From Aquitalea magnusonii (GTDB lineage Bacteria > Pseudomonadota > Gammaproteobacteria > Burkholderiales > Chromobacteriaceae), in contig NZ_QJKC01000005.1 in the NCBI RefSeq assembly GCF_003202035.1, positions 1-64,000 of the forward strand: a DNA stretch of 64,000 bases, written 5' to 3'. The notes beneath the pieces are model-generated. The model had not been told where the DNA came from and did no database searches. It worked only from the letters and a program-made list of their open reading frames with translations. How positions within the stretch are numbered: the first letter of the stretch is position 1; every line of letters begins with the position of its first letter. Below, one piece after another: positions 1 through 64,000 of the stretch. Position numbers and translations under genes: made by a program.

Positions 1-112
1 CCTATCGGTTATTCTGTTTTTTAAAGAGCGGTGCAGGTCGCTGCGTTTCGTTTCCGTCGCTGCGTTGTCTGCTGAGGAGGCGAACTATACCGCCCTGACC
101 CACCCTCGTCAA
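1..112 (-). promoter_or_regulatory. Probable rRNA-operon promoter and boxA leader, leftward
   Basis: On the minus strand there is a near-perfect sigma-70 promoter: -35 TTGACG (plus-strand 107-112), a 17-base spacer and -10 TATAGT (84-89), followed by a GC-rich discriminator. About 55 bases downstream lies CGCTCTTTAAAAA (about 17-29), close to the boxA antitermination element of bacterial rrn leaders, then an ACCGATAGG-type sequence often found before 16S rRNA in Neisseriales. The rRNA gene would start off the left edge, so the identity is inferred from the leader only. A strongly expressed tRNA or other stable RNA operon is the alternative. Confidence 0.65.
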
Positions 113-466
113 CACTTTGTGCGAAGAAAAGTGCAGATTTTGCTGAAACCCCGGCCCGCTACGCGCTAAGTAACTGAGCAACAAGCAACTATGCCGAGGG
201 GGTTTTATTGCATCGCAGCAGCGATCTGCCCCGCCGTCTCAACCAGGTCGACATTGCGCATCTGCTGCGTCGGCTTGATCGCCCGGATCATCCATATAAA
301 ACGGCTGGCTGGGCAGCCTGCGGAGAGACTTAATCGAACCCGGCCATGCCGGGCGGGATGGGCGGACACATATATATAGAGCCAAGGCTGATGCCGCCCG
401 ACGACTGTTCTGCTACTCTTTAGCCTTCTGCAAACTGCCCTACTCCGCCTGACGGCGGCATCTGCC
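113..466. other. Intergenic region between rrn promoter and nadB
   Basis: I see no convincing gene in these 354 bases. Short open frames exist on both strands but lack a ribosome binding site and recognisable composition. There is a small GC-rich hairpin, CCCGGCCATGCCGGG, at about 339-354. A TATATATA tract near 371-378 could form part of a nadB promoter, but no good -35 is visible upstream of it. Confidence 0.5.
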
Positions 467-2047
467 ATGCTCAAGTTTGATGTTCTGATTATCGGTAGTG
501 GTCTGGCCGGCATGACGCTGGCCCTGCATCTGGCTGCTACTCGCAAAGTTGGCCTGATTACCAAGCGCGATCTGCTGGAAGGCAGTTCGACCTATGCCCA
601 GGGCGGTATCGCCGCCGTGCTGGATACCGAGGATTCGGTTGAGGAGCATATCCGCGATACGCTGATTGCCGGTGCCGGGCTGTGCAATGAGGAGGCGACA
701 CGCTTTATCGTGGAGCATTCCAAAGAGGCGATTGACTGGCTGATCGCGCTGGGTGTGCCGTTTACCCGTGACGATACCCACAAGACCGGCTATCACCTGA
801 CGCGCGAGGGTGGCCACAGCCATCGCCGCATCATCCACGCGGCTGATGCGACCGGTGCTGCCGTGACTTCTACACTCGGTCAGAAGATCAAGGCGCATCC
901 GAATATCACGGTACTGGAAGATTTCATTGCCATCGACCTGATCACTTCACGCAAGCTGGGCCTGGAGGGCAAGCGCTGCTACGGCGTGTATGCGCTGGAC
1001 AAGACGCTGGACCAGATCGTCACCATTGCCGCCAAGCACACCATGCTGGCTTCCGGTGGGGCGGGCAAGGTTTACCTCTACACCACCAATCCGGATACCG
1101 CGACCGGTGATGGCATTGCCATGGGCTGGCGTGCCGGTTGCCGGGTGGGCAATATGGAGTTCATCCAGTTCCACCCCACCTGCCTGTATCACCCGCACAC
1201 CAAGTCTTTCCTGATTTCCGAAGCGGTACGTGGCGAGGGGGGCATTCTGAAGCTGCCAGACGGTACCCGCTTCATGCCGGATCACGACCCGCGGGCGGAA
1301 CTGGCACCGCGTGATGTGGTGGCACGTGCCATCGACTTTGAAATGAAGAAGCATGGCCTGGACTGTGTCTATCTGGATATTTCCTACAAGCCGGCCAATT
1401 TCATCAAGGAACACTTCCCCAATATCTACGCTCACTGCCTGGAACTGGGTATCGACATCACGCAGGAGCCGATTCCGGTGGTGCCGGCCGTGCACTTTAC
1501 CTGCGGCGGCCTGGTGACCGACCTGACCGGCCATACTGATGTAGACGCGCTGTATGCGGTGGGTGAAGTGGCCTGTACCGGTCTGCATGGCGCCAACCGT
1601 CTGGCCAGCAACTCGCTGCTGGAGTGTCTGGTGATTGGCAAGGCAGCCGCCGAGGACATTCTGGCCGCACCGGACATCACCCTGCCGCCGATTCCGGACT
1701 GGGACGACAGCCAGGTAACCGATACTGATGAAGAAGTGGTGATTTCACACAATTGGGACGAGCTGCGCCGCGCCATGTGGGACTATGTCGGCATCGTGCG
1801 TACCAATAAGCGGCTGATGCGGGCACTAAGCCGGATTCGCCTGCTGTCCGAGGAAATCAACGACTACTACAGCAACTTCCACGTCACCAACGACCTGATC
1901 GAGCTGCGCAATCTGGTGCAAACCGCCGAGCTGATCGTGCGTTCGGCACTGCTGCGCAAGGAGAGCCGTGGCCTGCATTACAGCCGCGACTACCCTGACA
2001 TGCTGGAAGAAACACAGGAAACCATCCTGCAGCCCAGTCAACACTAG
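467..2047 (+). CDS. nadB: L-aspartate oxidase (NadB)
   Basis: Oxidises L-aspartate to iminoaspartate with FAD, the first step of de novo NAD synthesis in the cytosol; NadA then makes quinolinate. The 526-residue protein has the usual length. The N-terminal dinucleotide-binding motif [10 protein letters not shown] (about 8-17) is followed by the flavin-contacting [11 protein letters not shown] (about 41-51). The catalytic-region motif [11 protein letters not shown] and the C-terminal [15 protein letters not shown] are both present and typical of NadB rather than succinate dehydrogenase SdhA. It is monocistronic here: a histidine kinase gene converges on its 3' end 44 bases away. nadA and nadC are not in the window. 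Start chosen at the ATG opening [10 protein letters not shown]. Confidence 0.96.
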
Positions 2048-2091
2048 GTACTGGCTGGCGATGTGACAACGGCACCCACGGGTGCCGTTTT

Positions 2092-4395
2092 TCATGTGCC
2101 GTCGCTGCTGCGCCGTAGCGGCAGAGTGAACCAGAATACGCAGCCGCCCGCCACCGTGGAATTGACGCTGAATTCGCCACGATGAAACTCGACGATGGAA
2201 CGGCAGATATTCAAACCAATTCCCATGCCATCAGGCTTGGTGGAATAAAACGGGGTAAACAGCTCTTTCTTGATATTGTCGCTCAGGCCAGGCCCGTTAT
2301 CTGCCACCTCCACCCGCCAGAACGCTGGTCCCACCGTGGTGCGCACCACGATATGCGGCCGCCGGGTTTGCGCCTCGACCATGGCTTCGATGGCGTTCTT
2401 CATCAGATTAAGCAAGACCTGCTCGATCAGTACCGGGTCCATGTCCAGCCGGCAGTCTGTGCCGTCCTGCTCGATCACCAGCTGCACGCCGGCCTTGAAG
2501 GCCATCATCTCGGCCAATCCTGCTGCCCGCGCCACCACGCGCGCGGGATCGACATTCTCCAGCTGCGGCTCGTGTTTTTTGACAAAGGCGCGGATGCTTT
2601 TGATGATCTGCCCGGCGCGTTGCGCCTGCTGGCTGATGGCCGCCACGGCCTCGCGCACGCCGGATGGCAATTCCAGCCGCTCCGGCAGGCGGCGCGCCAG
2701 CCCGGCCGAGTAAGTACTGATGGCGGTGAGCGGCTGATTCAGCTCATGCGCCAGGCTGGAGGCCATCTCGCCCATGGCAATCAGGCGCGAGGTAGTCTGG
2801 AAGCGCTCCTGCTGCGCCTGCGCCCGCCCTTCCCGTTCGCGCTCTTCGGTGACATCGGTCAGAATCACCAGCCAGGCGGGCTCGCCACTGACCCACTCCA
2901 GCCGGCGCCGGTGCATCTGGAACCACTGCGCGCCATCTTGCAGGGTGAACTCGCTGGCCAGATCATCCTGCTCCGGCTCATCGCGCAAACCGGGCAACAG
3001 CAGGCAGCACGGCGCATCCGGCTCGTCGGCCAGCCACAAATAGGAAAAGGTGGGATTGCCGTATAACAGCTGCCCGCTGAGCTGGCTGACCACACAGACA
3101 CCCGCCTGCATGCCGTTAAGCACGGTGAGGAAGCGCTGGTGCGAGGCATTCAGCGCCAGCCGCTGGCGTTTGCGCTCGGTAATGTCGAACAAGGCGGCAA
3201 TCCAGCCACGATGGCTGCCATCGCGCTCGATCAGCGGCGTGGCATACAGCCGCACCTCGACAAATTCGCCATTCTGGCACTGAAAGCGCAGCTCGAAACC
3301 CTGCTCTGGCTGCATGCCGTGCCTGACCGCATCCATGGCCGCACGCATTTGCTGATGATCGGCACTGGGCCAGAAGACATGGGGCGGGCGCTGGCCCACC
3401 AGTTGCTCCGGCGCATAACCCAGCATTTCGCAAAATGCGCGGTTGACCCGCAGTATTTCCCCTTCCAGGCTGATGGCGACCAGGCCACTTTTCATGCAGT
3501 CCTCGATGGCCTGGCGCAGCGACACTTCGGTGGCCAGCGCATGTTCGGCACGCGAGCGTTCACGCATGTGGCGACGAATGCGCCAGATGGAGTACAGCAG
3601 GGCTGCGGCCAGCAGCATGATCAGCCCGGTCAGCACCGGCAGGGTCAGCCCCAGCCCGGAACGATAGCTGACGGCACGCAGATACACGCCAAAGCCTGGC
3701 GGGTCGAAGCTGGTCTGGTGGGAAATGGTGCCGGGGTGTTCGGAAGGGTCGAACTTGCTGGCCAGGGTGCGGCCGCCGACATCGACAAAGCTGATGTAGT
3801 TTTTCGAGGCGATCCACCACGGCACCTGGCGGTGCAGCAATTGATCGAACTGATACACCAGGCGGATGCTGCCCAGATATTTCTCGTTGGCAATGATGGG
3901 CACCGCCAGGTCGAAGCGGTACTTGCCATCAGCACGGCGGTAGGGTTGGCCATAGGACGCGCGGCGCAAGCGCGAGGCCCGCCACACCGCGTCGAACTCG
4001 TCGCCATGCAATACCTTGCCGGGAGCGACCTGTCCGTGCTGGTCGCGTATCAGCATGCCGTTCTGGTCGAACTGCTGCACCTGCAGTACTTCCGGGCTTT
4101 CCCGCATGAAAAATGCGGCCGAGGGCACAAAACGCTCGGGCTGCAGCTTGCCAGCGGCGATATCCGCCGCCATGCCCTCGGCCCACTCCTGCTGCGCCTC
4201 CATGTGCAGGCGCATCGACTGTTCCAGCCACAGCACTTCCTGGATGAGGTTGTCGTGCTGTTCATCCACCCAGTCGCGATACACCAGATAAAACAGCCCC
4301 CCCAGCGCCATGACCAGGGCAATGAGAGTCAGCGAGGTGCCCAGCCATAACAGGCGGGGGGAACGGCGGCGGGCAAGCAGATCAATCACGTGCAT
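2092..4395 (-). CDS. PAS-domain sensor histidine kinase, DctB-like
   Basis: A 767-residue membrane kinase. A first transmembrane helix lies near residues 17-40, then an extracytoplasmic sensor region to about 250, a second helix to about 275, two PAS domains (roughly 295-410 and 425-520), a HisKA domain with the phospho-acceptor in LAHELNQPLTAI (His about 550), and a HATPase domain with N box NLMKNAIEAM, G1 DNGPG (about 700) and G2 GMGIGL (about 723). The extracytoplasmic region between two helices matches the DctB layout. It is divergent from dctPQM, which carries a sigma-54 promoter match, so C4-dicarboxylate sensing is the likely job. Unusually, no response regulator is next to it. The role is inferred from layout and neighbours. 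Confidence 0.8.
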   Translation of the reverse strand: MHVIDLLARRRSPRLLWLGTSLTLIALVMALGGLFYLVYRDWVDEQHDNLIQEVLWLEQSMRLHMEAQQEWAEGMAADIAAGKLQPERFVPSAAFFMRESPEVLQVQQFDQNGMLIRDQHGQVAPGKVLHGDEFDAVWRASRLRRASYGQPYRRADGKYRFDLAVPIIANEKYLGSIRLVYQFDQLLHRQVPWWIASKNYISFVDVGGRTLASKFDPSEHPGTISHQTSFDPPGFGVYLRAVSYRSGLGLTLPVLTGLIMLLAAALLYSIWRIRRHMRERSRAEHALATEVSLRQAIEDCMKSGLVAISLEGEILRVNRAFCEMLGYAPEQLVGQRPPHVFWPSADHQQMRAAMDAVRHGMQPEQGFELRFQCQNGEFVEVRLYATPLIERDGSHRGWIAALFDITERKRQRLALNASHQRFLTVLNGMQAGVCVVSQLSGQLLYGNPTFSYLWLADEPDAPCCLLLPGLRDEPEQDDLASEFTLQDGAQWFQMHRRRLEWVSGEPAWLVILTDVTEEREREGRAQAQQERFQTTSRLIAMGEMASSLAHELNQPLTAISTYSAGLARRLPERLELPSGVREAVAAISQQAQRAGQIIKSIRAFVKKHEPQLENVDPARVVARAAGLAEMMAFKAGVQLVIEQDGTDCRLDMDPVLIEQVLLNLMKNAIEAMVEAQTRRPHIVVRTTVGPAFWRVEVADNGPGLSDNIKKELFTPFYSTKPDGMGIGLNICRSIVEFHRGEFSVNSTVAGGCVFWFTLPLRRSSDGT

Positions 4396-4433
4396 AAGCG
4401 GGTAAGGGAAAACCCCAATGATGAAGTCCCCAA

Positions 4434-4448
4434 TGGCATGTTGTTGGC
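4434..4448 (+). promoter_or_regulatory. Candidate sigma-54 (-24/-12) promoter of dctPQM
   Basis: TGGCATG-TTGT-TGGC matches the RpoN consensus TGGCACG-N4-TTGC at all but two positions and has the invariant GG-N10-GC spacing. It sits about 100 bases before the dctP start, in the gap between the divergent kinase and dctP. RpoN-dependent control of dicarboxylate transporters by DctB/DctD pairs is established in other proteobacteria. Its use here is inference, since no activator gene or activator site was identified. Confidence 0.6.
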
Positions 4449-4548
4449 GCGCCTTCTACTTTACACGGTATTAACAGCCCGCAGACAAGGGCTGTAATAC
4501 AAAGCAAAAACATTCAACGCAAACGGAAACAGAAACGGAGAGACTCAT

Positions 4549-5553
4549 ATGAAACTGAAAATTGCTGCCCTGCTGATTGGCGCTTCCTTCGGTGTGGCCG
4601 GCATGGCCCAGGCTGCTGGCGAAATCGTCATCAAGTTCAGCCACGTGGTATCGCCGGACACCCCCAAGGGCAAGGCCGCCGAATACTTCAAGAAGCTGGC
4701 GGAAGAGCGTACCCACGGCAAGGTCAAGGTTCAGGTCTACCCCAACAGCCAGCTGTACAAGGACAAGGAAGAGCTGGAAGCCCTGCAGCTGGGCGCGGTA
4801 CAGATGCTGGCCCCGTCGCTGGCCAAGTTTGGCCCGCTGGGCGTGAAGGAATTCGAAGTTTTCGACCTGCCTTATGTGTTCGACAACTATGACGAAGTGA
4901 ACAAGGTGATGCACGGTGCCATCGGCAAGCAATTGCTGGGCAAGCTGGAAAGCAAGGGCATCAAGGGCCTGGCTTACTGGGATAACGGCTTCAAGAACTT
5001 CTCGGCCAACAAGCCGATCAAGTCGCCGGCCGACCTCAAGGGCCTGAAGATCCGTATCCAGTCGTCCAAGGTACTGGAAGAGGAAATGCGCTCGGTAGGC
5101 GCGCTGCCGCAGGTGATGGCCTTCTCCGAAGTGTACCAGGCGCTGCAGAGCGGCGTGGTGGACGGCACCGAACTGGAAGCCTCCAACCTGTACACCAGCA
5201 AGGCCTACGAAGTGCAAAAGCACCTGACGCTGACCCAGCACGGCTTCCTGGGCTATGCCGTGATCGTCAACAAGAAATTCTGGGACGGCCTGCCGGCTGA
5301 CGTGCGTACCCAGCTGGATGGCGCCATCGTCGATGCGTCCAAGTACGCCAACGACATCGCCAAGAAGGAAAACGACCGCTCGCTGGCCGCCATCAAGGCT
5401 TCCGGCAAGACCCAGGTCTACACCCCGACGGCCGCTGAACGTGCGGCCTTCAAGAAAGCCATGCTGCCGGTTCACGCCAAGATGGCCGAACGCATCGGTC
5501 CGGACCTGCTGAAGGCGATCTACAAAGAAACCGACTTCCACGCCAACAACTGA
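4549..5553 (+). CDS. dctP: TRAP transporter substrate-binding protein DctP
   Basis: Periplasmic binding protein that delivers C4-dicarboxylates (succinate, fumarate, malate) to the DctQM permease. The 334-residue protein begins with a clear Sec signal peptide (MKLKIAALLIGASFGVAG, cleavage after about AQA, residue 22). The mature part opens with EIVIKFSHVV and contains the DctP-type segments SPADLKGLKIRI and QALQSGVVDGTE, including the arginine that binds the substrate carboxylate in this family. GGAGAG lies just ahead of the ATG. It is the first gene of dctPQM and is separated from dctQ by a hairpin. Close homologues carry other organic acids, so the exact ligand is inferred. Confidence 0.93.
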   Translation: MKLKIAALLIGASFGVAGMAQAAGEIVIKFSHVVSPDTPKGKAAEYFKKLAEERTHGKVKVQVYPNSQLYKDKEELEALQLGAVQMLAPSLAKFGPLGVKEFEVFDLPYVFDNYDEVNKVMHGAIGKQLLGKLESKGIKGLAYWDNGFKNFSANKPIKSPADLKGLKIRIQSSKVLEEEMRSVGALPQVMAFSEVYQALQSGVVDGTELEASNLYTSKAYEVQKHLTLTQHGFLGYAVIVNKKFWDGLPADVRTQLDGAIVDASKYANDIAKKENDRSLAAIKASGKTQVYTPTAAERAAFKKAMLPVHAKMAERIGPDLLKAIYKETDFHANN

Positions 5554-5566
5554 TCGGCCCATGCAT

Positions 5567-5601
5567 GGAGCGTGCGTGCTGCGGCACCCACGCTCCTTTT
5601 T
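5567..5601 (+). terminator. Hairpin with T tract between dctP and dctQ
   Basis: GGAGCGTG and CACGCTCC arms extended by GTGC/GCAC around a TGCG loop, followed by TTTTT. It lies wholly between dctP and dctQ. In binding-protein operons such elements usually stop most transcripts, or protect the 3' end, after the first gene so that the soluble binding protein is made in excess over the permease. Confidence 0.75.
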
Positions 5602-5618
5602 GCTGAAAGAGAACAATC

Positions 5619-6212
5619 ATGCTGAAATTCCTCGATCACCTTGAGGAGTGGATGATTGCCCTGCTGATGGGAAGTGCCACCCTCATCACCTTTGCCGCAG
5701 TATTGCACCGCTACGGCTCGGGCATCGACGCTCTGCAACCCTATCTCGCCCACATCAACATGGCCTGGGCCCAGGAACTGACCATCTACCTGTTTGTGTG
5801 GATGGCCAAGTTCGGTGCGGCCTATGGCGTGCGTACCGGCATCCACGTGGGCGTGGATGTGCTGATCAACCGCCTGTCGGACAAGAACCGCGCCAAGTTC
5901 ATCATCTTCGGCCTGCTGGCCGGTGCCCTGTTCACCGGGGTCATTGCGGCACTGGGCAGTGATTTTGTCTGGGAAATCGCCCATACCGACCAGACTTCGC
6001 CCGATCTGGAAGCACCGATGTGGCTGGTTTACCTGGCCATTCCCTGCGGTTCCACCCTGATGTGCTTCCGCTTCCTGCAAGTGGCCTGGAACTTCATCAA
6101 GACCGGCAGCCTGCCCAAACATGATCACGGCCATGTCGATGGCCTGGAAGAAGGTGCCGAGGATCTGGACAATCTGCACCCGCATGACCTGAACCACGGA
6201 GGCAAGCACTAA
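5619..6212 (+). CDS. dctQ: TRAP transporter small permease DctQ
   Basis: Small integral-membrane subunit of the tripartite dicarboxylate transporter; it pairs with DctM in the inner membrane. The 197 residues hold about four hydrophobic helices (around 14-34, 50-68, 92-114 and 130-150) and the conserved WAQELTIYLFVWMAKFG segment. The C-terminal tail after about residue 165 is soluble and rich in histidine and acidic residues, ending HDLNHGGKH, which is longer and more histidine-rich than many DctQ tails. The stop overlaps the dctM start (TAATG), so the two are translationally coupled. Confidence 0.9.
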   Translation: MLKFLDHLEEWMIALLMGSATLITFAAVLHRYGSGIDALQPYLAHINMAWAQELTIYLFVWMAKFGAAYGVRTGIHVGVDVLINRLSDKNRAKFIIFGLLAGALFTGVIAALGSDFVWEIAHTDQTSPDLEAPMWLVYLAIPCGSTLMCFRFLQVAWNFIKTGSLPKHDHGHVDGLEEGAEDLDNLHPHDLNHGGKH

Positions 6213-7540
6213 TGACCACGCTCATCATTTTCGGTCTGCTGCTGACGCTGATGCTGACCGGCATGCCGATTTCCATCTCGCTGGGTCTGACGGTACTGAC
6301 CTTTCTGTTCACCATGACCGAAGTACCGATCCAGTCGGTAGCGCTCAAGCTGTTTACCGGCATCGAGAAGTTCGAAATCATGGCGATTCCCTTCTTCATC
6401 CTGGCGGGCAACTTCCTGATGCACGGCGGCGTGGCCAAACGGATGATCCGCTTTGCCACCACCCTGGTGGGCCACTGGTATGGCGGCCTCGGTCTGGCTG
6501 GCGTGGTGTCCTGCGCCCTGTTTGCCGCCATTACCGGTTCCTCGGTTGCCACCGTGGTGGCCGTGGGTTCCATCATCCTGCCGGCCATGGTCAAGCAGGG
6601 CTATCCGCAGCGCTTTGGTGCCGGTGTCATCACCACCTCCGGCGCACTGGGCATTCTGTTTCCGCCCTCCATCAACCTGGTGATGTACTCCATCGCCACC
6701 GCCGGCATGGATGTCACCGGCCCGGATGGCTCGCCGGTAAGCACCGCCTCGGTCGGCCAGCTGTTCATGGCCGGGGTATTGCCCGGCCTGTGTCTGTCGG
6801 TATTGCTGGGCCTGACCACCTGGTATCGCGCCAAGAAGTTCGACTACCCGCGCCTGCCGCGCGCCAGCTGGGGCGAGCGCCTGCAAGCCTTCCGTGAATG
6901 CGTGTGGGGCCTGTTGCTGATCGTGCTGGTGATCGGTGGCATTTACAGCGGCATCTTCACGCCGACCGAAGCCGCTGCCATGGCCGCGGTCTACGCCTTC
7001 ATCATTGCCGTGTTCGTCTACAAGGACATGGGGCTGAAGGATGTACCGCGCGTGCTGGTCAATGCCGCGTCGATGAGCTCGATGCTGCTGTACATCATCA
7101 CCAACGCCGTGCTGTTCTCCTTCCTGATGGCATCGGAACAGATCCCGCAAGCCATGGCCGCCTGGATGACGGCACAAGGTCTGGGCATTGTCGCCTTCCT
7201 GCTGGTGACCAACATCCTGCTGCTGGCAGCCGGCAACTTCATGGATCCATCGGCCATCGTGCTGATCATGGCGCCCATCCTGTACCCGGTGGCGGTCAAG
7301 CTGGGGGTCAACCCCATCCACTTCGGCATCCTGATCGCCGTCAACATGGAAGTCGGCATGTGCCACCCGCCGGTGGGGCTGAACCTGTACGTGGCCTCGG
7401 GCATCACCAAGATGGGCATTACCGAGCTGACCGTGGCGGTATGGCCATGGCTGCTCACCATGCTCGGCTTCCTGATCGCAGTAACATATATTCCTGGCAT
7501 CTCGCTGTGGCTGCCGCGAATGTTAGGTATGATGCAATAA
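6212..7540 (+). CDS. dctM: TRAP transporter large permease DctM
   Basis: The 442-residue large membrane subunit, which carries the sodium-coupled transport path for C4-dicarboxylates. It is almost entirely hydrophobic, with about 11-12 predicted helices, and shows DctM family signatures: PFFILAGNFLMHGGVAKRM, AITGSSVATVVAVGSI, GILFPPSINLVMYSI, GIFTPTEAAAMAAVYAF and GMCHPPVGLNLYV. It ends the operon; a hairpin follows at 7557-7592. The length and spacing to dctQ are normal for the family. Confidence 0.94.
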   Translation: MTTLIIFGLLLTLMLTGMPISISLGLTVLTFLFTMTEVPIQSVALKLFTGIEKFEIMAIPFFILAGNFLMHGGVAKRMIRFATTLVGHWYGGLGLAGVVSCALFAAITGSSVATVVAVGSIILPAMVKQGYPQRFGAGVITTSGALGILFPPSINLVMYSIATAGMDVTGPDGSPVSTASVGQLFMAGVLPGLCLSVLLGLTTWYRAKKFDYPRLPRASWGERLQAFRECVWGLLLIVLVIGGIYSGIFTPTEAAAMAAVYAFIIAVFVYKDMGLKDVPRVLVNAASMSSMLLYIITNAVLFSFLMASEQIPQAMAAWMTAQGLGIVAFLLVTNILLLAAGNFMDPSAIVLIMAPILYPVAVKLGVNPIHFGILIAVNMEVGMCHPPVGLNLYVASGITKMGITELTVAVWPWLLTMLGFLIAVTYIPGISLWLPRMLGMMQ

Positions 7541-7556
7541 CAGCAGGACAGGGCCA

Positions 7557-7592
7557 GCTACGCGGCAGGGATGAACACCCTCGCCGCGTAGC
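7557..7592 (+). terminator. Hairpin after dctM
   Basis: GCTACGCGGC and GCCGCGTAGC arms extended by GGG/CCC around ATGAACA, followed only by TTGTCT. It is a strong stem with a weak T tract, placed right after the dctPQM operon. Confidence 0.6.
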
Positions 7593-7687
7593 TTGTCTGA
7601 CAGGACCATAGCCCCGGTAGAGGGTTAGCCCTTATAATATTGAGCTAAATTCAAAACGACCATAAGAAACCACCCAGGAGTTCACGA

Positions 7688-9973
7688 ATGGACGAGCAAC
7701 TGCGCCAAGCCGCACTCGATTTCCACCAGTTCCCTCAGCCCGGCAAGATTCAAGTATCCCCGACCAAGCCGCTGGCTACCCAGCGAGATCTGGCCCTTGC
7801 CTACTCCCCCGGTGTGGCCGCCCCGTGTGACGCCATCGTGGAAGACCCGCTCAATGCCTACAAATACACTGCCCGCGGCAATCTGGTAGCCGTGATCACC
7901 AACGGCACCGCCGTGCTGGGCCTGGGCAATATCGGCCCGCTGGCCGGCAAGCCGGTGATGGAAGGCAAGGGCGTGCTGTTCAAGAAGTTTGCCGGCATCG
8001 ACGTTTTCGACATCGAACTGAACGAAAACGACCCGGACAAGCTGGTCGACATGATCTGCGCCATGGAGCCGACCTTCGGCGGCATCAATCTGGAAGACAT
8101 CAAGGCCCCCGAGTGCTTCTACATCGAGAAGAAGTGCCGCGAACGCATGGGCATTCCGGTCTTCCATGACGACCAGCACGGCACCGCCATCGTGGCCGCT
8201 GCCGCAGTACTGAACTCGCTGCGCCTGGTCGACAAGGACATTGCCAATGTCCGCGTGACCGCATCCGGTGCCGGTGCGGCCGCCATCGCCTGCCTCGACC
8301 TGCTGGTGGCGCTGGGCGTGAAGCGCGAAAACATCACTGTCTGCGACTCCAAAGGCGTGATCTACCAGGGCCGTGACGAAAAGCTGGACGAATCCAAGCA
8401 GCGTTACGCCATTGCCGACAACGGCAAGCGCAAGCTGGCCGACGCCATGGTTGGCGCCGACATCTTCATGGGTCTGTCCGGCCCGCGCCTGGTGACCCAG
8501 GATATGGTCAAATCCATGGCCCCGCATCCGGTGATTCTGGCCATGGCCAACCCGGAACCGGAAATCCTGCCGCCGCTGGTCAAGGAAGTCCGCCCGGATG
8601 CCATCATCGGTACCGGCCGTTCCGACTTCCCCAACCAGGTCAACAACGTGCTGTGCTTCCCCTTCATCTTCCGTGGTGCGCTGGACGTGGGCGCCACCAC
8701 CATCAATGAAGAAATGAAGCTGGCCACCGTGCGCGCCATTGCCGACCTGGCCATGGCCGAGCAGTCCGACGTGGTGGCTTCCGCCTATGGCGACCAGGAA
8801 CTGTCCTTCGGCCCGGAATACGTGATTCCCAAGCCCTTCGACCCGCGCCTGATCGTCAAGATCGCCCCGGCCGTGGCCAAGGCAGCCATGGACTCCGGCG
8901 TGGCCACCCGCCCGATCCAGGATTTCGACGCCTATGTCGATCAGCTCACCCAGTTCGTGTACAAGACCAACCTGTTCATGAAGCCGGTGTTCTCGCAAGC
9001 CAAGAAGGAAAGCAAGCGTGTCGTGCTGACCGAAGGCGAAGACGAGCGCGTGCTGCATGCCACCCAGGAAATCGTGCTGGCCGGCCTGGCCAAGCCCATC
9101 CTGATCGGCCGTCCGAGCGTGATTGAAAAGCGTATCGAAAAGCTGGGCCTGAAGATGGAGATCGGCAAGGACTTCGAGCTGGTCAACAACGAATCCGACC
9201 CGCGCTTTGCCGAATACTGGAAGGACTACTACAACCTGATGAAGCGCAAGGGCGTTTCGCAGGAACAGGCCCGTCGCCGCGTGATTGGCAATACCACGCT
9301 GATCGGCGCGCTGATGGTCCGTCGCGGTGATGCCGATGCCATGATCTGTGGCACCTACGGCACCTACCGCCAACACTTCGAAATCGTGGAAACCGTGCTC
9401 GGCTACAACAATGCCGACAAGGTGGCCGGTGCGATGAATGCGCTGATCCTGCCGACCGGCAACATCTTCATCACCGACACCTATGTCAACGCCAAGCCGG
9501 ATGCCGTGCAGCTGGCAGGCATCACCAAGATGGCTGCCGAAGCCATGAAGCGCTTTGGTATCGCACCGAAGGCCGCCCTGCTGTCCAACTCCAGTTTTGG
9601 CACCATCAACGGCGAATCCGCCGACAAGATGCGTACCGCACTGGAGCTGATCCGCGAAGCCCAGCCTGATCTGGAAATCGATGGTGAAATGCAGGGCGAT
9701 GCCGCCCTGGTGGAAGCCATCCGCACCCAGGCCATGCCGGACACCACGCTGAAGGGCTCGGCCAACCTGCTGATCATGCCGAATGTGGAAGCCGCCAACA
9801 TCAGCTACAACCTGCTGCGTGTATCGGCCTCCGACGGCGTGACCATCGGCCCCATCCTGATGGGCATGACCAAGCCGGTGCACATCCTGACCCCGATTTC
9901 CTCGGTGCGTCGCATCGTCAACATGGTGGCCCTGGCCGCCGTGGATGCACAGGTAGCAGCCAGCAACAGCTAA
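7688..9973 (+). CDS. maeB: NADP-dependent malic enzyme (MaeB, malic enzyme-PTA type)
   Basis: Decarboxylates malate to pyruvate with NADP, giving NADPH and pyruvate in the cytosol. The 761 residues have the two-part MaeB layout: an N-terminal malic enzyme region (about 1-430) with [19 protein letters not shown] and the NAD(P)-binding [11 protein letters not shown], then a C-terminal phosphotransacetylase-like region (about 430-761) with [12 protein letters not shown] and [13 protein letters not shown]. In characterised MaeB proteins the second region regulates the enzyme by acetyl-CoA rather than catalysing. Its position after a dicarboxylate importer suggests use of imported malate. AGGAG precedes the ATG, and a TATAAT at 7633-7638 may be its -10, though its -35 is poor. 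Confidence 0.95.
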
Positions 9974-9999
9974 CTGCTCATCTTTGGTCTTATACTGAA

Positions 10000-10028
10000 C
10001 GGGCAAGCAGGCGCTTGCCCGTTTTTTT
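10000..10028 (+). terminator. Rho-independent terminator after maeB
   Basis: CGGGCAAGC and GCTTGCCCG arms around AGGC, followed by seven Ts. It lies between maeB and the PhaM-like gene. Confidence 0.9.
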
Positions 10029-10049
10029 ATATGACAAGGAGAGCCAGCC

Positions 10050-10301
10050 ATGAGCGCCGATTTCAATCCTGCCGATCCATTCGCCATGTTCCGCCAGTTC
10101 TGGCAAACTGCCACCCCGGCCAGCGCCCAGCCTTTCCTGCCGCCGATGAGCGAGGAGGAAATCGACCGCAAGCTGGCCGAGCTGCGCGTGGTGGAAGGCT
10201 GGCTCACCATGAACCTGGGCATGCTGTCGATGCAGATGAAAACCCTGGAAATGCAGCGCGCGGCCATGGTGGCACTCAAGCCGCGTGACGAGAAAAAGTA
10301 A
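10050..10301 (+). CDS. Short PhaM-like protein
   Basis: An 83-residue protein preceded by AAGGAG. The core, from PPMSEEEIDRKLAELR to VVEGWLTMNLGMLSMQMKT and LEMQRAAMVALK, matches the N-terminal helical region of PhaM, the protein that links polyhydroxyalkanoate granules to the nucleoid and activates PHA synthase in Ralstonia. Characterised PhaM is much longer and ends in a lysine-rich DNA-binding tail; that tail is missing here, and only a short KPRDEKK remains. It may therefore bind the synthase but not DNA. It stands alone between a terminator and a DUF535 gene. No pha gene is nearby. Confidence 0.75.
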   Translation: MSADFNPADPFAMFRQFWQTATPASAQPFLPPMSEEEIDRKLAELRVVEGWLTMNLGMLSMQMKTLEMQRAAMVALKPRDEKK

Positions 10302-10377
10302 GCTGTCACAAACGGTCACCACCCAGGGACAAGCCGGCCAAAGACGCCGGCTCCCGGATCAACAATAATGCTGCTCC

Positions 10378-11328
10378 GTGCATGAACGGCTTTTAGAAGA
10401 ACTCTGCGTGAAATCAATCGAATCGGCTTCGGGGCCACACCCCGCCCGCCTGCTGGGCCAACTGGCCAGCGGGACATTCTCCCGCCGCGACTATCTGGAC
10501 GAAGGCAAAAACCGTATCAAGCTGGCACTGCGCACCCTGCTGACCCTGCCGGCCAGCTACCGCTGGATGGGCTTTCTCGCCAGCCAGCCATTAATGCTCG
10601 ACTATCTGCGGCTGGCCCCGCGCCTGGCACAAAAGCTGCACCGCCCTTATCTGCACCGCGGACTGGGCAACGCCGCCAAGGCCGCCATGCTGCAGCAACA
10701 CTACAGCCGGGTGCTGCAACTGCCCGCCGGCTTGCGCGGCAAGCTGCTGTCACTGGACAACCTCAGGCTGGCCAGCGTCAGCGGCAAGGACGACAGCCAG
10801 TTTGGCTGGGTGCTGGGCCATAACCACACCTTCGACAAGGAAGGCGAACTGTCGCTGCAGTTCGTCGACGGCCAGCAGGTGGCGCTGGCCACCCTCACCT
10901 TCACCCTGTGTCAGTACCAGGGCCAGCACGTGGCGCTGGTGGGTGGCCTGCAAGGGCCGCGCAAGGAATTCGGCCACGAATGCATCCGCACCGCCACCAA
11001 GGCTTGCCACGGGCTGTTTCCCAAGCGGCTGGCGCTGGAAGCCCTCACCGTCATTGCCCGCGAAATGGGCTGCCAGCAGGTGCTGGCCGTGTGCAAGGAC
11101 AGCCATATCTACAGCTCCTGGCGCTATCGGCGCGAATTCCAGGCCGATTACGACAGCTTCTGGCTGGATATCGGTGCCGAGAAAATCAATACCGAATATT
11201 TCCGCATCCCCTTCCCCATCCCGCGCAAACCGATGGAAGAGATTGCCAGCAAGAAGCGCAGCGAATACAACCGTCGCTATGCCTTGCTGGACGAGATGGC
11301 CAGCCAGATCGTGCAGTCGCTGCACTGA
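10378..11328 (+). CDS. VirK/YbjX family protein (DUF535)
   Basis: A 316-residue cytosolic-looking protein of the VirK/YbjX (DUF535) family, known from Shigella VirK and enteric YbjX. Some members affect outer-membrane properties or peptide resistance, but the molecular role is not settled. Family-like segments here include FGWVLGHNHTFDKEGELSLQ, ALVGGLQGPRKEFGHECIR and SSWRYRREFQADYDSFWLD. The frame opens with GTG at 10378, which lacks a good ribosome binding site; a GTG at 10411 is a competing start. A two-way terminator follows. Confidence 0.8.
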   Translation: MHERLLEELCVKSIESASGPHPARLLGQLASGTFSRRDYLDEGKNRIKLALRTLLTLPASYRWMGFLASQPLMLDYLRLAPRLAQKLHRPYLHRGLGNAAKAAMLQQHYSRVLQLPAGLRGKLLSLDNLRLASVSGKDDSQFGWVLGHNHTFDKEGELSLQFVDGQQVALATLTFTLCQYQGQHVALVGGLQGPRKEFGHECIRTATKACHGLFPKRLALEALTVIAREMGCQQVLAVCKDSHIYSSWRYRREFQADYDSFWLDIGAEKINTEYFRIPFPIPRKPMEEIASKKRSEYNRRYALLDEMASQIVQSLH

Positions 11329-11347
11329 CACCAGCCGGAACAGCCAC

Positions 11348-11376
11348 AAAAAAAGCAGCCTTGCGCTGCTTTTTTG
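11348..11376. terminator. Bidirectional terminator
   Basis: AAAAAAGCAGC and GCTGCTTTTTT arms around a CTTGC loop, between the convergent DUF535 and flavin reductase genes. The A and T runs on the two sides let it serve both strands. Confidence 0.9.
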
Positions 11377-11398
11377 CTGGCGGATGCCAGAGCCGCGC

Positions 11399-12001
11399 TC
11401 AGGGGCGGGCCAGGGCGAAGTCCTCATGCACCAGGGTATAGCCATCGCCAGCCAGTTTGCCGATGGGATGCAGGGCCTGCAGATTGATCCGGCCGGCCTG
11501 GTATACCGCATCATCCACATGCACATGGCGGATTTCCCCCAACACCAGCGTGCTGCCAGCGGCACCATGGCCCAGATCCAGACAGCTATGCAGGGTACAT
11601 TCATAGCGCACAGGTGAACGGGCCACGCCGGGCGCTTTCACCAGCTTGCTGCGCACTTTTTCCAGCCCGGCCAGATCAAACTCGTCCACTTCCGCCGGAT
11701 AAGCCGCACAGGACTGGTTCATTTCCTCCACCAACTCCTGGCTGACAATATTCACTACAAACTCACCGGTGGCGCGGATATTGGCCAGGCTGTCCTTGTC
11801 GCTGCCATCCGGCTTTTTCAGGATGGTCACCGCCAGCATGGGCGGATTGAGCCCGGCGACGGTAAAAAAGGAAAACGGCGCCAGGTTGGCCACGCCTAGC
11901 AAATCCTGCGTGCTGAGCCAGGCAATGGGACGCGGCAGCACACTGCCAGTCAGTAATTTGTACAGGCTGGTGCCATCCAGCTCCCTGACATCACAATCCA
12001 T
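11399..12001 (-). CDS. Flavin reductase-like domain protein
   Basis: A 200-residue FMN-binding split-barrel protein of the flavin-reductase/DIM6-NTAB group. The typical signature LPRPIAWLSTQDLLGVANL-APFSFF is near residues 22-46, followed by ANIRATGEFVVNIVS and the conserved C-terminal PIGKLAGDGYT. Members reduce flavin with NAD(P)H or act as the reductase partner of two-component monooxygenases; no monooxygenase is next to it, so the partner is unknown. The frame stays open far upstream, but the domain starts at MDCDVREL; a GTG at 12010 is an alternative start. It is transcribed toward DUF535 and divergent from dnaE. Confidence 0.85.
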   Translation of the reverse strand: MDCDVRELDGTSLYKLLTGSVLPRPIAWLSTQDLLGVANLAPFSFFTVAGLNPPMLAVTILKKPDGSDKDSLANIRATGEFVVNIVSQELVEEMNQSCAAYPAEVDEFDLAGLEKVRSKLVKAPGVARSPVRYECTLHSCLDLGHGAAGSTLVLGEIRHVHVDDAVYQAGRINLQALHPIGKLAGDGYTLVHEDFALARP

Positions 12002-12151
12002 ATCGCTCACCGCTTGACTGAGTCTGCAATGCCACCATTCTAATGCTGCGTCGCAACACAAGAAAAGACCCAATGACCGCCCGTTACCGCCCGCGAGGAT
12101 AATCTTGCCGCGCACATGGTGCAGATGCCGCGCTGCCGGTAAAATGCCGGG

Positions 12152-15100
12152 ATGAACGCACCCCGCTTTATTCATCTTCGCCTCCATTCGGAGTTTTCCA
12201 TCACCGACGGCATTGTCCGCCTCGACGACGCGGTAAAGCGTGCGCAGAAGGACAATATGCCTGCCATGGGCATGTCGGACCTGATGAATCTGTTCGGCAT
12301 GGTCAAGTTTTACAAGGCCTGCCGCAGCAAGGGCATCAAGCCCATTGTCTCGGCCGATATCTGGCTGGAAAACGAAGAAGACCGCGACAAGCCCACCCGC
12401 CTGCTGCTGACGGTGAAAAACCGCGAAGGCTATCGCCGCCTGTGCGAGCTGCTCACCATGGCCTTCACCCATAACCAGTACCGTGGCCGCGCCGAAATCA
12501 AACGCGCCTGGCTGGAACAGGGCGACAACAGCAATCTCTTGTGCCTGTCCGGTGCACAGCACGGCGATGTGGGCGTGGCACTGGCCATGGGCCAGCGCGA
12601 AGAAGCCATGCGCCGGGCGCAATACTGGGAAAGCCTGTTTCCCGGCAGCTTTTATCTGGAAATCCAGCGCGTCGACAACCCGCAGGTGGAAAGCGTGCTG
12701 CAGGCCACGCTGTGGCTGGCGGGTGAAACCGGGCTGCCGGTGGTGGCCACCCATCCCATCCAGTTCCTCGATCCGGACGACTTCAAGGCGCACGAGGCAC
12801 GGGTGTGCATTGCCGAGGGCTACACCCTGGGTGACAAGCGCCGCCCGCGCAATTTCTCCGAATGCCAGCATTTCCTGACCACCGAGCAGATGCTGGAACG
12901 CTTTGCCGACATCCCGGAAGCGCTGGAAAACACCGTGGAAATCGCCAAGCGCTGCAATATTTCCGTGGTGCTGGGCAAGAACTACCTGCCGCTATTCCCC
13001 ACCCCGGAAGGCATGACGCTGGATGACTTCCTGGTATACGAGGCCAAGCGCGGGCTGGAAATGCGGCTGGAACAGCTCTATCCCGATCCGGACGAGCGGC
13101 TGGCGCGCCGCCCGGAATACGATGCCCGGCTGAAGTTCGAATGCGACACCATCATCCAGATGGGCTTTCCCGGTTACTTCCTCATCGTGGCGGACTTTAT
13201 CCAGTGGGGTAAGGCCAATGGCTGCCCGGTGGGGCCGGGCCGGGGTTCCGGTGCTGGTTCGCTGGTGGCCTACAGCCTGAGCATTACCGACCTCGACCCG
13301 CTGCGCTACGCCCTGCTGTTCGAGCGTTTCCTGAACCCGGAACGGGTATCCATGCCCGACTTCGACGTCGACTTCTGTCAGGAAAACCGCTGGCGCGTGA
13401 TCGAATACACCCGGCAGAAATACGGCGAAGAAGCCGTCAGCCAGATTGCCACCTTCGGCACCATGTCGTCCAAATCGGTGATTCGCGACGTGGGCCGCGT
13501 GCTGGACCTGCCCTTCGGCCTGTGCGACCGCCTGTCCAAGCTGATTCCGCTGGAGGCCAACAAGCCGCTGGGTCTGGAAAAGGCCATGGAGGTGGAGCCG
13601 CAGATCGGCGAAGTGATCGAATCCGAAGGCGCGGGCGAACTGATCGAACTGGCAATGAAGCTGGAAGACCTCACCCGCGGCATCGGCATGCACGCCGGTG
13701 GTGTGCTGATTGCCCCCGGCCGGCTGACCGACTTCTGCCCGCTGTATATCGCCAGTGCCGATGGCGCTTCGCCGGTATCACAGTTCGACAAGGACGACGT
13801 GGAGCAAATCGGCCTGGTGAAGTTCGACTTCCTGGGCCTGCGCAACCTCACCATCATCGAACTGGCCCAGCGCTACATCAAGCAGGTCAGCAATGAGGAC
13901 GTGGACGTTGCCCACCTGCCGCTGGACGATGCCGACGCCTACAAGATTTTTGCCAGTGCCAACACCACCGGCGTATTCCAGTTTGAATCCTCCGGCATGA
14001 AAAAAATGCTGGTGGAGGCCAAACCCAGCAAGTTCGAAGAAATTATCGCCTTCGTGGCGCTGTACCGTCCGGGCCCGATGGACCTGATTCCCGACTTCAT
14101 CCAGCGTATGCACGGCGCCAAGTTCGAATACCTGCACCCGCTCTTGGAACCGGTACTGGCACCGACTTACGGCATCATGGTGTATCAGGAACAGGTGATG
14201 CAGTCCGCCCAGGTGATTGGCGGTTACTCGCTGGGCGGTGCCGACTTGCTGCGCCGCGCCATGGGTAAGAAGAAGGTAGAGGAAATGGTGGCGCAGCGCG
14301 CCATGTTCGTGCAGGGTGCCGCCAAGCAGGACATTCCCGAAGCCAAGGCCAACGAAATCTTCGACTACATGGAGAAGTTCGCCGGCTACGGCTTCAACAA
14401 GTCGCACGCGGCGGCCTATGCGCTGGTGGCTTACCACACCGCCTGGCTCAAGGCCCACCACTGCGCCGCCTATATGGCGGCCACCATGTCCACCGAACTG
14501 GACAACACCGACCAGCTCAAGGTGTTCTACGACGACGCCACCGACGCCAAGAACGGCCTGCGCTTCCTGCCGCCGGACGTCAATCACAGCTATTACCGCT
14601 TTGTGCCGGTCAGCCGTCAGGAAATCCGCTACGCGCTGGGCGCGATCAAGGGCAGTGGCGAATCGGCGGTTGATCACATCGTGGCGGTGCGCGAAGCCAG
14701 CGGCCCCTACACCAGCCTGTTCGACTTCTGCCAGCGCACCGACAAAAAGCTGGTCAACAAGCGGGTGATCGAGGCGCTGATCCGCGCCGGTGCCTTTGAC
14801 AGCATCGAAGCCAACCGCGCCAAGCTGTTTGCCAATGTCGGCCTGGCCATGGAAGCCGCCGACCAGGCTCACGCCAATATCAATCAGGGCGGCCTGTTCG
14901 ACATGTTCGGCGACGATGTGGCGCCGGCGGTGGAAATGGTGGAAACCCGCCCCTGGAACGACGCGGTCAAGCTGGCGGAAGAAAAAGTCGCCATCGGCTT
15001 TTACCTGTCCGGCCACCCCTTCTCGGCTTATGCCCAGGAAGTGCGCGCCTTCATCAAGACCACGCTGTCGCGCCTGTCTCCACGCAAGGAGCCGCAGCTG

Positions 15101-15586
15101 CTGGCCGGCTTTGTCACCGGCATCCGCGTCAAGATGGGCAATCGCGGCAAGATGGCCTTTGTCGAGCTGGACGATGGCAGCGCCAAGCGCGAAATCAGCC
15201 TGTTTGGCGACAGCTATGAAAGCAATCGCAACCGGCTGAAGGAAGACATCGTGCTGGTGGTGCAGGGCAAGGTGACGGAAGACGCCTTCTCCGGCGGCCT
15301 GCGCATCATGGCCGACCGCCTGTACGATCTGGGCGAGGCGCGCAGCCGCTTTGCCCGCGGCCTGTCCTTGCAGATGAACGGCAATGCCGATGTCGGCAAG
15401 CTGAAAACCCTGCTTGGCCCTTACCGCGACGAGGAAAACGGCTGCCTGGTACGCATCAGCTACAGCAATGCCCAGGCCCGTGGCGATGTCGCCCTGCCGC
15501 AAGCCTGGGGGGTGCGGCTGGATGACGGCCTGCTGCTGGCCTTGCAGGACTGGCTGGGCGAGCAGTGCGTCAAGATGCTGTGGTAG
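12152..15586 (+). CDS. dnaE: DNA polymerase III alpha subunit (DnaE)
   Basis: Catalytic subunit of the replicative DNA polymerase. The 1144 residues are close to E. coli DnaE (1160). An N-terminal PHP domain opens with FIHLRLHSEFSITDG. The polymerase core contains PVGPGRGSGAGSLVAY and the metal-binding MPDFDVDFC (about residue 400), then FVALYRPGPMDLIP and GYGFNKSHAAAYALVAY in the fingers and tandem helix-hairpin-helix region. An OB-fold follows, with LAGFVTGIRVKMGNRGKMAF (about 985-1005). It is the class DnaE1, not the error-prone DnaE2. The start is the only plausible ATG; its ribosome binding site is weak. Confidence 0.97.
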   Translation: MNAPRFIHLRLHSEFSITDGIVRLDDAVKRAQKDNMPAMGMSDLMNLFGMVKFYKACRSKGIKPIVSADIWLENEEDRDKPTRLLLTVKNREGYRRLCELLTMAFTHNQYRGRAEIKRAWLEQGDNSNLLCLSGAQHGDVGVALAMGQREEAMRRAQYWESLFPGSFYLEIQRVDNPQVESVLQATLWLAGETGLPVVATHPIQFLDPDDFKAHEARVCIAEGYTLGDKRRPRNFSECQHFLTTEQMLERFADIPEALENTVEIAKRCNISVVLGKNYLPLFPTPEGMTLDDFLVYEAKRGLEMRLEQLYPDPDERLARRPEYDARLKFECDTIIQMGFPGYFLIVADFIQWGKANGCPVGPGRGSGAGSLVAYSLSITDLDPLRYALLFERFLNPERVSMPDFDVDFCQENRWRVIEYTRQKYGEEAVSQIATFGTMSSKSVIRDVGRVLDLPFGLCDRLSKLIPLEANKPLGLEKAMEVEPQIGEVIESEGAGELIELAMKLEDLTRGIGMHAGGVLIAPGRLTDFCPLYIASADGASPVSQFDKDDVEQIGLVKFDFLGLRNLTIIELAQRYIKQVSNEDVDVAHLPLDDADAYKIFASANTTGVFQFESSGMKKMLVEAKPSKFEEIIAFVALYRPGPMDLIPDFIQRMHGAKFEYLHPLLEPVLAPTYGIMVYQEQVMQSAQVIGGYSLGGADLLRRAMGKKKVEEMVAQRAMFVQGAAKQDIPEAKANEIFDYMEKFAGYGFNKSHAAAYALVAYHTAWLKAHHCAAYMAATMSTELDNTDQLKVFYDDATDAKNGLRFLPPDVNHSYYRFVPVSRQEIRYALGAIKGSGESAVDHIVAVREASGPYTSLFDFCQRTDKKLVNKRVIEALIRAGAFDSIEANRAKLFANVGLAMEAADQAHANINQGGLFDMFGDDVAPAVEMVETRPWNDAVKLAEEKVAIGFYLSGHPFSAYAQEVRAFIKTTLSRLSPRKEPQLLAGFVTGIRVKMGNRGKMAFVELDDGSAKREISLFGDSYESNRNRLKEDIVLVVQGKVTEDAFSGGLRIMADRLYDLGEARSRFARGLSLQMNGNADVGKLKTLLGPYRDEENGCLVRISYSNAQARGDVALPQAWGVRLDDGLLLALQDWLGEQCVKMLW

Positions 15587-15884
15587 TCCGCCACTGAGCA
15601 GACAGGCCCGGCCATGCCGGGCCCGCTCATCGCTGGCTGGCGCGCCGCGCGCCGCCCGCCGTCTTTTTCCAGCCGCCCGCAGCACTTTTTCATGACTTGG
15701 CAGACGAAGGTGATTGGCGTGGTGGCTGGCGCAAAGTATGCTGGGGCCTCGCCATGGCCTGCGGATACGCATGACGGGCCAGGCATGCCGCTGCACCGCC
15801 AGACCGGGACAAGATGCTGTAGCGCAGCGCCCGGCCTCCGGCAGCCAGGCATGGGTTGGCTGTGAGTTTGACTGAAGGGGAAAC
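15587..15884. other. Intergenic region between dnaE and ABC transporter
   Basis: 298 bases without a convincing gene. A GC-rich palindrome, GGCCCGGC-CAT-GCCGGGCC, just after dnaE (about 15605-15624) could act as a terminator but has no T tract. AAGGGG lies just ahead of the next start codon. Confidence 0.5.
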
Positions 15885-17672
15885 ATGAACTGGAATCAGG
15901 AACTGAGCAATAGCCTGCTGTGGATTGCCAAAGCCTATGGCCTCACCTGCCTGTTGTTTGTGCTGACGGTGTGGGCGCTGGTACGGCTCACCAGTTGGGG
16001 GCGGCAATTCTGGCAACTGAGCGGCAGCTATTTCAGCCTGCGGCGCAGTGCCAAACCGCTGCTGGGATTGGCCTTGATCCTGCTGCTGACCCTGGCGGGC
16101 GTACGGCTGGACGTGGTGTTGTCCAACTGGAGCAACGGGCTGTATACCTCGCTGCAGCAGTTGAATGAAAGCCTGTTCTGGAGCTTTGTCCGCATTTTCT
16201 GCATCCTGGCCAGCATCCATGTGCTGCGCAGCCTGTTCAGCTTTTACGTCAACCAGAGCTTCTCCATCCACTGGCGCGCCTGGCTGAACGAGCAATTGCT
16301 GCAGAAACTGCTGCAGAACGACTCCTTCTACCGCCTGCAATACCTGCCGCAGCGCAGCGACAACCCCGACCAGCGTATCCAGCAGGATGTGAGCAGCTTT
16401 GTCAGCAGCTCGCTGGGCTTGTCGATGGGCGTGGTCAGCTCGCTGGTCTCCACCCTGGCCTACACGCTGATCCTGTGGAACCTGTCCGGCCCGCTGCACC
16501 TGCTGGGGGTGGACATCCCGCGCGCCATGGTGTTTGCCGTCTTCCTGTATGTGCTGATCGCCACCGTGCTGGCGGTGAAGATCGGTCGTCCGCTGGTGCG
16601 GCTGAACTTCCTTAACGAACAGTACAACGCCAATTACCGTTACCTGCTGGTGCGCTTGCTGGAGTATGCGGAAAGCATCGCATTTTATGCCGGTGAAAAA
16701 GTGGAAGGCATGCTGCTGCGCAGCCGCTTCGGCCAGATCATCCACAACAACTGGCGCATCGTGTTCCGGTCGCTGAAATTCCAGGGCTTCAACCTGATTG
16801 TCAGCCAGACCGCGGTGGTGTTTCCGCTGATCGTGCAGGCGCACCGCTTTTTCTCCAAGCAGATCACCCTGGGCGACCTGATGCAAACCTCGCAGGCCTT
16901 TGGCACCCTGCATGACAATCTGTCTTTCTTCCGCAATGCCTACGACGACTTTGCCGGCTACCGTGCGGTACTGAACCGTCTGTCCGGTTATTGCGACTCC
17001 ATGCAGGAAGCCGCCGCCCTGCCGCGCCCGGACATACGCAGCGACGGCACCCGGCTGGCACTGGAAAACTTCAGCCTGCAAGCCCCGGATGGCCGTACCT
17101 TGCTGGAGCAGGTCAATCTGGACATCGCGAGCGGCAGCGCCCTGCTGATCCGGGGCGCCTCCGGCAGCGGCAAGACCACCCTGCTGCGCAGCCTGGCCGG
17201 GCTGTGGCCTTATAGCAGCGGACAGATCATCCGGCCACAGCAGGGGCTGATGTTCCTGTCGCAAAAGCCCTACCTGCCGGGCGGCACGCTGCGCGATGCA
17301 CTGTATTACCCCGCCAGCGCGCCGGCTGCTGCCGCACAGGAAGCCGCCATGGTGCTGCAAACCGTGCAGCTGGGCCATCTGCAGGGCCGGCTGGATGAAG
17401 AACGCGACTGGAGCCAGACCCTGTCGCTGGGCGAGCAGCAGCGGCTGGCCTTTGGCCGCTTGCTGCTGAACAAACCGGCCATCGCCTTCCTCGACGAAGC
17501 CAGCTCGGCGCTGGATGAAGGGCTGGAAGACGCCATGTACCGCCTGCTGCGCCAGCAATTGCCCGCCACTACCATCGTCAGCGTGGGCCACCGCAGCAGC
17601 CTGTTGCAACACCACGGGCTGCAATTGCAAATCCTGGAAAATAGCCGCTGGCAATTGGCCAGTACCCACTAA
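15885..17672 (+). CDS. ABC transporter, SbmA/BacA (YddA)-type fused membrane-ATPase protein
   Basis: A 595-residue half-transporter with a fused membrane domain (about 1-340, six helices, ABC_membrane_2/SbmA-BacA type) and a C-terminal ATPase. The membrane part contains NPDQRIQQDVSSFV, a hallmark of this family. The ATPase has Walker A GASGSGKTT (about 425), signature LSLGEQQRLAFGRLLL and Walker B AIAFLDEASSALDE. It resembles E. coli YddA and the ABCD/peroxisomal group and probably works as a homodimer in the inner membrane. The substrate cannot be told from sequence; relatives handle peptides, cobalamin or fatty acyl groups. AAGGGG precedes the ATG, and a strong terminator follows, so it appears monocistronic. 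Confidence 0.88.
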   Translation: MNWNQELSNSLLWIAKAYGLTCLLFVLTVWALVRLTSWGRQFWQLSGSYFSLRRSAKPLLGLALILLLTLAGVRLDVVLSNWSNGLYTSLQQLNESLFWSFVRIFCILASIHVLRSLFSFYVNQSFSIHWRAWLNEQLLQKLLQNDSFYRLQYLPQRSDNPDQRIQQDVSSFVSSSLGLSMGVVSSLVSTLAYTLILWNLSGPLHLLGVDIPRAMVFAVFLYVLIATVLAVKIGRPLVRLNFLNEQYNANYRYLLVRLLEYAESIAFYAGEKVEGMLLRSRFGQIIHNNWRIVFRSLKFQGFNLIVSQTAVVFPLIVQAHRFFSKQITLGDLMQTSQAFGTLHDNLSFFRNAYDDFAGYRAVLNRLSGYCDSMQEAAALPRPDIRSDGTRLALENFSLQAPDGRTLLEQVNLDIASGSALLIRGASGSGKTTLLRSLAGLWPYSSGQIIRPQQGLMFLSQKPYLPGGTLRDALYYPASAPAAAAQEAAMVLQTVQLGHLQGRLDEERDWSQTLSLGEQQRLAFGRLLLNKPAIAFLDEASSALDEGLEDAMYRLLRQQLPATTIVSVGHRSSLLQHHGLQLQILENSRWQLASTH

Positions 17673-17699
17673 AGCCAGCGCAGTCCGCCACCCACGCCA

Positions 17700-17731
17700 G
17701 ACCGCACCGCCAGATGGTGCGGTCTTTTTTT
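17700..17731 (+). terminator. Rho-independent terminator after ABC transporter
   Basis: GACCGCACC and GGTGCGGTC arms around GCCAGAT, followed by seven Ts. Confidence 0.93.
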
Positions 17732-17883
17732 GCCGCTTGACCGGGCAGGCGCCAGCCCGTAGGCTCTGCCTGCGTGAAAAAACCCTACAAATGTCATGAA
17801 TCGATGCTATACGTATAGCTACGTAGCAAGAATACTTGGTCGTTGCCACGGCAAGCGGCCCTTAACCTAGCAAGGACTTTCCC

Positions 17884-19503
17884 ATGACCATCATCAGACG
17901 CCTCATGCTGACCCTGGCCATCGCCCTGCTCGCCCTCTTGCTGGTGGGTGGCTTTGGTGTGTACCAACAAAAACAAGCCAGCAACCGTTTTGAAGACACC
18001 ATCAGCAACCTGGCCCCCAGCGTGCGCGACCTGAATGGCATGGTATATGCCTTCATGGATATCAAGAATGCCATTACCAAGCATTCGGTTTCCCATACTC
18101 CAGGTGAAAAAGCGGCGGCAGAAGCCATGTCCGGTGAAGCCGACAAGAAACTGGATGACCTGATCAACGACTACGAGAAAAACCTGATCTCGGACGATCA
18201 CGACCGTCAGCTGCTGCAGGATGACAGGGTCAAACTGGCCGCTTATCGTACCGAACGCAGCAAATTCTTCGAACTGGACAAGGGGGGCAAAGAGGATCAA
18301 GCCGATGCCATGCTGCGCGACGGCCCCTTGGCCATCGCCGGCATAGAATTGCGCAAGGCCTTCATTGCCCACACCGAGTACAACCTCAAGCTGGCTTTCG
18401 ACACGCTGGAAACCAACAAGGCTGCCTACAACAGCGCCTTGCTGCAAACCGGTGGCGTGATTGCTGTTGTCCTGCTGCTGGTGCTGTACATGGGCGTGGT
18501 ACTGTTCCGCACCATCAGCCGCGGCCTGTCGTCCATCCAGAGCACCATGCAGCAGGTCAGCCAGTCGCTGGACTTCACCCAGCGCGCACCGCAGGTGAGC
18601 AAGGATGAAATCGGCCTGACCGCTGCCGCGTTCAACAGCCTGCTGGATGGGCTGCAACGCAATCTGAAATCGATACTGGATGGCGCACGCTCGGTGGCCG
18701 ATGCCTCGCAAGGCCTGTCGCAGACCGCCACCCAGGTGGCTGCCGCCGCCGACTCGCAGTCGGCCTCTTCCGCCAATATGGCGGCCACCATCGAACAGAT
18801 GACGGTCAGCATCAACCACGTAGCCAGCCGCGCCAGTGAATCACGCGATCTGGCCCACAATGCCGGCACGCTGGCACAGCAGGGCTCCAGCACCATCTCG
18901 CAAACCATCAGCGACATCCGCGAGATTTCCCAGGCGGTGGACAGTGCCGCCGGCAGCATCCGCGAACTGGATACCTACAGCGCCCAGGTGGATACCGTGG
19001 TGGGGGTGATCAAGGACATTGCCGACCAGACCAATCTGCTGGCACTGAATGCCGCCATCGAAGCAGCCCGCGCCGGTGAAATGGGCCGTGGTTTTGCCGT
19101 GGTGGCCGACGAGGTACGCAAGCTGGCCGAACGCACCAGCAGCTCCACCCAGGAAATCTCCTCGACCATCAGCGCCATGCGTGACCGCTCGCGCCAGGCC
19201 ACCGAGCAGATGCACTCGGCCGAAGAACTGGTGCGCAACGGGGTCAGCCGTGCCGACCATGCCGATGGCGCCATCAAGCAGATCGGCGAAGCCACCGGCA
19301 ATACCGTGCACATGGTCAGCGAGATTTCCGATGCCATTACCGAACAGGGCAAGGCCACCAACAATATCGCGGTGCAGGTGGAGCAGATTGCCCAGATGAC
19401 CGAAGAGTCCTCCAGCGCGGCACAGGAAGCCGCCAGCAGTGCCCGCCATCTGGACGAACTGGCCCGCCAGCAAATCAGCACCCTCAGCCAGTACCGGCTG
19501 TAA
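17884..19503 (+). CDS. Methyl-accepting chemotaxis protein
   Basis: A 539-residue chemoreceptor. Helix TM1 is near residues 8-28, then a periplasmic region of about 155 residues that is helix-rich (probably a four-helix bundle), TM2 near 188-208, a HAMP domain (about 210-262), and a long cytoplasmic coiled coil. The signalling tip reads [19 protein letters not shown] (about 381-399), the most conserved chemoreceptor motif, followed by [18 protein letters not shown]. No C-terminal NWETF-type CheR/CheB tether is present. It stands alone with no che genes nearby; the ligand is unknown. Confidence 0.93.
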
Positions 19504-19757
19504 GCCTCCCCGCCATGGCCGCCATGCTGATGCTGGCGGCCATGTACGCCCCCCGCTGCCACGCAGCTTTATGACCCGATTTCCCGCCCGGCAAGATCTT
19601 TATCGCCAACAATCGATAACAGCAGCATAATCCTGTCTCCTGCCCGCCAGACCAACAGCATGCCGCAGCCCTTGGCCCCGCTGACAAAAGCCCTGCGCAG
19701 CAATGCCATGTCATTTTGTCAGCGACCGTCCGCCGGCTGCGCGCCTAAGGAGACAGC

Positions 19758-20360
19758 ATGAAAATCGCCATCGTCACGTTTCAGGGTTTCAACGAGCTGG
19801 ACTCGTTCATTGCCGCCGGCATGCTTAACCGCATGCAGCCACATGGCTGGGAAGCCTGCATCACCAGCCCGAGTGAACAGATCACCTCGATGAACGGTGT
19901 CACCGTGCGCGCCCAGCAACCGCTGGAGTTTGCCAACCAGGCCGACGTGGTGCTGTTTGGCAGCGGCGTCATGACCCGTGACTTCGCCAACGACCCGGAA
20001 CTGCTGGCCCGCCTGCAGCTCAATCCGGCCCGCCAGCTGATTGGCGCACAGTGTTCCGGCACCCTGCTGATGGCCAGGCTGGGGCTGATCGACAAGCTGC
20101 CGGCCTGTACCGACCAGCGCACCAAACCCTGGGTGGAACAGGCCGGCATCGAAGTGCTTGACGCACCCTTCCATGCCAGCGGCAATCTGGCCACGGCCGG
20201 CGGCTGCCTGGCGGCGCAATACCTGGCCAGCTGGGTGATGCTCAAGCGCAGCAGCGAAACCGCCACCCGCGAAGCATTGGATTACGTGGTGCCGGTAGGG
20301 GAAAAGGCCAGCTATACCAACAAGCTGCTGGACACCGTGCGCCCCTTCATCAGCGGCTAG
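19758..20360 (+). CDS. DJ-1/PfpI family protein
   Basis: A 200-residue cytosolic protein of the DJ-1/PfpI (class I glutamine amidotransferase-like) fold. It begins MKIAIVTFQGFNELDSF and has the nucleophile elbow QLIGAQCSGTLLMA, where the cysteine (about residue 98) sits in the usual position. The remainder matches the ThiJ/PfpI core. Members act as chaperones, deglycases or isonitrile hydratases; nothing here selects one of these. AAGGAG lies 6 bases before the ATG. It is upstream of the kinase-psuG pair but separated from it by a gap with its own operator-like repeat. Confidence 0.85.
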   Translation: MKIAIVTFQGFNELDSFIAAGMLNRMQPHGWEACITSPSEQITSMNGVTVRAQQPLEFANQADVVLFGSGVMTRDFANDPELLARLQLNPARQLIGAQCSGTLLMARLGLIDKLPACTDQRTKPWVEQAGIEVLDAPFHASGNLATAGGCLAAQYLASWVMLKRSSETATREALDYVVPVGEKASYTNKLLDTVRPFISG

Positions 20361-20413
20361 CGCGCGCGGCCAGACCGCCCGGCGGCTTGACCCGGGCCGG
20401 TGACTGCGACACA

Positions 20414-20450
20414 ATCAAACAAAGGTTAGCATTACGGACATTTGTTTGAT
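20414..20450. promoter_or_regulatory. Inverted repeat over the start of the HTH-PfkB gene (candidate operator)
   Basis: ATCAAACAAA (20414-20423) and TTTGTTTGAT (20441-20450) form a perfect 10-base inverted repeat with a 17-base centre. The right arm overlaps the ATG of the kinase gene. Because that kinase has an N-terminal winged-helix domain, the repeat is a plausible binding site for autoregulation. It could also fold in RNA and hide the start codon. Confidence 0.55.
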
Positions 20451-21552
20451 GACACAACGTGAGCAGGAAATCCTGCAACTGCTGCGCCAGAACCCGCTGA
20501 TCCCGCAGCAACAGCTGGCAGACCAGCTGGGCATCAGCCGCTCGGCGGCAGCCGGCCACATCATGAAGCTGATGCAAAAAGGCCATATCCTGGGCAAAGG
20601 CTACATCCTGGCCGAGACCCGCTATGTGGTGCTGCTGGGCGGGGCCAATATGGACATTCGCGGCAGCACGCCGGCCAGCCTGCGCTTTGGCGACTCCAAT
20701 CCCGGCCAGGTCAGCTGCTCGCCCGGAGGCGTGGCGCGCAATATTGCCGAGAATCTGGCGCGGCTGGGAGCGGATTGCCGGCTGCTCAGCGCCGTGGGCG
20801 ACGATCTGTATGGCCGCTCGCTACTGGACTCCACCCAGCGCGCCGGGGTGGATGTGCGCCCGGTGCTGGTGCTGCCGGACGCCGCCACCTCCACCTATCT
20901 GTCCATCCACGGCCCGGATGGCGACATGGCCATCGCCATCAACGACATGCAGGTGCTGAACCGGCTGGATGCCGCCAGGCTGGCCCCGCAGCGCGAGCTG
21001 GTCCGCCATGCCGGCCTGATCGTGGCCGACGCCAACCTGTCACCCGACGCACTGGCCTGGCTGTTTGCCGAAGCCGAACAACAGCCGGTGTTTGTCGATA
21101 CCGTGTCAGCCTTCAAGGCCGAACGCATCCGCCCCTGGCTGGGCCGCATCCACACCATCAAGCCCAATCGCCTCGAAGCCGCCACCCTGTCCGGCCTGCC
21201 ACTGGCTGGCCCAGCCGATGCGCCGGCCGTCGCCGACTGGTTTCACCAGCAGGGCGTGCAGCAAGTCATCCTCAGCCTGGCGGGTGACGGCGTGTTCTAC
21301 AGCAGCGCCGCAGGCCAGGGCTGGAGCCCGGCCCCGCAGGTGGACATCGTCAACGCCACCGGCGCCGGCGATGCGCTGATGGCTGGCCTGGCCTGGGGCT
21401 GGCTGCAACAATTGCCGCTGGCCGAAGCGGTATGCCTGGCCCAGGCCTGCGCCGCGCTGACCCTGAGCTGCGCCGCCACCAACAACCCTACCCTGTCGCT
21501 GGCCGCCATCCAGCAGCTGTGCCCAACCCTGTCTTACCCGGAGCCATCATGA
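20449..21552 (+). CDS. Pseudouridine kinase-like PfkB protein with N-terminal HTH
   Basis: A 367-residue fusion. Residues 1-60 form a winged helix-turn-helix (QQLADQLGISRSAAAGHIMK), and the rest is a PfkB sugar kinase with the N-terminal glycine-rich GGANMDIRG, SCSPGGVARNIAENLARLG and the C-terminal catalytic motif NATGAGDALMAG. Its stop overlaps the psuG start (ATGA), so it is the pseudouridine kinase partner: it phosphorylates pseudouridine so that PsuG can split it to uracil and ribose-5-phosphate. E. coli YeiI has a similar HTH-PfkB build. ATG at 20449 is preferred; a TTG sits one codon earlier. Likely self-regulating through the repeat at its start. Confidence 0.88.
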   Translation: MTQREQEILQLLRQNPLIPQQQLADQLGISRSAAAGHIMKLMQKGHILGKGYILAETRYVVLLGGANMDIRGSTPASLRFGDSNPGQVSCSPGGVARNIAENLARLGADCRLLSAVGDDLYGRSLLDSTQRAGVDVRPVLVLPDAATSTYLSIHGPDGDMAIAINDMQVLNRLDAARLAPQRELVRHAGLIVADANLSPDALAWLFAEAEQQPVFVDTVSAFKAERIRPWLGRIHTIKPNRLEAATLSGLPLAGPADAPAVADWFHQQGVQQVILSLAGDGVFYSSAAGQGWSPAPQVDIVNATGAGDALMAGLAWGWLQQLPLAEAVCLAQACAALTLSCAATNNPTLSLAAIQQLCPTLSYPEPS

Positions 21553-22475
21553 CCCAACACGCTTACCTGGACATCCATCCCGAAGTCGCCGCCGCCCTGG
21601 CCGCCGGCCAGCCGGTGGTGGCACTGGAATCCACCATCATTTCGCATGGCATGCCCTATCCGCAGAATGTGGAAACCGCCCTGCAAGTGGAAGCCGAAGT
21701 GCGCGCCCATGGCGCGGTGCCGGCCACCATTGCCATCATCAATGGCCGGCTGAAAGCCGGCCTCAGCCGCGCAGACATCGAAGTGCTGGGCAAGAACGGC
21801 CGCGAGGTGGTCAAGGTCAGCCGCCGTGACATCCCCTTTATCGTGGCAGCCGGCCAGACCGGTGCCACCACCGTGGCCTCCACCATGATCGTGGCCGCCA
21901 TGGCCGGCATCCGCGTGTTCGCCACCGGTGGCATTGGTGGTGTGCATCGCGGTGCGCAGCAGAGCTTCGACATTTCTGCCGACTTGCAGGAACTGGCGCA
22001 GACCCCGCTGGCCGTGGTGTGTGCCGGGGCCAAGTCCATTCTCGACCTGGGCCTGACCCTGGAATATCTGGAAACCCATGGCGTGCCGGTCATCGGCTAT
22101 CAAACCACCACCCTGCCGGCCTTCTTCAGCCGCGACAGCGCCTTCAAGGTGGACTACCGCCTGGATAGCCCGGCCGCCATCGCCGCCGTGATGAAAGCCA
22201 AGTGGGAGCTGCAACTGCAAGGCGGCATGGTGGTGGCCAACCCGATTCCCGCGCAATACGCCCTGTCCAGCGCCAGCATCGATGCCGCCATCGAACAGGC
22301 CCTGGGTGAAGCCAGCGCACAAGGCATTGGCGGCAAGGAATCCACCCCCTTCCTGCTGGCACGGGTATGCGAACTGACCGGTGGCAACAGCCTGGCCGCC
22401 AATATCCAGCTGGTGCTGAACAATGCCCGGCTGGCGGCCGCCATTGCCGGCGACTACTGCCGTCTGCACGGCTGA
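21549..22475 (+). CDS. psuG: Pseudouridine-5'-phosphate glycosidase (PsuG)
   Basis: Splits pseudouridine 5'-phosphate into uracil and ribose 5-phosphate, breaking a C-C glycosidic bond in the cytosol. The 308 residues match the family length and carry its signatures: ALESTIISHGMPYPQN near the N terminus, GQTGATTVASTM, FATGGIGGVHRG, GAKSILDLGLTLE with the active-site lysine region, and VANPIPAQYAL. The ATG overlaps the TGA of the upstream kinase, a coupled arrangement seen in many bacteria. The operon therefore recycles modified nucleoside from RNA turnover. Confidence 0.95.
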   Translation: MTQHAYLDIHPEVAAALAAGQPVVALESTIISHGMPYPQNVETALQVEAEVRAHGAVPATIAIINGRLKAGLSRADIEVLGKNGREVVKVSRRDIPFIVAAGQTGATTVASTMIVAAMAGIRVFATGGIGGVHRGAQQSFDISADLQELAQTPLAVVCAGAKSILDLGLTLEYLETHGVPVIGYQTTTLPAFFSRDSAFKVDYRLDSPAAIAAVMKAKWELQLQGGMVVANPIPAQYALSSASIDAAIEQALGEASAQGIGGKESTPFLLARVCELTGGNSLAANIQLVLNNARLAAAIAGDYCRLHG

Positions 22476-22562
22476 GCCACCTGCCCGCCCCTGCTGCCGC
22501 CATGGTTGACGCCGGCTGGCGGCAGGGGTGTAATCAACGGCCCGCCAAACCAATACCCTGCC

Positions 22563-23246
22563 ATGAACGCTCCCTCTGCCCCCCTGCCCCTGTCCGACAC
22601 CCCGCTGCTGCAATACTGGCAACAACAGCTGATCGCGCTGCTGCAACAGCAAGCGGCCGACGATGATGGCGCGCATGACCTCAGCCATTTCCATCGCGTC
22701 TGGGCTGCCGCACGGCACATCCTGCAACAGCACAGCGAGGCCGATGCCCTGGTGGTGCTGGCTGCCTGCTATCTGCATGATCTGGTCAATCTGCCCAAGA
22801 ACCACCCGCAGCGCGAACAGGCGTCGCGCATGGCCGCCGCCAAGGCCGGCCCGCTGCTGCAGGCGGCCGGTTTTCCTGCCGACAGACTGCAGGCCGTGGC
22901 CCACGCCATCGAGGCACACAGTTTTTCCGCCAATATCACGCCACGCACGCTGGAAGCACAGATCGTGCAGGATGCCGACCGCATGGATGCGCTGGGAGCC
23001 ATTGGCCTGGCGCGCATGTTTTACACCTCCGGCCGCATGGGTCGCCAGCTGGCGCACGCGGATGATCCGCTGGCCAGCACACGCCAGCTGGACGACCGTG
23101 AATACGCGCTGGATCACATCGAGGTCAAGCTGGAAAAGCTGCCGGCCATGATGCAGACGGCAGCCGGACGTGCCATGGCGGAAGAACGCCTGCAGCGGCT
23201 GCGCACCTTTCGCCAGCAGTTTGTCGAGGAATGGCTGGCCCGCTGA
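22563..23246 (+). CDS. HD-domain phosphohydrolase (YedJ-like)
   Basis: A 227-residue soluble protein with a metal-binding HD domain: the first histidine and aspartates are in AHDLSHFHRVWAAARHIL, the HD pair in CYLHDLVNLPKNHP, a further conserved IEAHSF, and the final aspartate in QDADRMDALGAIGLARMF. This order matches the YedJ/YpgQ group of uncharacterised phosphohydrolases. It follows psuG by 87 bases and may be in the same transcript; the link would be handling of a nucleotide, which is inference. Start chosen at ATG 22563 because upstream sequence is not domain-like; no clear ribosome binding site is visible. Confidence 0.85.
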   Translation: MNAPSAPLPLSDTPLLQYWQQQLIALLQQQAADDDGAHDLSHFHRVWAAARHILQQHSEADALVVLAACYLHDLVNLPKNHPQREQASRMAAAKAGPLLQAAGFPADRLQAVAHAIEAHSFSANITPRTLEAQIVQDADRMDALGAIGLARMFYTSGRMGRQLAHADDPLASTRQLDDREYALDHIEVKLEKLPAMMQTAAGRAMAEERLQRLRTFRQQFVEEWLAR

Positions 23247-23385
23247 ATGCCGTACTTCACCGGATGGGCAGCGCCAGCACTGCGGCGTATGATGGGACAA
23301 AAGTCGTCAAGAAAAGAAGCGCCCTGCCCGGCGGTTTTGCATCAAACCACGGCAGGCCATGGCGCTTCCATAGAGGAGATGTCCC

Positions 23386-23829
23386 ATGGAATACCATTAC
23401 GGAAGACTGCTCGACCATGTTCACCTTGTCGTGTCCGACCTGCCGGCCAGCAAGCGCTTTTACCGCGCCGTGCTGCAGGCCCTGGGACGTGAACTGACCG
23501 GTGAAGGTCCGGATTATTTCTGGGCCGACGAACTGTTTGTCTCCTGCGGCAGCCCGGCCAGCCGCAGCCATGTGCATCTGGCCTTCCAGACAGCCGATCC
23601 GGGCCGGGTGCAGCGTTTTTATCAGGCCGGGCTGGCCGCCGGCGGCAGCGACAATGGCCAGCCGGGCGAACGCCCCTACCACGGTGGCTATTACGCCGCC
23701 TATCTCACCGACCCGGACGGCAACAATATCGAAGCAGTGTTCCACGGCCCGCACTGGCGCAGCGCTGCCTCTATCCAGGTGCAGCCGCGCTGCCAGGATG
23801 TGGCGGCACCGTTTACCGTGTGTGAATAA
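23386..23829 (+). CDS. VOC-family (glyoxalase-like) protein
   Basis: A 147-residue protein of the vicinal-oxygen-chelate fold. It starts with LLDHVHLVVSDLPASKRFY, the usual first beta-alpha unit carrying a metal-binding His, and ends with AAYLTDPDGNNIEAVFHG, which supplies the last metal-binding Glu. A middle segment, SHVHLAFQTADPGRVQRFY, opens the second module. The family includes glyoxalase I, fosfomycin-resistance enzymes and dioxygenases; the substrate cannot be told. GAGGAG is 9 bases before the ATG. A second, different VOC gene follows. Confidence 0.88.
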   Translation: MEYHYGRLLDHVHLVVSDLPASKRFYRAVLQALGRELTGEGPDYFWADELFVSCGSPASRSHVHLAFQTADPGRVQRFYQAGLAAGGSDNGQPGERPYHGGYYAAYLTDPDGNNIEAVFHGPHWRSAASIQVQPRCQDVAAPFTVCE

Positions 23830-23993
23830 GCCGCCGACAAGCGCAACCGGTTTGGCCTGCGCCGGATGATCAGCGCCTAGTGCCGGCCGGCATGAGACAG
23901 ACGGCAAGACCAGCCATGCCCATGGCGCAGGCGTTTTCAACGCCGCATCACCGCAGCACAGCAAACGATGAAGGACTTTTTCAGGAGAACATC

Positions 23994-24365
23994 ATGATTG
24001 GCTACGTCACTCTCGGCAGCAACGACCTGCAGCGCGCTGCCGCCTTCTACGACACCTTGCTGGCCGGCATCGGTGCCAGCCGCCTGTGGGAAATGGACCG
24101 TGGCATCTGCTGGGGCACCCATCCGGAGCGGCCACAACTGGCCATCATGCGGCCATTCAATGGCGAGCCGGCCACGGCAGGCAACGGGGTGATGGTGGGC
24201 TTTTATCTGGACAACCGTGCCGACGTCGACAAACTGCACGCTCATGCACTGCAGCTGGGCAGCCAGGACGAGGGCGCGCCCGGCCTGCGCGGTGACGACT
24301 TCTACGGTGCCTATTTCCGCGACCTGGATGGCAACAAGCTGTGTTGTTTCACCATGGTCAAATAA
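23994..24365 (+). CDS. Small VOC-family protein
   Basis: A 123-residue VOC-fold protein beginning MIGYVTLGSNDLQRAAAFYD and ending FYGAYFRDLDGNKLCCF, the typical first and last strands of the fold. It is only distantly like the gene upstream, so this is not a recent tandem copy. AGGAG precedes the chosen ATG; the frame is open further upstream, but that sequence is not family-like. It is related to uncharacterised glyoxalase-like proteins. A hairpin with a T tract on the minus strand lies right after it. Confidence 0.85.
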   Translation: MIGYVTLGSNDLQRAAAFYDTLLAGIGASRLWEMDRGICWGTHPERPQLAIMRPFNGEPATAGNGVMVGFYLDNRADVDKLHAHALQLGSQDEGAPGLRGDDFYGAYFRDLDGNKLCCFTMVK

Positions 24366-24389
24366 AAAAACGGAGGGCCATGCCCTCCG
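24363..24389 (-). terminator. Terminator for metNIQ
   Basis: CGGAGGGC and GCCCTCCG arms around CAT with seven As on the left side, which is a T tract on the minus strand. It lies about 80 bases beyond the metQ stop. A second GC-rich hairpin, GGGCCGCCC/GGGCGGCCC, is at 24432-24453. Confidence 0.8.
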
Positions 24390-24467
24390 CACAAGTCTTG
24401 TAGCCAGGAGTGTTACAAGAAAACCGTATCCGGGCCGCCCACCAGGGCGGCCCTTTGCATGGCCGGC

Positions 24468-25277
24468 TTATTTCCAGCCCTGCGGGAATTTGTAGCCTAC
24501 ATACTTTTGCTTGGCCCAGTCGCTGAAGGCGCGGGAGTTGTAGGCGGCAATCACATCACGCGCCCACGGCTTGCCGGCATCGGCCGCCCGCACCACACCC
24601 CAGTTGACATAGGCATAGCTCTTTTCCTGATAGATGGCCTCGGTCAGCTTGATGCCGGAGCTGGTGGCGTAGTTGCCATTGATCACGGCAAAGTCGACAT
24701 CATTGCGCGAACGCGGCAGCTGGGCAGCTTCCAGCTGGACAATCTTCAGCTTCTTCACATTCTGGGCAATATCCCGCTCGGAGGCGGTCAGCGGATTGAT
24801 GCCCGGCTTGAGCTTGACCCAGCCCAGATCGTTCAGCATCACCAGCGCACGGGCAAAGTTGGACGGATCGTTTGGTGCGGAAACCGTGCTGCCATCCTTC
24901 ACGTCCTTGAGCGATTTGAGCTTGCCCGGATAAATGCCCAGCGGAGCGGTCGGCACCTGGAACACTTCCTTCAGGCTCAGCTTGTGTTCCTTGACGAAGC
25001 TGTCCAGGTAAGGCTTGTGCTGGAACACGTTCACGTCCAGCGCGCCTTCCTGCAAGGCCAGATTGGGACGCACATAGTCTGTGAATTCCACCAGCTTCAC
25101 GCTATAGCCCTGCTTTTCCAGGATGGGCTTGATCGACTGCTTGACCATGTCGCCAAAGTCACCCACGGTGGTGCCAATCACGATTTCCTTCTTGGCCGGG
25201 TCGGCAGCCAGGGCAGAACCGGCCACGGCCAGGCCCAGCAGCGAGGCGGCCAGCGCCTTGATGACAAATCTACGCAT
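24468..25277 (-). CDS. metQ: Methionine ABC transporter substrate-binding protein MetQ
   Basis: Binds D- or L-methionine outside the membrane for the MetNI importer. The 269-residue NlpA/MetQ family protein has an N-terminal signal MRRFVIKALAASLLGLAVAG ending SALAA; there is no lipobox cysteine, so it appears to be a soluble periplasmic protein and not the lipoprotein seen in E. coli. The mature part has EIVIGTTVGDFGD, VKLVEFTDYVRPN and NVFQHKPYLDSFV, all typical. AAGGAG lies 6 bases before the ATG. It is third in metN-metI-metQ, 83 bases after metI. Confidence 0.93.
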   Translation of the reverse strand: MRRFVIKALAASLLGLAVAGSALAADPAKKEIVIGTTVGDFGDMVKQSIKPILEKQGYSVKLVEFTDYVRPNLALQEGALDVNVFQHKPYLDSFVKEHKLSLKEVFQVPTAPLGIYPGKLKSLKDVKDGSTVSAPNDPSNFARALVMLNDLGWVKLKPGINPLTASERDIAQNVKKLKIVQLEAAQLPRSRNDVDFAVINGNYATSSGIKLTEAIYQEKSYAYVNWGVVRAADAGKPWARDVIAAYNSRAFSDWAKQKYVGYKFPQGWK

Positions 25278-25360
25278 ACGAACTCCTTGCGATATACAGG
25301 TAGGGGAAAATGCCGGGCTGGGCTGGACAGGCCAGCCCGCCCGGTCTGGAATCAATCCGC

Positions 25361-26047
25361 TCAGCGCTTGTCCAGCCGCGCGGCCAGACGGTTGCCGACA
25401 AACTGGATGATCTGCACGATCAGCACCAGCAGCAGCACCATGGCCACCATCACGTCGGTCTGGAAGCGGTAATAACCATAGCGGATGGCCAGGTCGCCAA
25501 TGCCGCCACCACCCACCACCCCCGCCACGGCGGAGTAACTCAGAAAACTGATGGTGAGAATGGTCAGGCTGGAAATCAGCCCGGAGCGCGCCTCGTTCAG
25601 CAGTACCTTGACGATGATCTGCAGCGGGCTGGCGCCCATGGCCTCGGCCGCCTCCACCACCCCGCGCGGGATTTCACGCAGGGTTTGCTCCACCAGACGG
25701 GCGAAATAGGGAATGGCGGCAAAGGACAGCGGCACGGCAGCGGCCACCGGGCCGATGGTGCTGCCGACGATCAGCCGGGTCAGCGGCACCAGCGACACCA
25801 TCAGGATGATGAAGGGGAAGGAGCGCACCAGGTTCACCGTCCAGCCCAGCAGGCCATGGACCCAGCGGTTGGCAAACAGCTGCCCCGGCTGTGACAGGTA
25901 CAACACGATGCCCAGCGGGCCACCCAGGGTAATGGCGGCCGCCAGCCCCACCGCCAGCATCAGCGCCGTTTCGCGGCAGGCCTGCCAGATTTCCGGAGCC
26001 ATGCTGGCCAGATCAGCCAGCGCAGCGGCAAAAGTCAGTTCTTCCAT
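25361..26047 (-). CDS. metI: Methionine ABC transporter permease MetI
   Basis: Inner-membrane permease of the methionine importer; 228 residues, normal for MetI, with five predicted helices. The MetI signature is present: TVNLVRSFPFIILMVSL, IPYFARLVEQTLREIPRGVV, then EAAEAMGASPLQII, which is the EAA loop that docks on MetN. SYSAVAGVVGGGGIGDLAIR is also characteristic. The frame is open upstream into metN, but the ATG overlapping the metN stop (TAATG) is the correct start by alignment of the family N terminus. Confidence 0.95.
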   Translation of the reverse strand: MEELTFAAALADLASMAPEIWQACRETALMLAVGLAAAITLGGPLGIVLYLSQPGQLFANRWVHGLLGWTVNLVRSFPFIILMVSLVPLTRLIVGSTIGPVAAAVPLSFAAIPYFARLVEQTLREIPRGVVEAAEAMGASPLQIIVKVLLNEARSGLISSLTILTISFLSYSAVAGVVGGGGIGDLAIRYGYYRFQTDVMVAMVLLLVLIVQIIQFVGNRLAARLDKR

Positions 26048-26784
26048 TACGCGGCCTCCAGCAGCGAGCGCGCCAGCGCCGAGCGGGCATCCACTTCTGC
26101 CCCGTTGACTTCCACCACCTCCACCACGCGACCGGCATCCAGTACCGCGGCACGATGGCAGATGGAGCGCACCACATGCATTTCGTGGGTGACAATCACC
26201 ACCGTCACGCCAAAGCGTTGATTGATATCCTTCAGGCAATCCAGAATGGATTGGGTGGTCTTGGGGTCGAGTGCGGAGGTGGGTTCGTCCGCCAGAATCA
26301 CCTTGGGCCGCGGCGCCAGCGCACGGGCAATGCCTACCCGCTGCTTCTGCCCGCCGGACAGCTGCGCCGGATAGTGCCCGGCCCGGTCGGTCAGGCCGAC
26401 AATCTCCAGGCACTCGGCCACGCGGCTGGCGATGTCTGCAGCAGACCAGCCGGCAATTTCCAGCGGAAAGGCGATATTGCCGGCCACCGTGCGATTGGCC
26501 ATCAGGTTGAATTGCTGGAACACCATGCCCAGTTGCTGGCGCGCCCGGCGCAGGGCCTTGGCATCCAGCGCGGTCAGGTCCTGCCCGGCCACGATGACGG
26601 CACCGGAATCAGGCCGCTCCAGCAGATTGATCAGTCGCAGCAGCGTGGATTTGCCGGCACCGGAAAAGCCGATCAGGCCGAACACTTCGCCGGCAGCAAT
26701 CGACAGCGAGGTATCGCAAACAGCATCAAACCAGCCGCCGTCGGGGCGGCGAAAGCGCTTGCAGATATTTTGCAGATGAATCAT
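26047..26784 (-). CDS. metN: Methionine ABC transporter ATPase MetN (short form)
   Basis: Cytosolic ATPase that drives MetI. It has Walker [10 protein letters not shown] (about 38), Q-loop VFQQFNLM, signature [15 protein letters not shown] and Walker [14 protein letters not shown], with H-loop VTHEMHVV. At 245 residues it ends soon after the ATPase core, whereas E. coli MetN (343 residues) carries a C-terminal methionine-sensing NIL domain that causes feedback inhibition. That domain is absent here, and the stop is followed directly by metI, so this is a natural short form and not a truncated gene. First gene of the operon. Confidence 0.94.
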
Positions 26785-27134
26785 TCAAACACTCCAGAAT
26801 GCAGAAAGCCCGCCAATGACTGCGGCGGGCTGGGCATGGAATCTTTGAATGCTTGGTAAAGATTATATAAGCAGAAGAGAGTGCATCGGGGTCTGCTTAC
26901 CCACGCTTTAGCTGTTTTACGCCCGCAAGCTGTGTCAAATCGGCGATCAAGTTTGGATGTATTTGAACATGGATTTTCATATTGCGTCAAGCCCAATGCA
27001 GCATTCCTGCCATGAATAGACATTTTTTGCAGGAAACCGGCGTTATTACACCAGAATACTCAGGAATCAAGCAGTGATTGATCAATCGGCAATCGCCGAT
27101 ATTCCAATGCGAAAACAGCCCCCCCCACGCCTGC
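26785..27134 (-). promoter_or_regulatory. Upstream region of metNIQ with candidate promoter and leader hairpin
   Basis: No gene is seen in these 350 bases. On the minus strand a TATAAT (plus-strand 26862-26867) could be the -10 of metNIQ; its -35 is weak. Between it and metN is a hairpin, AGCCCGCC and GGCGGGCT arms (about 26806-26830), followed by TTC, which may act as a leader attenuator or only shape the 5' end. I could not recognise a known SAM or methionine riboswitch. The rest, up to the end of the next gene, is AT-rich with no clear signal. Confidence 0.45.
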
Positions 27135-27881
27135 TCAGGCAGGCAACAAGGAGGCGCAGATCGGCAGGTGGTCGGATAACCGCGACCAGGGCCGGCCATG
27201 CTGCACTTCGGCACTCACCACCTGCAGGCCGCGCACATAGATGCGATCCAGCGGCAACAGCGGCATGCGCGCCGGAAAACTCAGCGCATAGCGCCCGCTC
27301 TTTTGCTGGAACACCTCCTGCAGGCCGGCCTCCTGCAGGCAGTGGCTGGCCTCGCCCTGCCAGTCATTGAAGTCGCCGGCCAGGATGATGGGCACATCCG
27401 GCGCAATGGCAGCACCGATGTAATGCACCAGATTGGCATATTGCTTGCGGCGGTCGCGCGCCAGCAGATTGAGATGGGCACACAAGGCCACCACCGGCTG
27501 CTGCCAGCCCTTGGGCAGCATCACGCAATGCAGCACGCCCCGGCTTTCAAAGCGGTTGACCGAGATATCGCGATTGCACCACTCGATGATGGGATAGCGT
27601 GACAGCAGCGCATTGCCATGGTGGCCATGCTCATACGCCGCATTCAGCCCGTAGGCCACCTTGTGGTCCAGCCGCCGTGCCAGGTAGTGGTGCTGCGGCA
27701 GCAGCGGCCAGCCCTCATGACGCAAGGCGCGCAGCAGGTTCTTGCCCTGTACCTCCTGCAAGAACAGCAGGTCGGGGGACAGTGTCTCCAGCGCCTGGGC
27801 AATTTCTTCCACGCGCAGGTGACGGTTAAGCGGCGACATGCCTTTGTGGATGTTATAGGTAGTGACCTTGAGGGGATTCAT
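27135..27881 (-). CDS. Endonuclease/exonuclease/phosphatase family protein
   Basis: A 248-residue metal-dependent hydrolase of the EEP fold. Signatures in order: KVTTYNIHKGMSPLNRHL (first Asn), LLFLQEVQG (metal-binding Glu), the central VPIILAGDFNDWQGEAS (Asp/Asn pair), and the C-terminal WSRLSDHLPICASL (final Asp-His). Members cut DNA or phosphodiesters of lipids and small molecules; this subgroup is often found next to cardiolipin synthase, but no such gene is here, so the substrate is open. No signal peptide. It is the last chromosomal gene before the prophage. Confidence 0.88.
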   Translation of the reverse strand: MNPLKVTTYNIHKGMSPLNRHLRVEEIAQALETLSPDLLFLQEVQGKNLLRALRHEGWPLLPQHHYLARRLDHKVAYGLNAAYEHGHHGNALLSRYPIIEWCNRDISVNRFESRGVLHCVMLPKGWQQPVVALCAHLNLLARDRRKQYANLVHYIGAAIAPDVPIILAGDFNDWQGEASHCLQEAGLQEVFQQKSGRYALSFPARMPLLPLDRIYVRGLQVVSAEVQHGRPWSRLSDHLPICASLLPA

Positions 27882-28037
27882 TTAAAAATCAATCACTTAA
27901 AACAAAATCACACATGAAAAAGCAGCAATAAAAGAAAAATTTCGTCACTGAAAAATCAAAGACTTAGCAACGAATATCGGGATAAAGATCACCACTGTCA
28001 CATGAGGTAAGCTCATTAATCTACAGCATTATGGACA

Positions 28038-28070
28038 AATGAAAGCCCCATTGACAGGGCTTTCATTTTT
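28038..28070. terminator. Terminator at the left end of the prophage
   Basis: GAAAGCCC and GGGCTTTC arms around CATTGACA with T-rich sequence on the right and a short A-rich flank on the left. It lies just beyond the Rz stop and would end the late leftward transcript; it also has a T tract for rightward reading. Confidence 0.75.
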
Positions 28071-28079
28071 TAAAAATGT

Positions 28080-28562
28080 TTAATTGTTAGAATTTTCGCG
28101 GCCACTAGAAACCACCACCTGGCATGCCTGCAGCTGCTTTACAACATCATCCGCCTCAGCGGCTAGTCGTAGAGCAGCGTCTCCATGCGCCGCAAGAAAG
28201 TCGCCTGGCGCGGATGCATCACGTCGGCCGGAGCCGGCGATAGCTGCGGGCAGCTTCCCGGCGCGGACGGCAGCGAGCTGCTGGTCACGCAGCCGGGCAG
28301 CAGCACGCAGCCGAGCAAGAGCGCCATCAAGATCTTTTTTTCCATCACTCAATCCCTTCTGATATTCAGCACTTGCTGCAGCATCACTTGCTGCAACCTT
28401 ATGCTCGATGACACGCGCATTCTGTACTGCAACAGTTACGCCACGCGCAGCCGAGACATCCGCCTTTGCACTAGCAATCACAGGTCGATCTACTGCACCA
28501 CGCACCCACACCCCAACACCAACCAGGGCAGCAATAACACCAACGACGATAAATACCCGCAT
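28080..28562 (-). CDS. i-spanin (Rz-like)
   Basis: Inner-membrane spanin subunit for the last step of lysis, disrupting the outer membrane with Rz1. The 160-residue protein has one N-terminal transmembrane helix (MRVFIVVGVIAALVGVGVWV) and a long helical periplasmic part rich in Ala, Lys and Asp with heptad-like spacing, typical of Rz. It overlaps the end of the preceding small membrane gene. A separate lipoprotein frame (Rz1) is wholly nested inside it. ATG 28562 is preferred over the GTG at 28571, as GGTGG lies just before it. Confidence 0.82.
   Translation of the reverse strand: MRVFIVVGVIAALVGVGVWVRGAVDRPVIASAKADVSAARGVTVAVQNARVIEHKVAASDAAASAEYQKGLSDGKKDLDGALARLRAAARLRDQQLAAVRAGKLPAAIAGSGRRDASAPGDFLAAHGDAALRLAAEADDVVKQLQACQVVVSSGRENSNN
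28163..28348 (-). CDS. o-spanin lipoprotein (Rz1-like), nested in Rz
   Basis: A 61-residue protein in a different frame entirely inside the Rz gene. It starts MMEKKILMALLLGCVLLPGC, a charged, hydrophobic signal ending in a lipobox-type cysteine (Cys 14 or, more likely, Cys 20), and the rest is short and rich in proline and serine (SSLPSAPG, LSPAPAD), which is the standard Rz1 make-up. It would be anchored in the outer membrane and meet Rz across the periplasm. The nested arrangement is known from lambda and many other phages. Confidence 0.8.
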   Translation of the reverse strand: MMEKKILMALLLGCVLLPGCVTSSSLPSAPGSCPQLSPAPADVMHPRQATFLRRMETLLYD

Positions 28563-28563
28563 A

Positions 28564-28830
28564 TCAACCACCCTTTAACCGGGCCAGCGTGACGATCCCC
28601 GCCCATATCGCCGCCAGCAAACCAACAATCAGCCCCGTAACAAGACTGGTGATGATCTTGTCACTGATGCCATCCACACGCTTTGCCAGGCGAACAGCAC
28701 CATCAACCCCAGCCTCACGTAGCGCTTTTTCCGCCCCCTGCTTCGCCGCCTCCTCCAGCAACTCAGAAAACTGCTCACGCGGCAGCACAACAACGTCGTT
28801 GGGCATTGCGCAATGGTTATCACCGGACAT
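28564..28830 (-). CDS. Single-helix membrane protein in the lysis cassette
   Basis: An 88-residue protein. The N-terminal 60 residues are polar and helical (FSELLEEAAKQGAEKALREA), and one hydrophobic helix, IITSLVTGLIVGLLAAIWAG, is close to the C terminus. It lies between the endolysin and Rz and has AGGGG before its ATG. The position suggests a holin, antiholin or other lysis-timing protein. It has one helix only, so it would be a tail-anchored type and not a classical three-helix holin. The role is inferred from position. Confidence 0.6.
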   Translation of the reverse strand: MSGDNHCAMPNDVVVLPREQFSELLEEAAKQGAEKALREAGVDGAVRLAKRVDGISDKIITSLVTGLIVGLLAAIWAGIVTLARLKGG

Positions 28831-28839
28831 GAAAGACCC

Positions 28840-29457
28840 CTATTCTTTGAAGTAGATTTTGTATTTGGGACGGCGCACGACCATGACATTCCGGACATGC
28901 GTATTTGTGATATCTGCGAATGACTGGCCATAACCAGCTACACGCGACTTGCTTTGCGTACTTGAGCGCTCCATATGGCCAAACCAGCGGCCCGCAACAC
29001 AACCAGGCATTGCCTTACACTTTGCCCGGCGCTTCATCACTGAGCCCAAACCGGAGTTATAAGCGGCATCCATCATCGCCATACGATCCTCAGGCGATGC
29101 CGCCCAGCCTATCGCCCGGTACGATGTGCGATTTTTCAACACCACCGCCGCGAGCTGAAAGCGTGGATCATATGCATTCGCCCACGACCAACCCCGTAAT
29201 TCAGGATGAGCAGAAGCCAACTCAGCAACTGCATCAAAGCGTACCGAACCATCAGCCCGGTACGCTCGCGTAAATTGCCCCAGGCCGGCACCAAGCTCCC
29301 GGCTTGTCCGAAGCGTGGCAGCAGCCTGCCAGCCACTCTCTTGCTCAACCTGAGCCGCCAAAACAGATCTGGCCGGAATATCCGGCCAGTATTGTTGAAT
29401 CGACGTTGAGAGCAGAGGCAGCAATGCCAACGCACTTGCAGCTATCGGCCCAGCCAC
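28840..29457 (-). CDS. Phage endolysin, lytic transglycosylase-like
   Basis: A 205-residue muralytic protein. ARSVLAAQVEQESGWQAAAT carries the catalytic glutamate in the ES motif (about residue 39), and LGAGLGQFTRAYR is the following GxGLxQF motif of lytic transglycosylases. A later AAYNSGLG fits the same fold. The N terminus, SALALLPLLSTSIQQYW, is mildly hydrophobic and might help export, though holin-dependent release is more likely given the membrane genes on both sides. The frame opens with GTG at 29457, overlapping the upstream gene by 16 bases; no strong ribosome binding site is visible, so the start is unsure. Confidence 0.78.
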   Translation of the reverse strand: MAGPIAASALALLPLLSTSIQQYWPDIPARSVLAAQVEQESGWQAAATLRTSRELGAGLGQFTRAYRADGSVRFDAVAELASAHPELRGWSWANAYDPRFQLAAVVLKNRTSYRAIGWAASPEDRMAMMDAAYNSGLGSVMKRRAKCKAMPGCVAGRWFGHMERSSTQSKSRVAGYGQSFADITNTHVRNVMVVRRPKYKIYFKE

Positions 29458-29741
29458 AGCACTGTACCGATGATGATTGCGGCTACAAAAATTCGATCAG
29501 CCAGTACAACCAGCGCTGCACCAATAGGGCTTGCTATTGCCAGCTCAGCGACAAGCGACATATCGACATGAAACATGATTTTTCTGAGCAGCAAAGATAG
29601 GCCAACAACAGCAGGAATAATCAGGAGCAGTGCGCCCCAGGTAGATGCCAAAACTTGATCAAAACACACAAGACCAAGCACAGCAGGAACAATAAGCAGG
29701 AAAAGACGCAAATCAACAAATCGGCGAAGAATAATAAGCAT
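29442..29741 (-). CDS. Candidate holin (multi-helix membrane protein)
   Basis: A 99-residue, mostly hydrophobic protein with three to four predicted helices: about 10-27, 32-48, 62-80 and 82-97. It ends with a basic WLGR. It lies directly upstream of the endolysin and overlaps it, which is the normal place for a holin, the protein that forms holes in the inner membrane to release the endolysin. GGAGG lies 4 bases before the ATG. A hairpin with a T tract is just upstream. It is assigned by size, membrane pattern and position, not by a specific motif. Confidence 0.65.
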   Translation of the reverse strand: MLIILRRFVDLRLFLLIVPAVLGLVCFDQVLASTWGALLLIIPAVVGLSLLLRKIMFHVDMSLVAELAIASPIGAALVVLADRIFVAAIIIGTVLWLGR

Positions 29742-29754
29742 GCTGCCTCCACAA

Positions 29755-29777
29755 ATAAAAAAACCCGCGATTGCGGG
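29755..29777 (-). terminator. Hairpin with T tract before the holin gene
   Basis: CCCGC and GCGGG arms around GATT with an A run on the left, i.e. a T tract on the minus strand. It separates the tail-fibre gene from the lysis cassette and ends about 14 bases before the holin ATG. It is one of several such hairpins in the late operon. Confidence 0.75.
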
Positions 29778-29843
29778 ATATTTAAAAAATAAAATGCTTA
29801 ACTACCACTCAACATCACCCTTAATTTCAAAGGATGATTTCCT

Positions 29844-29954
29844 TCACTGACCCAACCAACATATGCAACGTATGTCAGGATCATTTGCCGACTGGCACGG
29901 GGCCACTACACTGCACTCCTGGCAGATGACTTCATCGGCGCTCAAAGTGATCAT
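29844..29954 (-). CDS. Tiny cysteine-rich protein
   Basis: A possible 36-residue protein just after the fibre gene with two cysteine pairs, CQEC and CIC, plus one single cysteine, suggestive of a small metal-binding knuckle. A GGAG is about 11 bases upstream, inside the end of the fibre gene. Short frames of this size can occur by chance; composition and tight packing are the only support. Confidence 0.3.
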   Translation of the reverse strand: MITLSADEVICQECSVVAPCQSANDPDIRCICWLGQ

Positions 29955-29959
29955 GCATA

Positions 29960-31279
29960 TCAGAACTCCGTTTCCGCATACATGGAGTGTAAATCCAACC
30001 CGACTGCAAGCGCTGTGGCGTTATTGCAGCGCCAGGCGCGAGGGGCGAGCAACGTAGCGTTAGCCGGCAGCGTGGCGCCCGCAGTACCTGGACCAACAGA
30101 CCCTTCCACGAAAGTACCGGTGTCCCTGCGCTCAAGGCGGTAATACACGACCCCATTGGCGCTCGACGGGCTGTATAGCGTGAAATCGTAGATCGGGCCA
30201 CCCGTGATGCCTGTATTGGACATCGGTGGAAATCCCGTGCCCAAAGCGATTGCCGTTTGTGCAGCACTGCCGCCGTACACGATATACAGCTGAGTGGCAT
30301 CTGCGGACAGCTGCGCGAGGCCGATAGAGTTTGTAAGCGTATTTGCTTCTACGTTTGTCGGAGGCGACACGTTGCTAGACATGCCCACGAATGCACGCGC
30401 CCCAGACACAGCCGCCGGATCAGAGAAATTCAGCCGCCAGGTGAACTGGAAACCACCATAACTGCCATTGCCCAGTGCGTACTGAGCTGTCGCGGTGTAG
30501 GTGCCCGACAATGAGCCGGCGGTCGTAGCACTGGTATAGCCGAGCCGGGTAGCCATACCCACCATGGTTCCTGCTGTTACAGTGCGTGGCGTTGCTGCAC
30601 CCACGCGAGTCTGCGACGGGAAGTTACCGTAGAACACACCGCTGGAGTCCACGTTGCCAGAAATCCAGCCACCTATCTTGCGGTCCCATTGGGCTACTTG
30701 TGATATGGCGCGATGACCCATGCTAGGCAGGTTTGCGTCGAGCGTGCGGCCGGCTATCGTCTGCCCGTATGTAAGCGCGCTGCCGGCGGCAGGAGCTGTC
30801 GGGATCGATGCCGCAAAGCGCACTGCGGAAGTCGCCGTGCTGCCGTTGACTTGCAGCTTGTCAGTTCCGTTGTCCGTTGCGGTGTTCAGCAATAGATTCC
30901 CGCTGGAAGGCAGGGACATTTGCAGCGCCCAGGTTACGGCAGAACCTGCAGCGCCAGGAGCGGAGTAGTACCACGCATGCACGCCGTTAGATACTGAGTA
31001 CAGTGACGCGGGGTTAGCGGTTTTCAGGGTCCACCCACTCGCCCCTACATAGGCGTTTTGCGATACCTGAAACGAAAGCACATTCTGCGAAATAAATGCT
31101 CCGCCTAGCAGTTCCATAGCACCCACGGAACTGCGCCAAGCACTGGCGGTGGTGCCCGCCGATATAGCTCCACTTGCGTTGAGGTTTCCAGCCACCTGCA
31201 GCGCGCTGGCACCATCGTCTGATGTGCTGGCACTGCCACCTACAAGCAGGCGGCCCAGCAGCCTTTTTAGTGTGGCCAT
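29960..31279 (-). CDS. Putative tail fibre protein
   Basis: A 439-residue protein in tail-fibre position, just before lysis. The N-terminal half has repeated small-residue segments of the type found in fibre shafts (LQVAGNLNASGAISAGTTA, LLLNTATDNGTDKLQVNGS); similar repeats in other fibres describe beta-structured trimers. The C-terminal half, from about residue 180, is a separate globular domain that may bind the host surface, with GNGSYGGFQFTWRLNFSD and a final TALAVGLDLHSMYAETEF. No enzymatic motif was seen. It is directly followed by the lysis genes. Confidence 0.65.
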   Translation of the reverse strand: MATLKRLLGRLLVGGSASTSDDGASALQVAGNLNASGAISAGTTASAWRSSVGAMELLGGAFISQNVLSFQVSQNAYVGASGWTLKTANPASLYSVSNGVHAWYYSAPGAAGSAVTWALQMSLPSSGNLLLNTATDNGTDKLQVNGSTATSAVRFAASIPTAPAAGSALTYGQTIAGRTLDANLPSMGHRAISQVAQWDRKIGGWISGNVDSSGVFYGNFPSQTRVGAATPRTVTAGTMVGMATRLGYTSATTAGSLSGTYTATAQYALGNGSYGGFQFTWRLNFSDPAAVSGARAFVGMSSNVSPPTNVEANTLTNSIGLAQLSADATQLYIVYGGSAAQTAIALGTGFPPMSNTGITGGPIYDFTLYSPSSANGVVYYRLERRDTGTFVEGSVGPGTAGATLPANATLLAPRAWRCNNATALAVGLDLHSMYAETEF

Positions 31280-31285
31280 ATCTCG

Positions 31286-32377
31286 TTACCCGTGGACAAC
31301 TACGCGCAGCGAGTTAGCTGCCGGTGCGGTGGGGAAGTTGAAAGTGACCACCGAGGTGCCGGTGGCCGTCCAGTCGGCTTCATACGCCTGGTTGGTGCTT
31401 GCGTCGCGGATAGACACAGTGATGTCCTGAGTACCCAAGCCGTGTGCAACAGCGATGCTGACAGAGCTGCCATCACCGATAGTCGCCGCGTACTTCCGAG
31501 CAGCCACCGCGGCGTCCAGATACACGCCAGTGCTGTCGGACACGATGCCTCCACCAGCTTTGGCGTTTACTGCGAACGATGCACCAGTCAGCGTCAAGCC
31601 GTAGCCCGCGCTGTATGCACTACCTGCGCCGAACTGCACGATGGACAGCGAGGTGGTGCCGAGGGTGATAGTACCGGTGGTGCTTACCTTCCACTGGCTC
31701 CCCCCGTAGGTAGTGCCCTGTTCAACCAGCCAGAACGCCTGCGGGGTGATAATGTCAACATCACGAGTCCATGCGCCGGCGGCCACCACATACACGCCGT
31801 TCTGGGTTGCTGCGGTCTGGCCAACCAGCAGCAGGCGCTGGCCTGCAGTCATCGCCACCCCGTCGACAGTCGGCAGACCAGACAGCGAGGCAATGTTGCT
31901 GGCAGCCAGCGCCACAACAGACGGCTTGTTATCGATACCGGCAGCAGATGCTTGAATCTGCGCCTGCACCCAGCTGTACTCAGCTGCATGTCCAGCCGCG
32001 GTAGGCGTGGCCAGTCCGGTCAGGGTGAAGCCAGCCATCGGGATGTTTGCAGACGGTGCAGCAAAGTCGCTGAGCTTATACGCTTTGACCGTCGTTGCCA
32101 GATCGCTGATGGTGCTCGAAAGTTGAGTGCCGGTATGGTTCGCCCGTGACAGAGGGTTAGTAGCCAGTGCGCTGATCTGGATAGAACCGTCAGTGAGCTG
32201 TGCGGCATCCGTGGGGCGCCATGCGGCGCCGCTCCAGACGTATGCCGTGCCAGTTGCAGTATTAGTGTAGACCTGGCCTACACCCGGGCTGGATGGAGCC
32301 GACGCAAGCGGGTGCAGCAGCGCGTTCTGCAGCTGCAGCTTGTTCAAATCGACGTGCGCGAGGTACTTGCGAGACAT
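31286..32377 (-). CDS. Tail fibre/tail-tip protein
   Basis: A 363-residue protein with AAGGAG ahead of its ATG. It contains phage-fibre segments: PSSPGVGQVYTNTATGTAYV and WSGAAWRPTDA (common in tail-fibre N termini), the LSRANHTGTQLSSTISDLA motif found in many fibre shafts, and LLLVGQTAATQNGVYVVAAG followed by AWTRDVD, a widespread fibre module. The C-terminal 80 residues (ISVRDAST-like, QDITVSIRDASTNQAYEADW) form another small beta domain found at fibre ends. It probably forms a trimer attached to the tail tip. Confidence 0.82.
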   Translation of the reverse strand: MSRKYLAHVDLNKLQLQNALLHPLASAPSSPGVGQVYTNTATGTAYVWSGAAWRPTDAAQLTDGSIQISALATNPLSRANHTGTQLSSTISDLATTVKAYKLSDFAAPSANIPMAGFTLTGLATPTAAGHAAEYSWVQAQIQASAAGIDNKPSVVALAASNIASLSGLPTVDGVAMTAGQRLLLVGQTAATQNGVYVVAAGAWTRDVDIITPQAFWLVEQGTTYGGSQWKVSTTGTITLGTTSLSIVQFGAGSAYSAGYGLTLTGASFAVNAKAGGGIVSDSTGVYLDAAVAARKYAATIGDGSSVSIAVAHGLGTQDITVSIRDASTNQAYEADWTATGTSVVTFNFPTAPAANSLRVVVHG

Positions 32378-32387
32378 GGTTTACTCC

Positions 32388-32726
32388 TTAACTAAGATAC
32401 GCTTCACCGCTGAACGGCGCTGCAAATGAGACGACTACAACTCCAGGCTCGGGATAGGTTACTTCCCCGAAGACTTCATCCCCGGCGCTATCGATAACCC
32501 GAACTCCAGGCTTGAACGCAAAATCGTGTGAAATTACCCACTCAGAAAGCAGGCCATCCTGTATGAATCGAACAGTAGATGCTGCTGTACCGGATACCCC
32601 AGGATCACCCTGCCTGCCCGGCGACCCCGGCGGCCCCGGAATACCCTCAACCACATGGCAAGGCTCCGGATCATCAACAATTGCAGTAATGACAAGCTCT
32701 TGCTCAACAACAACTGGTATATCCAT
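32388..32726 (-). CDS. Small tail protein with a collagen-like segment
   Basis: A 112-residue protein with a short collagen-type run of Gly-X-Y triplets, GIPGPPGSPGRQGDPG (about 29-44), then a beta-type domain with ISHDFAFKPGVRVIDSAGD and EVFGEVTYPEPGVVVVSFAA. Collagen-like triple helices are known in phage tail fibres, where they trimerise. GAGG lies a few bases before the ATG, and the gene overlaps the stop of the one upstream. It likely joins the fibre to the tip. Confidence 0.65.
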   Translation of the reverse strand: MDIPVVVEQELVITAIVDDPEPCHVVEGIPGPPGSPGRQGDPGVSGTAASTVRFIQDGLLSEWVISHDFAFKPGVRVIDSAGDEVFGEVTYPEPGVVVVSFAAPFSGEAYLS

Positions 32727-32727
32727 A

Positions 32728-33279
32728 TCAAACCTCTACAACCTCGAATGAACTACCCAATACCGTCCGCACCACTCCATCAGTCCAGCGCAACACCAAC
32801 TGAAACAGCAAAGGGCCAAGCGGCCACTGCCGTGTATCATCAGCAGACACGGTCACTAGAAATCCACCATCCTGCTGTGCAATGACTGCAGGGACTGCAA
32901 GTACCGGCCCACCAGGGCGGAAGAAGCGCGCTGATGCAGTTACACCAGAAAGATCCAGCGGCTGACCAAACTGCACTACCGCACCGCTGGTATATTTCGG
33001 CCAACCAATCCCAGAAAGATTGCTCAACTCCAGCCAGTCAGCATCTATTGCCGTTACCTGATGAAAGTCATCACCCAGCGGCGGGCGATTACGGGCAGTC
33101 AACCCAGGAAGGCTGACCCCAATGAATGCGACTCTCCAAACCGGAGGCAGCCCATGGTTTGGAATTTTCAACCGCGCACAGTCACTTGAAGCATCCACGC
33201 TAATAACTGCTCGTGACTGCAACTTCCCCGACTCCAGTCGAACATGCCGGCGGAAGGTATCTCCGCGAAGATGTTTCAT
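32728..33279 (-). CDS. Tail protein of unknown role
   Basis: A 183-residue protein starting MKHLRGDTFRRHV; AAGGG before this ATG decides the start over an upstream ATG that would lie inside a terminator hairpin. It is rich in beta-type sequence with LTARNRPPLGDDFHQVTAID and LLFQLVLRWTDGVVRTVL at the end, reminiscent of small tail-tip proteins. It lies in the tail-tip cluster between the large baseplate-type genes and the fibres. I do not recognise a family. Confidence 0.6.
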   Translation of the reverse strand: MKHLRGDTFRRHVRLESGKLQSRAVISVDASSDCARLKIPNHGLPPVWRVAFIGVSLPGLTARNRPPLGDDFHQVTAIDADWLELSNLSGIGWPKYTSGAVVQFGQPLDLSGVTASARFFRPGGPVLAVPAVIAQQDGGFLVTVSADDTRQWPLGPLLFQLVLRWTDGVVRTVLGSSFEVVEV

Positions 33280-33293
33280 GAGTACCCTTAAAT

Positions 33294-33316
33294 AAAAAAG
33301 CCCGCTTTTGCGGGCC
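33294..33316 (-). terminator. Hairpin with T tract
   Basis: GCCCGC and GCGGGC arms around TTTT with an A run on the left (T tract on the minus strand). It ends about 15 bases before the start of the 183-residue tail protein. Confidence 0.8.
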
Positions 33317-33361
33317 TCTAAATAAGACAAAATTACTATTCCATCATGCTAGCCAGCATAA

Positions 33362-34048
33362 TCAACTAGCCACCACGCGCACCTCACTCATGATGTATGC
33401 CACACAGTTCATACGATCCAGAAACGCATCAAAGTGCCATGTAACAAGACCGCCCGTACCCATGGTCGGCCAGTTCACTGCACTACCATCCTTCATTTTC
33501 CAGCGGCCTGCAGTACCGCCAATCTGAACAGGGCTTCCGCCATTGCGAACCAGGGTCACCCGGAAACGGTCACCCGGAAAAATTGAATCAGGTGACAGCA
33601 TTAAAAAGACCGGGTCCGGGCTATCGTATGCGCTGAGATCAATTGATTGTGCTGGCCAGTCGATCTGCAGATTGGACTGATACATGCCTGCCCCGACCCA
33701 GTGTGGATAACCCATGGCGGCTTGCAACATCGCGGCCGTCACCGTCACAAACACCCGGCAGGGTATGGCGTCCCAGCTGATGGAGTTTTGGTCCACCCAG
33801 TTGCCGGACAGCATGACCGGCTCGACCCCACGGATGATCTGGTCTTCAGATACCCGCAGCTCAATGATTTCGCGCTGACTGCCGTCAATGGCTTCAATCG
33901 CTACGCGCATCGCGGTATGCCCTACAAGCATCTCACGCGTAGGGCTGGCATTCGGCCACACCGCAGCCACAAAGTTACTAGCGTTGCCAAAGGCCTGCTG
34001 ATCCAGCCCGGACAGGGTCACATCAGAGTTGTTAAACATCGAAAACAT
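33362..34048 (-). CDS. Tail-tip/baseplate protein of unknown role
   Basis: A 228-residue protein with GGGAGG before its ATG, so the start is well supported. It has MREMLVGHTAMR-type and IDGSQREIIELRVSEDQI segments, and a beta-rich C terminus with FLMLSPDSIFPGDRFRVTLV. No known domain is recognised. It sits between the 469-residue and the 183-residue tail genes in the leftward tail operon, so a structural role in the tail tip is likely. Confidence 0.6.
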   Translation of the reverse strand: MFSMFNNSDVTLSGLDQQAFGNASNFVAAVWPNASPTREMLVGHTAMRVAIEAIDGSQREIIELRVSEDQIIRGVEPVMLSGNWVDQNSISWDAIPCRVFVTVTAAMLQAAMGYPHWVGAGMYQSNLQIDWPAQSIDLSAYDSPDPVFLMLSPDSIFPGDRFRVTLVRNGGSPVQIGGTAGRWKMKDGSAVNWPTMGTGGLVTWHFDAFLDRMNCVAYIMSEVRVVAS

Positions 34049-34060
34049 ATAAACCTCCCG

Positions 34061-35470
34061 TTAAACCCAACACAGCTGTTCTGCAAGCGTACTGCCGGCA
34101 GCTGGAACACTGACCGCAACTTGCCCGGTAACCGGGTGCTTGCTGGCGTAGACAAACTGAAACTTGTTCCCTTGCTGAAATGACAACCGCTGAGCCTCGC
34201 TGAGGCTCCCCTGGTTCAGCTTCTGACCGGTCACAACATCGACAAGCTGCCATTTTGCGGACTCATTATCCGACCACGCTGCAACCAGCAGATCCCGCGC
34301 TAGTGAGTAGCACCCCATCCATACAACGGCATCATCCCCATAATTAAGTCCGCCGCCGGCCTGCAGGGGCTTACCATTACTATCGGCATCAACACCAGTC
34401 GCGCTCATGACCACCCAGCTGTCCCAAATATCCTTATCCCACACAGCGCTGATGACCTCTGCTCCCCCAAACGTGATCCTTGTAGTCACCCGGCGATGCA
34501 CCTTGTTGCTGACACGGACAGACCAAAGTTTGGTTTCAAGGTAGGAGTAAGGTACACAGGCATAGTCTTGCGTCAGAACGCTATGGGCCTCGCAGGTGAT
34601 CGGCTGTGGCTGATCATCCCGGTAGGCATAGCCGACGATGCGACTATAGGTATGATCATGTGGGTAATAAGCGGTGACGTTGGTTGCCATCGGCTGGATA
34701 GCTAAGCGATTGGCCGTCATGCCGTATTGCGCATCACAGGAGCGTGCGGGCTGCGTATAGTCCCGTAGCTCAAGTCCACCGCCCTCTACAGGTACAGCTT
34801 GAGTGACCGTAAAGCTATTAAACTGCGTGGGAAGGCTGCTCGTATTCGGCAGCTCTGCCATGGATATCTGTGGCGTGCCACCGACTGGCCAGGTCACCGT
34901 CATTTCAAAAAAACGGCACTCTGCAGACCACAATTTCATGCCGATGTTATCGCCACCCAATACCGTGCTGGCCGCAAACACAGCACGGTGGCCAGCTACG
35001 TCCAATAGTTTCCAATAGAGCGGCTCATTGATTGCCGGAATACCGGTCACACTATGTATTTGTTGCGACGGCCAGATCGTCCACCAGATTGCCTTTATGC
35101 CACCACCCGGGATGGTGATCGCAAGATTCCGGTTGGTGCCAAAACTCATGAATACCGCAGCATCACCGCGATAGCCGGGCTCAGTCATCAGCTGCTGGCC
35201 ATACAGCTGCCCACCCGACACGATGGCATAAGGCAACCAGTAGCGGCCGGCAGCCTGCTCAGTAGCGGCATCGGGATCGGTACCTGCAACAAAGCCAGGC
35301 ACCGATACGGCATAGCAAAAACCTGTCCCAGGGAAAGCATAGCCATCCTGCTGCAGGCCATTAGCCATGGTGACCGTGCCGTTTTTACACAGCCCGTGTA
35401 CGGCATGTCCGAGGCGATTAATCTGCAGCGGCAGGGGGCCGCCAAGATCAGGAGGCGGTAGGCTGGGCAT
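34061..35470 (-). CDS. Large tail-tip protein of unknown role
   Basis: A 469-residue protein starting MPSLPPPDLGGPLPLQ, overlapping the preceding gene by 23 bases. The sequence is beta-rich and long enough for a beta-propeller or adhesin-like fold (repeats of aromatic and Gly-Asp pairs such as NYGDDAVVWMGCYSLARDLL and VSNKVHRRVTTRITFGG). No catalytic motif was identified. Its place among tail-tip genes suggests a structural or receptor-binding part. The function is not assigned. Confidence 0.6.
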   Translation of the reverse strand: MPSLPPPDLGGPLPLQINRLGHAVHGLCKNGTVTMANGLQQDGYAFPGTGFCYAVSVPGFVAGTDPDAATEQAAGRYWLPYAIVSGGQLYGQQLMTEPGYRGDAAVFMSFGTNRNLAITIPGGGIKAIWWTIWPSQQIHSVTGIPAINEPLYWKLLDVAGHRAVFAASTVLGGDNIGMKLWSAECRFFEMTVTWPVGGTPQISMAELPNTSSLPTQFNSFTVTQAVPVEGGGLELRDYTQPARSCDAQYGMTANRLAIQPMATNVTAYYPHDHTYSRIVGYAYRDDQPQPITCEAHSVLTQDYACVPYSYLETKLWSVRVSNKVHRRVTTRITFGGAEVISAVWDKDIWDSWVVMSATGVDADSNGKPLQAGGGLNYGDDAVVWMGCYSLARDLLVAAWSDNESAKWQLVDVVTGQKLNQGSLSEAQRLSFQQGNKFQFVYASKHPVTGQVAVSVPAAGSTLAEQLCWV

Positions 35471-35780
35471 AGTTAAACACCACCTCCCTGGCAGATTTAT
35501 CTTTCATCACAACGCTTTTGATTGGCTGATATGCAATCTGCAGCAGCCCATCCGACGTGACTGCCTGCACAGTCGGCCAGTAGCTTCTGGACTGCTCGGT
35601 CAGCGGCGAGTCAATCCCACCGCTGCCAGCCGTACCAGCCGGCTGAGTGGCGGTTCCTTTTGCAGTGGCACCGGGAATCCCTCCCCGCGCCGGCAGCGCC
35701 GGTAGCCGCTTGGCTGAGGCAGCCGGCTGCTGCAGCGCCTTGCCGATAATGTCGGCGTCCTGCTTGCTCATCCCGCTCAT
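35448..35780 (-). CDS. Small tail-associated protein
   Basis: A 110-residue protein opening MSGMSKQDADIIGKALQQPA, then a proline- and glycine-rich middle (PARGGIPGATAKGTATQPAG) and a short folded end, LQIAYQPIKSVVMKDKSAR. The start overlaps the stop of the gene upstream by four bases (ATGA). The flexible middle suggests a linker or adaptor. No family is recognised. Confidence 0.55.
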   Translation of the reverse strand: MSGMSKQDADIIGKALQQPAASAKRLPALPARGGIPGATAKGTATQPAGTAGSGGIDSPLTEQSRSYWPTVQAVTSDGLLQIAYQPIKSVVMKDKSAREVVFNYAQPTAS

Positions 35781-36166
35781 AGCGACACCTCTTTCACTTC
35801 GCTACTGCTGATCGTCAAGCCGGCATGAGAGCCCGTGCTGAGACCAGCACAATCCACCTGCAGCCAGATAGCGACCAGGTCATCCAGTTGGGCAGCCAAT
35901 GCCAGATCGGCACCCGGCACTGCGCTGCTGAGATCCGCTTGGGTTAGTGCCAGCCGAAACGCGGCAGGCTGGACGTCGCCAGTCGAGACGACAGATAAGC
36001 GGATCGGCTGGCCATCCGTCGACATTGTCCGCACGCCAGCAGCCGGGCCAACATACAGCCGCTGCTGGAGTGGACTGGCCAGGGTATCGTTAATACCAGC
36101 TAGCGCCAGCTGGGTCACTGGCTGGGTTCGGGCGGCGTCGTAATACAGTGCAAAAGAGAGCGACAT
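35777..36166 (-). CDS. Small tail protein
   Basis: A 129-residue beta-type protein, MSLSFALYYDAARTQPVTQ, with GAGG before the ATG. It ends with SHAGLTISSSEVKEVSL and lies directly after the 741-residue hub-like gene with only 2 bases between them. It is likely a minor tail or baseplate part; no family is recognised. Confidence 0.55.
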   Translation of the reverse strand: MSLSFALYYDAARTQPVTQLALAGINDTLASPLQQRLYVGPAAGVRTMSTDGQPIRLSVVSTGDVQPAAFRLALTQADLSSAVPGADLALAAQLDDLVAIWLQVDCAGLSTGSHAGLTISSSEVKEVSL

Positions 36167-36168
36167 AG

Positions 36169-38394
36169 CTACCTCAGTTCAAAAGGGTCAACCGGTATGG
36201 CCACACTGATCTCATAAGACATCGGGCGGTCAATCGGGTCGGTCATGTATGGATGGATAGCATTAGTGGTCAGGGCTACCGAGCGCGGATATTGCGAAGT
36301 CGCGTCACCGGTCGCACCCGTAGTCCACGACGTGCCTGCAATCAGGTCGCCTCGCCCTTCCCACGCGCTCGGGACCGGCACCGTAGCCGATTGCGACAGA
36401 TTGGCCGCGCCGGTAATAACTGGACTCTGCAGCGGTTCATCAGGGGCGGTGCCGACACCCACAAGCGCACTGATGGCCAGCTCGATGTCCGTCTCAGCCC
36501 TGCCGCTATCGATTGCGTAGCGCTCGACAAACCGGGCAACTTTGCCGATAGCGTGCAGGTCAGAGGAGTCCACCTGCAGGCGCTGCGATAGATCCAGTGT
36601 TGCGCTGGCCACAGTGGTGAATGTCACCCGGCTGGCGCGGTGGCTGGCCAGTATCTGACGGCGTGCTTTTGCCGCCAGGCAAACCAGCGCAGCATCGATA
36701 TCGGCGCGGGACACCGTCGGCAGACTTGTGTAGTCAGTACTGGCCTTGATGACCGGTTCGACATTCAAATCCTTTTCCCATGCATCGGCATTGAAGTTGC
36801 TAGTGGCATCGATAGCAGCCGTTGCCCCTTGGGTTTTGCGAGCGCCGAGAGCCGCGACAGAGTCCGGCGCGGATACTGTGACACGCCAGCGCTCAGTCAC
36901 CGGCTGAGCAATGCGACGATGCAGCCACAGAGTTGCCGACTCACAGCGCGGATCTGATGCCGGGTCTCCGGTGTACTCGTTCTTGAAGATCAGCATTTCA
37001 ATGACATCGGCTGCCGGGCCAGGTGCACCATTGATCACGTTGCCATCCCGGTCGATATAGCCAACGACTGCACTACCTTGCTTGGGTGATGTGTATGTCG
37101 TCTTGTCGACGATCCAGCCTGACTGACTGGCGGCCGATTCAAAGAGCGAACGTTCTGGCAGGATAAAAGCATGGCCATTGCGACCGAGAACAAGCTCCGG
37201 GTAGGAAATGCCCATCGACCACTGGTAAATCGTTTCGGCAAGATGCAAGCGTGGATAGCGGTATTCCAGCGTGCAATCGGTGCTGGCCACTTTTTCGCTG
37301 GCTGCAGACGATACTGCCCCTTCGTTCGCCTCGGCAGCTGTGGCCACGGTGAATGAGGTTCCCCATGCCTCCCACGTCCAGCTGCTGGTCACCGTGATAT
37401 GCGGGGTATGGATACCAGGCGCCAGCGCATACGGGGGCTGCACCGCAAAATAGCCCGTGGCCGATGCCGTGGTAACCACACTCTGACCACCAATCGTCAG
37501 AGTGACAGTTGCACCTGGCTCAACCGTTCCGCCGATTAACGGTCTAGCATTTGCGGTCAGGTTATCGGTTGCAGACTTGCCGGTATCGTTTGCGCTGTCG
37601 TGAATCAGGCCGCAAATACTGGTCGTTGATACAGCCCCCAGGCCAACGGTGTCATTTGTGACCAGGTTGGTGACATCGCTCAGTGCTACCGGCCGGACCT
37701 CCAGCGAACCATCCTTGATATCGTCGTCAGTCACCGTCGCAGCCTGACCAGTCCCGGCCCAAGCAGTTAGTCGTGGATTGCCGTAGGCATCCAGATCAAA
37801 GCTGCCCGCGACGGTAGCTAGCCGACCTTCGGCATACTGCAAGCTGTTGGCAGCTTCACCGCCTACATGGTCGGACCAGTACCCACCGAGCATTGCGGCC
37901 AGGGCGGCGCGGCTGGATTGCGCCAGTAAATCACGCCGACTATCAGCAGCATGCAAAGTAACCCGGCCCGACTCCAAATCGAACTGGGGCAGCACAATCT
38001 GGCCGGTAAATCTGCGGACCCACGCACCATTGGCAATCGGCTGGACATCGATAACGAGGCTTTCCCCACTAAAGCTAGCCAAGCCATCACCGGCGGCAAG
38101 GCTTAGCACAACCGAAGCAATACGTGCAGCGCCTTCCTCAGCCTCAATTTCAACAACACCCTCAACTCGATCCGACAGCTCCACCCCACCTACTAATACC
38201 CGAACATTCCACCCCTCTGCCGGCAGAGATACCGGTAGTACATTCAGGCTAATTGGTACTGATATAGAGCCAGAAGGTAGCGTAGTAACCGTCAATACAA
38301 CAGGAACAGAAAGCCTATCAGCCTTCGATATAGGGGAACTGCTACCGGCAGATGCATTGATTGCCGCACTATTTATAGCTGAGCCATTAATCAT
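36169..38394 (-). CDS. Baseplate hub-like tail protein with Ig-like domain
   Basis: A 741-residue structural protein with AAGGGG before its ATG. The N-terminal part (about 1-250) includes WNVRVLVGGVELSDRVEGVV and the following DGLASFSGESLVIDVQP, a pattern of hub proteins that hold the tail tube. A bacterial Ig-like module is inserted near residues 280-350 (PLIGGTVEPGATVTLTIGG then ATGYFAVQPP). The C-terminal half, with YRYPRLHLAETIYQWSMG and VTERWRVTVSAPDSVAALGA, looks like a further hub region. It would close the tail end below the tape measure. No peptidase motif was seen. Confidence 0.65.
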   Translation of the reverse strand: MINGSAINSAAINASAGSSSPISKADRLSVPVVLTVTTLPSGSISVPISLNVLPVSLPAEGWNVRVLVGGVELSDRVEGVVEIEAEEGAARIASVVLSLAAGDGLASFSGESLVIDVQPIANGAWVRRFTGQIVLPQFDLESGRVTLHAADSRRDLLAQSSRAALAAMLGGYWSDHVGGEAANSLQYAEGRLATVAGSFDLDAYGNPRLTAWAGTGQAATVTDDDIKDGSLEVRPVALSDVTNLVTNDTVGLGAVSTTSICGLIHDSANDTGKSATDNLTANARPLIGGTVEPGATVTLTIGGQSVVTTASATGYFAVQPPYALAPGIHTPHITVTSSWTWEAWGTSFTVATAAEANEGAVSSAASEKVASTDCTLEYRYPRLHLAETIYQWSMGISYPELVLGRNGHAFILPERSLFESAASQSGWIVDKTTYTSPKQGSAVVGYIDRDGNVINGAPGPAADVIEMLIFKNEYTGDPASDPRCESATLWLHRRIAQPVTERWRVTVSAPDSVAALGARKTQGATAAIDATSNFNADAWEKDLNVEPVIKASTDYTSLPTVSRADIDAALVCLAAKARRQILASHRASRVTFTTVASATLDLSQRLQVDSSDLHAIGKVARFVERYAIDSGRAETDIELAISALVGVGTAPDEPLQSPVITGAANLSQSATVPVPSAWEGRGDLIAGTSWTTGATGDATSQYPRSVALTTNAIHPYMTDPIDRPMSYEISVAIPVDPFELR

Positions 38395-38403
38395 TACATC
38401 CCC

Positions 38404-38916
38404 TTATTTTTCCTCAAACACTAGCTCCCACCCCCAAGAAGCTGCCATGGGATTGCCAGAACTAGAAGCAGTTACAAAACCCACAAGACGAGGCCAGTAA
38501 GTCAACTGATACTGCTGCGCGCCAGCCACATCAGATATCGTGGCCACTCCACCTGAAATAGAAACATCCGCAGGGACAAGCTCACTACCAACAACCGCAT
38601 GACCACATGGCGTAATATCTAAACGATGTGCTGGAATAGCGATCATTCGAGATGGACTAGCTATAACCCTCGGAACGATACAATCCAGCTCATGCGAAAT
38701 TGACTGATCTAACTGAGCCAAACCAGCTGGCATCCAGCCCGTACCAGAAAGGGTAGTTTTCAGCTTTATCCAATTTGTTTGCTTTCTTGCAGCCCCGCTC
38801 CGCGCTCGAAAGATACTGCTCCCACCTTCTACCGCCGCATAGGTTTGCGATATTTCTAAACCAGCCAGCAAGGGGATAATCAACCCGTCTACATAAACAT
38901 GATGCTCAGGCGACAT
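38404..38916 (-). CDS. Distal tail-type minor protein
   Basis: A 170-residue protein beginning MSPEHHVYVDGLIIPLLAG; a run of six Gs lies 7 bases before this ATG, which decides the start. It has SIFRARSGAARKQTNWIKLK and a beta-rich C terminus with YQLTYWPRLVGFV. Its place right after the tape measure is where distal tail or minor tail proteins of siphoviruses occur. The match is positional only. Confidence 0.6.
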   Translation of the reverse strand: MSPEHHVYVDGLIIPLLAGLEISQTYAAVEGGSSIFRARSGAARKQTNWIKLKTTLSGTGWMPAGLAQLDQSISHELDCIVPRVIASPSRMIAIPAHRLDITPCGHAVVGSELVPADVSISGGVATISDVAGAQQYQLTYWPRLVGFVTASSSGNPMAASWGWELVFEEK

Positions 38917-38930
38917 ATTTCCCCCCAAAT

Positions 38931-38953
38931 AAAAAAGCCCACCGAAGTGGGCT
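38931..38953 (-). terminator. Hairpin with T tract after the tape measure gene
   Basis: AGCCCAC and GTGGGCT arms around CGAA with an A run on the left (T tract on the minus strand). It overlaps the tape-measure stop and lies about 15 bases before the next start codon. Confidence 0.85.
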
Positions 38954-41900
38954 ATCCATGTTTTAAATTAAATTTTCGCGCAGCATCTAACAATTGCGAA
39001 ACAGAACTGCCAGAACCGTGTAGCTTTACCGGATCAGACATCCCGGGCAAATATAGATTTACTGGCGACCCCATCGATACATCCGCAGGCGAAGTTGATA
39101 GCGACGGAATATTCAGACTACCGGCAACCGATGGGAAATCAGCGCCAACCAGACCACCCACGTCATACCCACGCAGATCCTGAACAGCCCTCATCCCTCG
39201 CGCATGAAAATCCTGCATAAACTCCAGCGCACCTGGCTCACGCATTCTGTATTGCGGCTGAACATACTCGCCACGATGCACAATGCCAGCAGGCTCTTTA
39301 ACACCTCCATCACCGGTATAGCCACCAGAATCATAGCCAGGCGTCGTAACCCCAACAGCAGCCCGCGCATCTTGCAACAACTTTCCATCGGGCCCAACAT
39401 ACTGCACCGGAATGGTTAGCGGCTTCGTCCGCGCCTTTTCCTCGATCTGCGCCATGAATTTTTCAAGATCAAAAATGCCCTTTTCGGTATCAAAACCAAT
39501 CGGCATGTTTTTGACTGCATCAGCAGCCCGCTTCAGCGCCTCTACCTTTTCCATGGCCTTCTGCAACTGATCCTTACCAACCTGCTCCCGGCCAGCATCC
39601 ATACTATCCTGCGATCTACCGGCTTGATCATTGAATAGCTTGAATTCACCTTCAGTGATCTTTCCAGCACTACGCAGCTGGTTGATAACCTCCATCACAC
39701 GACTGAATGCAGCCTCAGCAGCAGTGGCGTCCCGCGTAGCTTTCTGAAAATCACTATCCAGACCAGTTGCCCCAGCAGTCTTTTGACTATCAGCAGCCTT
39801 ACGAGAAAGCTCCTCAGCCTTCCTCAGACTCTCGTAATAGTCGGTTACCCCCTGCGGGTCAGTATTTTTCGCTGCTGGATCAACTGCCTTATTGCTGGCC
39901 CAGGCATTCTGATGCTTTAGCCGCTCATCAGTCGCTTTTTTTAGATCATCATTAGCCCGGTCATATAACTTCTGCTCTTTAGCCAGATCAACAGCTAAAT
40001 TTGCAAGAGCGCCATTACGGATAGCATCAACATTCTTATTGAACCGGTCTTCTGCTGCAGTCCTTCGCTGCGCATACCCCGAAAAGCCATCCATGGCTTT
40101 TTGATAGGCCAGCATTTCACGGGCCAATTGCCTGGACTGCTGATCTGCCAATACATTTCCACCGGCATTGGCAACAGCCTCAGCATGGCGCTGCAACATC
40201 TGCTGTTTATTCTCAAGCGAGCGCTTAAGGTCATCGCCATATTCAGCAATCTGTTCTTTACTCATGCTATTTAGCTGTTCATCAGTCCTGATGCCAACCT
40301 CCGTCCTCCCTGACGCCATAAGTGATGAAATTCGTGCCGACTGCGCCATTGCACGTTCAATTCTGCGATTATGCATTTCAAGCTGATCATATGCGACTTT
40401 TGCTGCAGCCGCTGCTAAAAGACCAGCTATGCCCAATGTTGCGGCAGTCTTGAAAGTAGCAACCTCAAATGTCAGGGCTTTAATTTTTTCTGATATGGCA
40501 CCAAGCTTATCTAAAGCGCCCGCACCAAATACCAAATCAGCAATTGTTCCAACAGAACCCAATGCTAACATTGAAATCTTCAATGAATTAAACCCATTAT
40601 CAACAGCAGAAATCCACCCAATAACAGACCTTAAAATAACCAAACCAGCATAGCTACCTGCCAGCAGCTTGATTGCATCAGCATGCTCACGAATAAAGCC
40701 CACTGTTGACTCAACAACAGACCCGATAGCACTGATGATATCGGCCATGCGCCGGCCCATTTTCTCCGCAGTACCGTCAGCCATTGCCGTGCGGATCATC
40801 TCAGTGAGCTTAGCAACCTGCTCCTTGGCAACATCCATCAGGCCGGCATCAGCTAGCTGCGCCTTGAACTGCTCCCAGATATCTGACAACTGAGATAATG
40901 CCCCCTGCCAGGTAGAAACCTGACTGGCTGCAGCCCCTTTTGCATCAGCCTCCATTGCCTGAATAAGCTTGGTGATCTCATTCCGGCCCAGCTGCCCAGC
41001 TTCTGACATTTTCTGTAGATCTGCAGTGGTCTTATTGAGCGCCTTGCCGAGCAAATCCCACACAGGAACACCGGCATTGATCATCTGCAGGATGTCATCA
41101 CCTTGTAGCTTTTGCTTACTCCAGGCTTGACCAAGTGCCAGGCCAATGCTGGTCAACTTCTCCTGACCACCACCCAGCCTTGCAGACTGATCAACAATTG
41201 CTTGCAACGAACCGGCCATGGGATCAAGACCAAAGTTCCGAAGCTGGATATATGACCCAGTCAAATCCTTTACGCCAAATGGTGAATCAAGCGCCAGTTG
41301 CTTCATGGCAGCAAATGCATGATTGCCAACAGTTGCAGATTTTTCGACCGCAACCAGTTGCACTTTCAACGTTTCAAACTGCCCCGCCGTATCAAGTACA
41401 ACATTGGATGCCGAATACAAGGCCGCAGCCAGGGCGGTCAGCGCAGCAACAGCACCAACTACCTCACCACGCATACCAGACAAGAAACCTGCACCAACAG
41501 GCGTAGAAGCCTGGCCATGAAGCTCAGCAAGCTTTACACGCAGCTGCTCAGCCGCCTTAGCCTGCTCCTGATAGGATAGCTTCCCACTTGCAAGAAGCCT
41601 GTCATATGCCAGCTGTAGCTTTTCGACCTTTCCCTGCATCTCAGCAGGATCAACCAGCCCCAACTCAGCACGCGACGAGGAAACCGACTTCTCTCGAATG
41701 GCCCCCACGCTGACATCACGAACTTTGCTTTGTATCTTCTGCTGAGCAGCCGGAAGATTGGCGATATCAACACCTGCAGATGCTAATTCCTTTTTGACAT
41801 CGCGCCAGGCAGATATCTGCTTCCGCATCCGATCTTCTGCTTTTTTGAGCGCCTTTTCCGTCTTGCCCAAGCCGGCCTCAAGATCAGCAGTTGGCCCAGT

Positions 41901-42134
41901 AGCCTGACTGATAGCAGTACGGTATCCCTCAGCCTCCTTTTTCAGCCTGAAAAACTCGCCAGACGCTGCTTTCGCATCCTTCTGCAGCTTGCCAAATATT
42001 TCCACCTGAGCAGACTGCCGGGCCATACCCTGCAAAGCAGAACCATATTTCTTTTCCGCTGCAGCCACTTCAGATACCCAGCCACTGGCATCACCTTGAA
42101 GCGCCAGGCGGATCAGCATGTCATTACTTGCCAC
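38952..42134 (-). CDS. Tail tape measure protein
   Basis: The 1060-residue ruler that sets tail length and later passes through the host envelope. The N-terminal 180 residues are strongly helical and charged (coiled-coil type). The conserved tape-measure domain follows (about 240-430), with FETLKVQLVAVEKSATVGNH, LALDSPFGVKDLTGSYIQLR and MINAGVPVWDLLGKAL. Hydrophobic helices are near 500-590 (ASYAGLVILRSVIGWIS and AATLGIAGLLAAAAAKVAY), as usual. The GTG start at 42134 is supported by a perfect AAGGAGG 6 bases upstream, and it overlaps the stop of the chaperone fusion. At about 1.5 angstrom per residue, the tail would be roughly 150 nm. Confidence 0.95.
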   Translation of the reverse strand: MASNDMLIRLALQGDASGWVSEVAAAEKKYGSALQGMARQSAQVEIFGKLQKDAKAASGEFFRLKKEAEGYRTAISQATGPTADLEAGLGKTEKALKKAEDRMRKQISAWRDVKKELASAGVDIANLPAAQQKIQSKVRDVSVGAIREKSVSSSRAELGLVDPAEMQGKVEKLQLAYDRLLASGKLSYQEQAKAAEQLRVKLAELHGQASTPVGAGFLSGMRGEVVGAVAALTALAAALYSASNVVLDTAGQFETLKVQLVAVEKSATVGNHAFAAMKQLALDSPFGVKDLTGSYIQLRNFGLDPMAGSLQAIVDQSARLGGGQEKLTSIGLALGQAWSKQKLQGDDILQMINAGVPVWDLLGKALNKTTADLQKMSEAGQLGRNEITKLIQAMEADAKGAAASQVSTWQGALSQLSDIWEQFKAQLADAGLMDVAKEQVAKLTEMIRTAMADGTAEKMGRRMADIISAIGSVVESTVGFIREHADAIKLLAGSYAGLVILRSVIGWISAVDNGFNSLKISMLALGSVGTIADLVFGAGALDKLGAISEKIKALTFEVATFKTAATLGIAGLLAAAAAKVAYDQLEMHNRRIERAMAQSARISSLMASGRTEVGIRTDEQLNSMSKEQIAEYGDDLKRSLENKQQMLQRHAEAVANAGGNVLADQQSRQLAREMLAYQKAMDGFSGYAQRRTAAEDRFNKNVDAIRNGALANLAVDLAKEQKLYDRANDDLKKATDERLKHQNAWASNKAVDPAAKNTDPQGVTDYYESLRKAEELSRKAADSQKTAGATGLDSDFQKATRDATAAEAAFSRVMEVINQLRSAGKITEGEFKLFNDQAGRSQDSMDAGREQVGKDQLQKAMEKVEALKRAADAVKNMPIGFDTEKGIFDLEKFMAQIEEKARTKPLTIPVQYVGPDGKLLQDARAAVGVTTPGYDSGGYTGDGGVKEPAGIVHRGEYVQPQYRMREPGALEFMQDFHARGMRAVQDLRGYDVGGLVGADFPSVAGSLNIPSLSTSPADVSMGSPVNLYLPGMSDPVKLHGSGSSVSQLLDAARKFNLKHG

Positions 42135-42533
42135 TGGATGCCTCCTTGCAGGCTACTGAAAACAGGGAATAGGGATACGTCAAAACATTTGTATGGCCCA
42201 GCGTCACCAGCGCACAGATCGCACGATCCAGTGATGCTATTGCACTCTCTCGACTAGCTTTCCGAGACGATCCCGTATTCCGAAAAAAAGCGGATTTACC
42301 TCTTTTGCCGCGATGCACAGCATATCCAGATCAGAACTTGTCGCATGCAGTAGATCATCAACCAGCATCCCCGCCATAAATGCCAACTCGCTAAGAGTAA
42401 TATCCTCAAGAATAAGCGCATCAATATAATCAACAGGCTTAATGCTTAGCAAATTACGAACATCAGAAACATTAAGTTCCTTAAAGACAATTTCACTGCC
42501 ATGCAAGTTGACAATTTTACATTTCTTTGACAT
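42124..42533 (-). CDS. Tail assembly chaperone fusion product (GT-like), made by -1 frameshift
   Basis: Reading from the ATG at 42533 and shifting back one base at the slippery site (42282-42288) joins the first frame to a second that runs to the stop at 42124, ten bases past the tape-measure start. The product is about 136 residues, with the shared first 84 plus a tail beginning RNTGSSRKASRESAIASLDR. In lambda the G and G-T chaperones work together to load tail tube protein on the tape measure, and the same layout here, between tube and tape-measure genes, supports the same role. The second frame has no ribosome binding site of its own. Confidence 0.85.
42237..42533 (-). CDS. Tail assembly chaperone (G-like)
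   Basis: A 98-residue helical protein starting MSKKCKIVNLHGSEIVFKEL; GGTGA lies a few bases before this ATG, and the upstream ATG in the same frame falls inside a terminator hairpin. It contains DLDMLCIAAKEVNPLFFGIR and ends LGKLVERVQ. Its place between the tail tube (with one inserted gene) and the tape measure, plus the frameshift at its end, identifies it as the G-type tail chaperone of a siphovirus. Confidence 0.85.
   Translation of the reverse strand: MSKKCKIVNLHGSEIVFKELNVSDVRNLLSIKPVDYIDALILEDITLSELAFMAGMLVDDLLHATSSDLDMLCIAAKEVNPLFFGIRDRLGKLVERVQ
42282..42288 (-). promoter_or_regulatory. Programmed -1 ribosomal frameshift slippery site
   Basis: The minus strand reads T-TTT-TTC in the frame of the G-like gene (codons CTT TTT TTC), a classical X-XXY-YYZ heptamer. 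Slipping back one base gives TTT-TTT-CGG and continues into the second frame exactly. The position, 15 codons before the zero-frame stop, matches G/GT systems. Confidence 0.9.
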
Positions 42534-42544
42534 ATATTCACCAA

Positions 42545-42570
42545 ATAAAAAAGCCCGGCTTCCCGGGCTT
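42545..42570 (-). terminator. Hairpin with T tract before the tail chaperone gene
   Basis: AAGCCCGG and CCGGGCTT arms around CTTC with an A run on the left (T tract on the minus strand). It ends about 12 bases before the chaperone ATG, leaving only room for its ribosome binding site. Confidence 0.88.
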
Positions 42571-42630
42571 ATATTAACTAGCATGTCTATATGGAACTAT
42601 GAATATTCCACTTATGCGCGCACCACTATT

Positions 42631-43311
42631 TCAAGGCACAACACCGCCCTGATTAATTATCAACTCCTTCTGCTTAGCGATAACATCACTGACAATCCTG
42701 TCAGACCTAACAGCAGGGTAAATAAATAAAAATAGAGAAATTATTGATATAGCAATTGGCATAAACAGCATACCTCTCAATCCATACCGACTTCTGCAAG
42801 ACATGTACCAAACATATCCAACAGGAAATACCACCATTATTACTAAAAATATTAAAAAACTTGGTAATGGATCATCGCTTTTGCTATTACCATAAAGCTC
42901 TCTTGCCGCAATTACTCCAACAATAGCAGACATAACGCCATACATAGCTATTGCAACTGCTTTTGCAATAACCATCAGCGGGCCAATTGCAACAAAAAGC
43001 ATAATTGGTGCAGAAAGTGCAATTGGCAATGTGACCAACAGTACACTACTGTCAATCCTTCTCAAATCATCTTGGCAGGATATATTCGATATATTTCCAT
43101 CACTGATTAATTTTTCTCTTTGACGCCGATCATATTCAATTCTTTTTTCTGGGAAAAGTAATATTTCAGCACATAAAGAAAGCATTCTAGCTTGCGTAGC
43201 ATCAGCCCCATCAGCTCTATGCTTTTCAGCTATAGAGTTAATTGCAGATCTTATTGCCTCAGGAGCTGCATTATTTTGCACTCCTAAAAAATCATATAGT
43301 GACTGACTCAT
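42631..43311 (-). CDS. Membrane protein with J-domain-like N terminus (candidate moron)
   Basis: A 226-residue protein set between the tail tube and chaperone genes, where no tail part is expected. Residues 4-66 resemble a J domain in layout: SLYDFLGVQNNAAPEAI, then a helix, then a KHRADG loop where HPD would stand, and a last helix ending PEKRIEYDRRQRE (the usual P..R..YDR end). The HPD is absent, so it should not activate Hsp70 in the normal way. About four membrane helices follow (around 90-112, 115-135, 150-168, 180-200). It is clearly more AT-rich than its neighbours and flanked by hairpins on both sides, which suggests a gene added to the tail operon. The function is unknown. Confidence 0.7.
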   Translation of the reverse strand: MSQSLYDFLGVQNNAAPEAIRSAINSIAEKHRADGADATQARMLSLCAEILLFPEKRIEYDRRQREKLISDGNISNISCQDDLRRIDSSVLLVTLPIALSAPIMLFVAIGPLMVIAKAVAIAMYGVMSAIVGVIAARELYGNSKSDDPLPSFLIFLVIMVVFPVGYVWYMSCRSRYGLRGMLFMPIAISIISLFLFIYPAVRSDRIVSDVIAKQKELIINQGGVVP

Positions 43312-43360
43312 GTCATGAACCTTCTTGAAAAATCCATGACATCAGACTATCACATGAACT

Positions 43361-43381
43361 GCTCCCGGTCGAACCGGGAGC
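43361..43381 (-). terminator. Strong hairpin after the tail tube gene
   Basis: GCTCCCGGT and ACCGGGAGC arms, nine perfect pairs around CGA, placed between the tail tube gene and the inserted membrane gene. It lacks a T tract, so it may protect the tail-tube mRNA 3' end more than it stops transcription. Confidence 0.65.
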
Positions 43382-43389
43382 AACACATG

Positions 43390-43917
43390 CTAGACCTTGG
43401 TATCCATCTCGATCTTGAAGTACTGGCTCTTGCCAGCGGGCTTGGACGAATCCGCCAGGATCGCACCCTTGACCTTCAAGGTCGAAAAATCATCGCCGAT
43501 CAGATCAAGACTGTCCGCTGGAGACACCTTCAGTCGATAGACCTCAACAGTAACAGATGCACCGCTCTGGGCTTCATTCAGACCCTCAAAGCGCAACGAG
43601 TACTCTTTCCCGACCTGTGTCAGTGCCTCAATAGAAGCCACCCCAGTTGCATTGTCAACGCTATATCCACCGGATGTAGCCAATGCCAGATTTTCCGGAG
43701 ATAGCTCACGCAGATCCATTTCAGCTGTTATATCATTGATACGATAAACCGTATTCTGATTACCACCACCGGCAGTTTTATAATTTGCCAGTTTCTTTTC
43801 ATCGATAGACAACTTAAATGACAGAGAGCTGCAGTTACCCATCGCATGTTCTACTGCCCCATCGATCAGAATAACCATACCCTTACCGATAAAGCTATAC
43901 TCTTGAATCGTACTCAT
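43390..43917 (-). CDS. Major tail tube protein
   Basis: A 175-residue protein; GGGAGG before the ATG at 43917 decides the start. The sequence MSTIQEYSFIGKGMVILIDG, LRELSPENLALATSGGYS and VGKEYSLRFEGLNEAQSGA has the mixed beta pattern and small size of siphovirus tail-tube subunits, which stack as hexamer rings around the tape measure. It sits between the tail-terminator type gene and the chaperone genes and has its own upstream hairpin and strong ribosome binding site, as expected for a protein needed in many copies. Confidence 0.85.
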   Translation of the reverse strand: MSTIQEYSFIGKGMVILIDGAVEHAMGNCSSLSFKLSIDEKKLANYKTAGGGNQNTVYRINDITAEMDLRELSPENLALATSGGYSVDNATGVASIEALTQVGKEYSLRFEGLNEAQSGASVTVEVYRLKVSPADSLDLIGDDFSTLKVKGAILADSSKPAGKSQYFKIEMDTKV

Positions 43918-43934
43918 ATCGCCTCCCATTAGGC

Positions 43935-43959
43935 AAAAAAAATCCTGCCGAAGCAGGGA
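43935..43959 (-). terminator. Hairpin with T tract before the tail tube gene
   Basis: CCTGC and GCAGG arms around CGAA, with eight As on the left (T tract on the minus strand). It lies between the tail-terminator gene and the tail tube gene, about 18 bases ahead of the tail-tube ATG. Confidence 0.85.
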
Positions 43960-43974
43960 CATTAAATACTGATA

Positions 43975-44394
43975 TCACGGCTCCTCAGCCGCTCGTCGGT
44001 GGCGGATACGAATATCCAAATGAATCATGTAAATCATTTCATCTCGATTGAACTGGTAAAGAGTCCTACGCTCCCTCAATGAAATAATATGCAGAACACC
44101 ATTTAGATTATGAGTTGCAAAAAGCGCCTTACGCAAACGCATTTGATGCGGTCTAATTCTGCTATAAACCTGGCCACCCTCAGCATCAATAAGCGTAGTA
44201 ATACGCATATCAACCTGATCATTACGAACTGCCATGCCCTCCTTGTCCTCAGGCACAGATTCATCCAGGTGAATAACAGAGGCTGGTTCGCGAATATCCT
44301 CAGGCTTCACTACCAGATCACCGACGGTAACGCGATCCCCTAAAACCGAGCCAAGAACCTGCTCAACGGCATAGGCAAGATCAAAATCTTTCAC
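43975..44394 (-). CDS. Tail terminator-like protein
   Basis: A 139-residue protein starting with GTG at 44394, with GGAGG 7 bases upstream inside the end of the previous gene; the two overlap by four bases (GTGA). It includes MKDFDLAYAVEQVLGSVLGD and MDIRITTLIDAEGG-like residues (QVDMRITTLIDAEGGQVYS), plus a final HLDIRIRHRRAAEEP. Small proteins in this place, between the gp10-type protein and the tube protein, cap the tail tube (gpU-type). The assignment is mainly positional. Confidence 0.65.
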   Translation of the reverse strand: MKDFDLAYAVEQVLGSVLGDRVTVGDLVVKPEDIREPASVIHLDESVPEDKEGMAVRNDQVDMRITTLIDAEGGQVYSRIRPHQMRLRKALFATHNLNGVLHIISLRERRTLYQFNRDEMIYMIHLDIRIRHRRAAEEP

Positions 44395-44879
44395 AGCTTT
44401 GCCTCCATCAATTGCAACAGCACCATCCGCGCCCCCGCCATTACGGTTTCTGTTGCCTGCTCACCTACACGCTCGACAGATGGAGACATGAAAGGCTCAG
44501 CGGCCATTTTCTCAGTCCCCTCTTCCAGAAATCGCCCATAAAATGCCGTCACCACTACTGATGAACGGCCCTTGCTGGCCTTGTCTGCCAAACGCTGAGC
44601 TTTTAGCTGGCCGTTTCGCATTCTCTTGGCTCTTGTTGCCACCGTCACAAAACCAGTCAGCGGCGCATCAGTCTTTCTCCAGTTTGTCCACGCAATGATC
44701 TGCGACCGAAGAAAACCACTATCACGCGGAGCCAGTTGCTTTGCCTCGCGCTGAATGATCTGCACCCCGGCCAGCAGAGGCTTTGAAAGCGCCCGCCGAT
44801 CAGATACCGAATCACCCAAGCTGCCAAGCCGTAAAAAAACACGCTGCTGCTGATCGTCAGCCGTTACCTTGATGTCCAT
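44391..44879 (-). CDS. HK97 gp10-like head-tail joining protein
   Basis: A 162-residue protein starting MDIKVTADDQQQRVFLRLG. The core RREAKQLAPRDSGFLRSQI-like region (QLAPRDSGFLRSQIIAW) and VVVTAFYGRFLEEGTEKM, then AEPFMSPSVERVGE, are classic signatures of the HK97 gp10 family (neck/tail completion). GGAG is close to the ATG, and the frame overlaps the preceding gene by 23 bases. It joins the head connector to the tail. Confidence 0.88.
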   Translation of the reverse strand: MDIKVTADDQQQRVFLRLGSLGDSVSDRRALSKPLLAGVQIIQREAKQLAPRDSGFLRSQIIAWTNWRKTDAPLTGFVTVATRAKRMRNGQLKAQRLADKASKGRSSVVVTAFYGRFLEEGTEKMAAEPFMSPSVERVGEQATETVMAGARMVLLQLMEAKL

Positions 44880-45192
44880 GGTCGTACTCCAGTAGCAATT
44901 CCATATCCCGGCGCTGGCCATTTTTATCAATAGGCGGTGCAACGATTCGATACGTGCGCCCGCGCCATACAACACGCATGTCAGCATCCACACCATCAAC
45001 CCAACTACAAAAGCCTCGCGCATCGGCAACATAGTTTGTCGAATCGCCTACCCGCTCCCGACCAGTCAAGTCACGCACATCCATCCAGCGCCGCGGACCG
45101 ACACGCTGCCAGACATCAACAGATTCACCCGCGCCATTCTTCCCCTTTACCCGCTGCTGAATCTCCCCCTTGCACACACGATCACTACGCAT
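44857..45192 (-). CDS. Head closure protein (phage head-tail joining family)
   Basis: A 111-residue protein starting MRSDRVCKGEIQQRVKGK. VDVWQRVGPRRWMDVRDLTG and the later MRVVWRGRTYRIVAPPIDKN-GQRR match the head-tail adaptor family of HK97-like phages (SPP1 gp16 type), which plugs the portal ring after packaging. It overlaps the connector gene upstream by 8 bases and the gp10-like gene downstream, so translation is probably coupled. Confidence 0.85.
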   Translation of the reverse strand: MRSDRVCKGEIQQRVKGKNGAGESVDVWQRVGPRRWMDVRDLTGRERVGDSTNYVADARGFCSWVDGVDADMRVVWRGRTYRIVAPPIDKNGQRRDMELLLEYDHGHQGNG

Positions 45193-45739
45193 AGCGCCTC
45201 CACGGATCAAGCAGGCCATCCACATGCGAACGCGGCAGCATAGCCACCGCAGACGCCCCCTGAATAACCTCCTCCGAATTCCGCAAAGCCGTGGCCACAC
45301 GGATCAGCACCCATTGCCTGATTGCATCCGGCACCGTGCTAACCGTCCAGGCACCACACGAGAAGGAAACATCCACCTCGACTGCATCAGCAGGCCAGCC
45401 GTCAAACAGGATCAAGTCCTTGCCCCGTGCCAGACGCCAAGCATGCATAGGAAGCGGAGTTTCAACACCCGATGCATCACGCGCAACAATAGACGAAACC
45501 GCCAGCACATCACTTCGCAAGGCCAGCAGTGCAACACCAACATCATCAAAAGTGCGGCACCAGGACTGAGGCAGAATTGGCCGCTGCATTTCATGCTCTG
45601 CCGTGGCCACCGCTGCTGATACAAACAGCGTCAGCAAGCCATCAAGATCAGTCTCATCCTCATCAATGCGGCACTGAGTGCGCACCATCGACAAATCGGA
45701 AAACAATGGAGCCGCCGCAGCGACCAATTTTTCACGCAT
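45185..45739 (-). CDS. Head-tail connector protein (gp6-like)
   Basis: A 184-residue protein beginning MREKLVAAAAPLFSDLSMVR; AGGGGG lies just before its ATG. DEDETDLDGLLTLFVSAAVA and TAEHEMQRPILPQSW are typical of the gp6-like connector family that binds under the portal. The C-terminal part, AIRQWVLIRVATALRNSEEV, fits the same family. It is followed by the head-closure gene with a short overlap. Confidence 0.88.
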   Translation of the reverse strand: MREKLVAAAAPLFSDLSMVRTQCRIDEDETDLDGLLTLFVSAAVATAEHEMQRPILPQSWCRTFDDVGVALLALRSDVLAVSSIVARDASGVETPLPMHAWRLARGKDLILFDGWPADAVEVDVSFSCGAWTVSTVPDAIRQWVLIRVATALRNSEEVIQGASAVAMLPRSHVDGLLDPWRRYA

Positions 45740-45791
45740 AGTTCACCCCCTCGCTGATGCGGCATATCGCTATGCCGCATCGACCAGGAAA

Positions 45792-46214
45792 TTACTTCTT
45801 ACTGGAAGCGGCCTTCGCTTCAGTACCGGCTTGTTCATCCGTACTGGCCTGAGTATCAACGCCAGCTTGAGCATCCGCAGTAGCCTGGACATCAGCACCA
45901 GCTTGGGAATCAGCTCCATCCTGAACATCAGCACCTGCCCGAATATCAGCACCTGCCTGAGCGTCAGCAGCTGCCTGAACAGCTGGACTCTGCGCCAACA
46001 GGTAATCAGCACCGCCCAGGCCACGCGCAAACTCGACACCGGCAGAATCAGTGCAGTACAGATCCGGGCTGGCCAGGATGGTGGACGGATCACCAGTGAC
46101 AAGATCATTCGGGCGCACCATCACTTCTTTCGGGTCAGGTTCAGCGACCACAAAAGCCATGTGGGAATACAGAACGCGGGCAACCAGCACACCCAGCTTC
46201 GATTTAGTTGTCAT
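45792..46214 (-). CDS. Small head-region protein with Ala/Asp/Gln/Gly repeats
   Basis: A 140-residue protein between capsid and connector genes, with GAGGTG before its ATG. Residues 1-75 form a short folded part (FVVAEPDPKEVMVRPNDLV and FARGLGGADYLL). Residues 83-133 are a low-complexity tail of hexapeptide repeats related to Gln-Ala-Gly-Ala-Asp-x, about eight copies. The tail is acidic and has almost no bulky residues, so it may be extended or disordered. Small proteins in this position can be head fibres or decoration proteins; no family is recognised. Confidence 0.7.
   Translation of the reverse strand: MTTKSKLGVLVARVLYSHMAFVVAEPDPKEVMVRPNDLVTGDPSTILASPDLYCTDSAGVEFARGLGGADYLLAQSPAVQAAADAQAGADIRAGADVQDGADSQAGADVQATADAQAGVDTQASTDEQAGTEAKAASSKK
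45816..45968 (-). repeat. Imperfect 18-base tandem repeats coding hexapeptides
   Basis: About eight copies of an 18-base unit (plus-strand variants of TGAGCATCAGCACCAGCC) coding Gln-Ala-Gly-Ala-Asp-x. Copies differ mainly by single bases, so copy number may vary by slippage or unequal exchange between relatives. Confidence 0.8.
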
Positions 46215-46228
46215 GCGACACCTCAAAA

Positions 46229-46251
46229 GAAAAACCCCTCAAAGGAGGGGC
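46229..46251 (-). terminator. Hairpin with T tract after the capsid gene
   Basis: CCCCTC and GAGGGG arms around AAAG, extended by AAG/CTT, with an A run on the left (T tract on the minus strand). It lies between the capsid gene and the repeat protein gene, about 15 bases before the latter's ATG. Confidence 0.85.
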
Positions 46252-46270
46252 TTTCGTGAATGAAGGCCGA

Positions 46271-47473
46271 TTAGGCCGCTGCTTGCTGGAAGGTTTTCAC
46301 AGCACCACCAATGTCCAGCATATTGCCGTCATGACGAGCCAGCGCATGGAAGCCGACCAGACCTTGCTCGTTGTATTTCGAGTCAGTATTGCGATACAGC
46401 ACGGTATCCAGCACATCGCGTATCAGATATTTGCCGTGATCACCGAAGCTGATGGTTTTGGCATTGGCCGCAGGAGCTGGCATATGCTGATTGATCTGAT
46501 ACGGATAACCAGACAGAGTATCCGGAGCCTTGACTTCCAGACCAGGCATCCAGAGCGGACGGCCCATACTGTCCTTCATTTTCTTCAGGACACGCAGAGT
46601 ACTGTCATGCAGCATCCAGCTGGCATTAGCCCGATAAATCGGGTCAACACTGTGCTCCAGATCAACCAGATCATCATAGAGCACAGTTGCAGTCTGACCG
46701 GCACCAGCCACCTTGCCCACCGGGGCGGCAGTAATAATGCCCTTCGGCTGGCCAATGCCTGTACCGACAGTAAAGTGGCGGTTCGTGATACGGCCCAAAC
46801 GCATACCCAACAGCTGAACAACATACGACTCAACATCAAAGGCAGCGTCTTGCAGCAGCTCGATGGACAGGGCAACCGTTTTGCTGGAGTACTTATAGGC
46901 ATTCAAAGAAGCCTGGCCAAAAGTTGTATCCTGAGCATTTGCCGGGACATTCTCACCAATGATCTCCCCCTCTTCGGAAGTAGCATCGGTAACCGGGAAA
47001 AGCAGGCCAGCACCAGTCTGCGTGCTTACCACAGTTGCCAGATTGCGCATCCCGCCAAACAACTTCATTGCTTGAAGGATGGAGCTGTACATCTCATTCG
47101 GCACCAGGTAGCCACCGCCAGCCGGAGCTGCAATAGTTTGCGCATTGGTAAAGCGCGGATCTTGTTGCAGAGCACGCACACCATCACGACCATCACGAAG
47201 GAAGGCAACCAGCATTTCACGGCGCAGCTCAGCCGCATTCTCCAGGATCACACCACGGAATTGACTGGTAGCCTGGTCATTGGCGGCGATACCTTCCTGA
47301 ACAGTCAGCGCAGCCTGAATGGCATTGATCTGCTGGTCAATCTGTTCAACTTCGGTTTGCATTGCTACAAACTGAGTCTGACGATCAGAATTCCATACGC
47401 CATCAGCATCAACCAGCGCCTTCATCTTGTTGGCGATTTCAACACGCTTTTCACGCAGAGCTTGCAGCTTCAT
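46271..47473 (-). CDS. Major capsid protein, HK97 fold
   Basis: A 400-residue capsid protein. Residues 1-95 are a helical, charged delta domain (MKLQALREKRVEIANKMKAL and QTEVEQIDQQINAIQAALTV) that acts as internal scaffold and is cut by the upstream protease. The mature part begins near 105, and contains the typical GGGYLVPNEMYSSILQAMKL, AYKYSSKTVALSIELLQDAA (E-loop to spine) and NASWMLHDSTLRVLKKMKDS. The C-terminal VLYRNTDSKYNEQGLVGFHA is also family-like. GGAG is before the ATG. The absence of a lysine-asparagine crosslink cannot be decided by eye. Confidence 0.96.
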   Translation of the reverse strand: MKLQALREKRVEIANKMKALVDADGVWNSDRQTQFVAMQTEVEQIDQQINAIQAALTVQEGIAANDQATSQFRGVILENAAELRREMLVAFLRDGRDGVRALQQDPRFTNAQTIAAPAGGGYLVPNEMYSSILQAMKLFGGMRNLATVVSTQTGAGLLFPVTDATSEEGEIIGENVPANAQDTTFGQASLNAYKYSSKTVALSIELLQDAAFDVESYVVQLLGMRLGRITNRHFTVGTGIGQPKGIITAAPVGKVAGAGQTATVLYDDLVDLEHSVDPIYRANASWMLHDSTLRVLKKMKDSMGRPLWMPGLEVKAPDTLSGYPYQINQHMPAPAANAKTISFGDHGKYLIRDVLDTVLYRNTDSKYNEQGLVGFHALARHDGNMLDIGGAVKTFQQAAA

Positions 47474-47491
47474 ATAGGGTCTCCAGAAATG

Positions 47492-47514
47492 AAAAAACCC
47501 GCCATTGGCGGGTA
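47492..47514 (-). terminator. Hairpin with T tract before the capsid gene
   Basis: ACCCGCC and GGCGGGT arms around ATT with six As on the left (T tract on the minus strand). It lies 18 bases before the capsid ATG, between protease and capsid genes. Confidence 0.88.
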
Positions 47515-47540
47515 TTAGGGTTTGTCGCGGAAGCCCCGCG

Positions 47541-48332
47541 TCAGCAATTCAGATTGAGCAGCACCAGTTGGCGCTTGGCAGCCTCACGGCCATCATCAGA
47601 AGCAGAGTTTTCAACAGGATCAACAACTGGCTCTGCGACAGGCGCAGGCTTGACTACCGAAGCAGCTGGCGCAGCAGAAGGCTGCAACAGTGCCTTGGGC
47701 GCATTCTTGCAAGATGAGAAATCCCAGCAGCTATTATCGACAGCTGCTGAACCAGCACCATCAATCGCATCGACAAAGCCAGCTGCTTTTGCCTCATCTG
47801 CTGTGAACCAGGTTTCCGCCTCCATCCATGCAGCAACCTGCTCAGCCGGCTGGCCGGTCTTACGCACGTAATCAGCGCAGATCGTGCTATCGACCTTATC
47901 AAGCAGGTCAGCAACCTGCCGCAAATCCTCAGCATCACCAGCAGCGACCGTTGCGGCCTGATGGATCATGAACATGCCACCATCCGTAATCCGCACTTCA
48001 TCGCAATTCACTGCAATGAAAGTTGCCGCCGAAGCAGCCAGGCCATCGATATGCGCGATCACCTTCGCACCAGAAGCGCGTAAGGCGGCGATGATGGCGC
48101 GTGCGCCGAATACGTCACCGCCCGGACTATTGATACGCAGATGGATGGCTTCCACCCCGATCATTGCGGCGATTTCCTGACACAGCTGGCCAGGATCAAC
48201 GCCGCACCATTCGTCGATAATGTCATACAGCCAGATCGTTGCCTCAGCACCACCCGGCGCAACCTCTGCACGCGGACAAACAGGCCGGGCAGCTTTAGCC
48301 TTGGGCCGGATCAGAAGGTTTTTGATTGCCAT
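47541..48332 (-). CDS. Head maturation protease, ClpP-type
   Basis: A 263-residue serine protease that cuts the capsid delta domain during head assembly. The ClpP/S14 fold shows in IHLRINSPGGDVFGARAI, the catalytic serine in HIDGLAASAATFIAV, and the catalytic histidine in GGMFMIHQAATVAAG. The last 60 residues are a low-complexity, alanine- and proline-rich tail, possibly a scaffold-like extension. GGGAG is before the chosen ATG, and the gene overlaps the portal 3' end by 38 bases. Confidence 0.92.
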   Translation of the reverse strand: MAIKNLLIRPKAKAARPVCPRAEVAPGGAEATIWLYDIIDEWCGVDPGQLCQEIAAMIGVEAIHLRINSPGGDVFGARAIIAALRASGAKVIAHIDGLAASAATFIAVNCDEVRITDGGMFMIHQAATVAAGDAEDLRQVADLLDKVDSTICADYVRKTGQPAEQVAAWMEAETWFTADEAKAAGFVDAIDGAGSAAVDNSCWDFSSCKNAPKALLQPSAAPAASVVKPAPVAEPVVDPVENSASDDGREAAKRQLVLLNLNC

Positions 48333-49560
48333 TCCCACTCCCTGCTTTCACGATTTCCCCCCCATCAGGATCAGGAGGCAGATTCTTGATATGCCGGACT
48401 TCATTGATCGTCATCCAGCCCTGCGAGCCCGGCCCACCCAGCGCCTTACTGAAGTACGCAGCCTGGGCGGCACTATCACCCTCAAGCAACGTATCAAGCC
48501 CAAACTCACAATAAACACCAGGCTTCACAAACAGCTTGCGATTCGCCTCCTGCTGAATGGCCATGAGATGGCGCTTGAGCGTGAACTTTACAAAGCCCTG
48601 CGTCATCGCCTCCAGCCCCGTCCCCCAGCTTGTCGCTTTGTCAGTCGCACCGATCATGTGCGGCGGAACACCGTAGATCCGCGCAATCTCGACCACTGAA
48701 AATGCACGCCCTTCCAGCAGTTGCATATCGACTGGAGAAATCTGCAACCGATCAAGCTTCCAGTCAGCACCAGATAGCACCATCGGGCGGCCAACATTCG
48801 CCAGCCCGTGCGCTCGCGCCTCAACTTCAGCACGAATATCCCGCTTCTGATCTTCATTCAGCTTTCCAGCAGTGCTGATCAGATACGATGCGCCAGTTCC
48901 CTGCCCAAATTGGCGCTCGCTGAACTGCTGCTGGCCAAGTGCAAGGCCGATGGTCTGATTAGCATAGTGACGAACCGGGGAAAGCGAACGAAGACCGTTA
49001 TAGCCAAGACCAGGAACATGGATGATGTCATCCTCATGCACGCTATGAACCTGCCCAGTAGGTAGCCAGAATGTGTAGCAACGCCAGCCGCCCTGATCAA
49101 GCATCCGCTGCACTGTCGTAGCTCGCGGATTCAGCGGCTGGATACCTACCGGATTACCCCGCCTATCACGCATGATCCAGGCAACAAAATCACCGTCCAG
49201 CAACCGGGACTGCATCCCGTATTCCCACATAGCTGATGCCGTGTATTCATTCGTCGCAGATTCGTTGAACAGATACCAAAAATCATGATCAATCGGCTTA
49301 CGGCCAGATGGAGTCTTCTGAAAGAACTGCAGCGGCAGCGTACTGACAATACCGGCGAGCAACTGGACACAGGCATAAACAGCACCAACCTGCATTGCAG
49401 TCGTCTCATTGACCGGAACTCCCGTAGCAGACGGCATGCCGAATACCTCGCCAAACCCGCCAGAGCCCTGGCCAAGATTCTGGACAGTAGGCTCTTTTCG
49501 CTGCTCAGTATCAGCAGCTGGCGGAGACTTACCCGCCCAAAACCGGTCAAAAAAGCCCAT
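48295..49560 (-). CDS. Portal protein, HK97 family
   Basis: A 421-residue protein forming the DNA-entry ring. It begins MGFFDRFWAGKS; its ATG overlaps the terminase stop (TGATG), so translation is coupled. Signatures include MQVGAVYACVQLLAGIVSTL, DGDFVAWIMRDRRGNPVGIQ, NPRATTVQRMLDQG, DIIHVPGLGYNGLRSLSPVR and VEIARIYGVPPHMIGATDKA. All are standard for HK97-type portals, and the length is normal. Confidence 0.95.
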   Translation of the reverse strand: MGFFDRFWAGKSPPAADTEQRKEPTVQNLGQGSGGFGEVFGMPSATGVPVNETTAMQVGAVYACVQLLAGIVSTLPLQFFQKTPSGRKPIDHDFWYLFNESATNEYTASAMWEYGMQSRLLDGDFVAWIMRDRRGNPVGIQPLNPRATTVQRMLDQGGWRCYTFWLPTGQVHSVHEDDIIHVPGLGYNGLRSLSPVRHYANQTIGLALGQQQFSERQFGQGTGASYLISTAGKLNEDQKRDIRAEVEARAHGLANVGRPMVLSGADWKLDRLQISPVDMQLLEGRAFSVVEIARIYGVPPHMIGATDKATSWGTGLEAMTQGFVKFTLKRHLMAIQQEANRKLFVKPGVYCEFGLDTLLEGDSAAQAAYFSKALGGPGSQGWMTINEVRHIKNLPPDPDGGEIVKAGSGNGNQKPSDPAQG

Positions 49561-51395
49561 CAGCAAATCACCTCCACCTCTGTTTCATCATCCAGATATG
49601 TCATGGCCCGCGTTGCTGCCATAGAAAGCGCCACAATCGGATCAATACGGCCCTGACTACGCTTTTTGTCCGGCTTGATGTTTTCGTTACTGTCCATCAG
49701 CAGCGTCACATTCCCAGCGCACCAGCGGAGCAACGGATTTCCACCATGGCGTAGCCGCTTGCTGTAAACCAAGCGCTCAAGATGCTTCGCACCAGGTGAC
49801 AGACCGGCAAAGTTTTGCGGTAGCTTTACCATCGGCACGTCCTTTTCCAGCAGCTGGTTCGCCAGGTGCGTGCTATTCCATGTGTCGAATGCGATTTCTC
49901 GCACATCAAAATCACGGCATGCCTGCTCAATGACTTCCCGAATTGGGTCGTAATCGGTTACATCACCCTCTGTAACGGTCAACCAGCCCTGCTTTTCCCA
50001 CGCCTTGTAATCAGATCCGTTGTCTTGATCAGCTGCATCGACCTTCGCCTGAGGAACCCAGGCCCAAACCAGTACATACCATTCGCCATCCTCATCGCCA
50101 GGCGGCGGCGGGAACAAAAGCACAAAGGCCGTGATGTCTCGCGTACTGGCTAAGTCGAGTCCGCCGAAGCATTCACGGCCTTGCAGCATGCAAGGATCGA
50201 ATTTCTTCTTTCCCTTGTCCCAAACCAGCATGTCAAACCAGGACAATGAGTCACCGACAAACACATTCAGGTCTTTTGTCAGAAAGTTTGCCCTGGCCGA
50301 AGGCATGATCTTCGCCTTAGCGGCCTGCGCTTCCATATATGAGTAGGTTTTTGCAGAACCCAGCGATGGATTGGCTTTTGGCCAGTTTTCCGACGAAAAA
50401 GGGTCATCCCCCTCATCAATCGTGTAAATCACCCCAAAAAAGCTGTCATCCTGCACCTCACCGCGCAGAATTCGCACCAAATACGACCGAATTTCGATGC
50501 AAATTCCGTCCAAAATGAACCCGGCAGTGGTGATTGCATTGATCAACGGCTGCGTCCGCGCCCCCAGCGCTGACTCCATCACATCCCAAACCTCGCGGGT
50601 TTTGTGCGCATGCAGCTCATCAACCAGACAGGCATATGGGTTTAGGCCATCAAGCGACTCCGCATTTGCTGGAAGCGGCTTATAAACGGACTCACCAATC
50701 GACATTTTTTCTTGATTGGCACCGTCAAAAATCCTGACTGACTTAGCCAGCCTGGGCGACTGGCGGCGCAGGCGCTTGATATTGTCGAATGCCGGCTTGA
50801 ACACAGACATGGCCTGCTCACGCGTCGTCGCAATCGAATAAACCTCAGCACCGCCCTCACCGTCCATCATCCACAAGTACGAACCAATCGGCCCCCACCA
50901 GGTGGACTTGCCATTTTTGCGGGCAACCTCTTCATAACCCGTCCGGAAGCGGCGGCACCCATCCGATGCCCTCCGCCAGCCGAAGATAACTGCCGTCCAG
51001 AACAGCTGCCAGCCATCAAGCATGATCGGCTGCCGGGCAAGCGGCCCTTTGATATGAACAAACCAGCCCTGTACATAGTTGATGACATGCCAGGCATGGC
51101 CAGGACTGAAAAACAACCCGCGCTTTGCACCTTGTTGCAGATCACGATAATGGCGCTCAACTGCCAGCATGGTCAGCTGACCAACAACGATTTCACCGCG
51201 CAGTACAGGCACACCATAAACCCGATCCCACTCTTGCCAATCAGCCTCAGCCGGAATCAGCTTTAAGCGGCTGACGGGTGGCTTTTTGCGTGACCGACCA
51301 GACCGTCGAACAGATCGTCTTGCGGCGTTGCCGCTGGAAGCTTGGCTTTTACCGTCGCCACTGACGGCAGAGTCAGGCAGCATTCCGGTAGCCAT
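49560..51395 (-). CDS. Terminase large subunit
   Basis: A 611-residue DNA-packaging motor. The ATPase domain has a Walker A-type motif EEVARKNGKST (about 150-160), Walker B with catalytic Glu in YACLVDELHAHKTREVWD (about 255-272) and a coupling TTAGF motif (INAITTAGFILDG). The C-terminal nuclease domain contains FGGLDLASTRDITAFVL and the later acidic GRIDPIVALSMAATRAM. It is of the Terminase_1 group that pairs with P27-type small subunits. It overlaps the small subunit gene by 133 bases if ATG 51395 is used; a later start is possible but no good alternative was seen. Confidence 0.94.
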   Translation of the reverse strand: MATGMLPDSAVSGDGKSQASSGNAARRSVRRSGRSRKKPPVSRLKLIPAEADWQEWDRVYGVPVLRGEIVVGQLTMLAVERHYRDLQQGAKRGLFFSPGHAWHVINYVQGWFVHIKGPLARQPIMLDGWQLFWTAVIFGWRRASDGCRRFRTGYEEVARKNGKSTWWGPIGSYLWMMDGEGGAEVYSIATTREQAMSVFKPAFDNIKRLRRQSPRLAKSVRIFDGANQEKMSIGESVYKPLPANAESLDGLNPYACLVDELHAHKTREVWDVMESALGARTQPLINAITTAGFILDGICIEIRSYLVRILRGEVQDDSFFGVIYTIDEGDDPFSSENWPKANPSLGSAKTYSYMEAQAAKAKIMPSARANFLTKDLNVFVGDSLSWFDMLVWDKGKKKFDPCMLQGRECFGGLDLASTRDITAFVLLFPPPPGDEDGEWYVLVWAWVPQAKVDAADQDNGSDYKAWEKQGWLTVTEGDVTDYDPIREVIEQACRDFDVREIAFDTWNSTHLANQLLEKDVPMVKLPQNFAGLSPGAKHLERLVYSKRLRHGGNPLLRWCAGNVTLLMDSNENIKPDKKRSQGRIDPIVALSMAATRAMTYLDDETEVEVIC

Positions 51396-51760
51396 TGCAG
51401 CAGCTCCTTTTTCAGATTTCGCGCAACATAGAAAATGGCATGCGGCTGCTGGTGACCATTCGGCGTGGTCACCATGTAGGAACCACGATTTTTTTCCATC
51501 AGATCCGCCAACTGGTTCTCAGCGTCCTGCCACTGAATCCATGTCCGCACCACAACGCTGATGGCCAGGCCGCCAGTCATGTGCTCGATACCAGCCAGGC
51601 GGAGGCTTTCACAGATGTAGTCCCATGCCTTGCGCTCCCGACTATTGAAATTGACACCCGGCGGCGAGGACGGGCTGTCAATTCCATTGCCAACGGCACC
51701 AGTTGCCGCCTGTCCACCACCACCAGGAATTACCGTAAAAGGCGGCTTTTCCTGACTCAC
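51263..51760 (-). CDS. Terminase small subunit, P27 family
   Basis: A 165-residue DNA-recognition subunit. GTG at 51760 with GGAG 6 bases upstream decides the start. NSRERKAWDYICESLRLAGI, the helix pair after it, and NGHQQPHAIFYVARNLKKEL followed by WLPECCLTLPSVATV fit the P27 family (the usual tail is LGLTPSSR-like). It precedes the large subunit, as normal. The first 35 residues are glycine-rich and probably flexible. Confidence 0.88.
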   Translation of the reverse strand: MSQEKPPFTVIPGGGGQAATGAVGNGIDSPSSPPGVNFNSRERKAWDYICESLRLAGIEHMTGGLAISVVVRTWIQWQDAENQLADLMEKNRGSYMVTTPNGHQQPHAIFYVARNLKKELLQWLPECCLTLPSVATVKAKLPAATPQDDLFDGLVGHAKSHPSAA

Positions 51761-51787
51761 TACGCGCTCCAATCAGTTGCACATACG

Positions 51788-51828
51788 AAAAAAGGCCTCC
51801 GACACCGTAAAAACGGCTCAGAAGCCTT
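51788..51828 (-). terminator. Hairpin with T tract before the terminase genes
   Basis: AAGGCCTCCGACACCG and CGGCTCAGAAGCCTT form an imperfect 15-base stem around TAAAAA, with an A run on the left (T tract on the minus strand). It lies between the HNH gene and the small terminase gene. Confidence 0.7.
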
Positions 51829-51984
51829 CCATTTCTTAACCCCCCCCTGCTTAAAAACAGGTGGCCATAAAAATTCGGACTTAGGCACGCGGTTCTGATC
51901 GGTCGGCCTTGGACTTTTGGACACCCCCCGCCCAAAAACCGCACCACTTCGGTGCGCCGCACCCCTTTTCCCGACCCATCTCAT

Positions 51985-52416
51985 TCAGCCGGTCGTACGC
52001 TTTCGATTGCCGAAACCGCCATCCTCTGCCGCTGTTTTCTTGTCATGACAGCGCTTTGCCATCGGCATCCAGTTTGCTGTATCCCAGAACAGCGCTTGCG
52101 CTCGCCGGATTGCCTCAACATCACCGCTATCCAAGGCATCTTTCAGCCGGTGCGGTTTGATGTGATCGACCACCTCAGCCAGAGTCAGAAGCCCTCGACC
52201 CTTACAGTCCGGACACTCACACAATGGCCGCTCGCGCAGAAATGTTGCCCGCGCCTTTGCCCATCGCCCGTCATACCCTCGACTAGCAGCAGACCCGCGC
52301 CGCTGATCAACCTCTCGCCGACTCTCTCGCAGATGCTCTTTACAGAATCCCTTCCCATCACGCACCAGGACACGGCAACCGCGATGACGGCAGGGAGTTG
52401 GTGCAGCTTTAGGCAT
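51985..52416 (-). CDS. HNH endonuclease
   Basis: A 143-residue nuclease directly upstream of the terminase genes, where HK97-like phages keep an HNH protein that helps packaging. A cysteine-rich N terminus (MPKAAPTPCRHRGCRVLV) precedes CECPDCKGRG, then the HNH core EVVDHIKPHRLKDAL and the final NWMPMAKRCHDKKT, giving the histidine, asparagine and second histidine plus structural zinc ligands. The start is at the second in-frame ATG, because the region before lies over a hairpin and is not family-like. Confidence 0.9.
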   Translation of the reverse strand: MPKAAPTPCRHRGCRVLVRDGKGFCKEHLRESRREVDQRRGSAASRGYDGRWAKARATFLRERPLCECPDCKGRGLLTLAEVVDHIKPHRLKDALDSGDVEAIRRAQALFWDTANWMPMAKRCHDKKTAAEDGGFGNRKRTTG

Positions 52417-52435
52417 GGCGAATCCAGAAAAAGAA

Positions 52436-52459
52436 ATGCCCCGACCGAAGCCAGGGCAT
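52436..52459 (-). terminator. Hairpin upstream of the HNH gene
   Basis: ATGCCCCGAC and GCCAGGGCAT arms with two mismatches around CGAA; on the minus strand T-rich sequence follows. It ends about 20 bases before the HNH start, matching the layout seen at other late genes. Confidence 0.6.
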
Positions 52460-52512
52460 TTTAAACAAGAGGAGAAATAGCAGAGACAAGCACAAACCGC
52501 ACCCAGAAATGC

Positions 52513-52542
52513 AAAAAGCCCTGAGAGTTTCTCAGGGCTTTT
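52513..52542. terminator. Strong terminator after the Q-like gene (tR'-like)
   Basis: GCCCTGAGA and TCTCAGGGC arms around GTT, flanked by five As and four Ts, so it works on both strands. It stands between the Q-like gene and the late genes, the place of lambda tR', and would block late expression unless read through. Confidence 0.88.
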
Positions 52543-52560
52543 AGGCATGACAAAGATGGC

Positions 52561-53058
52561 TTATGCCACCAGCTTCTCACGCCATACGGCGGGTTCACGA
52601 CCATGTGAAGCGGATGATAGGCGGTTTGCATTTTCTTTGCAAGCGATCATTGCAGCCAACTGCTCAATCTCTTTCGCTGTGCGCAACAGCTCATACCAGA
52701 AAAAACGGCCATCCCGGCCCGATTTCTTTACTAACCTACTTTGGGATATCTGGAAGCAAAAATAATCCCGCAGCTGCAATTTTTCCCGGCTTAGCCGACC
52801 GCCGGACTTTACCCAAGCCGCTTCTATAATCTCAGCATCAGCAATATCAACCGCGCCGGACTGCTCAGGCAAGTATCTGCAACTATCGCAAGGGACTTCA
52901 TCCTCAAAGCAGTATTCACACCTGTTCGATCTGAATTTCCCTTCTAGCCCACCTGCCCGGCCATCCTGTCTGGAGTACGAACTCCACCGGCCCCAATTCT
53001 TCAAGCGCGCATAAAGATACTCGGGAAAATCATCCTTTTTTACAATTTCAAACGACAT
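52561..53058 (-). CDS. Putative Q-like antitermination protein
   Basis: A 165-residue protein. It opens FPEYLYARLKNWGRWSSYSR; the W-G-x-W element is common at the start of Q-type late regulators. A four-cysteine knuckle follows (CEYCFEDEVPCDSC), then IADAEIIEAAWVKSG and a C-terminal helical region, LRDYFCFQISQSRLVKKSG and FWYELLRTAKEIEQLAAM, comparable to the DNA-binding part of phage_antitermQ proteins. GGAGG lies 7 bases before the ATG. It is the last early gene before a strong terminator and the late genes, which fits a late-gene activator. The family match is by pattern, so the role is probable and not proven. Confidence 0.65.
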   Translation of the reverse strand: MSFEIVKKDDFPEYLYARLKNWGRWSSYSRQDGRAGGLEGKFRSNRCEYCFEDEVPCDSCRYLPEQSGAVDIADAEIIEAAWVKSGGRLSREKLQLRDYFCFQISQSRLVKKSGRDGRFFWYELLRTAKEIEQLAAMIACKENANRLSSASHGREPAVWREKLVA

Positions 53059-53177
53059 CTTGAATCCTCCGGATACTGTCCTGAAGAATCCCCTAGCCCA
53101 GTCAATGCCGGGCTTTTATATGCTGCAATTTTACCACGCAAACCACACCATGCACGCTATGCGAACATGGATAACCA

Positions 53178-54134
53178 CTAGATATTGCTCTTTGCAAACT
53201 CCTCATGCCCCTGTCGAGCCAGCCAGGCACGAATGCGGCGAACACCCGCACTGATACCCTGCCGGGTTTGAACAGGAGCTGGCTCAGCTGGCTGTGGCAT
53301 TGGCGTAGGCCGTGTCTGCTCAATAACCTCAGCAGGCTGCGGCCACCCATGCGATTTAGTCCCCTGCAGACGCTTTTCTATCGTTCCCTGAGCAACCACC
53401 CCGACCGCATAGGAAACAACTGATCGCACGCCCCGGATGCGGCGCGCCATCGCAATGCATAGCGACAACTCTTGCTCAGAGACTGGCCGCTTTTTCATGA
53501 TGTCCGCCAACCGGCCAGCGGCATGCAACAGGCCACAATCCCCCATTTCATTATCAGAAAGCTGTTTTTTCAGCAGTTTGCCCGCCGCAGCAATCCACGG
53601 ATCAGAGTTATACACAACACTATCAGTGCGCGCCCCTCTTTTATCTATGAATTGCCCCGATGGCTGGGGCTCAGACCCATATCCAGCAGCCAGTTTCCCG
53701 GCTTGCTGAACACCCGCATATTCTTTGCTGGCGCGGCTTTTAGCCTGACATCCAACAGACCCAACATTGTCACGATTTACGCGGGGCTCCTCATTTGAAC
53801 GGACTTTTGCCAGCAGCAGGCGATAGCAGAAAACAAAGCGGGCAAGGCCAGTCCGCACAACACGCTTGATCAGACCGCGGCGCGACAGTCTCGCAATAGA
53901 AGCACGCAGAACATCGTCAGAGCGCACCGTCGGCGCTGCCGTCGACCCGCGCTCTCGATGCACCTCCATCCACTCGCGAAACCGCCGATAGCTGATGATC
54001 GCGCCCGCAGCACCGCCAACCACGCCAGTGGCCAGATTCATCCACCGGCGCATCAGCACGTACATGCGAAAGTCTTGGTCAGGCAACCCCTCCAGCGCTT
54101 CCAGCTCACTACCTGTCAGGTAAATACCTTCCAT
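53178..54134 (-). CDS. Putative phage replication protein (winged helix)
   Basis: A 318-residue protein with an N-terminal winged helix-like region: a helical start (DQDFRMYVLMRRWMNLATGV), SYRRFREWMEV, then DDVLRASIARLSRRGLIKRV, and a beta-type wing FVFCYRLLLAKV. This layout resembles phage O-type replication initiators. The middle is low in structure; the C-terminal region (about 180-270) is helical, and the end has ISAGVRRIRAWLARQGHE. Its place in the leftward early operon between Cro/YdaT-like and Q-like genes fits. The start overlaps the previous stop (TAATG). Confidence 0.55.
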   Translation of the reverse strand: MEGIYLTGSELEALEGLPDQDFRMYVLMRRWMNLATGVVGGAAGAIISYRRFREWMEVHRERGSTAAPTVRSDDVLRASIARLSRRGLIKRVVRTGLARFVFCYRLLLAKVRSNEEPRVNRDNVGSVGCQAKSRASKEYAGVQQAGKLAAGYGSEPQPSGQFIDKRGARTDSVVYNSDPWIAAAGKLLKKQLSDNEMGDCGLLHAAGRLADIMKKRPVSEQELSLCIAMARRIRGVRSVVSYAVGVVAQGTIEKRLQGTKSHGWPQPAEVIEQTRPTPMPQPAEPAPVQTRQGISAGVRRIRAWLARQGHEEFAKSNI

Positions 54135-54391
54135 TACCGCTTTCCTAAAATTTCACGCGCCGCATGCATAGCATCCTGACGACTCATTACCGGCCCGGCG
54201 GGCGCTTCGCTAGCTACACCACCATCTGCAAGCACACGCTCAACATTCATCCGGTAGCCCTGGCCATAAAGCTCAGCCAGCCGGCGCAATTCCCGCTGCC
54301 GCAGAGCAACACCATTTTTCATGCCACGCAGCGAGGCCAGATACCGGGCATCGGCTGCGGCATCGCCAGACACATGCACCCACTCAATCAC
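54134..54391 (-). CDS. Small early phage protein
   Basis: An 85-residue protein. GTG at 54391, with AAGGAGG 7 bases upstream, is a far better start than the earlier ATG. It reads VIEWVHVSGDAAADARYLA at the N terminus (first residue Met), then a helical basic stretch MKNGVALRQRELRRLAELY, and ends MSRQDAMHAAREILGKR. It overlaps both neighbours. No family is recognised. Confidence 0.65.
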   Translation of the reverse strand: MIEWVHVSGDAAADARYLASLRGMKNGVALRQRELRRLAELYGQGYRMNVERVLADGGVASEAPAGPVMSRQDAMHAAREILGKR

Positions 54392-54572
54392 CGCGCTCCC
54401 TCCTTCTTTCGTCCGCCTGCCGCATCCGCGCATCGAGCAGATCCAGCAGCGCCCGCAAGCACTGCTGACCACGCTCACGCTTTTCTTCGCGGGTGGACCG
54501 CTTCACTCGGTATGCCTTGCCGACAGCCAAGCGGAAGCGGAAGGATTCACCAGGCGGGAGCGCCGGCATCAT
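54384..54572 (-). CDS. Small basic early phage protein
   Basis: A 62-residue, very basic and helical protein: MMPALPPGESFRFRLAVGKA then TREEKRERGQQCLRALLDLL and DERRRERGD. Its ATG overlaps the stop of the YdaT-like gene (TGATG), and its end overlaps the next gene by 8 bases, which is what supports it as a real gene. It may bind nucleic acid; the role is unknown. Confidence 0.6.
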   Translation of the reverse strand: MMPALPPGESFRFRLAVGKAYRVKRSTREEKRERGQQCLRALLDLLDARMRQADERRRERGD

Positions 54573-55150
54573 CAGCCACCACGCCCCAGGCGCTGCCGGA
54601 TGAATACAGCAGCATCCTGATGCGCTGCCGCGCCTTCTTCGATCTCAACAAGCGCCCGCGTCAATTCGTCATGAGTGCAGCGATCAGCCAGCAGCGCAAA
54701 TGCAGCCATGCCCTCACCGCTTTCCTTGGCCAGCGCCGACATCAGGGCCGCGTGACTATCAGTTACTTCATCAGCCATGCGCAGAGATACATCGATACCA
54801 AGCGGCGTAAATGCCTCCACCAGCACCTGCAGGCGTAGGTCTGGCGGCATGACTTGCAGCAGCATCGGGACGAAATTGGCCGACATCAGATTGGTATCTT
54901 TGGTCTGGTCATCCAGCCAACGCGTGATGCGCTCACAGTTGGTTTTCATCACGCGTACTACATCACCACCCGGCTCATGCCGATGAAAATCGACCAGCCA
55001 GACCACATCCAGACCCTGCTGGTAATAGCGCTGGACGATCTCATTTGCAACGACCTCCATAGACCATCTTTCGCGCTGCCGCCATGTATGCACGGCATCA
55101 CGAAGAACACCGATCATGGTTTTGTGTGGGCGATTCCGCATGCCATTCAT
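54572..55150 (-). CDS. YdaT-like early regulator
   Basis: A 192-residue protein following the Cro-like gene. Residues about 10-115 resemble the YdaT domain of the Rac prophage in order: an N-terminal helix (IGVLRDAVHTWRQRE), VVANEIVQRYYQQGLDVVWL, CERITRWLDDQTKDTNLMSA and a helical VPMLLQVMPPDLRLQVLVEA. Rac YdaT is toxic when over-made and is now viewed as a CII-like DNA-binding regulator paired with Cro-like YdaS. Here too it is the second gene of the lytic operon. The C-terminal 75 residues are helical. The start is set at MNGMRNRP because upstream residues are not family-like. Confidence 0.68.
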   Translation of the reverse strand: MNGMRNRPHKTMIGVLRDAVHTWRQRERWSMEVVANEIVQRYYQQGLDVVWLVDFHRHEPGGDVVRVMKTNCERITRWLDDQTKDTNLMSANFVPMLLQVMPPDLRLQVLVEAFTPLGIDVSLRMADEVTDSHAALMSALAKESGEGMAAFALLADRCTHDELTRALVEIEEGAAAHQDAAVFIRQRLGRGG

Positions 55151-55202
55151 ATGACGTCTCGCTATAGTGAAAGCAGATGCTCGACAGGCATCAGCGGTGA
55201 AT

Positions 55203-55226
55203 AAAAAGTGCCGGGGACAAGCCGGC
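55203..55226 (-). terminator. Terminator between cro-like and ydaT-like genes (tR1-like)
   Basis: GCCGG and CCGGC arms around a short loop with AAAAA on the left (ACTTTTT on the minus strand). It lies just after the Cro-like stop. In lambda a terminator stands in the same place. Confidence 0.7.
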
Positions 55227-55267
55227 AAAAGCCAGCACGGACAAGGTGCAGGCGGGGAAATCAACAA

Positions 55268-55456
55268 CTAGGGAACGCCCAACAAGAACTTCATCGGGAT
55301 TTTTGTTGCGCGATGAACCGCTGCAATGCAATGCCGGGGAATCGGTCTCTTACCTGTCTCCCATAGCGAATAGCAGCTTTGATTTGTTCCTATGCGCGCA
55401 GCAGCCTCCGACTGTGTTAGCCCGCGTCGCTCGCGCCACGTCCGTAGTTTCGTCAT
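55268..55456 (-). CDS. Cro-like (YdaS-like) repressor
   Basis: A 62-residue protein consisting of one helix-turn-helix: WRERRGLTQSEAAARIGTNQ, then SCYSLWETGKRPIPRHC, and a short end VHRATKIPMKFLLGVP. It is the first gene of the leftward lytic operon and divergent from the CI-like gene, the normal Cro position. There is no Shine-Dalgarno sequence; the -10 of its promoter lies only about 6 bases before the ATG, so the mRNA may be leaderless. Confidence 0.82.
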   Translation of the reverse strand: MTKLRTWRERRGLTQSEAAARIGTNQSCYSLWETGKRPIPRHCIAAVHRATKIPMKFLLGVP

Positions 55457-55462
55457 GCCGGG

Positions 55463-55491
55463 AGTTTATTGCGTTACGCAATCAAATACAA
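55463..55491 (-). promoter_or_regulatory. Leftward early promoter with operator ATTGCGTTACGCAAT
   Basis: On the minus strand: -35 TTGTAT (plus 55486-55491), a 17-base spacer and -10 TAAACT (55463-55468). The spacer holds a perfect palindrome, ATTGCG-TTA-CGCAAT (55468-55482). A repressor on it would block the lytic promoter. The same palindrome type recurs twice near 57.16-57.20 kb. Confidence 0.7.
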
Positions 55492-55564
55492 GAAGGAAGT
55501 GCGCATGCAAATGATTGCAATACATCGATCATTGAGCGCTCAGCGCAACGATAAAATTTTATGT

Positions 55565-55882
55565 ATGGAGAACTGGCAAACCAGAGCACGGCGCGTGATG
55601 GCCGAAAAGAAGCTCACCCAACGAAAAGTTGCAGACCTGATGAGCAGGTCTCAAAGCACTTTTGCATGCTGGCTAAGCGGAAGAAACACCCCAAATCTTG
55701 ACGATATTCAAGCACTATCCAATGCGCTTGGAGTAAGTCCTGCCTGGCTTGTATATGGGGTTCAGTCCAGGGAAAATCCGATAGTTGGCCGCATCCTCAG
55801 CGTACTTCAAGAACTCCCCGAGGAGGATGCAGCCAAGTTGGCTGATGTTTTTGAAACATTAGCCGGTGCGACTAAGCAGTAG
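55565..55882 (+). CDS. CI-type repressor (Xre family, short)
   Basis: A 105-residue DNA-binding protein: helix-turn-helix KLTQRKVADLMSRSQSTFAC followed by WLSGRNTPNLDDIQALSNAL and GVSPAWLVYG, then a helical dimer-type end. It has no peptidase (LexA-like) domain, so it could not be cut in the SOS response. It is divergent from the Cro-like gene. MENWQTRARR is the likely start; an ATG at 55505 has a better ribosome binding site (GGAAG) but would leave little space for promoters. Confidence 0.75.
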   Translation: MENWQTRARRVMAEKKLTQRKVADLMSRSQSTFACWLSGRNTPNLDDIQALSNALGVSPAWLVYGVQSRENPIVGRILSVLQELPEEDAAKLADVFETLAGATKQ

Positions 55883-56075
55883 CTGATCCGGCACTAGCAC
55901 GAAACAGTGCACTAAACTCACTCATGGCATGAACAATTAAATCCATACTTCCCCCACGCTCCAGCCGAATACTTCCATCCTTCCTAACAGCCATAAAAAC
56001 AAACGCCGGGAAGTCATCACCAACGATGACAGACGGCCTCGCCTGCCCACATTTCCCACATTTTGCTGTACTCAT
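55872..56075 (-). CDS. Small protein with a CxxC knuckle
   Basis: A 67-residue protein starting MSTAKCGKCGQARPSVIVGD, with one Cys-x-x-Cys pair, then AFVFMAVRKDGSIRLERGGS and a helical end. It is convergent with the CI-like gene and overlaps it by 11 bases. The upstream signal is weak (AGATGAAAA). It may be a small regulator; no family is recognised. Confidence 0.5.
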   Translation of the reverse strand: MSTAKCGKCGQARPSVIVGDDFPAFVFMAVRKDGSIRLERGGSMDLIVHAMSEFSALFRASAGSATA

Positions 56076-56143
56076 TTTTTCATCTTTTATGTTAAGCGAA
56101 GTGAGGAAATGTTAGTTTTTATGATTACGTGCTGAAATGCGTA

Positions 56144-56515
56144 CTACCGCTTCGGTAACATACGTAATGTGACAAGAGAGTCCTCAAGATTCCGGATTTT
56201 TTCACTTGCATTGAAAAATTCAGTGGCAATTTTTAACAGGATGCATAGCTCTGTATCACTTAAATTAACCGCCAAGTCCATCAGCTGCCTTATCGCCTGG
56301 CGACGGACATACTCAGCAACACCACCAGCAAGCTGGCCCTCATCAATACCTAGCGCCTCCGCAATATCATGAATATGCTCAGCATTTGGCAATGACTCAC
56401 CATTAAGCCACCGATACACGGTCTGCCTACTTACATTGCAACCTGATGCAAGATCGGAAACACCCTTATCACTAAGAGCCATCAACCTACGCAGCGTTAC
56501 CGAAAACTCTTCCAC
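56144..56515 (-). CDS. Xre-family regulator with long C-terminal helix region
   Basis: A 123-residue protein with an N-terminal helix-turn-helix, GVSDLASGCNVSRQTVYRWL followed by NGESLPNAEHIHDIAEALGI, and a C-terminal helical part (about 70-115: LMDLAVNLSDTELCILLKIA) likely for oligomerisation. Its start is GTG at 56515, with only a weak AGGG upstream. It is the second regulator on the minus strand right of the CI-like gene. An imperfect palindrome, GCGTTAACG, lies upstream. Confidence 0.68.
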   Translation of the reverse strand: MEEFSVTLRRLMALSDKGVSDLASGCNVSRQTVYRWLNGESLPNAEHIHDIAEALGIDEGQLAGGVAEYVRRQAIRQLMDLAVNLSDTELCILLKIATEFFNASEKIRNLEDSLVTLRMLPKR

Positions 56516-56665
56516 CGAAAAACCCTAAGTAAAATTACTAGGCTTTGGTATGCGTTAACGTAACACTTTTGGCAACTAGACGTGACAGATCAGACACAAT
56601 TTACCCATGCATCATTTGCCGGATGCATAGCAAGGCAAAACGCATCAAGTAATTGCCAGATAAAA

Positions 56666-57004
56666 CTACTTCGCAGCCTTTGCGGCAATGATTGCCATCA
56701 GGCGGCCAATCTCATCAGGGCCTTTCGCAAGGAGCCTATCAGCCAACTCTTCCAACCCTCCAACGGAAGGAAGATAGCCGCCTCCACCGGGCGGCGGATA
56801 CCTATCACCAGCACCAGTTTTTAGCCATTCTGCACTCACTTTGAATGCACGCACAAAACGGAAAAAAACATCAGTTGTAGTATCTGCCTCACCACTCTCA
56901 ATCATTGATAGAGTTGATCTAGCAATACCAGCCTTTCGCGCCAGCTGCTCCTGAGTCCAGGAACGACTTTCGCGCTCTTGCCTTATTCGATCACCCATTT
57001 TCAT
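56666..57004 (-). CDS. Xre-family repressor next to the rightward promoter
   Basis: A 112-residue protein with a classic helix-turn-helix: MGDRIRQERESRSWTQEQLA then KAGIARSTLSMIESGEADTT and FFRFVRAFKVSAEWLKTG. A glycine-proline linker (YPPPGGGGYLP) follows, then a helical end. It is convergent with nothing and divergent from the rightward accessory operon. The promoter between them carries two copies of the palindrome also found at the cro-like gene, so it is a strong candidate for the protein that binds them. Start ATG is one of several closely spaced (57022, 57004, 56998). Confidence 0.75.
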   Translation of the reverse strand: MKMGDRIRQERESRSWTQEQLARKAGIARSTLSMIESGEADTTTDVFFRFVRAFKVSAEWLKTGAGDRYPPPGGGGYLPSVGGLEELADRLLAKGPDEIGRLMAIIAAKAAK

Positions 57005-57155
57005 CGCAGCATAGTGAGCCATAGGCGCGTCACTATGCTGACGCATACCGTCGGTATACAAGACACAAATTTCTGCCAGAAGCCCCGCCAAATATAGCCA
57101 TTAGACAATCGGCACTGGTAATTCGATTACCCTGCGCAAACAATGAACCAAAATT

Positions 57156-57198
57156 ATTGCATTTCGCAATTGACATTGATGATTGCGTATCGCAATAT
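57156..57198 (+). promoter_or_regulatory. Rightward promoter with two operators
   Basis: Palindromes ATTGC-ATTTC-GCAAT (57156-57170) and ATTGC-GTATC-GCAAT (57182-57196) have centres 26 bases apart. Between and over them is a plus-strand promoter: -35 TTGACA (57170-57175) and -10 AATATT at an 18-base spacing (57194-57199). Both operators overlap promoter elements, so bound repressor should block rightward transcription. Confidence 0.75.
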
Positions 57199-57666
57199 TC
57201 ACTCATCCGCCAGCTCACCGGCGCTGCTCCCTAACAACCTATGAATGCGCCACCGGCTCGCTTAGCCGGGTAACAACGCCATGCATGCGCCCATGCCAAA
57301 GGCTGCCACAGCCGCAGCCCAGCAGATGACGACGCAGCCCTGCACGCAATACCGCAGCGCACGCACGGAGAGCCCAACTGATCAGGGTCGTATGGTCAGC
57401 ATCTCGCAGCGACTCGGAAACGGGGCGCTGCAGGATGAATTCAGCAGGAAAACAGCACGGAGGAAAAACCATGAAATAGCGACCACCACCACACCAAGCC
57501 ACCGCAGCAAATAGGGGGATGTGATAGGCGAGTTACTGGGCATCAGGCCATCGGCACCAGGTACTAAGGGCATGGCAACCCCTGAACGCATCAACCGGCC
57601 CACTTAATGACAGAAGCCATGCCGCCCAGGCACCGGGGCGGCATGGCTTAACAACAGGAATGCACG
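57199..57666 (+). other. Leader region of the rightward operon, no clear gene
   Basis: These 468 bases follow the rightward promoter. Short open frames exist on both strands (for example 57281-57514), but none has a good ribosome binding site and recognisable composition together. Near 57470 a GGAGG is followed by ATG-AAA-TAG, a two-codon frame. The most solid element is a long stem-loop at 57614-57649. Confidence 0.5.
57614..57649. repeat. Perfect 14-base inverted repeat (stem-loop)
   Basis: AAGCCATGCCGCCC and GGGCGGCATGGCTT are perfectly complementary around an 8-base loop. There is no T tract. It lies 18 bases before the first convincing rightward gene and could act as a terminator, mRNA stabiliser or structure in single-stranded DNA. 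Confidence 0.75.
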
Positions 57667-57834
57667 ATGGAACAAACCAATAACACGAACGAAATGCAGC
57701 CACTGACAAGTGATGACAAGCAAATGATCAAAGAAGCCATTTGCAGCCAAGCACCAGCGCTTGCCGCTGGCACCGATGCCACTCGCCTAGCCAAATCGCT
57801 TATTCAAGCCTTTTCCGTCGTGAACAATACCTAG
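57667..57834 (+). CDS. Small acidic-neutral phage protein
   Basis: A 55-residue protein, MEQTNNTNEMQPLTSDDKQM then IKEAICSQAPALAAGTDATR and LAKSLIQAFSVVNNT. CAGGAA precedes its ATG. It is the first convincing gene of the rightward accessory operon. No domain is recognised. Confidence 0.55.
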   Translation: MEQTNNTNEMQPLTSDDKQMIKEAICSQAPALAAGTDATRLAKSLIQAFSVVNNT

Positions 57835-57848
57835 AGAGTTGGCAATAA

Positions 57849-58067
57849 CTAGGCCCGCTTTAAGGCCGAGTGAATTTGAGCATAAATGACATCGTCAACG
57901 ATGTCAGCTTGCAGTCGCGCAGACAATTGCTTGATGAAATTAGCCAAGTGATCGGCATTTTCGGCAGGCGTAACTCCGTCCTTGTAAGAAAAAATTGCCG
58001 AAACATCATTTTGCAAAATCTGCGTAGCAATCAAAATCGACGTGGCATCTGCATCAAATTTCTTCAT
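57849..58067 (-). CDS. Small protein on the opposite strand
   Basis: A 72-residue protein, MKKFDADATSILIATQILQN, then SYKDGVTPAENADHLANFIK and DVIYAQIHSALKRA. AAAGGG is 6 bases before its ATG. It is the only minus-strand gene inside the rightward block and has a soluble, helical make-up. The role is unknown; its reversed setting suggests its own promoter. Confidence 0.6.
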   Translation of the reverse strand: MKKFDADATSILIATQILQNDVSAIFSYKDGVTPAENADHLANFIKQLSARLQADIVDDVIYAQIHSALKRA

Positions 58068-58187
58068 TTCATCCCTTTCATGTTGCGCGTTGATTGAAGT
58101 TCAAATTTATCCGAATCGCAGCCCTCGAACATCCGCAACAACACCTACAAAACCCCATTACGACACGGCGAACTCAAGGAGAAAGCA

Positions 58188-58316
58188 ATGGGAAAAATCA
58201 ACTGGCTTAAAGAAGAAGTGATTACCGGCGACATTGGCGAAGCCCTTGCCGCCGAACTGAAACAACGCGGCCACCCGAGGGCGTTTTTTTGGCCTGCCAT
58301 TATCCGTTTTGGATAG
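58188..58316 (+). CDS. Possible 42-residue phage protein
   Basis: MGKINWLKEEVITGDIGEAL then AAELKQRGHPRAFFWPAIIR, preceded by AAGGAG at good spacing. It is followed closely by the next gene, whose ribosome binding site starts just after its stop. No family is recognised. Confidence 0.5.
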   Translation: MGKINWLKEEVITGDIGEALAAELKQRGHPRAFFWPAIIRFG

Positions 58317-58347
58317 AGACGGGCCAACAAAACCACCGGAGAAAGCC

Positions 58348-58701
58348 ATGCCCAAAACCGACTACGGCCAGATGCTGGCCGATATCCACAAGCAATATGC
58401 TTCCTGCATCAAGAAAATCACGCCGGACCTGGCAAGAAATATCAACATGATCGCCATTGAGTTAGGCGGGGAAGTGAAGGCCGCTCCCAAAGGCGACCGA
58501 CTTGAAATCCAAATCGAAGCAGACGCTGGCCACGATAAGGAAATGCTGCAGCTGATCAGCAACAAGTACATATCTGACATTGAGTATCAGCACGCATGGA
58601 TAAATGAGAAATACCAGATTCATGCCTGCTCAATCACTACAAGCAATCTTGTTGAAATTCTGGTGACTAGCTACCCCGCAAAGGAAAAGCATGCTGCTTG
58701 A
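58348..58701 (+). CDS. Hypothetical phage protein
   Basis: A 117-residue protein starting MPKTDYGQMLADIHKQYASC with GGAG before the ATG. It is mixed helical and charged, with IAIELGGEVKAAPKGDRLEI and HDKEMLQLISNKYISD. It looks soluble; no domain is recognised. Its 3' end overlaps the next small gene by 11 bases. Confidence 0.6.
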   Translation: MPKTDYGQMLADIHKQYASCIKKITPDLARNINMIAIELGGEVKAAPKGDRLEIQIEADAGHDKEMLQLISNKYISDIEYQHAWINEKYQIHACSITTSNLVEILVTSYPAKEKHAA

Positions 58702-58804
58702 AGTCCTCACCCACATTTTCAGCCGCGCCATTCTGATCAGCCTTGGCAGCGCCGCCGCATTTGTCCTGATGGACTCCATCGCCGAAGCCATCAGCCGGAT
58801 GTAA
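58691..58804 (+). CDS. Tiny membrane protein
   Basis: A 37-residue protein with one hydrophobic helix (AILISLGSAAAFVLMDSIAE) and a basic end. AAGGAAAAGC lies right before the ATG. Single-helix microproteins are common in phage accessory operons; the role is unknown. Confidence 0.5.
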   Translation: MLLEVLTHIFSRAILISLGSAAAFVLMDSIAEAISRM

Positions 58805-58814
58805 GGACACTCAC

Positions 58815-59117
58815 ATGCAACTGCAAACACCACTCGCCGGCATCGTCCCCCAGCTGCTGCTCTGCCGCATGGAGCCACCCATTGCGGATACCACCCCCAC
58901 CGGCAAACGGATGCGCCCGACCGCACTGCTGAAAAAACGGCTGGAGACCGTTGGCCAGCGCTTCACGGCAGACGATCTGGCCACGGCAACCGGGCTCACT
59001 CGCGAAGGCGCGAAGGGCATCATTTCCGACTCGCAGCATGCCGGACTGATCCGCCGCACGACCAAGCGCAGCTGCCGCGCCGCCGTTTACGAAAAGCTGG
59101 AGGCGCTAAATGAATAA
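58815..59117 (+). CDS. Small HTH-type protein
   Basis: A 100-residue protein. The C-terminal half, RFTADDLATATGLTREGAKG then IISDSQHAGLIRRTTKRS, is a winged helix-turn-helix. The first 35 residues are extended. It overlaps the next gene by 8 bases. It is likely a DNA-binding regulator of the accessory operon, but no target can be named. Confidence 0.65.
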   Translation: MQLQTPLAGIVPQLLLCRMEPPIADTTPTGKRMRPTALLKKRLETVGQRFTADDLATATGLTREGAKGIISDSQHAGLIRRTTKRSCRAAVYEKLEALNE

Positions 59118-59352
59118 CCTGCAGCGCCGCCGCGAACTGTTTAGGGCCGGTGATTACGGCCTGCTGCGCCAGCTGCTAGGCATGAGCCAAGCACAATTCT
59201 GGTCAGCGATTGGCGTCAGCCAAGCCGCGGGCAGCCGCTACGAAGCTTCCGGCTTCGCACCGGAGACGATCACACACGCACTGCGGCTGACACATGTCGA
59301 AAACATCGATTTTCGCACCGTCAGCGCCGACAACATCCGGACTACAGCATGA
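59110..59352 (+). CDS. Xre/HTH-type small protein
   Basis: An 80-residue protein with one helix-turn-helix, LLRQLLGMSQAQFWSAIGVS then QAAGSRYEASGFAPETITHA. It starts with an ATG inside the end of the gene before and shares its stop with the start of the next (ATGA). It is the fifth Xre-like regulator in the prophage. Family members in such places regulate their own operon. Confidence 0.68.
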   Translation: MNNLQRRRELFRAGDYGLLRQLLGMSQAQFWSAIGVSQAAGSRYEASGFAPETITHALRLTHVENIDFRTVSADNIRTTA

Positions 59353-59621
59353 ACCCTGGCACCGCAGAGCAGCTAGAGGCTGCAAAAGAAGATGCCCGGC
59401 TCATTCCGTTTGCCACCCTGTTTTCAGTCAACAGTGATGGGGACTGGAAGCACCTGGCCGGCCAGACCGTCACGCGACGGCGCAACGGCGGAACGTGTGA
59501 GAAAGAGGCGGTATCGATGATCCTGACCGATTCCAGCACCCATAAAACCATAGCAGCCTCAGCAACCGACCTTGCTGCATTCGGAAAGCCCGGCCAACCC
59601 AACTTGGATTTTGAGCCATGA
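59349..59621 (+). CDS. Hypothetical phage protein
   Basis: A 90-residue protein, MNPGTAEQLEAAKEDARLIP, then DGDWKHLAGQTVTRRRNGGT and an end rich in small residues. ATGA overlaps at both ends show that it is part of a coupled set with the HTH and zinc-finger genes. No family is recognised. Confidence 0.6.
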   Translation: MNPGTAEQLEAAKEDARLIPFATLFSVNSDGDWKHLAGQTVTRRRNGGTCEKEAVSMILTDSSTHKTIAASATDLAAFGKPGQPNLDFEP

Positions 59622-60220
59622 CCAAAGACGACCTCTTGAAATTTTGCACCCCAGGAAAAGTCCGCCTGTATCCACACAGCGATGGAGTAAATACCTATTG
59701 CAGTAACGGCATATTAGCCATCCGCGTCGCTGAAGCCATCAAGGGAGCCTATACATGCCTACCAAACGAGTCCCCAATTCCTGCCATGCTTGAGAAACAT
59801 ACGGACGGCCATGGTAATTATGAGTATGTGAGCCTCCCCTTCATTCCCAGACCAAAAAACTGCCGTCACTGCAATGGAACCGGAATAAGACATGACTGCA
59901 CCGAATGTAATGGCGTAGTTATATTCCCTCCAGATGAGGATGATGAATTTTGCTCCAAGTGCGGAGGAACCGGAATGGCATCAAACACAGCTGACTCCAT
60001 AGAAGTTAACTGTAGATGTTGTGATGGAACAGGAGAAATGCCTAACCATGCGGTAAGGATGCCCAATGGCCAATGGATGGCCAGGCGGTATCTGGCTCTT
60101 ATTGCAACACTGCCAAATGTAACCGTTAGCACCCGCCCAGTGCCTGATGATAGCCAATATCATGCACTGCACTTCATTTTTGATGGTGGCGAGGCTATTT
60201 GCATGCCTCTTAATCCCTGA
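59618..60220 (+). CDS. Protein with DnaJ-type zinc-finger repeats
   Basis: A 200-residue protein with four CxxC-type units in its centre (about 87-140): CRHCNGTG, CTECNG, CSKCGGTG and CRCCDGTG. This is the cysteine-rich pattern of DnaJ (CxxCxGxG), enough to bind two zinc ions. No J domain is attached. The N terminus (about 1-80) and the C terminus (MPNGQWMARRYLALIA and YHALHFIFDGGEAICMPL) form another domain I do not recognise. Such zinc fingers occur in phage proteins without a chaperone role. It is coupled to the genes before it (ATGA). Confidence 0.75.
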   Translation: MTKDDLLKFCTPGKVRLYPHSDGVNTYCSNGILAIRVAEAIKGAYTCLPNESPIPAMLEKHTDGHGNYEYVSLPFIPRPKNCRHCNGTGIRHDCTECNGVVIFPPDEDDEFCSKCGGTGMASNTADSIEVNCRCCDGTGEMPNHAVRMPNGQWMARRYLALIATLPNVTVSTRPVPDDSQYHALHFIFDGGEAICMPLNP

Positions 60221-60230
60221 GGACCACTCA

Positions 60231-60881
60231 ATGATCATCGCAATCGCAAACACGAAAGGCGGCTGCTGCAAGACAACGACAGCAGTCAATCTGTCGGCAG
60301 AGATTGAGCGCAGGGAAATACATACCGTCCTGCTCGATGCTGACCCGCAAGAAACCTCATACAAATGGGCATTACGGAGACTTGGCCCGCGACCAACCTC
60401 AACCCATTTACTTGCGATCCACGAAACATCGAAAGTGCTTGAAACCGCAACTGGCTGGCCACCACACATAACGGTAATTATCGATGCTGGCGGCTGGGAT
60501 AGCCCACAGATGCGCGAGGCCATGGCTGCAGCCGACATCATGATTATTCCCATGCAGCCCAGCCAGCCTGACCTTGAAGCACTGGAGTCGCTGACTACCA
60601 TCATTGCCGAGGCCAAGCGGAGCATTAATCCCAACCTGCGCCCCGCTATCCTGCTCACCAGGACACCTACCAGCCCGCAGAACCGGGAAACAGCCGATGC
60701 CCGCGCCGCCCTGGCCGACTTCGGGCTTATCCCGGTACTGCGCAGCCAGATCCGCGACCGTCCACTGTATCGACACCTGTTTGCAGACGGCCTTGCGGCA
60801 GCAGATACCACGGCAGCAAAAGCCAGCGCAGCCCGCGCCGAGATACAGCTGCTGGCCGATGAAATACTTGCAATGAAATGA
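60231..60881 (+). CDS. parA: ParA-family ATPase
   Basis: A 216-residue partition-type ATPase. It has the deviant Walker A motif NTKGGCCKTTTAVNL (about 8-22), Walker A' VLLDADPQ and Walker B VIIDAGGWD, then the usual MIIPMQPSQPDLEAL. It lacks the N-terminal HTH found in P1-type ParA, so it is the short type, which usually pairs with a small ribbon-helix-helix partner that also represses the operon. GAGG is before the ATG. A repeat array and a small partner-like gene follow. In phages such pairs are typical of plasmid-prophages, but they also occur in integrated ones. Confidence 0.87.
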   Translation: MIIAIANTKGGCCKTTTAVNLSAEIERREIHTVLLDADPQETSYKWALRRLGPRPTSTHLLAIHETSKVLETATGWPPHITVIIDAGGWDSPQMREAMAAADIMIIPMQPSQPDLEALESLTTIIAEAKRSINPNLRPAILLTRTPTSPQNRETADARAALADFGLIPVLRSQIRDRPLYRHLFADGLAAADTTAAKASAARAEIQLLADEILAMK

Positions 60882-60885
60882 AGTT

Positions 60886-60936
60886 AATTAAATCACTCTG
60901 ATTCACTTTACTTCATTTCACTCACTTCACTTCATG
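60886..60936. repeat. Short repeat array between parA and its partner gene (candidate centromere/operator)
   Basis: The plus strand between the two genes reads TTCACTT, ACTTCAT, TTTCACT, CACTTCA and TCACTTCAT in close succession (60902-60935), with AATGAAGT just before in the other orientation. Short iterated 6-8-base units like these are what ribbon-helix-helix ParB/omega-type proteins bind. Unit borders are not sharp, so the binding unit is inference. Confidence 0.55.
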
Positions 60937-60988
60937 CCAGTTAATGTCATTGCATGTGACGGCGCTGCATTTCAGATGGAATGAATCA

Positions 60989-61243
60989 ATGAAAATTGAT
61001 CGAGACAAGATTGACCGGCAGGCGCTGGAACACTTCACTTCACAGGCAGGAAAGCCAAGTACGGCAGAACACACCAACAATGCCCCCTTCATTAGCAATG
61101 TGTCGTGGCGCTTCAATCAGGCCACGGCAGATCTACTGGAAGAAGTGTTTACAGGCAGCACAGTCAAGAGCAAGCAAAAGCTGCTCGATGACATCCTTAT
61201 CCCTGAGCTGCTACGCCGCCGCGACCAGATCAGGAACAAATAG
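60989..61243 (+). CDS. Small ParB-like partner protein
   Basis: An 84-residue protein starting MKIDRDKIDRQALEHFTSQA. The C-terminal half, NVSWRFNQATADLLEEVFTG then STVKSKQKLLDDILIPELLR, fits a ribbon-helix-helix DNA-binding fold, and the N-terminal basic part could stimulate ParA. The gene order parA, repeat array, small RHH protein is the type Ib partition layout. The ATG at 60989 has no strong ribosome binding site. Confidence 0.65.
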   Translation: MKIDRDKIDRQALEHFTSQAGKPSTAEHTNNAPFISNVSWRFNQATADLLEEVFTGSTVKSKQKLLDDILIPELLRRRDQIRNK

Positions 61244-61271
61244 ACCACCAGCCCCAGCAGCTGGAGAACAC

Positions 61272-61299
61272 AAGGCCCAGGTAGATACCGGGCCTTTTT
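61272..61299 (+). terminator. Terminator between parAB and the methyltransferase
   Basis: GGCCCAGGTA and TACCGGGCC arms (one bulged A) followed by TTTTT. It lies 29 bases after the ParB-like stop and just before the methyltransferase start. Confidence 0.85.
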
Positions 61300-61313
61300 C
61301 TATGGGAGACATC

Positions 61314-62234
61314 ATGAAAGTTGCAGATGGATTCGCAGGCATTGGCGGATCTAGCGAAGGCGCAAAGATGGCTGGAGCGGAAATAGTGTGGACTGGAAAC
61401 CACTGGCAGGAAGCTGTCGCTATTCACGCCAGAAACCACCCTCAGGCGATGCATACATGCCAGGACATGCACCAGGTCAATCCAGCCCTTATTCCGCAGC
61501 ATGACATTTTCCTTGCAAGCCCCTGCTGCCAAGGACACAGCCCAGCAAGAGGAAAGGCCAACGGAAACCCGCAGCATGACAGCAGCCGAGCAACAGCATG
61601 GTCAATCCTGAGCATTGCGGAGTACCACAAGGAAGATGTCATTATCGTTGAAAACGTACCGGCATTTACCAAGTGGGCGTTGTACCCAGCATGGCGGCAG
61701 GCGCTTCATGCACTCGGATATGCAATCTCACCCTACATCATCGATGCCGCCGACCATGGCGTACCCCAGAACCGAGAGCGCCTCTATCTGGTGATGACCA
61801 GGAGCAAGCACCCTATTGAGCTGACCCTGCCCCACCGGCCACACGTAGGCGCTGACAGCTTCATTGATTTTAGCCATGGCAGCTGGAGCAAGATCGACAG
61901 ACCGGGCCGCAGCGCCGCAACACTGAGCCGCATAGCCGCAGGCCGCCGCCGCTTTGGCGACCGATTCCTTGCCCCTTACTACGGTACTGGGTCTGGCCAG
62001 ACTGGACGAGACATTGCCCGGCCAATCGGAACAATCACAACACGGGATAGATGGGCAGTGATCGATGGCGACCGCATGCGTATGCTCACCAAGCACGAAT
62101 GCGCAGCCGCCATGGGATTCCGACCCGACTACATCCTTCCAGAGCAACACACTCTTGCAGTCCACATGATCGGCAATGCCGTCTGCCCTGTAGTCATGTG
62201 CGACCTGATCAACTCCATCAAGGAGGCAGCATGA
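61314..62234 (+). CDS. DNA (cytosine-5)-methyltransferase
   Basis: A 306-residue enzyme that would put a methyl group on C5 of cytosine in a DNA site. Motifs in order: I FAGIGGSSEGAKMAG (SAM binding), IV with the catalytic cysteine in FLASPCCQGHSPARG (the usual PPC is PC-C here), VI VIVENVPAFTKW, VIII QNRERLYLVM, and X HMIGNAVCPVV. The target-recognition region is short (about 210-245). GGGAG lies 5 bases before ATG 61314, which decides the start. There is no restriction gene nearby, so it is a lone methyltransferase, probably protecting phage DNA. It is coupled to the next gene (ATGA). Confidence 0.92.
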   Translation: MKVADGFAGIGGSSEGAKMAGAEIVWTGNHWQEAVAIHARNHPQAMHTCQDMHQVNPALIPQHDIFLASPCCQGHSPARGKANGNPQHDSSRATAWSILSIAEYHKEDVIIVENVPAFTKWALYPAWRQALHALGYAISPYIIDAADHGVPQNRERLYLVMTRSKHPIELTLPHRPHVGADSFIDFSHGSWSKIDRPGRSAATLSRIAAGRRRFGDRFLAPYYGTGSGQTGRDIARPIGTITTRDRWAVIDGDRMRMLTKHECAAAMGFRPDYILPEQHTLAVHMIGNAVCPVVMCDLINSIKEAA

Positions 62235-62491
62235 GCGCCGAAAACGAGAACATCCTCCGCAAGATCAAGAAATGCCTAAAGCTGGCTGAGAGCAGCAACG
62301 AACATGAGGCTGCCGCAGCTATACGCCAGGCTCAGGCACTGGCCAGGCAGCGCATTCACACCATCTACATTCTCCAAGTTGCCGGCTGCACTTACATGGC
62401 GTGGCTTGGAAGGGGCATGCAGCCCCGCTGGGTAAAAGAGTGGGTAGCGAGCGGCGGAACGCTTGAGCAACTAAAAGCCAACATTGAATAG
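62231..62491 (+). CDS. DUF2786 / H-NS-like fusion protein
   Basis: An 86-residue protein made of two parts. Residues 8-42 (ILRKIKKCLKLAESSNEHEA, AAAIRQAQALA) match the DUF2786 helical pair found in many phage proteins. Residues 50-86 (TYMAWLGRGMQPRWVKEWVA, SGGTLEQLKANI) match the C-terminal DNA-binding domain of H-NS family proteins, where the motif is typically WxGRGxxPxW. The H-NS oligomerisation region is replaced by the DUF2786 part. It could bind AT-rich DNA and compete with host H-NS. It is translationally coupled to the methyltransferase. Confidence 0.7.
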   Translation: MSAENENILRKIKKCLKLAESSNEHEAAAAIRQAQALARQRIHTIYILQVAGCTYMAWLGRGMQPRWVKEWVASGGTLEQLKANIE

Positions 62492-62495
62492 AACG

Positions 62496-62523
62496 AGGCC
62501 CACGCGATGGGCCTCAATTTTTG
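62496..62523 (+). terminator. Rho-independent terminator
   Basis: GAGGCCCA and TGGGCCTC arms around CGCGA, followed by AATTTTT. It lies just after the fusion gene and about 11 bases before the next start. Confidence 0.88.
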
Positions 62524-62533
62524 GAGCATTGCA

Positions 62534-63304
62534 ATGCAAAACCGCATCAATGAAATCGAAGTAGCAGTAGCCACCGGAACCATGAGCGCAAGCCAGTGCT
62601 TTACCCAGATGCGCCAGCTGCTGCCGCCCAACAACCCCTATTTGTCTGAATACCCGATAAAGCTGGTATGCAACGCACTCATTACCATCGTCACCCACTC
62701 GGGCGATCCGGAAGGAATGGCCGAAGCCCTCAAGCCATGGCGTACACGCGCCGAGGCGCTGATCATGCCCGGCAAGCAGCAAGCGACCCCTGATGACGAG
62801 CAGTCTGCCGTAACTACCAAAGAATGTTGCAGCAACTGCAATACCTTCTTCGGCTGGGATATGGCCCGTGCCAAACCCATGGATCGGATCACATGGGGCA
62901 TGGACAAGCAGTCTATCCGCCTGCTAGCAGCAGAGCTTATTCGCGGCGCTGACTGCATAGGCGATGACGAGACGGAATTTGTGCTGGAAGTACGAGCATC
63001 CGGAACGGTGAAAGATGACGATGACAGCCTGAATGCTGGCCCGATACTGGCAATTCTCGACGGCGAATACCCAGAAGAAGGCGTCTACCCGATTGACCCA
63101 CATAACCCGACAGCAGGCCGCGAACCAGAAGCTGCCCCTCAGCAGAAGGGAGATGCAACTGGAGATGCTTTCGCCGCAGCCATAACCGACGAGCTACTGG
63201 ATAAGATCATGGACCATGTGCGCCACCGCAACATGTTCAAGTCTTGCAAGTCAGAGCTGCGCGCACTGCTCGCAGCTGCCACACAACAGAGGGGAAAGGC
63301 ATGA
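62534..63304 (+). CDS. Hypothetical phage protein
   Basis: A 256-residue protein starting MQNRINEIEVAVATGTMSAS, with GGAG 8 bases before the ATG. The first 90 residues are helical, with CNALITIVTHSGDPEGMAEA. A four-residue CCSNC cluster near 100 may be a zinc site. The rest is acidic (VKDDDDSLNAGPILAILDGE), then a helical end. No family is recognised. It is coupled to the next gene (ATGA). Confidence 0.6.
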   Translation: MQNRINEIEVAVATGTMSASQCFTQMRQLLPPNNPYLSEYPIKLVCNALITIVTHSGDPEGMAEALKPWRTRAEALIMPGKQQATPDDEQSAVTTKECCSNCNTFFGWDMARAKPMDRITWGMDKQSIRLLAAELIRGADCIGDDETEFVLEVRASGTVKDDDDSLNAGPILAILDGEYPEEGVYPIDPHNPTAGREPEAAPQQKGDATGDAFAAAITDELLDKIMDHVRHRNMFKSCKSELRALLAAATQQRGKA

Positions 63305-63561
63305 TGCGCTGGCTGGCATGGAAGTTGAAATGGGCATTTGCACGCCGCGAGCTTAACCGCCTACACCATCTTCAATCTGACCTGATGTTATGTCGCCGCT
63401 GGCTTGCCGAGTTCGATGATGTAGCACTGATGCTGGATGTACTGGCAAAACACCACGGGCTGCCCGCCGGCGGCTTTGATGACGTACCAAACATCAGCAT
63501 CCAAGAACTTCGCCACAAAATGCGCCAGCTTCGGACAAAGGAGATCACCCGCCATGACTGA
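63301..63561 (+). CDS. Small basic helical phage protein
   Basis: An 86-residue protein, MMRWLAWKLKWAFARRELNR, then LHHLQSDLMLCRRWLAEFDD and ISIQELRHKMRQLRTKEI. It begins with an amphipathic basic helix and overlaps both neighbours (ATGA at its start, 8 bases at its end). The function is unknown. Confidence 0.6.
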   Translation: MMRWLAWKLKWAFARRELNRLHHLQSDLMLCRRWLAEFDDVALMLDVLAKHHGLPAGGFDDVPNISIQELRHKMRQLRTKEITRHD

Positions 63562-64000
63562 ACGGACCTACGGAAAATATGGCGTGACGCTCGATCAAGT
63601 CCGGGCAGCCATCCCGACCATGGGCATTCCATTTCAAACGGCCCTGGCTGAGATCCTGCTGGAGCTGGAAGAGAAGCAAGCCGGACTGCTGGCCCGGAAA
63701 GCCGCCCAGTCGGTTATTCAGCAAACTATCTGGGCGCTGCAGTCCATCGACGCAAGCCAGCGCTGCATCAATCGGCTGGAAGCGCTGGCCAGCCGGCTAC
63801 GGCAGCACGGCATACCCGCCACACCCCGGACCAACTCTTATGGCAGCGACCTGACAATCATTGTTCATGGCCCGCTGCGCGATGCCGTGCAGCTGATCAA
63901 GCTGGATCACCAAGTGACCGGCAATCCAGAACAATGGCCACTTATTCACTGCGATCTATATCCGAACGCCATGCCGATCACATTGATAGCAGATCCAGCA
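63554..64000 (+). CDS. Phage protein, partial at the right edge
   Basis: An open frame of 149 codons with no stop before the window ends. It starts MTERTYGKYGVTLDQVRAAI, contains a helical middle (LAEILLELEEKQAGLLARKA) and LTIIVHGPLRDAVQLIKL. It is coupled to the gene before by an overlap. No family is recognised from the visible part. Confidence 0.6.
   Translation, partial: MTERTYGKYGVTLDQVRAAIPTMGIPFQTALAEILLELEEKQAGLLARKAAQSVIQQTIWALQSIDASQRCINRLEALASRLRQHGIPATPRTNSYGSDLTIIVHGPLRDAVQLIKLDHQVTGNPEQWPLIHCDLYPNAMPITLIADPA

Follow-up and report, generated by a model that had tools for sequence, protein, structure and literature searches.

The gene and its prophage setting

The window analysed here, a 64,000-nucleotide stretch of the Aquitalea magnusonii genome, carries tail, capsid, terminase and regulator genes of a prophage whose lambda-type integrase lies just outside it (Table 1). 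The tail tube and chaperone-position genes are separated by a reading frame for a protein of 226 aa. Its GC content is 37.3%, compared with 47.3% for the tail tube gene and 50.6% for the tape measure gene, and none of the window's other ORFs of 150 aa or more (48 in all) is lower; a deviating composition is characteristic of morons. The first-pass annotation had described a low-GC gene splitting the tube–chaperone gene order, and both the composition and the family matches of the two neighbours (phrog_807 and phrog_7608) confirm this. The chaperone-position gene was scanned as a longer ORF reaching position 42584.

Table 1. Features of the prophage locus (window positions unless a contig label is given)
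Feature	Position	Strand	Remarks
Predicted moron gene	42631–43311	(-)	ATG start, 226 aa; HPD-less J-like domain 1–62, variable linker 63–86, four-TM module ~87–205, short charged tail
J-like domain	43126–43311	(-)	HPD position = R32-A33-D34
Four predicted membrane helices	42697–43053 (approximate)	(-)	hydrophobic segments and model
RBS hairpin over Shine-Dalgarno and start codon	43307–43345	(-)	49-nt fold −19.6 kcal/mol, z −4.8
Extended -10-like element	43344–43352	(-)	TGATAGTCT; begins 41 nt ahead of the start codon
Hairpin after the tube gene	43353–43389	(-)	no T tract; one compensated pair
Terminator-like hairpin before the chaperone-position gene	42551–42570	(-)	relatives that lack the J gene have hairpins here too
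Tail tube (major tail) gene, upstream neighbour	43390–43917	(-)	phrog_807, E 1.4e-36
Tail chaperone-position gene, downstream neighbour	42237–42533	(-)	phrog_7608 (function of the family not known), E 1.1e-18; role inferred from position
Tape measure protein	38952–42134	(-)	TMP_3, E 5.4e-33
Prophage terminase	49560–51395		
Prophage HK97-type capsid	46271–47473		
Two HTH regulators of the prophage	56144–57091		
Lambda-type integrase of the prophage	L191:1325–2440		just outside the window

Full-length orthologs were found in genome G005 of the same genus (54–56%; L006:10159–10890), in the IMG/VR contig L129 (2581–3318; 51%) and in Paludibacterium denitrificans (L134:6077–6766; 34%), which belongs to the Chromobacteriaceae, the family of the window's host. 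All four family members sit between the tube and chaperone-position genes. A further record, L002, agrees with the window at every one of the 16,678 bases compared and does not count as an independent member.

The J-like domain

Against Pfam DnaJ (PF00226) the window protein scores 16.6 bits (E 0.0086) and the L129 and G005 orthologs 17.2 and 12.7 bits, all below the cut-off of 27.8 bits; the Paludibacterium ortholog exceeds it at 34.6 bits. With a profile built from the J-like parts of the four family members, the number of distinct PDB sequences matched at E ≤ 0.001 is 37, almost all named DnaJ or Hsp40, and the best E is 3.4e-9, so that homology to J domains, as judged by profile comparison, is secure. 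In this part the AlphaFold2 model contains helices at residues 5–9, 17–34, 38–51 and from 54 onwards, with a block pLDDT of 87–96 over residues 1–70; the underlying alignment of 44 rows comprises three family members and 41 ordinary J domains and leans toward the J fold. An earlier model derived from the three family members alone has the same helices, with a pLDDT of 53. A Foldseek search with the model returned 35 best matches, 26 of which are titled J-domain or Hsp40 (ERdj5 included), the other nine being large assemblies. The match to 2och has a TMt of 0.83 and an rmsd of 1.8. The Foldseek E-values are modest (best 0.023, none ≤0.001), perhaps due to the TM part inside the query.

The HPD motif is absent from all four family members, where the corresponding residues are RAD (in two of them, the window protein included), AAS and KSS. 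Aligned with ordinary J domains, the window protein has KHRAD where these read KHHPD. The host DnaJ segment AYRKLAMKYHPD corresponds to AINSIAEKHRAD in the window protein, a pairing made by hand, as MAFFT places gaps there. In helix II, YRK of the host DnaJ is replaced by INS. The positions lost here, HPD and those of helix II, make up the Hsp70 contact face of J domains. With the profile and fold matches on one side and the loss of these positions on the other, the predicted product is J-like, but not a working J-domain co-chaperone. The J-domain layout without HPD, described in the first-pass annotation, is thus retained, and structure prediction, which had been named there as a check for a J-like helix pair, returned a J fold, if from an alignment rich in J domains.

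A J scaffold that is kept while its Hsp70 face is lost (HPD to RAD, YRK to INS) would also suit a decoy of the host J-protein network, pairing with DnaJ or a host J protein, much as Pam16 does with Pam18, and blocking chaperone-dependent steps of other phages, for example replication. Precedents are known in TbPam16/18, membrane J-like proteins that reportedly act without Hsp70; Pam16/Tim16 and trypanosome Pam18 likewise combine a J scaffold lacking an intact HPD with a membrane anchor (PMC11349236). These proteins are, however, eukaryotic, possess another membrane part and are related via the J domain only. The host of the window has an HPD-less J protein of its own (L183), to which the window protein shows no meaningful pairwise similarity (E 13), and the decoy is regarded as quite unlikely.

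The membrane module

Hydrophobic segments number four in L130 (a record identical to the window), four in L129 and three in L134, and the AlphaFold2 model has four long helices in the membrane part (pLDDT 59–87). The four membrane helices of the first-pass annotation are accordingly predicted here as well. In an alignment of the TM parts of six sequences, eight columns are invariant. The N terminus is inferred to be cytosolic.

Searches with the TM part against Pfam, NCBIfam and PHROGs gave scattered single-member matches, none of the Pfam-scored ones passing its cut-off; the best is DUF2070 in L129 (E 1.1e-5; 22.8 vs 30 bits). The TM-part profile has no match in the PDB at E up to 1. In a class-wide search, nine of the 274 genomes match at E ≤ 1e-7, six of them in the J part only. 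Outside the family the four-TM module turned up in two bacterial genomes, G671 (E 1.9e-12) and G486 (E 8.6e-10), where it follows zinc-ribbon-like N termini (Zn_Ribbon_1, E 2.4e-4, and Zn_ribbon_3, E 0.067, respectively; both below cut-offs). Conversely, an HPD-less J domain precedes a different TM part in the chromosomal genes L184:6012–6644 and L185:5700–6287, whose genomes read as Neisseria-like by gene content. As the TM part occurs behind zinc-ribbon-like domains and HPD-less J domains occur before other TM parts, the predicted protein is a new pairing of two modules. The chromosomal proteins L183, L184 and L185 of Neisseriales and relatives share the N-terminal HPD-less J domain, with TM segments behind it in L184 and L185, but differ in their C-terminal parts; that of L184 is DUF4870-like (20.4 bits, below the cut-off of 25).

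Genes for the four-TM module with a zinc-ribbon-like N terminus lie at L169:1381–1947 and L170:1060–1947, the former close to genes that by eye resemble toxin–antitoxin pairs. The zinc-ribbon relative has no match in the phage records.

A small multi-TM protein with a cytosolic, sensor-like domain and apparent control of translation could be a membrane-damaging abortive-infection effector, restrained until the J-like domain senses another phage. No toxin or holin family passes its cut-off, however; Phage_holin_3_6 reaches 14.5 of the 28.4 bits needed, and that in the G005 ortholog only. Such an effector is considered very unlikely.

Distribution and selection

The TM part is present in three of the 61 genomes of the family, the window's own included, always in this prophage type, and in one of the 398 genomes of a phylum sample, again the window's own. 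The possibility raised in the first-pass annotation that all related phages carry the gene as an essential tail component was tested and is false: related prophages without it exist. When the full alignment was searched against the order, 343 of 399 genomes gave a match; among the matches listed, those other than G000 and G005 are mainly to the J part, with low scores, and the count is uninformative on the family itself. Plasmid records gave no match to the gene, and in phage records only the J part was matched, in unannotated records of 484 and 636 kb.

Between the window and G005, the J-like and TM parts have dN/dS values of 0.20 and 0.21, and the linker (19 codons) has 0.70; linker and C-terminal tail diverge fast. 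These values indicate a gene that is retained under purifying selection. Synonymous divergence between the same two sequences amounts to 0.25 for the J-like and 1.8 for the TM part; the tube gene has a value of 0.55. The J-like and TM halves seem to have different histories, with a probable recombination edge near codon 62.

A slot for variable cargo

One Paludibacterium strain contains two related prophages in which the stretch between the tube and chaperone-position genes (the slot) measures 1295 bp and 47 bp. The slot flanks are 96.6% identical on the tube side (526 aligned bases) and 87.5% on the chaperone/tape side (638). The 1295-bp slot holds a DUF4124-like gene and the J gene; the 47-bp slot has a hairpin. 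The DUF4124-like gene (L134:5621–6055; E 0.015, below the cut-off) encodes a secreted-looking protein and heads the cassette, followed by the J gene. Frame breaks or stops, perhaps assembly errors, are present in the tube gene of either prophage and in the chaperone gene of L131, and the pair is evidence of an empty slot, not proof of a viable phage.

In other relatives the slot carries other genes. In G058, where the tube is 57% identical, the TM part is absent and the slot has an 80-aa ORF with two apparent TM stretches (by eye). In more distant tube relatives from viral contigs the slot is either short or contains an antirepressor (L143), a member of a 120-aa family (L146), a DUF5677 protein (L150) or, at L155:5419–6783, a class-3 lipase behind a small protein that has a single hydrophobic stretch. 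ORFs were listed at 27 of the 29 tube-relative loci, L156 and L157 being left out. The gene is best explained as a prophage moron, an optional AT-rich cassette in a slot of variable cargo; a moron had been suggested in the first-pass annotation, and its optional nature is now documented by the Paludibacterium pair and by the other cargo in relatives. The small protein and lipase of L155 resemble a two-gene effector or defence unit.

Hairpins around the gene and in other cargo heads

The cassette had been credited with its own flanking hairpins, a view that does not stand. Of the 14 slots scanned, eight are short, with the tape measure as the next gene, and a T-tract hairpin occurs in six of these (L138, L139, L142, L144, L153 and L154, but not L132 and L148); since it is kept in short slots without cargo, this hairpin belongs to the tail operon. 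The downstream hairpin of the window thus persists where the gene is absent, and the upstream one lacks a T tract. Flanking hairpins were therefore dropped as a mark of the cassette.

A third hairpin, missed in the first-pass annotation, covers the ribosome-binding site (RBS) and start codon. Its stem has 17 predicted pairs in the window, G005 and L129: 11 are invariant, five are changed on one side, one is compensated and none is broken. Scoring of hairpins gave 13 with a score of at least 12 on the window strand (64 kb), where the RBS hairpin scores 14.0, four others 14 and the best, the adjoining hairpin, 14.5. In L129 the J-head hairpin is the only one scoring at least 12, and in L006 it is the best of three. 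At the L134 cassette head the corresponding position is taken by a hairpin whose sequence is unrelated, the sole one reaching 12 in the 10.5-kb locus, and the unrelated cargo of L146 has an RBS hairpin as well. For comparison, 0.05–0.1 hairpins scoring at least 13 are expected in 7.5–10 kb of shuffled sequence. Single-fold z values are −4.8 (window), −6.2 (L129), −8.8 (L134) and −6.0 (L146), with control leaders at −2.6 (chaperone) and −2.0 (tube).

RBS hairpins were also scored across nine loci for a total of 85 genes, defined mechanically as ORFs with a minimum of 100 aa; for each, the best of all starts in the first 26 codons was taken. The top five scores (18.5, 16, 14, 14 and 13; median 6.0) all belong to cargo heads, which represent three unrelated sequences. 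Cargo heads account for seven of the 85 genes; the other two are those of L150 (7.0) and L155 (10, at an internal start). An internal start in the G005 tube gene scored 12.5, just below the fifth cargo head. Because the window hairpin was seen first and shares its ancestry with those of the other two J heads, L134 and L146 serve as the independent tests. No comparable RBS hairpin was found at the cargo heads of L150, L155, L143 and L101, the last two lying outside the nine loci. L189, a 78% relative of the L146 cargo, shows by eye only an 8-bp stem, whose long loop encloses the promoter-like element, and the best leader hairpin of L190 scores 9.0. A role of the hairpin as a phage-repressor operator was also considered and is unsupported; the repeats beside the repressor genes (57153–57196) differ in sequence.

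A promoter-like element partly overlaps the hairpin. The motif TGRTAGNCT precedes the start codon by 41 nt, counted from its first base, both in the J heads and in L146, whose cargo is unrelated, and by 40 nt in L189, against a background of 0.003 per 80 nt; variants are present in L150 (TGGTATAAT) and L190 (TGGTAATGT). It is absent before the cargo of L134, L155, L143 and L101. Extended -10-like elements are not enriched in the window overall (four found vs 1.9 expected), and a sigma-70 scan placed no promoter at the element site, with three in the region vs 4.3 expected.

In modelled transcripts starting at the gene's own element, the start codon of the three J heads goes from 0.33–0.34 to 0.80–0.99 unpaired; the Shine-Dalgarno sequence is mostly in a weak stem (0.13–0.28 unpaired, −6 to −8 kcal/mol). 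In the modelled L146 transcript the Shine-Dalgarno sequence goes from 0.11 to 0.49–0.61 unpaired and the start codon from 0.94 to 0.05–0.59, and L189 shows no gain (0.38 to 0.39; start codon 0.39 to 0.07). Since the modelled relief is partial in the J heads, mixed in L146 and nil in L189, a hairpin switch is offered as a hypothesis, for which the place and strength of the hairpins speak, modelled release aside.

The hairpin bears on the proposal that the product assists tail assembly of the phage itself as a membrane-bound chaperone. Kinship with DnaJ would fit a folding role, and the gene lies between the tube and chaperone-position genes in all four members. It is nevertheless missing from related prophages with the same tail genes, and the protein has no HPD; furthermore, late tail mRNA would be made by read-through from upstream, and on that message the RBS is predicted to be locked. 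The modified tail-assembly chaperone, one of the roles suggested in the first-pass annotation, is weakened by these findings and appears extremely improbable.

Proposed role and relation to known systems

For an optional, AT-rich gene, maintained by selection and with a start predicted to be locked on late mRNA, a function in the lysogen is the simplest reading, and we infer that it likely acts there, outside virion assembly. The gene may have its own weak promoter directly upstream. On the long read-through (late) mRNA the hairpin would lock the RBS and start codon, keeping the cargo silent; a message from the gene's own promoter would carry only a stub of the hairpin. The protein would reside in the inner membrane, its J-like domain serving in the cytoplasm as a binding surface without Hsp70 drive, and other tailed phages would be excluded at DNA entry, through binding of their tape-measure protein or of the host membrane protein on which the tape measure depends. 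This protein-level picture, drawn largely by analogy, is possible but tentative. The explanation as a whole, a prophage moron expressed in the lysogen and responsible for superinfection exclusion, is put forward as a plausible account that may well prove wrong. The earlier interpretation as a whole is partly supported.

Exclusion at DNA entry is taken as the leading reading since it has the best precedent for a small membrane protein in a tail-operon moron. HK97 gp15 is described as a superinfection-exclusion moron, and SieA and TP-J34 Ltp also act at DNA entry (PMC10883804). Like the window protein, gp15 is a small predicted inner-membrane protein encoded by a tail-module moron near the tube, chaperone and tape measure genes; it differs in having 62 aa and in following the chaperones rather than preceding them. 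BLASTP gave no alignment between the two proteins at E up to 100, and the HK97 morons gp15 and gp22 have no RBS hairpin (scores 6.0 and 3). SNIPE, as described, is membrane-bound, acts at DNA entry and binds the siphovirus tape measure (PMC13190303). The likeness to P22 SieA and SNIPE would lie in a predicted membrane protein with a proposed action at DNA entry. SNIPE, compared by description, differs in possessing DUF4041 and a nuclease, and the available text mentions no J-like domain. Tab of Pseudomonas phage JBD26 is reported to be a late-operon moron under its own promoter, which protects the host and keeps other phages from assembling their tails (PMC10884400). The likeness, again by description, is that of a prophage moron in a late operon; Tab has 83 aa and is encoded between terminase genes. 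A search of the PADLOC defence library with five proteins gave no match.

The same moron evidence is compatible with lysogenic conversion, in which an envelope property (stress, transport or secretion) would be changed without relation to other phages. In the two bacterial genomes with the four-TM module, no phage structural genes were noticed among the ORFs listed beside it, and HPD-less J proteins, several of them with TM segments, exist elsewhere in the order and in the window's own host. The rarity of the gene (3/61) and the fast divergence of its linker and tail, however, look more like conflict than housekeeping, and conversion of this kind is judged unlikely, if conceivable.

The proposed hairpin switch has parallels in T4 e, soc, I-TevI and segB and in Aeh1 mobE, where an RBS hairpin silences read-through mRNA and a promoter inside or next to it escapes (PMC2988022, PMC3014915). 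In the T4-type systems late promoters yield the free message, whereas here a lysogen promoter would do so. A bolder and rather doubtful extension is that the slot would be a cargo dock with a rule, cargo being kept if it brings a promoter and an RBS-locking hairpin, which would leave it mute on the very long late tail mRNA and heard in the lysogen alone, and that a dead J domain on a swappable four-helix module, joined to a zinc ribbon in bacteria and to a pseudo-J in phage, would gate the DNA entry of rivals from the cytoplasmic side.

Morons, J-like membrane proteins and RBS hairpins are each of known kinds. The literature searched, with most subscription papers outside reach, contains no report of such a gene, of this combination of features or of repeated RBS hairpins over the cargo heads of one slot. 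The question addressed, an old one, is how a moron in a tail operon is kept from being translated off the late message yet is well expressed in the lysogen; the hairpins on three unrelated cargo sequences suggest a testable answer from sequence alone. RBS hairpins could also help to locate cargo carried by other phages. A phage-encoded J domain that lacks the HPD trigger and is predicted to lie at the membrane would reveal whether domains of this kind can act in defence simply as surfaces for binding.

Other observations in the window concern the region of the prophage regulators and beyond. A palindrome resembling the J-gene leader is located at 55921–55933 (TTCATGCCATGA). In the prophage early region, a protein encoded at 59618–60220 (+) has DnaJ-type CxxCxGxG zinc-finger repeats (PF00684, E 7.8e-5, below the cut-off; phrog_37414, E 1.2e-27) and represents a second DnaJ-flavoured gene within the same phage. 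A C5 cytosine DNA methylase is encoded at 60996–62234 (+) of the same region.
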